In this document: piece by piece, positions 1 through 30,250 of the stretch
Position numbering within the stretch: position 1 is the first letter of the stretch
Layout of the letters: the number at the start of each line of letters is the position of its first letter
Virus record (IMG/VR): IMGVR_UViG_3300032240_002321
Span: 1 to 30,250 of that record
Origin: a virus
Length of the DNA stretch: 30,250 nucleotides
Reading direction: 5' to 3' (one strand)
Notes under the pieces: generated by a model
Seen by the model: the letters and a program-made list of their open reading frames with translations, nothing else
What the model was told of the DNA's origin: nothing
Database searches by the model: none
Position numbers and translations under genes: made by a program

Positions 1-247
1 CCAGCAGCGCCTCGGCAGCAGCGTCCACCACAGCGCGCGCGGCGTTCTGCGCGAGGCACAGGCGCTGCGCCTCGGCAGCCTGCTCCGGGTTGGCAGCTGC
101 CCAGCTGGCGTAGAAGCCCTTGAAGTCCTCAGGGTCGCCAGCAGCCGAGTACGCGGCGTCGAACAGCGCATCGCTGGCAGCGTGCTCGTCGGCGATGATG
201 TTGAGCTGGGCGAGGGCGGCGAGGTAGGTGGTCTGGGTGGCGTTCAT
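1..247 (-). CDS. Unknown protein, 3' end beyond window
   Basis: The reading frame starts at an ATG at 247-245 preceded by a clear GGAG ribosome site about five bases upstream, and stays open for 82 codons to the left edge, so the C-terminus is missing. The visible part begins MNATQTTYLAALAQLN and is alanine-rich and predicted helical, with no cysteines grouped for metal binding, no membrane segment and no motif that I recognise. It is the first gene behind the promoter module at 284-345. Function unknown. Confidence 0.75.
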   Translation of the reverse strand, partial: MNATQTTYLAALAQLNIIADEHAASDALFDAAYSAAGDPEDFKGFYASWAAANPEQAAEAQRLCLAQNAARAVVDAAAEALL

Positions 248-283
248 CGTGTGCTCCGTGCGGGTGGTGGGCGGTTGCCCTTG

Positions 284-345
284 CTGCTGACCCACACGTA
301 GTAACCGAGTGTCGGTTACGCGCAAGGACAAAAAGTAGACTTTTC
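284..345 (-). promoter_or_regulatory. Class I promoter-operator for the gene at 1-247
   Basis: Read on the minus strand: AT-rich upstream element (about 330-345), -35 TTGCGC at 325-320, 16 bp spacer, -10 TACTAC at 303-298, and GTCAGCAG at 291-284 starting six bases after the -10, at the expected +1. The spacer and -10 edge form an 8-bp perfect dyad, GTAACCGA-CAC-TCGGTTAC (319-301), the most symmetric operator of the family. Confidence 0.8.
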
Positions 346-351
346 TTCACC

Positions 352-384
352 TCAAAACGAGCCGCGACCAGCACGAGGCTGGCC
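352..384 (-). terminator. Weak candidate terminator after the gene at 420-740
   Basis: Minus-strand RNA can form GGCCAGC-CUCGU-GCUGGUC (384-366), a 7-bp stem with one G-U pair. The nearest U run (four U, 357-354) lies eight bases past the stem, so it is a poor intrinsic terminator. The remaining sequence between 346 and 419 shows nothing else. Confidence 0.3.
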
Positions 385-419
385 ACGGTGCGCGGGCTGG
401 CGTCCCCGCCTGCCCTGCC

Positions 420-740
420 TCACCCTTCGGTAGCAGCGTGCCGCACCCCGTAGCCGCGCAGGTACTCCAGCTGGGCGCGCTCCGCACGCTCGGCATCCAG
501 CAGCAGCCCTGCAAGGCGCAGGCGGTGCGCTGCCACGGTCGGGCGGTGCGCCCACAGCGCCTCCGCGCCGTCCTCCTCGGCGTCCACGGCTGCGTCGATG
601 GCCAGCAGCTCGGCCTGCACCGTGCGCAGGGCGCTGCGCAGCAGGCTGGCGCTGGTGGTGGCCTGCGCCCACCCTGCCACGTGGCGAGCGATGTCCGCGC
701 GTACCTCGGCGGCGGTGCGGGTGGTGGCGAGGGCGCGCAT
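420..740 (-). CDS. Small helical protein, unknown
   Basis: 106 residues from the ATG at 740-738, which overlaps the TGA of the upstream gene as TGATG; a GTG one codon earlier is a possible start. The protein is alanine/arginine/leucine-rich and almost certainly all-helical, with a run of heptad-like hydrophobics, and ends AATEG. No signal peptide, membrane span or catalytic motif is visible. Second gene of a two-gene operon behind the promoter at 930-995. I do not recognise the family. Confidence 0.7.
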   Translation of the reverse strand: MRALATTRTAAEVRADIARHVAGWAQATTSASLLRSALRTVQAELLAIDAAVDAEEDGAEALWAHRPTVAAHRLRLAGLLLDAERAERAQLEYLRGYGVRHAATEG

Positions 741-907
741 CACGCTACCTCGACCATGAACGTGGTGATGACGTTGATGAACGGGTTGCGTCCGGTGCCC
801 ACCAGCGTCTGCTGCGTCTTGAAGATGCGGCAGGTACGGCCCTCAGCGCGGCGCTCGTTGGCGAAGGTCTTGGCGTTGGAGAGCTTGCTGAATGCGTGCT
901 TGGTCAT
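740..907 (-). CDS. Small basic protein, unknown (55 aa)
   Basis: Starts at ATG 907-905 behind CGGAGCAC, a strong ribosome site, and ends in the TGA of a TGATG overlap with the next gene. The 55-residue product begins MTKHAFSKLSNAKTFANER and is rich in lysine and arginine in its first half, with a hydrophobic tail (NVITTFMVEVA). It lies directly behind a class I promoter. No homology recognised; the size and charge would suit a small regulator or nucleic-acid-binding protein, but that is a guess. Confidence 0.7.
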   Translation of the reverse strand: MTKHAFSKLSNAKTFANERRAEGRTCRIFKTQQTLVGTGRNPFINVITTFMVEVA

Positions 908-929
908 TTTGTGCTCCGAAGGTTGTTTG

Positions 930-995
930 CTGCTGACCCCTACATAGTAACCGGTCAGCAGTTACGCGCAAGGAACATTCGCCAACTTTTTTCAG
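930..995 (-). promoter_or_regulatory. Class I promoter-operator for 420-907
   Basis: Minus strand: A-rich element near 985-995, conserved AATGTTC next to it, -35 TTGCGC at 971-966, 16 bp spacer, -10 TACTAT at 949-944, GTCAGCAG at 937-930 from the predicted +1. The dyad is GTAACTGCTGACCGGTTAC (965-947). Almost identical to the copy at 1818-1880 and close to 14257-14318. Confidence 0.85.
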
Positions 996-996
996 T

Positions 997-1287
997 TTAT
1001 TCAGCAGGCCACTCGGCCAGCGTGGCGGTGTACCACTGCGCAGGCTTGCCACGGGTGCCGCCTTCGACCAGCACCAGCTCCGCACGCAGCAGGCGCGGGC
1101 TACCCGGCGCACGCGGCGCGGGGCGCTCGTAGATGGCAGCAGCGCGCCAGCCGGGTGCCCAGCCTGCTGCGTTCACCAGTAGCTGGCACTGCCCCACGCT
1201 GGCAGGCTGGCCAGCGTGCGGTCGGATGGTGCAGGCCATCGCCAGCGCACGCAGCTCAGCCACGGTCGGGCGCTGGGTGCACTGCAT
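997..1287 (-). CDS. Unknown protein (96 aa)
   Basis: ATG at 1287-1285 overlaps the upstream TGA (TGATG), giving 96 residues starting MQCTQRPTVAELRALA and ending TATLAEWPAE, with a TAA stop. The central part (QLLVNAAGWAPGWRAAAIYE) and RLLRAELVLVEGG look like alternating helix and strand, so it is likely a small alpha/beta fold. The frame stays open upstream, but the coupled ATG fits the local gene packing. Last gene of a three-gene operon. Function unknown. Confidence 0.65.
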   Translation of the reverse strand: MQCTQRPTVAELRALAMACTIRPHAGQPASVGQCQLLVNAAGWAPGWRAAAIYERPAPRAPGSPRLLRAELVLVEGGTRGKPAQWYTATLAEWPAE

Positions 1288-1598
1288 CACGGTGCCACCT
1301 CGCGCAGTGTGCGGCACGCACCGTCCACCCGCTCGCGCAGGGCTACGTCCTCGCTCCAGCGCAGCCCGTGCGCGCAGGCACGCACAGCCGCCTCCACCCA
1401 CGCCTGCACCGTGCAGTGGCTGACGCAGGCTCCCAGCCCGTACAGGCCAGTCTCGTCCTCCAGCTGCGCTGCCACGCTCCCCGCGATGTAGCAGTAGCCG
1501 TGCCCTCGCACGAACTCCAGCTCGTCGGTGGCGAAGCCGAGCGCGCGCAGGGCTGCGTTGACCTTGGCCACGGTGGCACGGCTGCCGAGGGTGCGCAT
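1287..1598 (-). CDS. Unknown protein, possible HTH N-terminus (103 aa)
   Basis: Start chosen at ATG 1598-1596, which overlaps the preceding stop as TGATG; an in-frame ATG at 1628 would lie inside the upstream gene. The 103-residue protein begins MRTLGSRATVAKVNAALRALGF; the stretch ATVAKVNAALRALGFATDELEFVRGHGYCYIAG resembles a short helix-turn-helix followed by a strand, as in small DNA-associated phage proteins, but this is weak. Three cysteines are scattered, not in CxxC pairs. Middle gene of the operon 997-1798. Confidence 0.6.
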   Translation of the reverse strand: MRTLGSRATVAKVNAALRALGFATDELEFVRGHGYCYIAGSVAAQLEDETGLYGLGACVSHCTVQAWVEAAVRACAHGLRWSEDVALRERVDGACRTLREVAP

Positions 1599-1798
1599 CA
1601 GCTGGCCCACGCGAAGTAGTCGCCGCACACGCCCAAGGCGTCGGCCAAGTCCTGCGCGTCACTGTAGCGGTCGGCGTCAACGCCATACGAGCGAATCAGC
1701 GCCTTGGCAGCGCGCAGGCGCTGCGGGCTGGTGTCGTCCGACTGCACTTCGATGGTCTTGATGGCGCGGAATAGTTTGGTCTTGTCGGTTGCGGTCAT
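1598..1798 (-). CDS. Unknown protein (66 aa)
   Basis: Starts at ATG 1798-1796 behind CTGGAGCACCCA (strong ribosome site) and ends in a TGATG overlap. The product, MTATDKTKLFRAIKTIEV at its N-terminus, is predicted helical and mildly charged, ending GDYFAWAS. It is the promoter-proximal gene of a three-gene operon behind the class I module at 1818-1880. No family recognised. Confidence 0.7.
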   Translation of the reverse strand: MTATDKTKLFRAIKTIEVQSDDTSPQRLRAAKALIRSYGVDADRYSDAQDLADALGVCGDYFAWAS

Positions 1799-1817
1799 TG
1801 GGTGCTCCAGTTTGGCG

Positions 1818-1880
1818 TTGCTGACCCCTACATAGTAACCGGTCAGCAGTTAGCCGCAAGGGCTGGAGCGAACATTTTTC
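1818..1880 (-). promoter_or_regulatory. Class I promoter-operator for 997-1798
   Basis: Minus strand: GAAAAATGTTCGC at about 1880-1868, -35 TTGCGG at 1859-1854, 16 bp spacer, -10 TACTAT at 1837-1832, GTCAGCAA at 1825-1818 at the predicted +1. Dyad CTAACTGCTGACCGGTTAC at 1853-1835. Only one arm base and one -35 base differ from the copy at 930-995. Confidence 0.85.
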
Positions 1881-1882
1881 TA

Positions 1883-1999
1883 TCAACCTGCCACGGCTGC
1901 GCACAGGCAGACCGCCAGCGCCACCGCGCCGAGCACTACCACCAGCGCGAGAAGCGGCCACACGCCACGCATGGCGCGCTGGAACGCCTCACCCGGCAT
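1883..1999 (-). CDS. Very small membrane protein (38 aa)
   Basis: A 38-codon frame from ATG 1999-1997 to TGA 1885-1883. After a short amphipathic start (MPGEAFQRAMRGVWP) it is one continuous hydrophobic segment, about residues 16-36, so it should be a single-span inner-membrane peptide with a positive N-terminal flank. It overlaps the end of the preceding gene by 11 bp and is the last of three coupled genes (2380 to 1883). Size and topology would fit a holin-like, superinfection-exclusion or regulatory membrane peptide; nothing in the sequence decides between these. Confidence 0.6.
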   Translation of the reverse strand: MPGEAFQRAMRGVWPLLALVVVLGAVALAVCLCAAVAG

Positions 2000-2192
2000 C
2001 GCCGCCTGCGTCCTGTGCCCTTCCTCCTGCCGCTGCGCAGGCACGCAGCATGGACAGCTGGTCTGGCGCGAGCAACCCTGCGAGGTCGTGCAGCGCCTCG
2101 GCTACGGTGGCCCACTCCAAGTCACCGTCCGTCACACTCCCATCGGGCATGACGGTGAACGTGTACCCGTCCAGCGTGCTGAAGCGGGTCAC
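1989..2192 (-). CDS. Unknown protein (67 aa)
   Basis: Starts at a GTG (2192-2190) overlapping the upstream TGA (GTGA). Begins MTRFSTLDGYTFTVMPDG and looks like a beta-hairpin (LDGYTFTVMPDGSVTDGDLEW) followed by a helical tail with repeated alanine. Small phage proteins with this hairpin pattern are common, but I cannot assign a family. It lies between two genes for membrane-spanning peptides in one operon. Confidence 0.65.
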   Translation of the reverse strand: MTRFSTLDGYTFTVMPDGSVTDGDLEWATVAEALHDLAGLLAPDQLSMLRACAAAGGRAQDAGGDAG

Positions 2193-2380
2193 GCTGCACC
2201 CAGCATCGTGGTCAGCAGGTAGGCAGGCACCCCGAATACCAGCGCGATGAACAGCTGCACCAAGTTGAGGCGCAGCACCAGCATCAGCAGGTCGCGCGTG
2301 GGAATGTCCACTCGTGTGAGCGCCACCTGCTGCGGTGGATGTGAGGGATCGAAGTAGTGGGGTTCGTGTTTTTCGTACAT
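2189..2380 (-). CDS. Small membrane protein with cytoplasmic-type head (63 aa)
   Basis: ATG 2380-2378 behind AGGAG. The first 30 residues are polar (MYEKHEPHYFDPSHPPQQVA), followed by a hydrophobic segment around residues 33-60 (LLMLVLRLNLVQLFIALVFG and on), long enough for one membrane span. First gene of the operon 1883-2380, driven by the class II promoter at 2398-2426. If the predicted +1 is right the leader is only about a dozen bases. Function unknown. Confidence 0.7.
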   Translation of the reverse strand: MYEKHEPHYFDPSHPPQQVALTRVDIPTRDLLMLVLRLNLVQLFIALVFGVPAYLLTTMLGAA

Positions 2381-2397
2381 CAGGGACTCCTGCGCAC

Positions 2398-2426
2398 GTT
2401 GTAGGGGCTGCACGGGTGCCGCGCAC
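2398..2426 (-). promoter_or_regulatory. Class II promoter for 1883-2380
   Basis: Minus strand -35 GTGCGC (2426-2421), exactly 17 bp, -10 TACAAC (2403-2398), then the ribosome site AGGAG almost at the expected +1. The same GTGCG-17-TACAAC arrangement recurs at 4977-5005 and 6779-6807. Confidence 0.6.
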
Positions 2427-2489
2427 TGCTGGGGCGCAGGTGGAGCAGGCACGCAGGCGTGATACCGTGCAGGCGCACCCCGAGGCTTC

Positions 2490-2945
2490 ATGAACCCCCA
2501 GCTCGCTGCCCTTCTCACCCTGTGGGCGCACGTTCGCGCCGCTCATCACGTCTACTGGACGCTCCACTGGCAGGCGCGTGGCCCCACCAGCTACGGTGAC
2601 CACCTGCTGTTCGAGCGGCTGTACGAAGCCCGCATCGAAGAGATTGACGGTCTGGCCGAGGTCATCGCGGGCGAGTACGGCAGCGACAAGCTCGACCCGG
2701 TGGCGTCGTGGGCTGCCGCGTCCGACATCATCGGTCAGCTGCTGGGTGGTGGCAGCCCTGTGGGCATCGCGCAGGCGGTGCTGGCTGCTGTGGAGGCGTG
2801 CAACGTCGCAGCCGCCTCTGGCCCCTACCCGGCGAGCACGCAGAACCTCGTGGCGGGCATCGGCACCAGCCACCTCACCGCGCTCTACCTGCTCCAGCAG
2901 CGGTTCGGCGGTGCACCTGCTGGCGCTGGCACGACCGCAGCGTAG
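2490..2945 (+). CDS. Dps/ferritin-like protein
   Basis: 151 residues, the usual length of a Dps-like four-helix protein. Residues 18-60 (AHHVYWTLHWQARGPTSYGD and on to EEIDGLAEVIAGEYG) match the Dps pattern: His26 in HW, Asp37-His38 in the next helix, and an acidic cluster Glu50/Glu51/Asp53 where the family has its D...E ferroxidase ligands. Such proteins oxidise and store iron and can bind or protect DNA. One of four genes on the plus strand, it starts at ATG 2490 with a modest CCGAGG site; no promoter is convincing in 2427-2489. It converges with the next gene with no gap: its TAG and that gene's TAG abut in TAGCTA. A related ferritin-like domain rather than true Dps is possible. Confidence 0.7.
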   Translation: MNPQLAALLTLWAHVRAAHHVYWTLHWQARGPTSYGDHLLFERLYEARIEEIDGLAEVIAGEYGSDKLDPVASWAAASDIIGQLLGGGSPVGIAQAVLAAVEACNVAAASGPYPASTQNLVAGIGTSHLTALYLLQQRFGGAPAGAGTTAA

Positions 2946-3161
2946 CTATCCCTCGTCTACGCTGTCCGCCGCCACCTGCTCCGCAAGCTCTGCCTCCTGC
3001 TGGTGCCTGCTGCGCTTGCAGACGCCGCACGTGACCAGCTCTGGCGTGTCGGCCACCGCGCCATCGTGCACCTCGCGCCCGCAGGCGGTGCGCCACGGTG
3101 ACCACGGGGATGGGCCTGTGGGGTACAGCGCGAGGTGCTGTGTGGGCTGCTTCGCTGTCAT
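2946..3161 (-). CDS. Small putative zinc-binding protein (71 aa)
   Basis: ATG 3161-3159 overlaps the dUTPase stop (ATGA). The layout is typical of small phage metal-binding proteins: HLALYPTG, then [12 protein letters not shown], then [11 protein letters not shown], giving one cysteine and a CxxC pair with histidines nearby. Likely a zinc-knuckle or zinc-ribbon fold; no enzymatic motif. The C-terminal third is acidic and helical. Last gene of the operon 2946-4958. Confidence 0.65.
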
Positions 3162-3598
3162 TGACCCGTGCTCCCCCAGCCGCCTGCACCGCGCGCGGTG
3201 GGCGCACGCGCTGTGCCGTCCACCCACACCGCGCGCAGCACAGGTGCCAGCACCAGCTGAGCGATGCGCTCGCCCCGGCGCAGGTACACAGGCTCGTCCC
3301 CAAGGTTCACCAGCAGCACGCCCACCTCGCCCCGGTAGTCGCTGTCGATGGTGCCGGGTGCGTTGAGCACCGTCACCCCACTGCGCAGCGCCAGCCCGCT
3401 GCGCGGGCGCACCTGCGCCTCCACATCGGGCGGCAGCTCCAGCATGATGCCTGTGGGCACCAGCCCGCGCTCTCCGGGGCCGAGCACCACCGCCTCGGCA
3501 GCGTGCAGGTCAGCGCCAGCTGCGCCCTCTGTGGCGTAGTTTGGCAACGGCAGACCAGCTGCGTTCGGCAGCTGCTGGATTCGGATGTGTGCGGTCAT
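3158..3598 (-). CDS. dut: dUTP diphosphatase (trimeric type)
   Basis: Hydrolyses dUTP to dUMP and pyrophosphate, keeping uracil out of DNA and supplying dUMP. All five signature motifs of the trimeric family are present in order in 146 residues: AAGADL (26-31), RPRSGLA (64-70), [13 protein letters not shown] (79-91, with the catalytic Asp85), RGERIAQL (108-115) and the C-terminal [10 protein letters not shown] (136-145, Trp in place of the usual Phe). Start taken at ATG 3598, twelve bases after a GGGGGAG site; a GTG three codons earlier, overlapping the upstream stop, is the alternative. Fifth overlapping gene of an operon that otherwise encodes small unknowns. Confidence 0.95.
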
Positions 3599-3603
3599 GT
3601 AGG

Positions 3604-4002
3604 TCACTGCTCCCCCTGCGAATGTAGCGCCAGCAGCGCCTCTGCGGCAGCCTGTCCCGCGCAGGCACCACGCCACTCACCCAGCACAGGGTCAACGTGC
3701 GCACGCCAGCCGCTCCACGGGTTCCCGTGTGTGTGCCAGTTACTGTCGAACACCCACAGCTCCGCGAGCAGCAGGCCAGCCGTGCGCAGGTCGCGCAGGT
3801 TCGGCGTGCAGGTGGTGGTGCTGGCCCTCACGCGCGCCATGCCGTTGTCGGTACGCAGCTCCAGCTGTGCTCGCCCGCTTCGCTCCACGTGTCCCACCAC
3901 GCGCAGCAGGCTGCTGGCTCCCTCCAGCTGAACCGCCATGCCCACAGGCCACGTGAACCAGTGTGCAGCAGCCAGCCTGCGCGCTGTCTCGTCTACCGTC
4001 AT
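3604..4002 (-). CDS. Unknown protein (132 aa)
   Basis: ATG 4002-4000 overlaps the upstream TGA (ATGA). A mixed alpha/beta protein: N-terminal helix, then strands ([34 protein letters not shown]), a tryptophan- and histidine-rich stretch ([20 protein letters not shown]) and a helical C-terminus. The HTHGNPW segment is distinctive, but I know no family with it. It sits directly upstream of dUTPase in the same operon. Confidence 0.7.
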
Positions 4003-4286
4003 GCCTGCCTCCGGTTCTGCTTGATGCCGAGCAGGTCGTAGGCGGTTCGGTCAGTGCGTGCGCTGTCCACCAGCCCGCGCAGGTCGGCCACCGACACCTC
4101 CAGCGTCAGCACGCGCGGCGCTCCGCAGCCTGCGGCGCATTCTCTGCTGCGCACCGTCCACTCCGCACCCCACCACTGCGCCAGCGGCTCCAGCGCCCGA
4201 GCAGGCCACAGTCCCGCCCCTGTCGGCCTGCTCTCCACCACACGTGTGGCACTGCCGCACGCCTCGCAGGCGTTCGCCGCGCTCAC
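3999..4286 (-). CDS. Zinc-ribbon protein, NrdR-N-terminus-like
   Basis: 95 residues from a GTG start (4286-4284) overlapping the upstream stop. Four cysteines form two pairs: CEAC at 7-10 and CAAGC at 50-54. Around them, RVVESRPTG and WTVRSREC...VLTLEV mirror the zinc ribbon of NrdR, the ribonucleotide-reductase repressor (CPxC, VxDSR, RRRxC, RFTTxE). The ATP-cone of NrdR is absent, so this is only the ribbon-type module with a helical tail. A DNA-binding or protein-docking role is likely; regulation of nucleotide metabolism is a guess encouraged by dut in the same operon. Confidence 0.65.
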   Translation of the reverse strand: MSAANACEACGSATRVVESRPTGAGLWPARALEPLAQWWGAEWTVRSRECAAGCGAPRVLTLEVSVADLRGLVDSARTDRTAYDLLGIKQNRRQA

Positions 4287-4477
4287 TTGGCGACCGTGGC
4301 CGAGGCCCAACAGTCGCGGCGCTCCACAATCAGCCCACGCTCGGCCAGACGGCGCAGACTCTCCCGCGCCACGGCTTCGGTGATGCCTGCGTAGGCTGCC
4401 GCCTCTGCCGTGCTGCTCCACGGCTCCGCGCGCACACACCGGAGCAGGGTGCGCTGCCGTTCGCTCAGACCGGGCAC
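4283..4477 (-). CDS. Winged-helix DNA-binding protein (64 aa)
   Basis: Start taken at GTG 4477-4475, five bases after GGTGGAG and inside the end of the preceding gene. The 64 residues are one compact winged helix: LSERQRTLLRCVRAEP (helix 1), STAEAAAYAGIT then EAVARESLRRLAERGLI (helix-turn-helix), and a short wing VERRDCW. This is the MarR/IclR-like pattern used by small phage and plasmid regulators. No ligand or dimerisation domain is present. Its target is unknown; it may act on its own operon or on the dyads found at the promoters of this phage. Confidence 0.65.
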   Translation of the reverse strand: MPGLSERQRTLLRCVRAEPWSSTAEAAAYAGITEAVARESLRRLAERGLIVERRDCWASATVAK

Positions 4478-4800
4478 GTGCACTCCACCCGCTGCGCCAG
4501 CAGCTGCTGCACACCGTGCTGCACCGCCACCTCGGCGCTGCCCACCAGCACATCGAGGTGCTGGTGGCTGCCCTTGCGTGCGCGCTGGCGCTTGCCGAGG
4601 CGGTCGGCCACTTCGTACTGCTGCCACGTGCCGTCCGCGCCCAGCACCTCCACGCACGCGCCCAGCGGCCACGCCTTGCTCGTGGCCACAGTGGGCACGC
4701 CAGCGTCCGCAGGTGCCCCACTGGCCATCACCCCGCTGCACCCAGCACAGTCGGGCGCGTAGGCTGTCACGGTGGCAACGAACAGCAACCCCACGGGCAT
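4465..4800 (-). CDS. 3D-domain (double-psi beta-barrel) cell-wall protein
   Basis: 111 residues, ATG 4800 overlapping the upstream TGA. After a hydrophobic N-terminus (MPVGLLFVATVTAYAP) comes the pattern of the 3D (Asp-Asp-Asp) domain of MltA-like and resuscitation-type wall enzymes: VTAYAPD...CSG.MASG, VATSKAWPLGACVEV, YEVADRLG (Asp66) and HLDVLVGSAEVAVQHG (Asp83). The family cleaves or binds peptidoglycan outside the membrane. Here it follows a gene for a one-span membrane peptide, a layout that would suit lysis or entry. The N-terminal hydrophobic part is short and merges into the domain, so export is uncertain. Confidence 0.65.
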   Translation of the reverse strand: MPVGLLFVATVTAYAPDCAGCSGVMASGAPADAGVPTVATSKAWPLGACVEVLGADGTWQQYEVADRLGKRQRARKGSHQHLDVLVGSAEVAVQHGVQQLLAQRVECTCPV

Positions 4801-4958
4801 CACAGGTCACGCTCGGTGTAGCCGCTCAGGTCGAGCGACGAGGTGAGTGCGTAGCTACACGCGGCTCCGAACAGCGCCGCCAGCACCACCATCGCGCACG
4901 TCCGCACGTCCTCGCTGGCCACCGCTGCGCTCCACCACTGCCTCACCGTGCGCTCCAT
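4800..4958 (-). CDS. One-span membrane peptide (52 aa)
   Basis: ATG 4958-4956 behind GCAGGAG. The N-terminus is polar (MERTVRQWWSAAVASEDVR), residues 22-40 are hydrophobic (AMVVLAALFGAACSYALTS) and the C-terminus is charged (DLSGYTERDL). First gene of a seven-gene operon and directly upstream of the 3D-domain protein, so a holin-like or export-helper role is possible but unproven. The predicted +1 of the class II promoter lies about 13 bases before the start codon. Confidence 0.65.
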   Translation of the reverse strand: MERTVRQWWSAAVASEDVRTCAMVVLAALFGAACSYALTSSLDLSGYTERDL

Positions 4959-4976
4959 GCCTGCTCCTGCTGCGAC

Positions 4977-5005
4977 GTTGTAGGGCGGCGCAAGTGAGCG
5001 CGCAC
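4977..5005 (-). promoter_or_regulatory. Class II promoter for 2946-4958
   Basis: Minus strand -35 GTGCGC (5005-5000), 17 bp spacer, -10 TACAAC (4982-4977), followed at once by GTCGCAGCAGGAG leading into the gene. Matches the copy at 2398-2426 in both hexamers and in spacing. Confidence 0.6.
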
Positions 5006-5031
5006 GGGGTATGCTGCGCGCGAGGTGCAAA

Positions 5032-5343
5032 ATGGCGACACACAGCTACAACGACCGTGTGCTGCGCGCAGCCGAGGGCATCCCGGTGAACGCGGGCGCG
5101 ATGGTCACCAAGTGTGGCGACGGTGCAGCCACGGTAGTGGTGCCAACGGGCGCGTCTGTTCACCTCATCTGAGTGGACGCCAACGGTGGCAATAGCACGC
5201 TCACGTTTTCAGACGGGCAGGTGCTGACCATCAAGAACGGAAGCACGTTGTCCCTTGATTTTCACGGTTTCGCTGGTGGTGGGAACTACGCCATCGGCGG
5301 CACGAGCGGCCACTGGCTCATCAGCTACATGCTGGCCCCGTAG
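5032..5343 (+). CDS. Small protein gene interrupted by one in-frame TGA
   Basis: ATG 5032 lies behind a good site (CGAGGTGC, then AAA). The frame runs 46 codons (MATHSYNDRVLRAAEG to TGASVHLI), meets TGA at 5170-5172, and continues in the same frame for 56 more codons (GTG GAC GCC..., VDANGGNSTLTFSDG to HWLISYMLAP) to TAG at 5341-5343. Both halves look like genuine glycine-rich beta-structured protein, resembling small virion decoration or fibre-tip proteins. A Trp codon TGG differs from TGA by one base, so the options are programmed readthrough, restart at the adjoining GTG 5173, a nonsense mutation, or a base error. TGA is an ordinary stop elsewhere in the window. Function uncertain. Confidence 0.55.
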
Positions 5344-5674
5344 GCATCGCGCACCCCGCGCGCTCGCAGTAGCGTCGCAGGCGCATGTAGAGCAGCCGCA
5401 CACTGGCCTGCGTGTCTGGCAGCCCGTGCTGCGCCACCAGCACGCGCCACGGCACGCCTGCGCTGCGCTGCGCGTACAGCCAGCTCGGGCGCTGCTGCAC
5501 GTTGCGCTGCACCACCCGCGCCTGCGCAGCGTGGCAGCCCACCCTGCGCCACCGCTTGCCGAGGTTGTTCACGCTCATGCCCACCTCGGAAGCGAGCGCG
5601 GCTGTTGACTCCCCAGCGAGGTGGCGCGCGTAGAGCGCGCGCAGCTGGCGCACGTTCAGCGGCAGCGTGGCCAC
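5321..5674 (-). CDS. Protein with two helix-turn-helix units
   Basis: Start chosen at GTG 5674, one base after the upstream TGA; in-frame TTG codons at 5686 and 5698 inside the upstream gene are alternatives. 117 residues. The first half (LNVRQLRALYARHLAGES, then STAALASEVGMSVNNLGKRW) is a resolvase/sigma-like helix-turn-helix. The second (WLYAQRSAGVPWRVLVAQHG then SVRLLYMRLRRYCERAG) repeats the pattern with a degenerate turn. It is very arginine-rich, so DNA binding is likely. It ends 23 bp inside the end of the convergent plus-strand gene. Last gene of the operon 5321-6740. Confidence 0.6.
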   Translation of the reverse strand: MATLPLNVRQLRALYARHLAGESTAALASEVGMSVNNLGKRWRRVGCHAAQARVVQRNVQQRPSWLYAQRSAGVPWRVLVAQHGLPDTQASVRLLYMRLRRYCERAGCAMPTGPACS

Positions 5675-5675
5675 T

Positions 5676-5924
5676 TCACTCGTCAACCGCCGAGCCAATG
5701 CCCAGCTTGCTCACGGCAGCGCCGACATCGAGCGTGGCGAGCCTGCCCACGCTGCACAGCTCTGCCACAGGCATCACCACCACGCCCTCGCCCAGCACCT
5801 CGCGCATGGCGCACAGCAGGTGCACAGGCTTGTCGCCATCGCGGCACTCCAGCACCAGCACCTGCCCATCGGTGAACGCCCTGCCGAGTTCGGCCACCAG
5901 CTTGGTGGCGAACGCCTGCGTCAC
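5676..5924 (-). CDS. Unknown protein (82 aa)
   Basis: GTG start (5924-5922) overlaps the upstream stop (GTGA). Begins MTQAFATKLVAELGRAFTDG; the middle (VLVLECRDGDKPVHLLCAMR then GEGVVVMPVAEL) alternates strands and helices, suggesting a small alpha/beta domain. No recognisable active site. Third gene of a four-gene operon. Confidence 0.65.
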   Translation of the reverse strand: MTQAFATKLVAELGRAFTDGQVLVLECRDGDKPVHLLCAMREVLGEGVVVMPVAELCSVGRLATLDVGAAVSKLGIGSAVDE

Positions 5925-6346
5925 GCCAGCACCTTGGTGCGCGTGATGCGCTGCAGCTGCGCGAGCGTGCGCTGCACGACATCGGGGTTGAGCGAGCGGG
6001 TGGTGCCGTACACTGCCAGCGCCCAGCACAGCGCGTCCACCACAGCAGCAGGCTGCGCACCAGCCTGCTCGGCCTGCGCGCACAGGTGCAGCACCTGCTC
6101 GTCCAGCGTGCCGCGCTGGGGCGCAGCTGGCGCTGCACTGGCAGCCCGCTGGCGCTCTGCCATCTGCTCGCGCAGGCTGTCCGTGAGCCTGCTGACGAAC
6201 AGCTGGCCCACCACCCTGCCAAGCTCGGCGCTCGGGCTGCTGTCGCCCGCCTGCGTTGCTTCGGTCTGTGCGCTGGCGACCAGCTGCATCAGCTTGTCCA
6301 GCGCCACCTGCTGCTCAGGCGTCAGCGCCTTGCCACCGCTACGCAT
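5921..6346 (-). CDS. Helical protein, unknown (141 aa)
   Basis: ATG 6346-6344 lies within the last codons of the upstream gene (ATGCGTAG overlap). Begins MRSGGKALTPEQQVALDKLM. It is predicted almost wholly helical, with a charged coiled-coil-like stretch (VSRLTDSLREQMAERQRAAS) and a compact C-terminal helical bundle (LDEQVLHLCAQAEQAG through ITRTKVLA). Likely a structural or adaptor protein; no enzyme motif. Confidence 0.65.
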   Translation of the reverse strand: MRSGGKALTPEQQVALDKLMQLVASAQTEATQAGDSSPSAELGRVVGQLFVSRLTDSLREQMAERQRAASAAPAAPQRGTLDEQVLHLCAQAEQAGAQPAAVVDALCWALAVYGTTRSLNPDVVQRTLAQLQRITRTKVLA

Positions 6347-6740
6347 CCCACACCTCCACAGCCGCCTCGGCAGGCAGCCCGCACAGCTCGCGCAGCCACG
6401 CTCTACGCTCTGGGCCAACGTCCACCACCACCCAGCCGTGTCCCACCACCTCGGCCACCACCAGCGGCATCCCGCGCAGCACGTGCCACCGGGTGCGCTG
6501 CTCCAGCCACACCCGACCATCTGCCTCCCACTGCGGGTTCGGCGCGAGCGGCAGCCAGCAGCTGCCGTCCACGCGCACGGTCATGCCGCCCAGCTCAGGC
6601 GGAAGGCGCAGCCAGTTCGGCGACAAGCTGGGGTCTACGACCACCAGCGCCACCTCGTCCAGCTCGTCGCTGTCCTTGCCCTCGTTGGTGTTGCTGACCT
6701 GCTGGCCTGCTGCTCGCTGCGTCCATACGGTGTCGTTCAC
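6339..6740 (-). CDS. Unknown beta-rich protein (133 aa)
   Basis: GTG start 6740-6738 with one of the best ribosome sites in the window (AGGAGG, five bases). The N-terminal 25 residues are polar and probably disordered. The rest alternates short strands with tryptophans (VALVVVDPSLSPNWLRL; MTVRVDGSCWLPL; RVWLEQRTRWHVL; VVAEVVGHGWVVVDV), a pattern fitting a small SH3- or OB-like barrel. First gene of the operon 5321-6740. I do not recognise it. Confidence 0.7.
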   Translation of the reverse strand: MNDTVWTQRAAGQQVSNTNEGKDSDELDEVALVVVDPSLSPNWLRLPPELGGMTVRVDGSCWLPLAPNPQWEADGRVWLEQRTRWHVLRGMPLVVAEVVGHGWVVVDVGPERRAWLRELCGLPAEAAVEVWDA

Positions 6741-6778
6741 GCTGCCTCCTGTGGTGCGCAGCGGTGTGCTGCTGACCC

Positions 6779-6807
6779 GTTGTAGGCTGCGGCGCGCACT
6801 GCCGCAC
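6779..6807 (-). promoter_or_regulatory. Class II promoter for 5321-6740
   Basis: Minus strand -35 GTGCGG (6807-6802), 17 bp, -10 TACAAC (6784-6779). GTCAGCAG, the start element of class I promoters, is also present just downstream (6777-6770) but two rather than six bases after the -10. The leader to the GTG start is about 30 bases. Confidence 0.6.
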
Positions 6808-6818
6808 GCGGTGCCCTG

Positions 6819-7172
6819 TCAGTCGCGCAGGTAGCTCAGCCGAGCCGCGCGCATGGCCTGCCCTGCTGCCAAGCGCAGGCAGGCTGCGTCGTCGGCCTTG
6901 CGTGGCACATCGGCCACCGCGATGCCGTACTCGGCGGCGATGGCGAGCACGGTCGCGTTCTTGGTGTAGGTGAGGATACCGCCACCGTTTCCGAACTGCG
7001 CCATCTGACGCAGGTGCGCGATGGCGGTCACCAGCGAATCGCGCTGCCACCAGTGCTTCTTCTCCGCCTTGGGCATCGCGTTGTAGGACGCTTCGATGGC
7101 GTCGGCACACGCGGCACAGGCGGTGCGCTTTTCGTGGCTGATGAGGATGCTGCTGCTGATGGTGCTGGACAT
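6819..7172 (-). CDS. Unknown protein (117 aa)
   Basis: ATG 7172-7170 behind ACGGAGGCAG. The first 20 residues (MSSTISSSILISHEKRT) are followed by a CAAC pair and a largely helical body (HLRQMAQFGNGGGILTYTKN, TVLAIAAEYGIAVADVPRK). The segment ATVLAIAAEYGIAVADVPRKADD looks like a short helix-turn-helix-type unit, but this is weak. Single-gene unit behind the promoter at 7195-7223. Function unknown. Confidence 0.7.
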   Translation of the reverse strand: MSSTISSSILISHEKRTACAACADAIEASYNAMPKAEKKHWWQRDSLVTAIAHLRQMAQFGNGGGILTYTKNATVLAIAAEYGIAVADVPRKADDAACLRLAAGQAMRAARLSYLRD

Positions 7173-7194
7173 AGGTTACTGCCTCCGTGGAATG

Positions 7195-7223
7195 CACGTA
7201 ACCGTCATCAGGTTACGCGACAA
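7195..7223 (-). promoter_or_regulatory. Degenerate class I promoter-operator for 6819-7172
   Basis: Minus strand -35 TTGTCG (7223-7218), 17 bp, weak -10 TACGTG (7200-7195), dyad GTAACCTGATGACGGTTAC (7216-7198) with 6-bp arms. A further GTAACC half-site lies downstream (7173-7178, minus strand), next to the start codon. The GTCAGCAG start element is missing. It overlaps the stop codon of the nucleotidyltransferase-HAD gene, so the TET operon runs straight into it. Confidence 0.6.
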
Positions 7224-8247
7224 CCCCGAAAGACGCTAGAGCGGAAGAAAGTTCCTGCCCATCACGCACCACCTGTATGGCATCAGCAGTGCGCTCCCCA
7301 CGGCTGGGCACAGCATCGTTGACCAGTATTCGGCGGCAGTGTGGCAGCCCCATCAGCAGCTGGTCGTATCTCAGCTCGCGCAGCTGCTCGCGTGTGGCTT
7401 CTCTTGCCGTCTCGTCGCGGCTTGTTGTCAGCACGATGTAGACCTTACCAGTGGCGTGCAGCCTGTTCAGCGCATTCACGTTCTGTTGGATTAGCCCGCT
7501 GGTGCCCCACGTAGGGGCGAAGGTGCGGTGCCCGTTGGTAACCAGCACACCGTCGATGTCCACGAACAGCGTAGCCCATGCACGACGGTACTCTACCCAC
7601 GATTGCAACGTGTTCCAGTCCTCATACCCTTGCACCTCGTGCCAGCGTACTCCAGCGCCACCGTCAGCCAACGCCTGCATGACGCTACTGACGCGCGTGT
7701 GGTGCACGCTGACTCGCGAAAACTCGGCGGCATCCTCGAACGTATACGCACCTGCGAGGAATAGCGGCGACAGCACATCGCCCTCCACAAGCGAGCGCAC
7801 GCGGTCGCCATCAGCATGAATGAAGCCCTTTCCTGCTGCGCGCACCCTGCCGTCCATCGTGCAGATGTTCGCCACAGCGACTACGTGCCCTTGCTGGGGT
7901 AGCTCGTAGCTGAAACCGCTATCGCAGTCTCTGGTGCTGAACCTACCCGTGATCTCTGCCCTGCGAAGCGCCTCGCGCACGGTCTCTACGTGACTGCCAG
8001 TGTTGCCCACCACGCACAGCTCCGGGTTGTACCCAGCGTGGCAGAACTCGGCGCGCACCTGCTCCAGCGGGAAGCTGACGATGTGCTGCTCGCGCAGCGC
8101 CACGACCAGCCTGTCCCAGCCCGTGCAGCCCCGCAGCGCCTCCGCAGCCATCATCTGCCCACTGGGGTGCACCAGCGTCCATTTCGGGCGCTGCCCTTGG
8201 AACCGGGTGCTCTCGCCAGCGCAGGTCAGAATCAGTGTATGCGGCAC
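7213..8247 (-). CDS. Nucleotidyltransferase-HAD phosphatase fusion
   Basis: 344 residues from GTG 8247, behind GGAGG within the end of the kinase gene. Residues 1-215 are an NTP-transferase domain: CAGESTRF then RPKWTL (10-25, the sugar-nucleotide pyrophosphorylase G-x-RF...PK signature), TRDCDSGF (105-112, probable metal aspartates) and a late DWNTL. Residues 224-330 are a HAD-type phosphatase: FVDIDGVL (Asp230, Asp232), VLTTSR (272-277) and RILVNDAV (Asn310, Asp311). I recall this fusion from capsule loci, beside an APH-type kinase just as here. The likely job is to activate a phosphorylated sugar, polyol or amino-alcohol as an NDP/CMP derivative; the substrate cannot be read. Last gene of the TET operon, with third-codon bases that look less GC-saturated than the replication genes. 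Confidence 0.8.
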   Translation of the reverse strand: MPHTLILTCAGESTRFQGQRPKWTLVHPSGQMMAAEALRGCTGWDRLVVALREQHIVSFPLEQVRAEFCHAGYNPELCVVGNTGSHVETVREALRRAEITGRFSTRDCDSGFSYELPQQGHVVAVANICTMDGRVRAAGKGFIHADGDRVRSLVEGDVLSPLFLAGAYTFEDAAEFSRVSVHHTRVSSVMQALADGGAGVRWHEVQGYEDWNTLQSWVEYRRAWATLFVDIDGVLVTNGHRTFAPTWGTSGLIQQNVNALNRLHATGKVYIVLTTSRDETAREATREQLRELRYDQLLMGLPHCRRILVNDAVPSRGERTADAIQVVRDGQELSSALASFGVVA

Positions 8248-9047
8248 ACTGCCTCCATGCTCGCCTCGGCAGCTTGGCCCACCAGCCACCCACGCATCGC
8301 GGTTTCGCGCACGTAGGGCACAGCGCGCAGCAGCGCCAGTGCAGTCAGCGGTGCTACCCAAGGCCACCACGGCTCTCCGCACCAGCGGTCAACCCACCAG
8401 CGGTCTGCGGCGTGTGCGGCATCGGGCAGTGCTGCACCGTTGGCTTCTGCCCAGCCCCATCGGGTGTCTTGGCGCAGCTTGGCCACGTCTACCACTGGCG
8501 AGGGCACGTCGCTGTCGAGGAAGTCAATGGCAATCAGCCCTCCGTCACTACGGAGCAGCAGGTTGCACGTGGTGAAGTCACCATGAGGCTGCCCGAACGG
8601 AACGGCAGGCATGGCACCAGCGACCGCATCAGCACACGCAGCCAGTGCGGCGCGAAACGCCACCTCGTGCGTGCCGAGCGTGTGGCCAGTGCACCCGGAT
8701 TGCAACGCTGCCAGCTTCCGCAGCACTGCCTCGCGCACGCGGTGACCATCCACCAGTGTGGACGTGCACGCCTCAGCCACTGAGCCAGCTGCGTTCCACA
8801 GCCAGTCGGTTCCGAGCTGCTGGAGCGGGTGCACCCAGTCGGTGACACGCTCCATTCCGAACGAGAAGCTGCCAGAATCCCACTCGCTCCACAGCACGCG
8901 AGGAACCTGCACCTGCCTGATAGCGTGATGCCGCTGCCTCTCACAGCTGTACCACAGCCGCGCCGAGGCGATGCCGGGTGGCGCTCGCTTGATGGCCTCG
9001 CGCTCTGTCAGCTCTACGTGCGCCGAGCCGACCCCGACTGCCTTCAT
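8232..9047 (-). CDS. APH/choline-kinase-like phosphotransferase
   Basis: 271 residues. The kinase core is clear: HGDFTTCN at 155-162 (catalytic Asp157 and metal-binding Asn162, as in the HGDxxxxN loop of aminoglycoside and choline kinases) and AIDF at 173-176 (Asp175, the DFG-equivalent), followed by SPVVDVAKLRQD, a stretch I associate with the kinase partner of nucleotidyltransferase-HAD proteins in capsule loci. The N-lobe has REAIKRAPPG with a candidate ATP lysine (Lys20). It should phosphorylate a small hydroxylated molecule using ATP. Overlaps the glycosyltransferase gene by 4 bp (ATGA) and the next gene by 16 bp. True aminoglycoside resistance is unlikely in this setting. Confidence 0.78.
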   Translation of the reverse strand: MKAVGVGSAHVELTEREAIKRAPPGIASARLWYSCERQRHHAIRQVQVPRVLWSEWDSGSFSFGMERVTDWVHPLQQLGTDWLWNAAGSVAEACTSTLVDGHRVREAVLRKLAALQSGCTGHTLGTHEVAFRAALAACADAVAGAMPAVPFGQPHGDFTTCNLLLRSDGGLIAIDFLDSDVPSPVVDVAKLRQDTRWGWAEANGAALPDAAHAADRWWVDRWCGEPWWPWVAPLTALALLRAVPYVRETAMRGWLVGQAAEASMEAVCRIH

Positions 9048-9865
9048 GTGGCTGCCCTGCGCTTGTCGAGCACTGCCTGTAACCCTCGCCAGTCCACTAC
9101 ATCGGCGGGCGGGCGCTTGAAGCGCAGCTCAGCGAACGGGCTGCTCGCCTTCTCCTTCGCAGCGCACAGGTGCGCGAACCGCGACGTGAGGTAGCCCACT
9201 GCCTCGGCCTCTGCCGTGGCTCGGGCTGCCTTGTTCATTTCAGCCTGCATCCCGCCCTCCAGTGTGTAGCTGGAAGCAGCGCGCACACCGTAGCCGGGCA
9301 CCCTGCACACGAACCCGTCGCGCAGCCAGTAGAGCAGCGTGCGCTCATAGTCAGTCTTGCTGCGCTGGGTGACACGCAAGGATGTATCGCCACTTGCCGT
9401 GAACCCGAACAGGTGTGCAACCACAAGGTTCAGCCCGTAGCTAACGGTTTTTTGGAACATGAAAGCATTATCGTGCGGCGTCACACCCCACAGCCCACCG
9501 CGCGACAGCCCGAAGCCGAGCTTGGCGAGTTCGTACAGGTCTGGCACCTCGTGCTTCACGTTCTGCCCGGCTACCCCAGCGATTGCCACCACGTCGTCCT
9601 CCATGACGAGGACACGTGTGCCTGCCGAAAATGCGTCGTGTATAGCATTGAACTTTTCGGTTGCCGAGCGCGCGCCATCGCACACGTGCACCGTGTGGCC
9701 CGACGATGCACCGCTTGTTCGATACATTCGCTCGTCCTCTGCATCGCTCAGAAAAAGGTGCACGTCCGCGAGCGGAAAGCTGCTGGCTCGCAGCTGGCGC
9801 AGCGAGTGGGTGAGTATCGTGCTCGCACGCCTGTGTGTCGGTATCGCTACGACCGTCTGTGTCAT
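9044..9865 (-). CDS. TET-associated-type DNA glycosyltransferase
   Basis: 273 residues. A GT-A fold is shown by the N-terminal strand MTQTVVAIPTHRR, the metal/donor motif VLVMEDDV (Glu89-Asp90-Asp91), LWGVTPHDNAF (125-135) and KTDYERTLLYWLRDGFVCR (170-188). This order matches the TAGT family described by Aravind and colleagues next to TET/JBP genes in phages; those enzymes are proposed to glycosylate hydroxymethylpyrimidines in DNA. Here the gene lies 4 bp (ATGA) inside the TET-like gene's end, strongly suggesting that it modifies that enzyme's product. No signal peptide, so cytoplasmic. The donor sugar is unknown. A generic cell-surface glycosyltransferase is possible but less likely. Confidence 0.8.
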   Translation of the reverse strand: MTQTVVAIPTHRRASTILTHSLRQLRASSFPLADVHLFLSDAEDERMYRTSGASSGHTVHVCDGARSATEKFNAIHDAFSAGTRVLVMEDDVVAIAGVAGQNVKHEVPDLYELAKLGFGLSRGGLWGVTPHDNAFMFQKTVSYGLNLVVAHLFGFTASGDTSLRVTQRSKTDYERTLLYWLRDGFVCRVPGYGVRAASSYTLEGGMQAEMNKAARATAEAEAVGYLTSRFAHLCAAKEKASSPFAELRFKRPPADVVDWRGLQAVLDKRRAAT

Positions 9866-10755
9866 AGTGCACCCCGCCCCTTTGCTTTCTCCAGCTCGTC
9901 CTGCGGACTACGGCAGCCGATGATGCCCTCGCGGAAGTAGCACACAAGGCTGATACGATACCAATCCTCGTCCTGCTCACCCACAGCGTTGGAGGGTGGG
10001 ACGTTTCCATGCCACACCGTAGGGTCAAAGAACAGCACGTCGCCGTCCCGCAGGTGCGTGGCCACGCGGTACTCGGGCACCACCAGCTCGAAGCTGTCGA
10101 ACTGTCCCTTGCTGCACACCACCATCACACCGAAGCCCTCTTTCAAGTCCCCGCCGTCGCGGTGGTAGGCTGCTGGGACGCTGTTGTTCACCGTGATGGT
10201 GGTGAACGGTGTGCCGGGAATAACCCACGACGGGTCGACCTTGGCCACGGTGCCCATCTGCGCCTTCCAGCGCAGCGGCACGGTGTCCCGGTACAGCTCG
10301 CCCACGTTGCGCAGCAGTGGCTGCAGGCTCTCCCACTCGGCTGGGTGGTTGCGCAAAAACGCCGTCTGGCGACAGAACGGGTGCCGCCCGCCCTGTGGTT
10401 CAAAGAACCCAGCGATGGCGCTGCGAACCTCCAGCTTGTTGCCTTGCTCGTCGAACGCCGCGTTCTGCTTGGCAACGGTGCCATCGGAGTTGACACGCTT
10501 GCTGACGATGCCGCCTGCGTAGTCCGTGCGGTTGTCGGACACGAAACGCCGCATCCAGTGCAGCGTGGGGCGCGCCTGCTCCAGTGCCTCGGCGGCCAGC
10601 CTCCCGCGCCGCACGAACAGCAGCGGGGCACCGCTCGGTGCGTACAGGTCGCACTCGCCAGTGACCTTGATGTCGTAGTGCTCGGGCAGTGGGTGGCGGC
10701 CCTTCCATGCCGCCACCTGCTCCTCGGGCACCCTCGTGCGCAGCACGGCACGCAT
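9862..10755 (-). CDS. TET/JBP-family 2-oxoglutarate/Fe(II) dioxygenase
   Basis: 297 residues. The core double-stranded beta-helix carries the iron triad His198-x-Asp200 (AAYHRDGGD) and His249 (TVWHGNVP), with a candidate 2-oxoglutarate arginine at 267 (WYRISLVCYF). Flanking sequence, TTITVNNS before the HxD, EGFGVMVV and FELVVPEYRVATHLRDGDVLFFDP between the ligands, follows the TET/JBP subfamily rather than AlkB or prolyl hydroxylases. These enzymes oxidise the methyl group of 5-methylcytosine (TET) or thymine (JBP) in DNA; phage TETs are known to make 5-hydroxymethylcytosine that is then further modified. The ATG at 10755 overlaps the ParB-like stop (TGATG). Substrate base is inferred, not shown. 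Confidence 0.87.
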   Translation of the reverse strand: MRAVLRTRVPEEQVAAWKGRHPLPEHYDIKVTGECDLYAPSGAPLLFVRRGRLAAEALEQARPTLHWMRRFVSDNRTDYAGGIVSKRVNSDGTVAKQNAAFDEQGNKLEVRSAIAGFFEPQGGRHPFCRQTAFLRNHPAEWESLQPLLRNVGELYRDTVPLRWKAQMGTVAKVDPSWVIPGTPFTTITVNNSVPAAYHRDGGDLKEGFGVMVVCSKGQFDSFELVVPEYRVATHLRDGDVLFFDPTVWHGNVPPSNAVGEQDEDWYRISLVCYFREGIIGCRSPQDELEKAKGRGAL

Positions 10756-11462
10756 CAGTCCCGCCAGTCGCCAGCAGCCACGAGCACCGCGCGCCGCACG
10801 GTGTCCGTGATGTTGTCGGTGCCGTACTGCTCGGCCAGCTTGCGCACCGCCATCTGGAACCCGTCAACCGTGCTGTCATCGAGGAACAGCTGCACCAGCC
10901 GCACGCTGCTGGTGGGCATAGGCGACGGCACGGTGTGCTCACCGGGTACGCCAACGGGCAGCGCGGGCGGCAGCTGGTTGACAGGCAGCTTGCTGGTATC
11001 GCGTGGCGGCGGCTCGGGGATGGCGGCCTGCTCCACCTCGCCCACGTAGGCGGCCACCAGCGCATCCATTTCCGCAGTGCTGAACCCCAGCGCATCCACA
11101 TCGAACGCGCCCTCCAGCGAAGACAAGTCGGCAAGGTGCCGCGCCAGCACAGCCTCGTCCCAGCCAGCCAGCTCGCCCGTGCGGTTCAGCGCGATGGACA
11201 GCTTGCGCGCCTCGGTGTCGCTGACGTCCAGCAGCGCCACACGTGCCAGCTTCCACCCCAGTGTGCGCATGGCCTCGGCGCGCCCGTTGCCACCGATGAC
11301 CATCATCGTGGACTTCTGCACCAGCAGCGGCTCCACCTGCCCGTGCTCGCGCAGGCTTGCGGCGATGGCGGCGAGGTTGCGCGCGTCGTGCGTGCGTGGG
11401 TTGGCAGGGTCGGGGCGCAGGTCGGCCAGCGCCACGGTGGAGAGGGTCAGTTCTTCGGTCAT
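10755..11462 (-). CDS. ParB-like nuclease/CTPase-fold protein
   Basis: 235 residues, ATG 11462 behind CTGGAGCACACCT. Residues 5-110 are a ParB/Srx domain: VALADLRPDPANPRTHD, then LAAIAASLREHGQVEPLLVQ, the box-II-like VIGGNGRAEAM (55-65) and LDVSDTEARKLSIALNRT. This form, with GGNGR, is common in phages fused or adjacent to DNA methyltransferases. The linker is proline-rich and the C-terminus is a small helical domain (VDGFQMAVRKLAEQYGTDNI). The ParB centromere-binding HTH is absent, so plasmid partitioning is unlikely. Situated directly before the TET-like gene, it may guide or license modification. Confidence 0.82.
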   Translation of the reverse strand: MTEELTLSTVALADLRPDPANPRTHDARNLAAIAASLREHGQVEPLLVQKSTMMVIGGNGRAEAMRTLGWKLARVALLDVSDTEARKLSIALNRTGELAGWDEAVLARHLADLSSLEGAFDVDALGFSTAEMDALVAAYVGEVEQAAIPEPPPRDTSKLPVNQLPPALPVGVPGEHTVPSPMPTSSVRLVQLFLDDSTVDGFQMAVRKLAEQYGTDNITDTVRRAVLVAAGDWRD

Positions 11463-11755
11463 AGGTGTGCTCCAGTCAGCAGGTATGCCAGCAGCCCACC
11501 CACCGCTGCGCCTGTCGCAGTGGAGGCGAACACCAGCAGGTAGAAGGCGCGCGGGATGTGCAGCGCAGCCTGCGCGCGCGGAGGGGCGAGAAACAGCAGC
11601 AGCTCGCTCCGCTCGCCCCGCTGCGCGGGTAGCGCCGCAAGCGGTGTCCACCCGGCTGCCAGCAGTCCCGCCAGCGCGGGGCTGCGCACAGCGGCCTCCG
11701 GGTCGTCCATCGGCAGGGACACCACCGTGGCCTGCTCGGGAAGGCGCGCACTCAC
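11459..11755 (-). CDS. C-tail membrane protein (98 aa)
   Basis: GTG start 11755-11753 overlapping the upstream stop (GTGA). Soluble first 65 residues (MSARLPEQATVVSLPMDD...), then one hydrophobic segment of about 25 residues near the C-terminus (FYLLVFASTATGAAVGGLLA) and a three-residue tail after the last leucines. A tail-anchored single-span protein in the middle of a DNA-modification operon is unexpected. Its stop overlaps the ParB-like start by 4 bp. Function unknown. Confidence 0.65.
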   Translation of the reverse strand: MSARLPEQATVVSLPMDDPEAAVRSPALAGLLAAGWTPLAALPAQRGERSELLLFLAPPRAQAALHIPRAFYLLVFASTATGAAVGGLLAYLLTGAHL

Positions 11756-12024
11756 GCGGGCACCGTAGCGGGTCGCCGTGCAGCCACCAGCTGACGTCCA
11801 GCCGCCCCAGCGCGAATGACACCATGCGCGCGGAACCAGACCAGCCGTTCGTTCGGGTGCTCGCGCAGGTGCCGTTCCTCCATGCGCGCGTAGGCGCGGC
11901 TGTCGCGCTCTGGCACCTCGGACAGCGTTGCGGCCACCACCACGTCACCCGGCTCCAGCACCAGCTGGTCGTGCGTCGAACCATTCATCATGAACACCAT
12001 CCTCGCGGCTACCCTGTATGTCAC
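11752..12024 (-). CDS. Unknown protein (90 aa)
   Basis: Start taken at GTG 12024, overlapping the upstream TGA behind GGAGAGG; an ATG eight codons later is possible. Core sequence LVLEPGDVVVAATLSEVP then RAYARMEERHLREHPNERLV and WFRAHGVIRAG suggests a beta-strand pair, an amphipathic helix and a final strand. The compact, arginine-rich C-terminus might contact nucleic acid. I do not recognise the family. Second gene of the TET operon. Confidence 0.65.
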   Translation of the reverse strand: MTYRVAARMVFMMNGSTHDQLVLEPGDVVVAATLSEVPERDSRAYARMEERHLREHPNERLVWFRAHGVIRAGAAGRQLVAARRPATVPA

Positions 12025-12917
12025 GCCTCTCCGACTACCACACCCGACGCCTGCGCGGCGTTGTCCAGCGCAGCATCCCACACGCGCGGCACCAGCTCCC
12101 ACGCGAAGTCGGGCCGAGCTTGAATCAGCTGCTGCGCGTACAGGTGCCCGATGGCGGTGATGACGTCATGCCAGCTTGGCACCAGCCCGCTGTCAGCGCA
12201 CCGCTCAACGTAGTCCTCCAGCATGGCATCCAGCTCGCAGTGCTGCGGGGCCACCACATCGAGCACGGTGGCGGGCCTGCCCTCGCCCAGCTCGCACGCT
12301 GTGACAAAATCCGCCCCCATCTCCTGCACGTGCACCATGCTCCCGCTGTGCTCGGTCACCAGCCCTGCCACAGCCTCGTCGCCCTGCTGCACCACCACCA
12401 GCCGCCCCACCAGCGAGGCAGGCCCACCGGGGCCACGCAAGCCACTGGCGCGGACGCCCACAGCGTCGGCCACCGACAGGCGCGGCGCTCCTTGCGTGTC
12501 CAGCCGCACCTGCACCACCTCGTCCAGTCGGTACACCACATCGGTGGCGGCACGCTCCAGCAGCCCGTGCACGCGCAGGCGCACCACCAGCACCGCCTGC
12601 GCAGCGGTGCAGCTCACCGTCGCCTGCTTCACCTCGGCGTGACCCCGTGCGAGGTGCGTCCCGTCCTCGGCCACCAGCTCCACCGCGCACAGGTCGAACC
12701 CTCCCGTCGTGCTGGCCTTGCCACGCGCACCGTCTGCGCCGCCTGCGTAGGCGCGCGCAGCGCCGGGCACGTACACATCCACCAGCTCGGCAGCATCGGC
12801 GTCAGGAACCTCCATCGACAGGTCGTAGTCCCAGCAGACGCTGCTGCCGTCGCGGCGCGGGCTGGCCTTGGCGAGTCGCATCATGGCGGTGGTCGGCAGG
12901 TTGCACAGGTCGAGCAT
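12021..12917 (-). CDS. First gene of the TET operon, unknown (298 aa)
   Basis: ATG 12917 sits five bases after AAGGAG; a GTG two codons earlier is less well placed. 298 residues beginning MLDLCNLPTTAMMRLAKASP. The first 220 residues are rich in beta-strand (AVELVAEDGTHLARGHAEVK, AVLVVRLRVHGLLER, VVYRLDEVVQVRLD, LVGRLVVVQQGDEAVAGLV) and the last 80 are helical (ELDAMLEDYVERC... WHDVITAIGHLYAQQLIQ). No cysteine pairs or nucleotide-binding loop. It is the largest unknown in the modification operon and sets its start. Confidence 0.75.
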   Translation of the reverse strand: MLDLCNLPTTAMMRLAKASPRRDGSSVCWDYDLSMEVPDADAAELVDVYVPGAARAYAGGADGARGKASTTGGFDLCAVELVAEDGTHLARGHAEVKQATVSCTAAQAVLVVRLRVHGLLERAATDVVYRLDEVVQVRLDTQGAPRLSVADAVGVRASGLRGPGGPASLVGRLVVVQQGDEAVAGLVTEHSGSMVHVQEMGADFVTACELGEGRPATVLDVVAPQHCELDAMLEDYVERCADSGLVPSWHDVITAIGHLYAQQLIQARPDFAWELVPRVWDAALDNAAQASGVVVGEA

Positions 12918-12932
12918 GTTCACTCCTTCCCC

Positions 12933-12974
12933 TTCATAGGGCGACAGCGTGATTCCCGCACAGCGTCAACGCTG
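12933..12974 (-). promoter_or_regulatory. Class II promoter and dyad for the TET operon
   Basis: Minus strand -35 GTGCGG (12961-12956), exactly 17 bp, -10 TATGAA (12938-12933). A perfect 6-bp dyad CAGCGT-TG-ACGCTG (12974-12961) abuts the -35 and could be an operator. The expected +1 leaves a leader of only about ten bases with the ribosome site at its 5' end, as at the other class II promoters. Confidence 0.55.
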
Positions 12975-12980
12975 CCGATG

Positions 12981-13724
12981 CTACGCAGCCGCCTGCGCGC
13001 CAGCCAGCCGTGCAGCCAGCACCACGCGCACGCTGCTGGCGTGCCACGCACCACCGCTGCGGGACAGGTGGCCAGCCTCTGCCAGCATCGCGCCGATGCG
13101 GCGTAGGCTATGCCCCTCGCTGTGCAGCAGCTGCGCCAGCACGATGGCGTCCTGCTCGCCAGCGACCGGGTGTAGCTTGCCCTTGGCGTCGGCCTGCCAT
13201 CCGTAGGGCGCGCGGCCACCCGTGTATTCGCCTTCGGCTTTCATGTGCGCCATCGCGCTGGCGGTGCGTTCGCCGATAGTCTCGCGCTCCCACTGCGCCA
13301 CCGACATGAGCACATTCAGCACCAGCCTGCCGCCAGCGGTGCGGGTGTCCACCTGCTCCTGCACGGACAGCAGCGCGGGGCCATCCTTGCGCCCGAACCA
13401 GCCGTCCAGCAAGGTGCCGAGGTCGCGCACACTGCGCGTCAGGCGGTCGAGCTTGCACACCAGCAGCGCATCGGCCTTGCCACTGTCCAGCATGGCCAGT
13501 GCACGAGTCAGCCCGTCGCGCTCCAGCGTCTTGGCGCTGGCACCTGCGTCCACCACCACCTCAACGATGTCAAGCTCGTACAGGTCAGCATACATCTGCA
13601 CTTTTGCGCGCTGCGCATCGAGCGACACGCCGAAGTCGGCCTGCTTCTCGGTGGACACGCGCAGGTATGCGACGGCGCGGGTGCGGGTGGATGCGGTGGT
13701 GGTGGTGCTGCTGGTGCGTGCCAT
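12981..13724 (-). CDS. Serine recombinase (resolvase/invertase size)
   Basis: 247 residues, ATG 13724 behind GCAGGAG. The resolvase catalytic domain is clear: AVAYLRVSTEKQADFGVSLD (17-36) with nucleophile Ser24, then ADALLVCKLDRLTRSVRDLG and VLMSVAQWERETIGERTASA. It is followed by a short recombinase-type DNA-binding region (GRAPYGWQADAKGKL, LHSEGHSLRRIGAMLAEAGH with a helix-turn-helix). It is half the length of large serine integrases and lacks their zinc and coiled-coil parts, so dimer resolution, inversion or a minimal integration role are all possible. No attachment or crossover site was recognised nearby. Transcribed from the class I promoter at 13733-13795. Confidence 0.9.
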   Translation of the reverse strand: MARTSSTTTTASTRTRAVAYLRVSTEKQADFGVSLDAQRAKVQMYADLYELDIVEVVVDAGASAKTLERDGLTRALAMLDSGKADALLVCKLDRLTRSVRDLGTLLDGWFGRKDGPALLSVQEQVDTRTAGGRLVLNVLMSVAQWERETIGERTASAMAHMKAEGEYTGGRAPYGWQADAKGKLHPVAGEQDAIVLAQLLHSEGHSLRRIGAMLAEAGHLSRSGGAWHASSVRVVLAARLAGAQAAA

Positions 13725-13732
13725 GTGAACTC

Positions 13733-13795
13733 CTGCTGACCAAAACGTAGTAACACCTGCGCCGTTACCAGCGCAAGGGCTACACGACACTTTTC
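13733..13795 (-). promoter_or_regulatory. Class I promoter-operator for the serine recombinase
   Basis: Minus strand: CAGAAAAGTGT upstream element (about 13797-13787), -35 TTGCGC at 13776-13771, 18 bp spacer, -10 TACTAC at 13752-13747, GTCAGCAG at 13740-13733 from the predicted +1. Dyad GTAACGGCGCAGGTGTTAC at 13768-13750. The GCAGGAG ribosome site overlaps the end of GTCAGCAG. Confidence 0.8.
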
Positions 13796-13802
13796 TGTTA
13801 GG

Positions 13803-14075
13803 TCAGCGCCAGCCAGCTGCGAGGTCGCAGGCAGCGTAGGCGGCGTCCACCTCGTCGGGCGAAGGCTCCCCGCGCGCGTAGGCGCTGCGCAGCCTGTCGT
13901 GCGCGCACTCGCGCTGCTGCTGCTCCAGCCCCTCCACCATCTCGGCGCGAGCCTGCTCGCCCACCTGCACCTGCACCACGTCGGGCTGGAGCCAGCACCA
14001 CACGGTCAGCGCCATGAATGCGCTCAGCACCAGCGCCACGAGTGCCTCCTGCCAGACCAGCTGCGCGCGGCTCAC
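13803..14075 (-). CDS. Membrane-anchored coiled-coil protein (90 aa)
   Basis: GTG start 14075-14073 overlapping the upstream TGA. Residues 8-30 are hydrophobic (WQEALVALVLSAFMALTVWC), making an N-terminal anchor; the rest is polar and helical (QVQVGEQARAEMVEGLEQQQ and on), likely a coiled coil facing the periplasm or cytoplasm. This layout, short anchor plus helix, is shared with phage spanin-like and i-spanin proteins, but no lysis genes are adjacent, so the role is open. Second gene of a two-gene operon. Confidence 0.65.
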   Translation of the reverse strand: MSRAQLVWQEALVALVLSAFMALTVWCWLQPDVVQVQVGEQARAEMVEGLEQQQRECAHDRLRSAYARGEPSPDEVDAAYAACDLAAGWR

Positions 14076-14230
14076 TGTGCACCCTGCACGGTGCGGCAGA
14101 TAGCGGAGAGGCGGTCGCTTGCTGCATCGCGCTCTGCCAGCACAGCGCGGGCGACCTGCCCGATGGCACTGTCGAGGACGGCGAGCGCGCGAAGCTCGCG
14201 GGTGGTGGCGTTGCGAAGGTCGGTGTTCAT
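14072..14230 (-). CDS. Small helical protein (52 aa)
   Basis: ATG 14230-14228 behind AGGAGTCTAAA. Fifty-two residues beginning MNTDLRNATTRELRALAVLD, one or two amphipathic helices and nothing else recognisable. First gene of the pair behind the class I promoter at 14257-14318. Confidence 0.65.
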   Translation of the reverse strand: MNTDLRNATTRELRALAVLDSAIGQVARAVLAERDAASDRLSAICRTVQGAQ

Positions 14231-14256
14231 TTTAGACTCCTGCGATGTTGACGTTG

Positions 14257-14318
14257 CTACTGACCCCACCACAGTAACCGGACAGCAGTTACGCGCAAGG
14301 GCAGTAGCAAACATTTTT
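14257..14318 (-). promoter_or_regulatory. Class I promoter-operator for 13803-14230
   Basis: Minus strand: GAAAAATGTTTGC (14320-14308), -35 TTGCGC at 14298-14293, 16 bp spacer, -10 TACTGT at 14276-14271, GTCAGTAG at 14264-14257 at the predicted +1. Dyad GTAACTGCTGTCCGGTTAC at 14292-14274. 14321-14408, toward the divergent gene, shows no convincing plus-strand promoter. Confidence 0.85.
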
Positions 14319-14408
14319 CAGACCTGCACGTGGCGTATCCGTTCAGCCGCGTTGAGCATGATGAAGGCACTCGTTCGGCGTGATACCGGCAGGCGTGGAC
14401 TTTTCCAG

Positions 14409-14861
14409 ATGACCGCCGAGCAGCCACCAGCCATCCAGCGTCAGCGCACCGCCATCGCTCGGCGTCGGTTCAGCGTTCCCATGCGCACCGCGATGGAGCA
14501 TGGCATCATCGTCAAGGGGCGCACGATTCTGGACTACGGGTGCGGGCGTGGCAGCGACCTCCAGCTGCTGACTGCGCTGGGCTACAAAGCCAGCGGGTTC
14601 GACCCACACTTCCGGCCAGTTCCCTACTCGCCAGCCGATGTCGTCAACCTCGGGTACGTGCTGAACGTCATCGAGGATCGTGCCCAGCGTAGGGCAACCC
14701 TGCTGGATGCGTGGGCGCACGCTCGGCTCGCACTGGTGGTCGGCGTGTACCTTGGCAGCCAGCAGGGTGAGACAGCCCTTGACGACGGCTACGTGACCAA
14801 GGCTGGCACGTTCCAGTGGTGGCAGGCCCATGCGAGTGCGGCGACTAACCGACTACGCTGA
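14409..14861 (+). CDS. Short methyltransferase, phosphorothioation-associated type
   Basis: 150 residues from ATG 14409; an ATG at 14360 in the same frame is possible, and neither has a strong ribosome site. The protein matches the N-terminal part of the 'DNA phosphorothioation-associated putative methyltransferase' family as I remember it: RTAIARRRFSVPMRTAME, the SAM-binding motif ILDYGCGRGSD (40-50), GFDPHFRP, VVNLGYVLNVIED (78-90) and DGYVTKAGTFQ (126-136). The family is usually several hundred residues, so this is a shortened, possibly single-domain version ending just past GTFQ. One of four plus-strand genes, flanked by minus-strand operons. Target (DNA, RNA or small molecule) unknown. 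Confidence 0.75.
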   Translation: MTAEQPPAIQRQRTAIARRRFSVPMRTAMEHGIIVKGRTILDYGCGRGSDLQLLTALGYKASGFDPHFRPVPYSPADVVNLGYVLNVIEDRAQRRATLLDAWAHARLALVVGVYLGSQQGETALDDGYVTKAGTFQWWQAHASAATNRLR

Positions 14862-14872
14862 CAGCCTGTAGC

Positions 14873-16885
14873 CTACCCGCCACCGCTGACCTGCACCGAG
14901 CCACGTCCAGCTGCACCTGCTGGCGTTGCCTCCCAGCTGTCGGCGTACACACACGCCTCCGGGTCATAGAACTGCACCACGCGCGCGCCTTGCAGGCCGA
15001 ACTCTGAGCGGCACTTGTCCACGTGCACGGCAGCTGCTGGGTTCGCCACAGCCCGACCGGGCAGCACACGCTCCACCACGATGCCCACGTGCGCATCCTG
15101 CCGGATGGCGCTCGCGCCTTTGAGGTCGCCCAGCATCACGCGGCGCTGCTGGGTCACCGACATGTTGTTCGGGTGACAGATGAGCACCAGCGTGACCTCA
15201 CGTTGCACGGCGAACACCGCCATTTTCCGCACTGCGTCCTCGATGGCGCGGCGCTCGTCCTCGGCACCCGTGACAAGGAATCCGAGGTGGTCGATGATGG
15301 CCACCTTGACCCCGCGCCGCCGCACTGCGTACCCCACCGCCTCCAGCACCTGCTCCACAGCCAGCTCGCCATAGTGGTCGAGCACGTAGATGGGTTGGCT
15401 GCCCAGCTGCGCCATCGCGGCGCGGCGCTGCGCCTCGCTCGCTTGGCTGAAGTCGCCACCCATCTGCGCGCGCAGCAGCTTCTGCACGGTGCCGATGGGG
15501 CGCTGCTCAAAGCTGGTCAGCATCACGGGCACACCACGCAGCGCCTGCTCACGCGCCACCCACGTCGTCCATGAAGTTTTTCCGGCAGCGGTGTCGCCCG
15601 TCACCACCACCAGACCGGGACGCCACCCGCCCAGCGCCTCGTCCAGCTTGACGCTGCCAGTGGGCAACCCGCGCATCTCGCTCGGGCGCTGCACCAGCTG
15701 CTCAATGGCGTCAGCGTAGCTGTCCACCCGCACGAGCTTCACGTCCACCATCGGGGTGGCGCTGTCCAGCGCGGCGTGCACGGTGCGCTGCGCCACACAC
15801 GCAGCGAGGCAGTCGGCTGTGTCCTTGGCTGGCAGCTTGACGCGGCTGCACCGCTCGCGCCCCAGCTTTGCAGCCAGCTTCACCGCCCCGTCCTCGCCTG
15901 CTGCATCGGTGTCGTAGGCCAGCAGGAACGAGCGGTAGGGTTCCAGAACGTCCAGCCACTCGTCCAACCACGTGCCAGCGCCTGCTGTCCCGGTCACTAC
16001 GTTGGAGCGCAGCCCGTACTGCCACAGCGCCAGCACATCCAGCTCGCCCTCTGTCACCACCACTTCGCTGCTGGGGTCGCCGTCCAGCTGGTGTACCCCG
16101 AACAGGGTGCTCGCTGCGCCGGGACAGCGCAGGTAGACTTTCTTGACCTGCCCAGCCTTGCAGCGGTCACAGCCGCTGCCGCCACAGCGCAGGCAGGTGC
16201 CGGGCACGCTTCGGAAGCGCATGTTCATCGCTTCACCCTTGGCATCCAGCACGGGCAGCGCCACATACTGCTCCACCACCGTGCCGTCCCCACTGCGCAG
16301 CAGGTGCGCACCGACACGCCAGTGGCGCAGCGTTTCCTCGCTGAACCCTCGGCCCTGCATGTAGGCCAGCACCTGCGCGCCATCGTCGCCCCACAGCGCA
16401 GCTGCACACTCGTCTGGCAGGTCGGGCCTCCAGCCAAACGGGCCACCCTGCTGCGGCGTCGGGCCAGTGGGCTGCGTTGGCTGCCGTGGAGCGGGTGCAG
16501 GTGGCGGTGCGGCGCGCTGCACCCGTGGAGGGGCTGCTCGGCCTGCTCCAGCGGGTGCTGCGTCGTCGGTGCTGCACCAGCCAAGCTCGGCGCACCGCTC
16601 GCGCACCACCTGACGCTGCTCGGGTGACAGCTCGCGGAGCCTTCCACCACCCCAGCGCATGGCTGCGAGGTCGATGCTGTCCCCACTGGCATCGCAACGG
16701 AAGCACCGCCACCCGTTGCCATCAGTGCGCGCGCCCACAGGGCCACGCCTGTCGTCGCTGCCACGCTGCTCGGCGTTGCACGCGAGGCAGGGCGTCAACC
16801 CAGCACCGCGCGTCACACGCAGCCCGCAGGCGTCGGCCACAGCCATCACGGGCGCGCGCGCCTTCACATCGTCAATCCATCCCAT
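14873..16885 (-). CDS. gp4-type primase-helicase
   Basis: 670 residues combining priming and replicative DNA unwinding, as in phage T7 gp4. In order: an N-terminal zinc site with Cys33, Cys36, Cys61 and Cys64; a proline-rich linker (110-150); a second four-cysteine cluster 231-242 (CLRCGGSGCDRC, DnaJ-like spacing); TOPRIM with VVVTEGELDVLA (Glu280) and LAYDTDAAG (Asp325, Asp327); and a DnaB/RecA helicase core with Walker A GDTAAGKT (430-437), Walker B VAIIDHLGF (528-536) and a later LICHPNN. The second zinc cluster inside the primase half is an uncommon addition. Starts 14 bp inside the end of the upstream replication gene. Confidence 0.93.
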   Translation of the reverse strand: MGWIDDVKARAPVMAVADACGLRVTRGAGLTPCLACNAEQRGSDDRRGPVGARTDGNGWRCFRCDASGDSIDLAAMRWGGGRLRELSPEQRQVVRERCAELGWCSTDDAAPAGAGRAAPPRVQRAAPPPAPAPRQPTQPTGPTPQQGGPFGWRPDLPDECAAALWGDDGAQVLAYMQGRGFSEETLRHWRVGAHLLRSGDGTVVEQYVALPVLDAKGEAMNMRFRSVPGTCLRCGGSGCDRCKAGQVKKVYLRCPGAASTLFGVHQLDGDPSSEVVVTEGELDVLALWQYGLRSNVVTGTAGAGTWLDEWLDVLEPYRSFLLAYDTDAAGEDGAVKLAAKLGRERCSRVKLPAKDTADCLAACVAQRTVHAALDSATPMVDVKLVRVDSYADAIEQLVQRPSEMRGLPTGSVKLDEALGGWRPGLVVVTGDTAAGKTSWTTWVAREQALRGVPVMLTSFEQRPIGTVQKLLRAQMGGDFSQASEAQRRAAMAQLGSQPIYVLDHYGELAVEQVLEAVGYAVRRRGVKVAIIDHLGFLVTGAEDERRAIEDAVRKMAVFAVQREVTLVLICHPNNMSVTQQRRVMLGDLKGASAIRQDAHVGIVVERVLPGRAVANPAAAVHVDKCRSEFGLQGARVVQFYDPEACVYADSWEATPAGAAGRGSVQVSGGG

Positions 16886-17960
16886 CGGTCACCTCGGCGT
16901 TCAGTAGGTTGCCCACCAGCAGCGGGTTCAGTAGTGCGTACAGGTTGTCGCCGTCCTCGCTGCGCTCCACCACCGCGATGTCGGCACCCAGCCCACGCAG
17001 CTCGCTGATGCGGCTGGAGTATTTCAGCGCGATGTCGGCCAGCTCTCGGGTGCGCACACCCTCGTCGCCACGCTCTACGAACAGGCGCAGCATGGCAGCG
17101 CACTGTGCGCTCAGCCGCAGTGGTCGCGGGTCGGGTGTGGTGGTGGTGCCTGCTGGCCCTCGCCGCCTGTAGGCAGCCAGTGGGCCGAGGTCGGTTCCGT
17201 CGCCAGCGTCTGGCCTGCGCTGCGCCTGCCATGCCTGCACCAGCACCAGCCTGTCGGACAGCTTGCCGAGGCGCAGCAGGTTGTCGAGGCCGAGGTAGGT
17301 GCGCTGATGGTCGTTCTGGCCACGCCAGAACCGCGCAGCAGGCTCGTCTGCTTCGTAGGCATACTCCACCAGCGCCACCAGATCGTCCACACTGGCAACC
17401 GCGAGCGCACCGCGCACCATGCGTGCCACGGCATCGCCGAGGTGGCAGCCAGCTGGGCGCAGCTGGCGGCTGCGCCATGCCTCCCACACCCGTGCCACGT
17501 CGTCGGCGGGGATGCCTGCTGCCTCGCGCACCAGCCCCCACGCGCGCGGGCACAGGCGCTTCGCCTCCGCGAGCTTCGGTGCTCTCCCCAGCTGACGCTC
17601 CAGCAGCGCCACCACAGCCTCGCGTGGCGGCGCTGGACGGTCAAGGCAGCGTGGCTGCGCCAGCGCCCCACCGTGAGGCTGGTCGTCGGCGTGCCGCACC
17701 AGCCACACCCACGTTCTGCCTGCGTGCTGGTACAGCGCCAGAAGCCCCGCTGCCTCACACGCGCGCACCCAGCCCACCACCTGCATCCGTGTGCAGCCTG
17801 CGCCCAGCTGCGTGACCAGCTGTGCCGTGTCGGCCTCCGCGATGCCGTCCCGGTCTGCCCTGCTGCCCAGCAGTAGCAGCACCAGCCGCTCCACCGGGGC
17901 CAGCGCCTGCACACGCAGGTCGGCCCACCAGCCCGCGCGCACCACCGTATCTCTGTTCAT
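16872..17960 (-). CDS. Replication initiator/helicase-loader-like protein
   Basis: 362 residues, ATG 17960 behind AGGAGCAG. N-terminal winged helix (APVERLVLLLLGSRADRDGI, TAQLVTQLGAGCTRMQVVGW, a wing TWVWLVRH), a basic linker, a middle region with FWRGQNDHQRTYLGLDNLLR that resembles the DnaD-like/phage replisome-organiser C-domain, and a C-terminal winged helix (LSAQCAAMLRLFVERGD, LADIALKYSSRISELRGLG). Position just before the primase-helicase supports a role as origin-binding or helicase-loading protein. A strong hairpin terminator lies between it and the SSB-like gene, so its expression relative to upstream genes may be reduced. Confidence 0.65.
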   Translation of the reverse strand: MNRDTVVRAGWWADLRVQALAPVERLVLLLLGSRADRDGIAEADTAQLVTQLGAGCTRMQVVGWVRACEAAGLLALYQHAGRTWVWLVRHADDQPHGGALAQPRCLDRPAPPREAVVALLERQLGRAPKLAEAKRLCPRAWGLVREAAGIPADDVARVWEAWRSRQLRPAGCHLGDAVARMVRGALAVASVDDLVALVEYAYEADEPAARFWRGQNDHQRTYLGLDNLLRLGKLSDRLVLVQAWQAQRRPDAGDGTDLGPLAAYRRRGPAGTTTTPDPRPLRLSAQCAAMLRLFVERGDEGVRTRELADIALKYSSRISELRGLGADIAVVERSEDGDNLYALLNPLLVGNLLNAEVTDGMD

Positions 17961-17980
17961 CCGACTGCTCCTGCTACTAC

Positions 17981-18027
17981 AAAAACAGGCGCAGCCACCA
18001 CGCGCTCTGACGAGCTGTGGTGGCTGC
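17981..18027 (-). terminator. Strong intrinsic terminator inside the replication operon
   Basis: Minus-strand RNA forms GCAGCCACCAC (18027-18017) paired with GTGGTGGCTGC (18001-17991), 11 perfect base pairs with a 15-base loop, followed by GCCTG and five U (17985-17981). It lies between the SSB-like gene and the initiator-like gene with no promoter of either class after it, so it probably acts as a partial or regulated terminator. Confidence 0.85.
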
Positions 18028-18048
18028 ACTGGTTGCGCGCGGCTGCGC

Positions 18049-18615
18049 TCAGAAGGGAATGTCCCCGTCCTCGGTGTCGGGCAGCCCGCCGCCATGCTGA
18101 GCGTTGCAGGCGCTGCCACCGCCCGCCGCACCCTGCTGACGGCGCTTGGACGCGCCCTCACGGCACCACTGCTCGGCCTCGTTCACGATGTCCTCCATCG
18201 CCTCGGTGACCTCGCCGCCGAACAGCGCCACCTCGGACACCTTGACGCGCGTTTTGCCGTTGTACGTTTCGGCCACCAGCGTGGCCCACACCGGGGCGCG
18301 GCTGATGACCTGCCACGTGGCGTCAGCGTTGGCGGCGTCCCAGCTCGTGCGCTGGCCCACTGCCTTCGCCAGCGCCTGCACGCGCCACGCAGCAGCCTGC
18401 GTCAGCGTGTAGGTGTCGAAGAACATGCCGCGCACATCGGTGCCGCCTTCCGGGTCGTCAACAACGACCCAGCGGACGTCGAACTTCTTGTTTCCGGCGT
18501 TGCTGGTGCCGTATTCCAGTGCGGCAGCCCAGACGAGCTTCTTTCCGGGGCGGACTTCGGGGCGGCGCTTGCCACCACCTCCGCCAGTGCTGGGTGCATT
18601 CGGGTCGATGATCAT
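18049..18615 (-). CDS. Single-stranded-DNA-binding-like protein
   Basis: 188 residues, ATG 18615 behind AAGGAGC. The body (GKKLVWAAALEYGTSNAGNK, KFDVRWVVVDDPEGG, RAPVWATLVAETYNGKTRVK) follows the DUF669-like/OB-fold phage protein pattern and the C-terminus ends DTEDGDIPF, the acidic tip by which SSB proteins recruit partners. A glycine/glutamine-rich disordered linker (about 155-175) precedes it, as in SSBs. It should coat single-stranded DNA during replication and recombination. Fourteen bases separate it from the ATPase gene upstream. A cryptic non-OB phage SSB is equally possible. Confidence 0.75.
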   Translation of the reverse strand: MIIDPNAPSTGGGGGKRRPEVRPGKKLVWAAALEYGTSNAGNKKFDVRWVVVDDPEGGTDVRGMFFDTYTLTQAAAWRVQALAKAVGQRTSWDAANADATWQVISRAPVWATLVAETYNGKTRVKVSEVALFGGEVTEAMEDIVNEAEQWCREGASKRRQQGAAGGGSACNAQHGGGLPDTEDGDIPF

Positions 18616-18629
18616 GGTTGCTCCTTGGT

Positions 18630-19466
18630 CTACTGTGCCGCAGGCGTGCGACGACGGCGTGCAGCCTGCTGCTGGGTGGGATCGGGTGCCTCAACGCTGG
18701 GCGCTGCGGCGGGGAGGGTGGTCGTTGCTTCGGGTGCGGCCTGCCCGTGCAGCTTGGCAATCCACGCGCTGATGTTCGGCTGCTCCACAGCGTCGAGGCC
18801 GGGCAGGTTCTTGGTCAGCAGGGTGGGCGGGCCAGCCAGCAGCACGCGGTGCGCCACCGTCACGGTGCCGTCCTCGCCCTTCTGCCGCTCGCGGTACACG
18901 TAGCCCACGACCGAGAAGTAGCCCGCGATCTCGTTGGGCAGCTTGCGCCCGTCGAACGAGGGCTGCACGTACCGCTGCCCCGTGGCCTCGTCGTTCTCGC
19001 TGGCAGCCAGCGCGATGCACACCACGTGGAAGGGCAGGTCGCGCACGGTTCGCACCAGCTTGCGCATCCGGTCGGTGAGCGTGCCCCAGTCCGCAAGGCT
19101 GAACGCCTCGCCGCCGACCTGCCCCTTGCGGCTGGCCACGATTTCATCGCGCAGCATCCGCTGGAGTTCGGTCAGGCTGTCCAGCACGATGGTCTGGCAC
19201 CCGGTTTCCCGCGCCAGCGTGCCGTCCATCGCCGCCTTGAAGAACTGGCGGACGGTGTCCATGTCGTTGGCCTGCACCACTACAGCGTCAGGGTTCGCCT
19301 GCCGGATGCTCGGCAGCCCGTTGGCCTCGGTGAGCAGGTAGCAGGGCTTCGGTGCCGTGGCACCTGCCGTCGTCTTGCCTGCACCGCTGTCCCCGTAGAG
19401 CAGCGCCTTGACCTTGACATCGGACGCATCCATAGCGCCCACTTTCGTCCAGCTTAGAACGGACAT
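18630..19466 (-). CDS. Sak4-like RecA-fold ATPase
   Basis: 278 residues, ATG 19466 behind GAAGGAGGAAGA, overlapping the exonuclease end by 13 bp. Walker A is LLYGDSGAGKT (22-32) and Walker B TIVLDSLTE (92-100), followed by a GRKLPNEIAGYFSVVGYVYR segment typical of phage AAA_24/Sak4-type annealing or recombination ATPases. The last 45 residues are proline/alanine-rich and basic (AARRRRTPAAQ). Family members work with phage SSB and exonuclease in single-strand annealing, which are exactly the genes on either side. Confidence 0.85.
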   Translation of the reverse strand: MSVLSWTKVGAMDASDVKVKALLYGDSGAGKTTAGATAPKPCYLLTEANGLPSIRQANPDAVVVQANDMDTVRQFFKAAMDGTLARETGCQTIVLDSLTELQRMLRDEIVASRKGQVGGEAFSLADWGTLTDRMRKLVRTVRDLPFHVVCIALAASENDEATGQRYVQPSFDGRKLPNEIAGYFSVVGYVYRERQKGEDGTVTVAHRVLLAGPPTLLTKNLPGLDAVEQPNISAWIAKLHGQAAPEATTTLPAAAPSVEAPDPTQQQAARRRRTPAAQ

Positions 19467-20860
19467 TCTTCCTCCTTCTTGGGTTGTTTTGCCACCTTGG
19501 TGGCGGTGGTGTGCAGCCAGCTGACTGCTGGCTTTTTGGTGAACGATGCGCGCCCTTCGGCGCTGTCTTGCAGGCAGATGCCCGTGAATGGGCAGCTGCC
19601 ACCGGGCTGGCGGCACAGCGGCACGCGCGGCCACTGCGCAGCCACCGCCTCGTCGTCGGTGACCGTGCCACCGGGTGCGCAGGCGGTGCCAACGACCGCC
19701 CGACGCCATGCCGACAGCTTCACTGCCTCGGCGTACAGCTCCACTTCGTATCGGCGCAGCTGTTCGGGCGTGTAGAAGCCCCACTCGCGGTGGTACAGGC
19801 TGCCGTCCACAGTCTCGCGCAGGTGCTGCCGAAGCTCACGCAGCGCCTCCAGCTCGGCGGGTTTGTAGAGCGCGGCGTCCTCTGTTGCCAGCACTGTGTC
19901 CATCGTCCAGCTGGGCACGCGCTGCCGCTTGTCGGTGGACAGCTTGCCACTGGCCAGCCGCTTCGGCTCGCGCTGGTGGCTGCTGCTGCCAACGTCCCAC
20001 ACGTAGCCCTCAACGGTGCGCCCTTCGCCCCACTGCCCCGTCGCAGCAAGCCACCACAGCGCGCGAATGTAGCCGGGGGGCTGCGTGTCGAGGCCGAGGT
20101 TTTCACCGTAGGTCTGCGGGCTGGCGCTGGTCTTGGTTTCCCACAGCCACAGGTTTCCGCTTGACCTGCTCTCTACCACTGCGTCGAGCCGAGCCACCTG
20201 CCACCACGGCAGCACCACCTCCTGCACCTCGGTGCGCAGGTCGCTGGCGTTGGCCAGCCTCCAGCCCGTGTGCGTGGCCACGACGGGCACGCGGCTGCGA
20301 TAGGTTTCACCCGTGCGCGGGCTGGTGATGGGCGCAGCGACAGCCAGCTCCGTGGCGAGAACGCGGTACTCGCTCGCCATGCTGTCACCGTAGGTGCGCA
20401 GCCATCCCTGCATGGCGCGGCGCAGGCGGTCTACCTCGGCTTCCACGCCACCGTCCTCGGCGCTGTAGTCGTCGGGGCGCAGGCGCAGCTGGTGCGCCAC
20501 CAGCTCAACGCCACCCAGCCCGCTGCCGTCGCACAGGTCGCAGCCAGTGCCGCCGCAGTGCAGGCACCGCTCCAGCCCTTCTTCGGGCAGCACGTCGTCG
20601 GGGTGCAGCCTGTACCACCCCAGCACCGCCTCCATCACGCGATGGTAGGCGCTTCCGAAGCGCATGGCGGCGCTCGGCTCGGTGGTCAATGCGCCGCCCA
20701 CCTCGTACCACCAGCGGCGCGGACACCACGTGCTCCTGCGCTCGCTGTTGGTGAGAACCATCGCGCCCGCTGGCAGACCCAGCACATCGCGTTCGTAGCG
20801 AGGTGCAACCGTCGCACCTGCGCGGAACCGCTGGCGCTGTCGTTGAACTCTTTTGGACAT
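19454..20860 (-). CDS. PD-(D/E)XK exonuclease, Cas4/RecB type with Fe-S-like cysteines
   Basis: 468 residues, ATG 20860 behind GGAGGG. Nuclease motifs: FGSAYHRVME (68-77, RecB-type His73), Asp226 in ARLDAVVE, and ETK at 241-243 (Glu241, Lys243). One early cysteine (Cys46, TWCPRRWWYE) and a C-terminal set (Cys416, Cys423, Cys429: LCRQPGGSCPFTGIC) match the four-cysteine iron-sulphur clamp of Cas4/AddB nucleases. A DnaJ-like four-cysteine unit (99-110, CLHCGGTGCDLC) is inserted in the N-terminal half. It should resect DNA ends for recombination. The C-terminus EEECPF resembles an SSB-type acidic tip. First gene of the replication/recombination operon. Confidence 0.87.
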   Translation of the reverse strand: MSKRVQRQRQRFRAGATVAPRYERDVLGLPAGAMVLTNSERRSTWCPRRWWYEVGGALTTEPSAAMRFGSAYHRVMEAVLGWYRLHPDDVLPEEGLERCLHCGGTGCDLCDGSGLGGVELVAHQLRLRPDDYSAEDGGVEAEVDRLRRAMQGWLRTYGDSMASEYRVLATELAVAAPITSPRTGETYRSRVPVVATHTGWRLANASDLRTEVQEVVLPWWQVARLDAVVESRSSGNLWLWETKTSASPQTYGENLGLDTQPPGYIRALWWLAATGQWGEGRTVEGYVWDVGSSSHQREPKRLASGKLSTDKRQRVPSWTMDTVLATEDAALYKPAELEALRELRQHLRETVDGSLYHREWGFYTPEQLRRYEVELYAEAVKLSAWRRAVVGTACAPGGTVTDDEAVAAQWPRVPLCRQPGGSCPFTGICLQDSAEGRASFTKKPAVSWLHTTATKVAKQPKKEEECPF

Positions 20861-20886
20861 CAGCCCTCCTGTTTAGTGGCTGCTAC

Positions 20887-20915
20887 ATAGTAGGCGGGCA
20901 CCACCTAACCCGCAC
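20887..20915 (-). promoter_or_regulatory. Hybrid promoter for the replication operon
   Basis: Minus strand -35 GTGCGG (20915-20910), 17 bp, -10 TACTAT (20892-20887). It joins a class II -35 and spacing with a class I -10; the spacer holds a degenerate dyad (GTTAGGTGGTGCCCGCCTAC). The GTCAGCAG start element is absent. The leader to the exonuclease ATG is short and carries CAGGAGGG. Confidence 0.65.
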
Positions 20916-20940
20916 AGGGTAACTCCACATCGCTGCAAGG

Positions 20941-20961
20941 GTCGGACAGATTGTGTCCGAC
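20941..20961. promoter_or_regulatory. Perfect 8-bp inverted repeat upstream of the replication promoter
   Basis: GTCGGACA-GATTG-TGTCCGAC, perfect over 8 bp arms with a 5-base spacer, centred about 36 bases upstream of the -35 at 20915. The position suits an activator or second repressor site. It has no run of T and overlaps only the tail of the terminator at 20965-20998, so it is not itself a terminator. Confidence 0.6.
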
Positions 20962-20964
20962 AAC

Positions 20965-20998
20965 GCAGAAAGCGCCACCAGCGAGGCTGATGGCGCTT
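20965..20998 (-). terminator. Intrinsic terminator after the gene at 21030-21590
   Basis: Minus-strand RNA: AAGCGCCATCAGC (20998-20986), loop CTC, GCTGGTGGCGCTT (20982-20970): 13 bp with a single U-G pair, followed by UUUCUGCGUUGU. Very stable stem, moderate U tract. Located 32 bases after the TAG of the upstream gene. Confidence 0.8.
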
Positions 20999-21029
20999 GC
21001 GTTGACCGCTGCGCAGCAGCGGTGCCAGC

Positions 21030-21590
21030 CTACGCTGCGCGGCGCAGCGTGACCTGCTTCCGGCCTGCGCTGACCACCTCGTACCCGACCTGCATCGCGG
21101 CAGCGTGAAGGACGAAGCCCTCCTGCCAGCCCTGCGACCAGCGCACCCAGCGCACGCCGAGGCCAGCGGCGAGGGCGATTTCCTCGTTCATGTAGACCTC
21201 CTCTGCACCGTTGCACAGCGCGGCAAGGGATGCGACCTTGCCCTTGCTCGGGTTCACGGTCTTGTGCTCGCGCTTCGCACGGGGAGTGGTCGCAGCGGCG
21301 ACCTGCTCGTTCACCAGCGCCATCAGCTCAGCGGCGGTCGCCTCAGCCGCCGCACGGGCTGCATCGGCAGCGGCGCGCTCGTCGGCCACCTGCTGGGTGG
21401 CGGCTGCCACGGTGCGCGGCGTGATGGCTGCGGTGTACCCCGCGTCACGCAGCGCCTGCACCTGCTCGGCGTAGGTGCGCACTGCGGACACGTTCCAGCC
21501 GTCGAACTTCATGGCGCTTGCGAGGCCAGCGTCGGCGGCGTTGGTGATGAGGAAGGACTTGATGGTGGCGAGGGTGGCGTTGGTGAACAT
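21030..21590 (-). CDS. Unknown protein with central coiled coil (186 aa)
   Basis: ATG 21590 behind GGAGAAACCAAA. Residues 1-60 form a compact helical region with repeated threonine and alanine (MFTNATLATIKSFLITNAAD). Residues 62-100 are a long alanine-rich coiled coil (QQVADERAAADAARAAAEAT and on). The C-terminal 70 residues begin with a basic stretch (TTPRAKREHKTVNPSKGKV) and are mixed alpha/beta, ending KQVTLRRAA. It is a single-gene unit with its own class I promoter and strong terminator, which usually marks an abundantly made protein. Function unknown. Confidence 0.75.
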   Translation of the reverse strand: MFTNATLATIKSFLITNAADAGLASAMKFDGWNVSAVRTYAEQVQALRDAGYTAAITPRTVAAATQQVADERAAADAARAAAEATAAELMALVNEQVAAATTPRAKREHKTVNPSKGKVASLAALCNGAEEVYMNEEIALAAGLGVRWVRWSQGWQEGFVLHAAAMQVGYEVVSAGRKQVTLRRAA

Positions 21591-21630
21591 TTTGGTTTCT
21601 CCTGCTGGGGTGGTGGGCGAAGCGCCCTTG

Positions 21631-21695
21631 TTGCTGACACCACCCTAATAACCGGCAGCAGGTTAGCCGCAAGCAGAATACCGAACCTTTTTTCA
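21631..21695 (-). promoter_or_regulatory. Class I promoter-operator for 21030-21590
   Basis: Minus strand: GAAAAAAGGTTCGG upstream element (about 21695-21682), -35 TTGCGG at 21672-21667, 16 bp spacer, -10 TATTAG at 21650-21645, GTCAGCAA at 21638-21631 from the predicted +1. Dyad CTAACCTGCTGCCGGTTAT at 21666-21648. Confidence 0.8.
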
Positions 21696-21716
21696 ATCTT
21701 TCTTTCAGTTACAGGT

Positions 21717-23198
21717 TCACCCAGCGTTTTGCATCACCTCGCGCAGCACCTGCACTGCGTCCGCCCTCGGCACAGGGTGCGGTGCCATCAGCCCCAGCGC
21801 CGCACGGTATGCCTCCTGCCGCGCGCGCCACTGACCCCGGAACGGTGTTCCATCCACCACATCCACCACGATGGGCTGCCCCTTGCCCTCGGCTGTGCGC
21901 ATCACGCGACCGATGCGCTGCACGGCGCGCCCTGCTGCCCTGCCTGTGCTGGCGACCACCACGAAGTCGAGCACAGGCACATCCAGCCCCTCGTCGGCCA
22001 GCTGGGTGGCCACCAGCACCTCCAGCTGCCGAGCGCGTAGCTGGCGAAGCTGCACAGCGCGCTGCCCCTTCGGCGTGCTGCTGGTGGTGGCTGCCGCGCG
22101 CACGCCACGCGCACGCAGGTGCTGCGCCAGCCGCTCGGCCTGTTCCACGCGCGGCACCAGCAGCAGCGTGGTGCGACCCGCGCTCGCCGCTACAGTGGCC
22201 ACCTCCAGCAGAAGCTGATGGCGGTCTGGGCAGTCCACCAGCTGCTGCACAGCGCGCCCGATGACCAGCTGTCCGTTCGCTGTGGTGCACCGCTGGAGGT
22301 CTATTTGCGTGCCGCTGAACACTGGCACGATGATGGGCTGGAGCAGGTAGCCACCAGCCAGCAGTGACTGCGTGGTCACCTCGTACAGCTGCTCGCCCAG
22401 CACCAGCTCCAGCAGGCTGCTCCAGCCATCCCCGCGCTCTGGCGTAGCCGTGACGCCCCAGCGGTTCCGCGCAGGGATGCGCGCCATCAGCTCGCGGAAG
22501 GTGCTGGCAGGTGCGTGGTGGCACTCGTCCAGCACCACTGCACCCGCACTGCGCAGCAGCGGGTCTGCCGCTGCGCCAGCGCGCGCCAGCGTCTGCACCA
22601 TCGCCACGCACAGCTCGGGCTGACCGCTGTAGAGGCCCAGCGGCGCGAAGCGCACCTGCCCACCGCCCACCACGCGCACCCGGTATCCCCAGCCGCGCAG
22701 CAGGCTCACCCACTGTGCGAGCAGGTCATGCGTGTGAACGAGCACCAGCCCCGGCTCTCCGCAGGCAGCCAGCGCGCTGCTGGCGATGACTGTTTTGCCA
22801 GCGCCGCACGGTGCGATGACGTAGCCCTGCACACCGTGCAGCATCGCCCGCACGGCGTCCTGCTGGTACGGGCGCAGCTCCACCGCCAAGTCGGTGAGCG
22901 GCACGCGGGTGACGGCTCGCGCCACCGCTGTGCTGTGCCAGCGTAGCTCCACGCCATGCTGGCGAGCTTGCGCCGCCACGCGCTTCACTGCGCCTCGCGG
23001 CACGTGCATCCACTGGCCACGCTGCTCCCACAGCGCCACCAGCGCGGGCAGGTGGCTTCCCGACATGCCAGCACGCGCCAGCGAATCGCGCTCCGGGTTC
23101 GGCAGCGTCATCATCTCGCGTACAGCCTGCACCAGCTGGGTGGGCAGCTCGGTGGTCAGGAGCGCCAGCGTGGCGTCTACGTGCGCGGTGTGGTTCAT
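21717..23198 (-). CDS. SF2 DNA helicase, UvsW/RadD-like
   Basis: 493 residues from ATG 23198. Helicase motifs in order: Q-like LRPYQQDAV (108-116), Walker A APCGAGKT (129-136), DECHH (224-228), VTATPERGDG, and motif VI VQRIGRVMRT near residue 437. The N-terminal 100 residues precede the core and resemble the small domain of UvsW/RadD-type helicases that remodel recombination and stalled-fork intermediates. The start has no ribosome site; instead the predicted mRNA begins with a 16-bp stem-loop ending 12 bases before the ATG (23211-23280). Alternative GTG 23240 lies in the loop and also lacks a site. Confidence 0.87.
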   Translation of the reverse strand: MNHTAHVDATLALLTTELPTQLVQAVREMMTLPNPERDSLARAGMSGSHLPALVALWEQRGQWMHVPRGAVKRVAAQARQHGVELRWHSTAVARAVTRVPLTDLAVELRPYQQDAVRAMLHGVQGYVIAPCGAGKTVIASSALAACGEPGLVLVHTHDLLAQWVSLLRGWGYRVRVVGGGQVRFAPLGLYSGQPELCVAMVQTLARAGAAADPLLRSAGAVVLDECHHAPASTFRELMARIPARNRWGVTATPERGDGWSSLLELVLGEQLYEVTTQSLLAGGYLLQPIIVPVFSGTQIDLQRCTTANGQLVIGRAVQQLVDCPDRHQLLLEVATVAASAGRTTLLLVPRVEQAERLAQHLRARGVRAAATTSSTPKGQRAVQLRQLRARQLEVLVATQLADEGLDVPVLDFVVVASTGRAAGRAVQRIGRVMRTAEGKGQPIVVDVVDGTPFRGQWRARQEAYRAALGLMAPHPVPRADAVQVLREVMQNAG

Positions 23199-23210
23199 AT
23201 GGGTGAATGA

Positions 23211-23280
23211 GAGACTGGCTGACTGACCGGACAGGAGCACAGTGTCAGCAGCGCAGGAGAACCACCAGCCAGCCAGCCTC
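23211..23280 (-). promoter_or_regulatory. 5'-terminal stem-loop in the helicase leader
   Basis: On the minus strand, arm one (23280-23265, GAGGCTGGCTGGCTGG) pairs with arm two (23226-23211, TCAGTCAGCCAGTCTC) over 16 positions, with three G-U pairs, and a 38-base loop. The predicted +1 is 23281, so the mRNA would begin at the stem. It may protect the 5' end or control access to the ATG at 23198. Confidence 0.6.
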
Positions 23281-23287
23281 TCAACCC

Positions 23288-23316
23288 ATCATAGGCTCTG
23301 GGTGTGCATGACGCAC
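23288..23316 (-). promoter_or_regulatory. Class II promoter for the SF2 helicase
   Basis: Minus strand -35 GTGCGT (23316-23311), 17 bp, -10 TATGAT (23293-23288). The -35 lies in the right arm of the palindrome GGGTGTGC-ATGAC-GCACACCC (23300-23320), which the divergent plus-strand promoter shares. Confidence 0.6.
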
Positions 23317-23332
23317 ACCCTCGCGCTATAAC
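23304..23332 (+). promoter_or_regulatory. Class II-like promoter for the plus-strand primase gene
   Basis: Plus strand -35 GTGCAT (23304-23309), 17 bp, -10 TATAAC (23327-23332). The shared palindrome 23300-23320 (8-bp perfect arms, 5-base spacer) covers both divergent -35 elements, so one protein bound there could control both directions. Confidence 0.55.
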
Positions 23333-23337
23333 GGGGT

Positions 23338-23367
23338 GCCCCTCCAGCGTTAGCGCGCTGTCGGGGC
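23338..23367 (+). promoter_or_regulatory. Stem-loop at the 5' end of the plus-strand primase mRNA
   Basis: GCCCC (23338-23342) pairs with GGGGC (23363-23367), and inside it CAGCG (23345-23349) with CGCTG (23356-23360). It starts at the predicted +1 (about 23339) of the promoter at 23304-23332. No U tract follows, so it is not a terminator. Confidence 0.5.
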
Positions 23368-23386
23368 GAGTCACCACGGAATCAGC

Positions 23387-24853
23387 ATGGCGACGCCTGT
23401 CGCATACCACACTGCCAGCGCGGTGTCGAACCTTGCACTGGCACCCGACCCGCTCGCGCGGGCTTCGGCGGCGATGGAGCGCGCACTGCGTGCTGCCGCC
23501 TCCAGTGTGGGCGCTGTGGGTGTTGGTGTGCGCGCCGCCCTGCACTGCTGGGCTGTCCAGCTACGTGCAGCACAGCGCCTGCCCTGTGGGCGCTGGTACG
23601 TGGAAACCTGCCCCAGCTACCTCGCCACGGTGGACGGCTGCACCCGCTGGGCTGCTGGCCTTGCGTGGCAGCTGGCGCGGCGTGTGGTGGGCTGGTGGGA
23701 AGCGAGCACCGAGCAGGCGCGCGGTCTTGGTGCCCAGCTGCGCCGCATCCGGTGGGGTAGCCGCTACGGTCGGCACCTCGTTCTGGACGGCTGGCAGCTG
23801 GCTGCGCTGCGTGCTGCGTGCGGCGACACCACCTGCCCGGCGCAGGTAGTGCTGGACGGTTCCGAGGTGCTGGCGCGCTTCGGGCGCGGCGCACGCACTG
23901 CCAGCCTGTGCTGTCCGCTGCACCACGACACCACGCCCTCGCTGGTGCTGTGGGCAAACGGTGGCGCGCAGTGCATGGCGTGCCAGCAGGGCGACGGCAC
24001 AGCCCCGCGCTGGGCGTGGGTTGCACGTGGAACGCAGCTGCACCTGCTGCCTGCGAGCCGCACCAGCACTGCATCTGCGCCACACCAGCACAATAAAAGC
24101 CCCCACAGTGCCGCACGGGTGCCCAGCACCCAGCCGAGTGGGCCTGTGGGTGGGTGCGTGGTGAGTGGTGCAGTGCACAGCGGGCACACCAGCGCACTGC
24201 TACGCGCAGCCACCACCCGCACAGGACGCACCATCACGTGGCGCACACCGGGTAGCCGTGCAGCAGGTGGCGTGCTGTGCGCACTGGAGCGCGCCGAGGC
24301 GCACAGCAGCACGCCAGCTGCCGAGCAACGTGCGCAGGACGCGGCGCTGTACGGTGCCGGGCTTCCTGCCCGTGCGGCGCTGCCTGACCGCCTGCTGTCC
24401 GTGAGCACGATGGGGCGCGCAGCAGGCAGCAGCTGGGACGCGCCGCAGGTGCCCCGCTGCCAGCAGTGGGTGCTCGTGGACGTGGACGATGTGCAGCTTC
24501 CCGCGCAGGCGCAGGCTCTTGGCCCTGCACTGGCAGCGGCGGTGCAGGCCGACGCTGAGGCCAGCGGACGCTGCGCTGTCGTGCGCACCAGCCCCACAGG
24601 CGTGCAGGTGTGGGTGGAGCTGCGGCACGCGCGCCACAGCGCAGCGGCGTGGCACCAGCTGCCAGACGTTCGGGCATGGCACGCGGCGCTCGGCGCGCGG
24701 CTGCTGGCAGTGGCACAGGTGCACGGTGCGCAGGGTGGCCACGCCGATGCCAGCGCCTGCGCTGCTGGACGGTTCGGTCGTCGCCCCGGTTGGCGGCTGG
24801 TGGACGGGGTGCCGTACCGCGCGCACCTGCTGCACGTGGTCAGCGATGCGTGA
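23387..24853 (+). CDS. Putative primase: CHC2-like zinc finger plus AEP/RepB-type domain
   Basis: 488 residues. A zinc site in the middle, Cys176, His179, Cys196 and Cys199 (CPLHHDTTPSLVLW...GGAQCMAC), matches the CHC2 primase finger. The C-terminal third carries VLVDVDD (362-368, Asp365/Asp367, the DxD metal pair of archaeo-eukaryotic primases), RTSPTGVQVWVEL (400-412, like the tSPgn-QvW strand of RepB-type primases) and RFGRRPGW (462-469). The usual histidine of motif II is not seen. The N-terminal 150 residues are helical and unknown. It probably primes DNA synthesis. On the plus strand, divergent from the SF2 helicase; it overlaps RecU convergently by 14 bp. Confidence 0.65.
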   Translation: MATPVAYHTASAVSNLALAPDPLARASAAMERALRAAASSVGAVGVGVRAALHCWAVQLRAAQRLPCGRWYVETCPSYLATVDGCTRWAAGLAWQLARRVVGWWEASTEQARGLGAQLRRIRWGSRYGRHLVLDGWQLAALRAACGDTTCPAQVVLDGSEVLARFGRGARTASLCCPLHHDTTPSLVLWANGGAQCMACQQGDGTAPRWAWVARGTQLHLLPASRTSTASAPHQHNKSPHSAARVPSTQPSGPVGGCVVSGAVHSGHTSALLRAATTRTGRTITWRTPGSRAAGGVLCALERAEAHSSTPAAEQRAQDAALYGAGLPARAALPDRLLSVSTMGRAAGSSWDAPQVPRCQQWVLVDVDDVQLPAQAQALGPALAAAVQADAEASGRCAVVRTSPTGVQVWVELRHARHSAAAWHQLPDVRAWHAALGARLLAVAQVHGAQGGHADASACAAGRFGRRPGWRLVDGVPYRAHLLHVVSDA

Positions 24854-25367
24854 GCATCACTGGCAGGTGCCCATCCACACGGTCGAACTGCGTGCCAAGC
24901 TCATGCAGGTGCGGCAGCGACAGGCTGGCGCTGCCACGTGGTAGCTCTCGCCCTGCCTCGGTGGCGTCGTGCCACCGCTCCCACACTGGAGCAAGCTGGC
25001 TCCACGGCAGCACCCACTGCGTGCTGCTGGGCTGGTGGCGCAGCAGCACCACACCCAGCCCGCCCTGCACCTGCCACGCGGACAGGCGGCGGGCTTGGTG
25101 CGGGTGAAGCTTCGACAGCTGCCAGCGGTCAGCGATGCAGTCCTTCGCCTCGGCAGCGATGGCGCAGCCACCTGCGAGCAGGCAGTAGTCTGGTGGCCCC
25201 TCGGTGGCGTACACAGCCACGAACTGGCCACCCGACATCGCGCGTAGAATGCGCATCGGTGGCGGCGTGCGCAGCACTACCGCTCGGCCCTGCGCCTCGT
25301 ATCGGGCATGGTACAGCTCCAGCAGCTGTTCCCAGCCTCGGCCACGGTTGGCGTGGCTGCCCTTCAC
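24840..25367 (-). CDS. recU: RecU-type Holliday junction resolvase
   Basis: 175 residues, GTG start 25367-25365 overlapping the upstream stop (GTGA). The RecU pattern is complete: N-terminal ANRGRGWEQLLELYHARYEA (Glu13), TPPPMRI, GPPDYCLL (Asp60), the catalytic IAAEAKD (Glu73, Lys75), HPHQARRL (Gln91) and GGLGVVLLRH. These proteins cut four-way junctions during recombination and replication. In this phage it would finish intermediates produced by the exonuclease, Sak4-like ATPase and SSB of the main operon, but it is transcribed with a sigma-like factor and an HTH protein. Confidence 0.87.
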   Translation of the reverse strand: MKGSHANRGRGWEQLLELYHARYEAQGRAVVLRTPPPMRILRAMSGGQFVAVYATEGPPDYCLLAGGCAIAAEAKDCIADRWQLSKLHPHQARRLSAWQVQGGLGVVLLRHQPSSTQWVLPWSQLAPVWERWHDATEAGRELPRGSASLSLPHLHELGTQFDRVDGHLPVMLTHR

Positions 25368-25690
25368 TCGGTGCGCTGTCGGCGAAGCTGTGCGAGGTGC
25401 ACGCCATCGGGGCGCACCACCACCTGCCTGCGGCACAGCTCGCACAGCAGGACGATGGCGTTCCACGGTGGCCTGCGCCCATCGGTGCCAGTTTTCCACT
25501 GGCTGCACAGCTGCGGGCGCACGCCCAGCAGGGCAGCGAGGTCTTTCGACCGGGTGCCGGGGTTGCGGCGGTGCCACTCGGTGGCCAGCTCTGCGAACAC
25601 CTCGCACAGCGGCAGCTCGTTGCCAGCCTGTAGCTCGCGCATCAGCTGGGTGGTGTCGTGGGTTGCTTCGTTCGGCTCGGTCGTTGTCAT
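25364..25690 (-). CDS. HTH DNA-binding protein (108 aa)
   Basis: ATG 25690-25688 overlaps the upstream stop (ATGA). After a polar N-terminus (MTTTEPNEATHDTTQLMREL) comes a lambda-repressor/Cro-like helix-turn-helix: SKDLAALLGVRPQLCSQWKT (48-67), followed by GRRPPWNAIVLLCELCRRQ, typical of the last helices of that fold. The C-terminal tail is basic. It is a candidate for the protein that binds the GTAAC...GTTAC dyads, on position only. Lies between the sigma-like gene and recU. Confidence 0.72.
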   Translation of the reverse strand: MTTTEPNEATHDTTQLMRELQAGNELPLCEVFAELATEWHRRNPGTRSKDLAALLGVRPQLCSQWKTGTDGRRPPWNAIVLLCELCRRQVVVRPDGVHLAQLRRQRTE

Positions 25691-26184
25691 GCTGCGTTTC
25701 CTTCGATGCGCGCACGTAGGCGCGCGATGCGGCGGCGCGCGGAGAACGGCGCGCACCCGCACGCCTCGCCCAGCTCGTCGCCAGTGAGTCCCTCTGCGTA
25801 GGCAGTGGCTGCGCGCCACTCGTCTGGGTGCGCAAGCTCCCGCAGCTGCGCCACCAGCAGGGCGCTGTCCGCCACGGGCTGCTGCTGCGGGTGATGGTCG
25901 TCGCCCAGCTCCACCTCGTCGTGTCGCTTGCGCTGGTTGTCCATCATGGCGCTGCGCACCGCGCGCGCCTGCCACCATATCCACGTGCTCGGCGCGCTGC
26001 TGGTGGCGTCGTAGCTGCGCCACCGCTCCACCAGCCGCACCAGCAGGCTGCTGTGCAGGTCGTCGCCGTCCAGCCCCGTGCCGTTGGCCATGCGCCACGC
26101 CGCGCACCGTACCACCTGCGCGTGCTGGAGCACCCAGCCCCACGCTGCTGCGTTTTCGTTGCTTTGATGTGCCTTGCTGTCCAT
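25687..26184 (-). CDS. Sigma-70-family-like factor (ECF type)
   Basis: 165 residues, ATG 26184 behind AAGGAGCGAAA. Residues 20-85 resemble sigma region 2 (GLDGDDLHSSLLVRLVERWR, SYDATSSAPSTWIWWQARAV, MMDNQRKRHDEV), with the acidic DD-L core-binding stretch. The C-terminus (about 118-165: DEWRAATAYAEGLTGDELGE, then CGCAPFSARRRIARLRARIE) resembles region 4 helix-turn-helix. Two-domain size is normal for ECF-like factors. It would direct host RNA polymerase to phage promoters. It is the first gene behind the class I promoter at 26221-26263, so it may be autoregulated. Sequence match is moderate. Confidence 0.62.
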   Translation of the reverse strand: MDSKAHQSNENAAAWGWVLQHAQVVRCAAWRMANGTGLDGDDLHSSLLVRLVERWRSYDATSSAPSTWIWWQARAVRSAMMDNQRKRHDEVELGDDHHPQQQPVADSALLVAQLRELAHPDEWRAATAYAEGLTGDELGEACGCAPFSARRRIARLRARIEGNAA

Positions 26185-26220
26185 TTTCGCTCCTTGGTTG
26201 TGATGCGGCGGTGCCGCTTG

Positions 26221-26263
26221 CTGCTGACTGTTACTGCGTAACCGCCCACCGGGTAGCGCGCAA
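26221..26263 (-). promoter_or_regulatory. Class I promoter-operator for the sigma-like operon
   Basis: Minus strand -35 TTGCGC (26263-26258), 17 bp, -10 TACGCA (26240-26235), GTCAGCAG (26228-26221) from the predicted +1. Dyad GCTACCCGGTGGGCGGTTAC (26257-26238), with an extra GTAAC half-site at 26234-26230. The upstream edge touches the stop codon of the RmlC-like gene. Confidence 0.75.
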
Positions 26264-26264
26264 G

Positions 26265-26912
26265 CTACCCGTCACGGCTGCGCCTCCATTCGTACTCTTT
26301 CCCGAGGCATGGCCCAGCGTGCGCATCCCGCCTCCATTCGTCGGTGCCGTCGTACTCGTGCGACACAGCGTTGAGCACCCACGCCTCACCGTAGCCGGGC
26401 AGCGCCAGCCAGCCGTGCGCCCAGCCGGGTGGCACCACCACCTGTGCGGCGTTTCTCTCCGGGTGCAGCAGCACCTCGTGCACGGGTGGCAGTGCACCAC
26501 CCAGCAGCACAGCCTGCGCGTGCTCTCGCACGTCGTACAGCGCGAGAAGCACAGCACCACGCAGCACCGCGAAGCGGTCAGACTGCTGCGCGTGCAGGTG
26601 CCAGCCCTTCACCACGCCCTCGGCGGTGGTGCTGACATAGACCTGCTCCACTGTTCCGGGCATCGGTGCCCCGTCCTCGGTGTGCGCGCTGCTGTGCCAG
26701 CTTCCACCGTGCCAGCTGCGGCGGTGCAGCTCCACCAGCGCGCCACGCGCATCCACGTGCCACCGAAGCGGGCGCACCTGCACGGGTGCAGCGTGCCCCA
26801 GCCCGGTTCCGCCCAGCGTGCGCGCCTGTGGGTGCGGGTGGCGCTGTGGGCTGGTTGCCCACTGCGTGAAGCCAGCCTGCTGGTAGAGGTGGGCGGTCTG
26901 TTCATCTGTCAT
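26265..26912 (-). CDS. RmlC-like cupin (dTDP-sugar 3,5-epimerase fold)
   Basis: 215 residues, ATG 26912 overlapping the upstream stop. Residues 95-195 match RmlC: TTAEGVVKGWHLHAQQSDRF (95-114, with the active-site His in the HxH of strand 3), VLRGAVLLALYDVRE, HPERNAAQVVVPPGWAHGWL and a C-terminal NAVSHEYDGTDEW holding a candidate Tyr187. RmlC inverts C3 and C5 of dTDP-4-keto-6-deoxyglucose in rhamnose synthesis; relatives act on other nucleotide sugars or only bind. The N-terminal 90 residues are extra. Other rml genes are absent, so it may supply a sugar for the DNA glycosyltransferase or tailor a host precursor. Last gene of the operon 26265-28793. Confidence 0.75.
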   Translation of the reverse strand: MTDEQTAHLYQQAGFTQWATSPQRHPHPQARTLGGTGLGHAAPVQVRPLRWHVDARGALVELHRRSWHGGSWHSSAHTEDGAPMPGTVEQVYVSTTAEGVVKGWHLHAQQSDRFAVLRGAVLLALYDVREHAQAVLLGGALPPVHEVLLHPERNAAQVVVPPGWAHGWLALPGYGEAWVLNAVSHEYDGTDEWRRDAHAGPCLGKEYEWRRSRDG

Positions 26913-27322
26913 GGTGTCTCCAGTGTGGTGATGCGGGGAAGAAGCTCGATGCTGGGTGGGTAGCCGTACACGCGCACCCACAGGTCGCGCAGCGTGCCAT
27001 AGACCGCGCCACTGGCCTGCCCGTCGCGCTGCTCCAGCACGTGCCACAGCGCGGCGTCCACAGCGCCCTGCGCGGTGTGGTGCAGGTAGAGGTGACGCAG
27101 GCGGGCATCCAGCCTGCACCAGCGGCCACCCCACAGGCGCAGGCGCTCCAGCTGCGCTGCTGTCAGCCCGCCCTCGCCCGCCAGCGCCATGCGCGCCTCC
27201 TCGCACAGCGCGCCTGCTGGCTCCCAGCAGACCGACAGCTCGGCAAGGCGGGCGCAGGCCAGCAGCGCCTGTGCGCGCGCCACGCTGGGGTGCGGCACAC
27301 CCGCCGCGCTACGGGAGCGCAT
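26909..27322 (-). CDS. Unknown helical protein (137 aa)
   Basis: ATG 27322-27320 lies 14 bp inside the end of the VWA gene. 137 residues: a helical N-terminal two-thirds (VARAQALLACARLAELSVCW, TAAQLERLRLWGGRWC, RLRHLYLHHTAQGAVDAALW) followed by VYGTLRDLWVRVYGYPPSIE and a short tail. The tryptophan-rich helices suggest a packed bundle. No function recognised. It sits between the VWA and RmlC-like genes. Confidence 0.65.
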   Translation of the reverse strand: MRSRSAAGVPHPSVARAQALLACARLAELSVCWEPAGALCEEARMALAGEGGLTAAQLERLRLWGGRWCRLDARLRHLYLHHTAQGAVDAALWHVLEQRDGQASGAVYGTLRDLWVRVYGYPPSIELLPRITTLETP

Positions 27323-28793
27323 TCGCCACCGCCTTGCTGTCGTCGCTGCTGCTGGCAGCGTCGAGGTCAACCACGTGGTCGGTCAGCTGGCGCACTGCGT
27401 GGCCGAGGCTGCCACCGCCCACCGTCAGGCCGAACACGCGCAGCCCGTCCTCCTTGGCAGCGGTCAGCGCCTGCATCACGCTGGTGGGTGCCTCGGCGTG
27501 GCCATCGGTCACCAGCACGAGGTCGGCACGCTCACGGGTCACACCGTCCTCCAGCTGGAGCGCAGCGCGAAGCGCCGGGGCGAAGTCGGTGCCACCGTTC
27601 GGGCGGCTGCTCGCAACGTGCAGCGCCACCTCGGCGCAGCCGCCCATCGCAGTGGCCAGCGCCATGTCGCTGGTGCTGTGCCGCCACGCCTTGCCAGCGG
27701 CATCGAGGCGCACGACGTAGCGCACCGAACCGTTGAACCCGATCACCGTGCAGGCGCGGCGCTCGCGGGCAGCGGTGCCGAGGCAGGCCAGCGCCACAGC
27801 GGTGGCCCACAGGCTGCGCTCGCCTTCCATGCTGCTGCTCTCGTCCAGCAGCACCACGATGGGGCCGCGACCCTTCGGCACATCGCCGACCACGTGGTAC
27901 TGCTGGAGGCGACGGTCAGCCAGCTTGGCAAGCTGCACGCGGCGCAGGCGCGCGTGGCGCAGCAGGCCCAGCTCGGTGGGCAGCGCGCGGGGAAGGTCGC
28001 CGCCGATGGTGGTTCCCACCAGCGTGGACGCGCCGAGGTCGTCGCGCACCTTGCGCCCGTCGCTGGCGAGGCGGCGCAGGCGACCCGCGAGCTTCATCAC
28101 GCGCTTCAGCCGCGCATCGCTGCTGACGCGCTCGGCCAGCGACATCCGGGCGGTGCCGTCCTGCTCGTGCTGGGCAGGCGTCTCGCCGAGGCCGGGAGCC
28201 AGCGCGTCCATCGCGTCGGCAGCGTCGGCGGTGGCCTGCGCTGCGTCCGCGCAAGCTGCGCGCATCGCGCGGCGCATCGCACCGTCCGCGTCCGCCTTCG
28301 GGCCACGCTGCGCGCGCCCCAGCGCCTGCTGCGCGTCCTGCTGCGCCTGCTGGCGCTCCTGCTCGGCCACCTGCGGCAGCGCGCCAGCCACGCCGCGCAG
28401 CAGCTGGGCGGTGGCCAGCGCGGCGAGGTCGGGGTCGCCCGCCACCTGCGCGGCGAGCTGCTGGTACTCGGGCAGCGCAGCCAGCTGGTCGTGCGCGCGC
28501 TGCACCAGCTGCGTGTCGGGCGCGGGCTTGTCCAGCGCGACGGTGTCGGCGGCGTCGTACAGGCCAGCGAACACCTCGCGGGCGAAGCTGGTGGCCAGCG
28601 TGTCAAGGCGGCGGGCCTCGGCCTGCGTGTCGGTGCTGGTCTTGGCGTGCGCGGCGAAGGCGCGGGACACCTCGGCGCGCGCGCTGCGCAGCGTGGTACT
28701 GGAAGCCCCGCGGCTGGTGAACAGGTAGTCAGCCCAGCGGCTGACGGTGCGGGTGGCGTCGGTGTGGCGGGCGGTGGCGTAGGCTGCGGTCAT
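27309..28793 (-). CDS. VWA-domain protein, ViaA/CobT-like partner of the MoxR ATPase
   Basis: 494 residues, ATG 28793 behind GCAGGAGCAGACA. Residues 1-300 are helical and highly charged, with a glutamine-rich stretch (141-160). Residues 312-490 form a von Willebrand factor A domain with a complete metal-binding MIDAS: LLDESSSMEGE (DxSxS, Asp317, Ser319, Ser321), NGGTDFAPAL and LVTDGHAEAP. Such proteins pair with MoxR-family AAA+ ATPases (RavA-ViaA, CobS-CobT) as metal-dependent chaperones or insertases. The next operon encodes exactly such an ATPase. First gene of its operon. Confidence 0.88.
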   Translation of the reverse strand: MTAAYATARHTDATRTVSRWADYLFTSRGASSTTLRSARAEVSRAFAAHAKTSTDTQAEARRLDTLATSFAREVFAGLYDAADTVALDKPAPDTQLVQRAHDQLAALPEYQQLAAQVAGDPDLAALATAQLLRGVAGALPQVAEQERQQAQQDAQQALGRAQRGPKADADGAMRRAMRAACADAAQATADAADAMDALAPGLGETPAQHEQDGTARMSLAERVSSDARLKRVMKLAGRLRRLASDGRKVRDDLGASTLVGTTIGGDLPRALPTELGLLRHARLRRVQLAKLADRRLQQYHVVGDVPKGRGPIVVLLDESSSMEGERSLWATAVALACLGTAARERRACTVIGFNGSVRYVVRLDAAGKAWRHSTSDMALATAMGGCAEVALHVASSRPNGGTDFAPALRAALQLEDGVTRERADLVLVTDGHAEAPTSVMQALTAAKEDGLRVFGLTVGGGSLGHAVRQLTDHVVDLDAASSSDDSKAVANALP

Positions 28794-28802
28794 TGTCTGC
28801 TC

Positions 28803-28846
28803 CTGCTGACGGTTACCGTGTAACCCCGTGGCAGTTAGCAGCGCAA
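28803..28846 (-). promoter_or_regulatory. Class I promoter-operator for 26265-28793
   Basis: Minus strand -35 TTGCGC (28846-28841), 18 bp, -10 TACACG (28822-28817), GTCAGCAG (28810-28803) from the predicted +1. Dyad CTAACTGCCACGGGGTTAC (28838-28820), followed by a second interlocking dyad GGTTAC-ACG-GTAACC (28825-28811). The upstream A/T-rich part is supplied by the T run of the terminator at 28868-28901. Confidence 0.75.
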
Positions 28847-28867
28847 GGGGGAAACGTGATTGCGCAC

Positions 28868-28901
28868 AAAAAAACCGGGGCCAGCGCGAACGCCAGCCCC
28901 G
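28868..28901 (-). terminator. Strong intrinsic terminator after the MoxR-like gene
   Basis: Minus-strand RNA CGGGGC-UGGCG-UUCG-CGCUG-GCCCCG (28901-28876) forms an 11-bp stem with two G-U pairs and a UUCG loop, followed by GG and seven U (28874-28868). It lies 19 bases after the TAG of the gene at 28920-30062 and just upstream of the next class I promoter. Confidence 0.9.
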
Positions 28902-28919
28902 TGCGCACCCGCGCCGCTG

Positions 28920-30062
28920 CTACCCGGCGAGGCCCACGCCCAGCCCGCTGGCTGCCATGAAACGGCGGGCCAGCCCCTTGCGAAGCTCGACCACCTGTGC
29001 GTGACAGGCCACCACATCGGCGTCGTCCATGCCGAGCGCCACCAGCTCGGCCTCTGCTGCCTTGATGCGCTGGAGCACGCGAGCACCGTCAGCGGTGGCA
29101 TCGCGCACGGTGTCGTGCGCCTCGCGGGCGCTGTCCGCGATGCGCTGCGCGGCAGCCATCTTCGGCGCGGCCACTGCCAGCACCGTGGCCAGCACAGCGG
29201 CGCGCTGGTCGTGGCGCTGCCACACGCTGTCGGCCAGCACGAGCAGGTCGCGGGCGGTGGCGGTGGTGCGACCGTTCAGCGCAGCGTGCGCCTGCACCAG
29301 CCGCACCATCTGGCGCAGGCGGCGGTCGCTCACCGTGATGCCGTTGTCCTTGGCGAGCTTGTCGGCGCAGTCGCACAGCAGCTCCAGCACCTGCGGAGGC
29401 ACCACCACGTCGCGCACCGCCTGCTGGAGCAGGCGCACCGCCTCCGGGGCCAGCTTGGCGGTCACAGCCTGCGCCGGGTCGGCGGCGGTCAGCAGGGCGA
29501 TGCGCCCAGCGCGGGTCGGCACGTATGCCGTCCAGTAGCGCAGGGTGAAGCGGTCGTAGAGCGCGTCGAGGCTGGCGTCCTCGGGGTACTCGTTGCTCGC
29601 GCCCACGCACAGCTCCAGCGGCAGCTGGAGGCGCTGCGTGCCGTTGTCGAACTCGCGCTCGTTCAGCACGGTCAGCAGGCTGTTGAGGATGGCGCTGTTC
29701 GCCTTGAACACCTCGTCGCAGAACGCCACGGTGGCGGTGGGCAGGTAGCCCTGCACCGCGCGCTCGTAGCGCCCAGCGTCCAGCGCGGCGAGGTCGTAGG
29801 GGCCGAACAGCTCCTCGGGCGCGGTGAACGCAGTCAGCAGGCGCTGGAAGTAGCTGCCGCCGAGCGCGCCAGCGAACACCTGCGTGACCAGCGACTTGGC
29901 GGTTCCGGGAGGGCCGAGCAGCAGCACGTGCGTGCGGGCGAGCAGCGCGAGGAGCAGCCCGTCGATCTCCGCGTCACGGGCGACGAACGCGCCCTTCATC
30001 TGGGTGCGGAGGGTGGTGAGCTGCGCGCGGGCGGTGGCGAGGTCGAGGCTTTCGGTGGTCAT
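28920..30062 (-). CDS. MoxR/RavA-type AAA+ ATPase
   Basis: 380 residues, ATG 30062 behind GCAGGAGCACACA. N-terminal AAA+ core: Walker A LLLGPPGTAKS (47-57), the pre-Walker-B MoxR stretch FTAPEELFGPYD (79-90), Walker B VAFCDEVFKAN (112-122) and a sensor-1 region LCVGASNEYPED. The C-terminal 150 residues are helical (lid domain then ERIKAAEAELVALG-like coiled coil). MoxR ATPases form hexamers that act with VWA proteins to remodel or load cofactors into targets. Here it sits immediately upstream of the VWA operon, each with its own class I promoter, so the two are likely co-controlled. Confidence 0.92.
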   Translation of the reverse strand: MTTESLDLATARAQLTTLRTQMKGAFVARDAEIDGLLLALLARTHVLLLGPPGTAKSLVTQVFAGALGGSYFQRLLTAFTAPEELFGPYDLAALDAGRYERAVQGYLPTATVAFCDEVFKANSAILNSLLTVLNEREFDNGTQRLQLPLELCVGASNEYPEDASLDALYDRFTLRYWTAYVPTRAGRIALLTAADPAQAVTAKLAPEAVRLLQQAVRDVVVPPQVLELLCDCADKLAKDNGITVSDRRLRQMVRLVQAHAALNGRTTATARDLLVLADSVWQRHDQRAAVLATVLAVAAPKMAAAQRIADSAREAHDTVRDATADGARVLQRIKAAEAELVALGMDDADVVACHAQVVELRKGLARRFMAASGLGVGLAG

Positions 30063-30100
30063 TGTGTGCTCCTGCGGGTGGTTGCGGTGGGCGGGATGCC

Positions 30101-30144
30101 CTGCTGACAGAAAGCTACTAACCGCGCCCCGGTTACAGGCGCAA
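30101..30144 (-). promoter_or_regulatory. Class I promoter-operator for the MoxR-like gene
   Basis: Minus strand -35 TTGCGC (30144-30139), 18 bp, -10 TAGTAG (30120-30115), GTCAGCAG (30108-30101) from the predicted +1. Dyad GTAACCGGGGCGCGGTTAG (30136-30118). An A run just upstream of the -35 (ACAAAAAACC) serves as the A-rich element. Leader about 45 bases. Confidence 0.8.
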
Positions 30145-30166
30145 GGTTTTTTGTCGGTGCAGTCGC

Positions 30167-30207
30167 AAAAAAGATGAAGGCGCGCTGACCAGCAAGGCCA
30201 GCGCGCC
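30167..30207 (-). terminator. Strong intrinsic terminator of a gene entering from the right
   Basis: Minus-strand RNA GGCGCGCUGGCC (30207-30196), loop UUGCU, GGUCAGCGCGCC (30190-30179): 12 bp with one G-U pair, then UUCAUCUUUUUUG. It implies a minus-strand gene ending just to the right. Confidence 0.85.
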
Positions 30208-30234
30208 ATCGCAAGGGCGAACCCCGCGCGCGGG

Positions 30235-30250
30235 CTACGCCGCCTGCGCC
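30235..30250 (-). CDS. Possible 3' end of a gene beyond the right edge
   Basis: A TAG at 30237-30235 preceded by codons for AQAA fits the end of a minus-strand gene, 28 bases before the terminator at 30167-30207, the same layout as the gene at 21030 and its terminator. Too short to say more. Confidence 0.3.

Follow-up and report, generated by a model that had tools for sequence, protein, structure and literature searches.

In the base J pathway of kinetoplastids, which consists of JBP1/JBP2 and a glucosyltransferase, a TET/JBP enzyme oxidizes thymine in DNA and O-glycosylation follows, and in the known thymidine-hypermodified phages a 5hmdU DNA kinase and further transferases work on 5hmdU (PMC6449724). 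A five-gene system of the Rhodococcus phage Tonitrus, annotated as a thymidine hypermodification system and known from annotation alone, has a ParB-like and a tet-like protein at its head, with aGPT-Pplase2 and a 5hmU kinase coming next (PMC11955845). Phages M6, ViI and phiW-14 hypermodify thymidine with a dUMP hydroxymethylase, the 5hmdU DNA kinase and transferases. In Synechococcus phage S-CBWM1, gp8-gp12 include a TET, a TAGT-like glycosyltransferase (GT), a HAD protein and a nucleotidyltransferase (NTase), gp12 being weakly similar to APH kinases. To our knowledge, the phage TETs of tested activity oxidize 5-methylcytosine (5mC). Work by Burke and colleagues from 2021 is said to include phage TETs with proven 5mC activity and a phage cytosine hypermodification based on a C5-methyltransferase (C5-MTase) and a TET.

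The TET operon is a known concept; the version described here, with thymine as its probable substrate and its own sugar supply, is new. The window that we analyzed is the 30,250-nt viral record IMGVR_UViG_3300032240_002321. Judged from gene content, its operon would share the chemistry of base J, but it has a ParB partner, a TAGT-type GT-A enzyme and sugar-activation genes of its own. It resembles the Tonitrus system at its head and carries a sugar cassette in place of the genes that come next there, and it differs from S-CBWM1, in which HAD and NTase have a gene each, arranged in a different order, and no ParB was detected beside the TET. With the Melnitz-type C5-MTase/TET clade it has in common a phage TET/JBP, the catalytic residues and, at some loci, a TAGT-like GT, but the class of the window has ParB, lacks the C5-MTase and carries other residues at position 275 and elsewhere. 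Kinase and ADDT genes such as those of M6, ViI and phiW-14 are the usual partners of the window's TET class, yet 5-hydroxymethyluracil (5hmU) would arise here by the action of TET on DNA and not in the nucleotide pool.

Operon layout and the ParB-TET core

Eight minus-strand genes run in one direction from 7213 to 12923, with overlaps of 4, 4, 4, 1, 4, 4 and 16 bp between successive genes, beginning with the gene at 12021-12923. The overlaps of 1-16 bp agree with the original prediction, as does the limit at 7213, but the other limit, placed at 12917, lies 6 bp short of the beginning of the first gene. This gene (12021-12923) encodes a conserved 300-aa protein with homologues in L016, L017, L020 and L082; it is 62% identical to its counterpart in a sibling genome (G001, discussed below) and had no match in Pfam or PHROG. 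The upstream core continues with conserved proteins of 90 aa (11752-12024) and 98 aa (11459-11755), whose homologues stand in the same order in L003, L016, L017 and L082. Because the upstream genes and the ParB-TET pair keep their order in four related records, the arrangement is not a chance one.

The ParB-like gene expected ahead of the TET was recovered at 10755-11462 (235 aa; PF02195, ~1e-6; phrog_620, 1e-35), and its product is a possible targeting or scaffold factor. A ParB homologue lies within 6 kb of the TET in 39 of the 86 TET clusters. By its sequence, the 297-aa product of 9862-10755 is a true TET/JBP enzyme, that is, a predicted Fe(II)/2-oxoglutarate DNA-base dioxygenase. The profile search proposed together with the original prediction placed it far above the curated Tet_JBP cut-off of 34.9 bits (89.3 bits, E 2.1e-25), with negligible Pfam matches to PhyH and Cupin, so the search result that would have refuted the prediction did not arise. 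The iron triad HxD...H and the 2-oxoglutarate-binding arginine are found at the predicted positions (H198, D200, H249 and R267) and are invariant across the 86 clusters. A profile built from the TET alignment found no relative in the genome contigs searched and therefore gave no host or prophage context, and tblastn with the primase matched only distant phage relatives.

The sugar cassette and its exchange

Behind the ParB-TET core lies a cassette of three minus-strand genes (7213-9861), the first of which (9044-9865, 273 aa) overlaps the TET gene by 4 bp. Its product had been predicted to be a TAGT-type GT with an EDD motif. The motif is present (E89-D90-D91; among 25 homologues D90 is invariant and D91 nearly so), the AlphaFold model (pLDDT 93.5) has a GT-A fold with Z scores of ~14-15 to RmlT, TarS and GalNAc-T2, and phrog_25200 is matched at 6e-21. 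The assignment stands on these grounds but not on the Pfam threshold for TAGT (PF20691), against which the protein scored 20.7 bits (4e-4; cut-off 27.5); a close homologue, in L018, exceeds that cut-off with 28.5 bits. We therefore call the enzyme TAGT-like.

The next two genes bear out the families first proposed for them, an APH-type kinase and an NTase-HAD fusion. The product of 8232-9047 (271 aa) is an APH-fold small-molecule kinase, presumably a sugar kinase, which matches PF01636 above the cut-off (7.4e-6, 26.3 against 23.2 bits) and carries HGDFTTCN...IDF, with HGD at residue 155, in agreement with the pattern HGD...N...D. It had no sequence match among solved structures that would narrow its substrate. 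The fusion (7213-8247, 344 aa, GTG start) comprises an NTase half (approximately residues 1-225) and a HAD phosphatase half (approximately 226-344). The latter matches HAD_SAK_2 (PF18143, 1e-6) and contains DIDGV at 230, LTTSR at 273 and VND at 309, its C-terminus having low pLDDT in the AlphaFold model. The NTase half had no Pfam match; it contains the motifs AGESTR...RPK and DCD and shows the signature G-x-x-x-R...PK (AGESTRFQGQRPK), and its model resembles NDP-sugar pyrophosphorylases, with Z scores of 22.1 to 4evw and ~21 to GlmU and IPCT. NTases were alone in the match lists when the whole fusion model was compared with PDB folds.

The kinase-NTase/HAD pair recurs in other phage islands, together with genes that, read by eye, are of the sugar-nucleotide type. 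The whole set of GT, kinase and NTase/HAD genes is found behind a TET in L018, L233 and, with the genes split, S-CBWM1. It is missing from a collinear 79-kb sibling (L003/G001), the TET of which is 78% identical; there, kinase, sulfotransferase-like, arginine-deiminase-like and ADDT genes exactly replace the sugar cassette between the same neighbors. The GC content of the cassette is 0.64, against 0.69-0.70 over most of the remaining sequence. We considered whether an rmlC-like gene at 26265-27206 also serves the sugar pathway but rejected this, because the gene is present in the sibling too, where the sugar cassette is missing.

Hypermodification of the phage DNA by this operon, as originally proposed, is well supported, as are the TET, the TET-associated GT and the dedicated sugar-activation genes. 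Very probably, the gene set acts on bases that are part of the DNA, oxidizing a methyl group there, and then adds a sugar that the phage itself activates.

The modified base and alternative readings

Cytosine had been named as the decorated base, a claim that our comparison does not support. No C5-MTase (PF00145) was found in the window, a 30-kb fragment, in the 79-kb sibling or in any of the 12 complete isolate TET phages outside the Melnitz class. Counting window and sibling, 119 of 121 IMG/VR TET records lack one (two have it), although these relatives may be incomplete, so that a methyltransferase could sit in missing DNA, and the 12 complete isolates cover the wider group only. As a positive control, the gene was recovered in 49/49 IMG/VR records of the Melnitz type and in Methylophilales phage Melnitz itself. 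After clustering at 80%, it accompanied all 11 Melnitz-type clusters with upstream DNA and 2 of 86 others (Fisher p ~8e-13, uncorrected for relatedness).

The window's class adjoins instead ADDT and P-loop kinases, that is, families of thymidine hypermodification. Within 6 kb of the TET, homologues of ADDT were found in 36/86 clusters, of the kinase in 25 and of the GT in 16, and Pfam searches with nonredundant TET neighbors confirmed ADDT (best 1e-34), Ploopntkinase3 and TAGT. The TS/dUMP-hydroxymethylase family (PF00303) was absent from 16 of 18 records searched, including the ADDT-bearing L003 and L020 and, as incomplete records, window and sibling; Cr30 has a member and P12024L only a sub-threshold match of 43 aa. 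Since the dUMP hydroxymethylase, which as a rule supplies the substrate of these thymidine-hypermodification families, is usually missing here, 5hmU probably comes from the TET. The lack of a C5-MTase, the co-occurrence of the class with thymidine-hypermodification genes and the use of such genes by the sibling at the same place make thymine a more likely substrate than cytosine.

Residue 275 of the TET aligns with H1904 of TET2 and is arginine in the window's class but aspartate in 10 of 11 C5-MTase-linked clusters; in L233, which has the same cassette, it is histidine. Arg275 alone was rejected as a marker of thymine, for the fungal CcTET, which we take to be a 5mC enzyme, appears to align with arginine there.

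The alternative that the TET oxidizes 5mC, made by a host methyltransferase or by one of the phage that escaped our view, to 5hmC, which the GT would then glycosylate, is unlikely. It has in its favor the phage TETs reported to act on 5mC and the C5-MTase homologues near four window-class TETs (L090, L177, L178 and L195), of which the first was dropped as a seed for a cytosine class, its clade including P12024L, without C5-MTase. Against it stand the distribution of the C5-MTase and the thymidine-type partners described above. The GT is uninformative about the base, because TAGT-like GTs accompany both TET classes, with matches at three Melnitz-type loci.

Other readings concern the cassette. 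The kinase and the NTase/HAD protein might make an activated alcohol or polyol phosphate, in the manner of LicA/LicC or of inositol phosphate, so that the TET-modified DNA would bear a non-sugar or phosphodiester group. The NTase model does fit inositol-1-phosphate cytidylyltransferase (4jd0, Z 21.3) and choline kinases belong among the APH-fold kinases, but structurally it fits an NDP-sugar pyrophosphorylase best, the gene immediately ahead of the pair encodes a GT-A transferase, and the GT stays with these genes in S-CBWM1 and L233, which makes this reading improbable. Highly improbable is that the three genes serve to build a glycan of the surface or virion and are no more than neighbors of the TET: homologous kinase-NTase/HAD pairs do occur without a TET in other phage islands, beside genes that look by eye to be of the sugar-nucleotide type, but here the GT gene overlaps that of the TET, TAGT-type GTs follow the TET in L018, L233 and S-CBWM1, and DNA-modification genes occupy the slot in the sibling.

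The best explanation as a whole, with a probability of about two in three, is that the TET makes 5hmU from thymine, that the sugar cassette makes and adds an NDP-sugar to give base-J-like DNA, and that this cassette belongs to a set of modules that can stand in for one another behind the conserved ParB-TET core. We infer that the ParB-like protein and the TET would act post-replicatively, on finished phage DNA, the thymine 5-methyl group being oxidized to 5hmU as by JBP in trypanosomes. The APH-fold kinase, the HAD phosphatase and the NTase would make an NDP-sugar from a sugar, or sugar phosphate, of the host, and the GT-A enzyme would then move the sugar onto the hydroxymethyl group. The resulting bulky, base-J-like thymine may shield phage DNA from nucleases; a role against restriction or CRISPR is a fair supposition in general terms.

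We also consider it fairly probable that this large class of phage TETs consists of thymine dioxygenases that place 5hmU in finished DNA as a universal handle, on which exchangeable cassettes of one kind (kinase and ADDT) put amino acid-derived groups and those of another kind sugars, the phage of the window having base-J-like glycosylated thymine made with its own sugar nucleotide. The contrast in C5-MTase content, together with residue 275, opens the choice between cytosine and thymine to direct test with single enzymes. The swapping of cassettes while the ParB-TET core stays fixed shows a way in which phages could alter their DNA chemistry fast. If the class does act on thymine, base-J-like chemistry occurs in phages, which would bear on the origin of the JBP enzymes and offer a direct enzyme for 5hmU-DNA.

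The eight-gene operon and its surroundings

The window spans a whole IMG/VR record, a linear virus fragment of 30,250 bp whose recognisable genes all lie on the minus strand, except for one short plus-strand remnant; a tRNA search of these 30,250 bp found none. The predicted run of eight genes was confirmed, with successive overlaps of 4, 4, 4, 1, 4, 4 and 16 bp. On the minus strand, it encodes three conserved proteins (12021-12923, 11752-12024 and 11459-11755), a ParB-like protein (10755-11462), the TET/JBP dioxygenase (9862-10755), a TAGT-like glycosyltransferase (GT; 9044-9865), an APH family kinase (8232-9047) and a nucleotidyltransferase (NTase)/HAD fusion (7213-8247). The Tet_JBP domain is unambiguous (2.1e-25), and the residues H198, D200, H249 and R267, named in the original prediction, are present and invariant across 86 TET clusters. 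The kinase is indeed an APH family member. For the GT, the Pfam TAGT match is below the cut-off, but the PHROG family match is strong and the model (pLDDT 93.5) has a GT-A type fold. A Pfam scan of the NTase half gave no match; comparison of model structures revealed the expected nucleotidyltransferase, with the fold of an NDP-sugar pyrophosphorylase (Z 22.1).

Together, the kinase, the HAD phosphatase and the NTase would cover the functions leading from a sugar or sugar phosphate to an NDP-sugar, and the GT would then glycosylate the hydroxymethyl base. In other phages the fusion pairs with a kinase, in islands that resemble sugar metabolism when the neighbours are judged by eye.

The window also carries genes for a primase/helicase, a Sak4-like annealing protein, an exonuclease, a helicase, RecU, vWA and a MoxR ATPase. 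The vWA and MoxR AAA ATPase pair (27309-28793 and 28920-30209, minus strand; bpMoxR 1e-58) shares >70% identity with the copy in the sibling phage G001, a 79-kb record. An RmlC-like sugar epimerase/cupin domain gene of the replication region (26265-27206, minus strand) is also found in the sibling, which is without the sugar cassette. Immediately upstream of the operon lies a short serine recombinase of 269 aa (12981-13790, minus strand), in the same position and 79% identical in the sibling. The plus-strand remnant (14433-14861, inside the ORF 13899-14861) is a truncated opposite-strand gene for the N-terminal part of the DNA phosphorothioation-associated methyltransferase TIGR04096 (profile 2-136 of 478; 149.6 bits against a cut-off of 150), without counterpart in the sibling.

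The base oxidised by TET

If the handle were 5hmC, a source of 5mC would be required. In PF00145 searches, however, C5-methyltransferases (C5-MTases) were absent from the window and its sibling and from 12 complete isolate phages (S-CBWM1, P12024L, HTVC112P, Altadena, Cr30, C48C1, DLP6, Terij, Nigel, Acadian, Kharcho and LittleMunchkin). The same holds for 119 of the 121 IMG/VR TET records, a total that counts the window and its sibling. The search was not blind, since it yields matches in Methylophilales phage Melnitz-3, where an HhaI-type methyltransferase gene overlaps the TET gene, and in 49/49 searched IMG/VR records of the Melnitz TET clade. After clustering at 80% identity, C5-MTases occur in 11/11 Melnitz-type clusters with upstream DNA versus 2/86 (p ~8e-13, uncorrected for relatedness). 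There are exceptions to this class-wide scarcity: in a local scan, four window-class TETs (L090, L177, L178 and L195) had C5-MTase homologues nearby. In Melnitz-type marine phages an HhaI-like C5-MTase gene overlaps TET (L242:2203-4387). Judged from sequence, the Melnitz-type C5-MTase and TET are a consistent, putative cytosine-class pair.

Within 6 kb of TET, the 86 clusters contain ADDT (amino acid:DNA transferase) homologues (36/86), kinases (25/86), ParB (39/86) and GTs (16/86). In characterised phages, a 5hmdU DNA kinase and then transferases act on 5hmdU, which is normally derived from the nucleotide pool (PMC6449724). Of the 18 records tested, 16 lack the TS-family enzyme needed for this supply; Cr30 has one, and P12024L a sub-threshold fragment only. 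Since the partner genes act on 5hmdU elsewhere and the TS-family enzyme is mostly missing, they point to thymine as the probable TET substrate, and TET oxidation of thymine would be the simplest source of 5hmU in the window class. Likewise, the ParB/tet-like/aGPT-Pplase2/5hmU-kinase cluster of Rhodococcus phage Tonitrus was annotated in 2025 as a thymidine hypermodification system (PMC11955845). Cytosine, the decorated base of the original prediction, is thus not borne out, given the scarcity of PF00145 in the window class and partner genes that point to thymine.

Residue 275 of the window TET aligns with TET2 His1904, a base-contacting residue in the TET2 structure. Nearly all window-class TETs have Arg at this position; actinophage TETs have Leu/Ile, the distant locus L233 has His, and 10/11 Melnitz-type clusters have Asp. 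Here Asp could be an acceptor for the amino group of cytosine, and Arg a donor to thymine O4. Such a base signature may serve as a lead only, because CcTET, a 5mC enzyme, also shows Arg in the same alignment.

Exchange of the cassette behind TET

The sibling TET is 78% identical to that of the window, and the two records are largely collinear from the MoxR gene through TET, as well as below the cassette. The sibling lacks a counterpart of the segment 7213-9861; flanked by the same genes, it has a P-loop kinase, sulfotransferase-like and arginine-deiminase-like genes and an ADDT (1.6e-17). Of these, the sulfotransferase-like gene and the arginine deiminase/dimethylargininase-like gene lie between the kinase and the ADDT (L003:11415-13285, the sibling locus) and suggest an unusual DNA decoration derived from amino acids. 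The GC content of the window cassette is 0.64 (GC3 ~0.74), against 0.69-0.70 for most of the record.

Among near relatives, L020 has kinase-ADDT behind TET (ADDT 1e-34), L016, L017 and L082 have TAGT-radical SAM, and L018 has the window's own GT-kinase-NTase/HAD set, with the kinase reading frame split. In the distant L233 this set likewise follows ParB-TET, and cyanophage S-CBWM1 has it behind TET in rearranged form. Genes for a ParB-like protein, a 420-aa protein, TAGT and radical SAM-SPASM behind TET (L016:10872-14558 and L082) represent another possible decoration chemistry. Decoration types are interspersed over the TET tree, the nearest row to the window being the kinase-type sibling. 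Because of this interspersion, the varied relatives and the sibling swap, we infer that TET is the common core making the chemical handle, with the cassette behind it exchanged.

Phage TETs are widely misnamed (for example, the TET genes of L008, L012 and L014, and phrog_6059), as 'putative SNF2 DNA repair protein' in S-CBWM1, Cr30 and DLP6 and as 'queuine tRNA-ribosyltransferase' in Mycobacterium and Microbacterium phages. TET-based hypermodification in phages has reportedly been predicted and partly shown, by Iyer et al. in 2013 and Burke et al. in 2021. Glucosylated 5hmdU was, as of 2019, not on record for phage genomes (PMC6449724), although later reports are possible. The scarcity of C5-MTases across the class, seen alongside a positive-control clade, is new, and so are the precise swap of cassettes between the siblings and a TET operon that would carry its own sugar-activation module.
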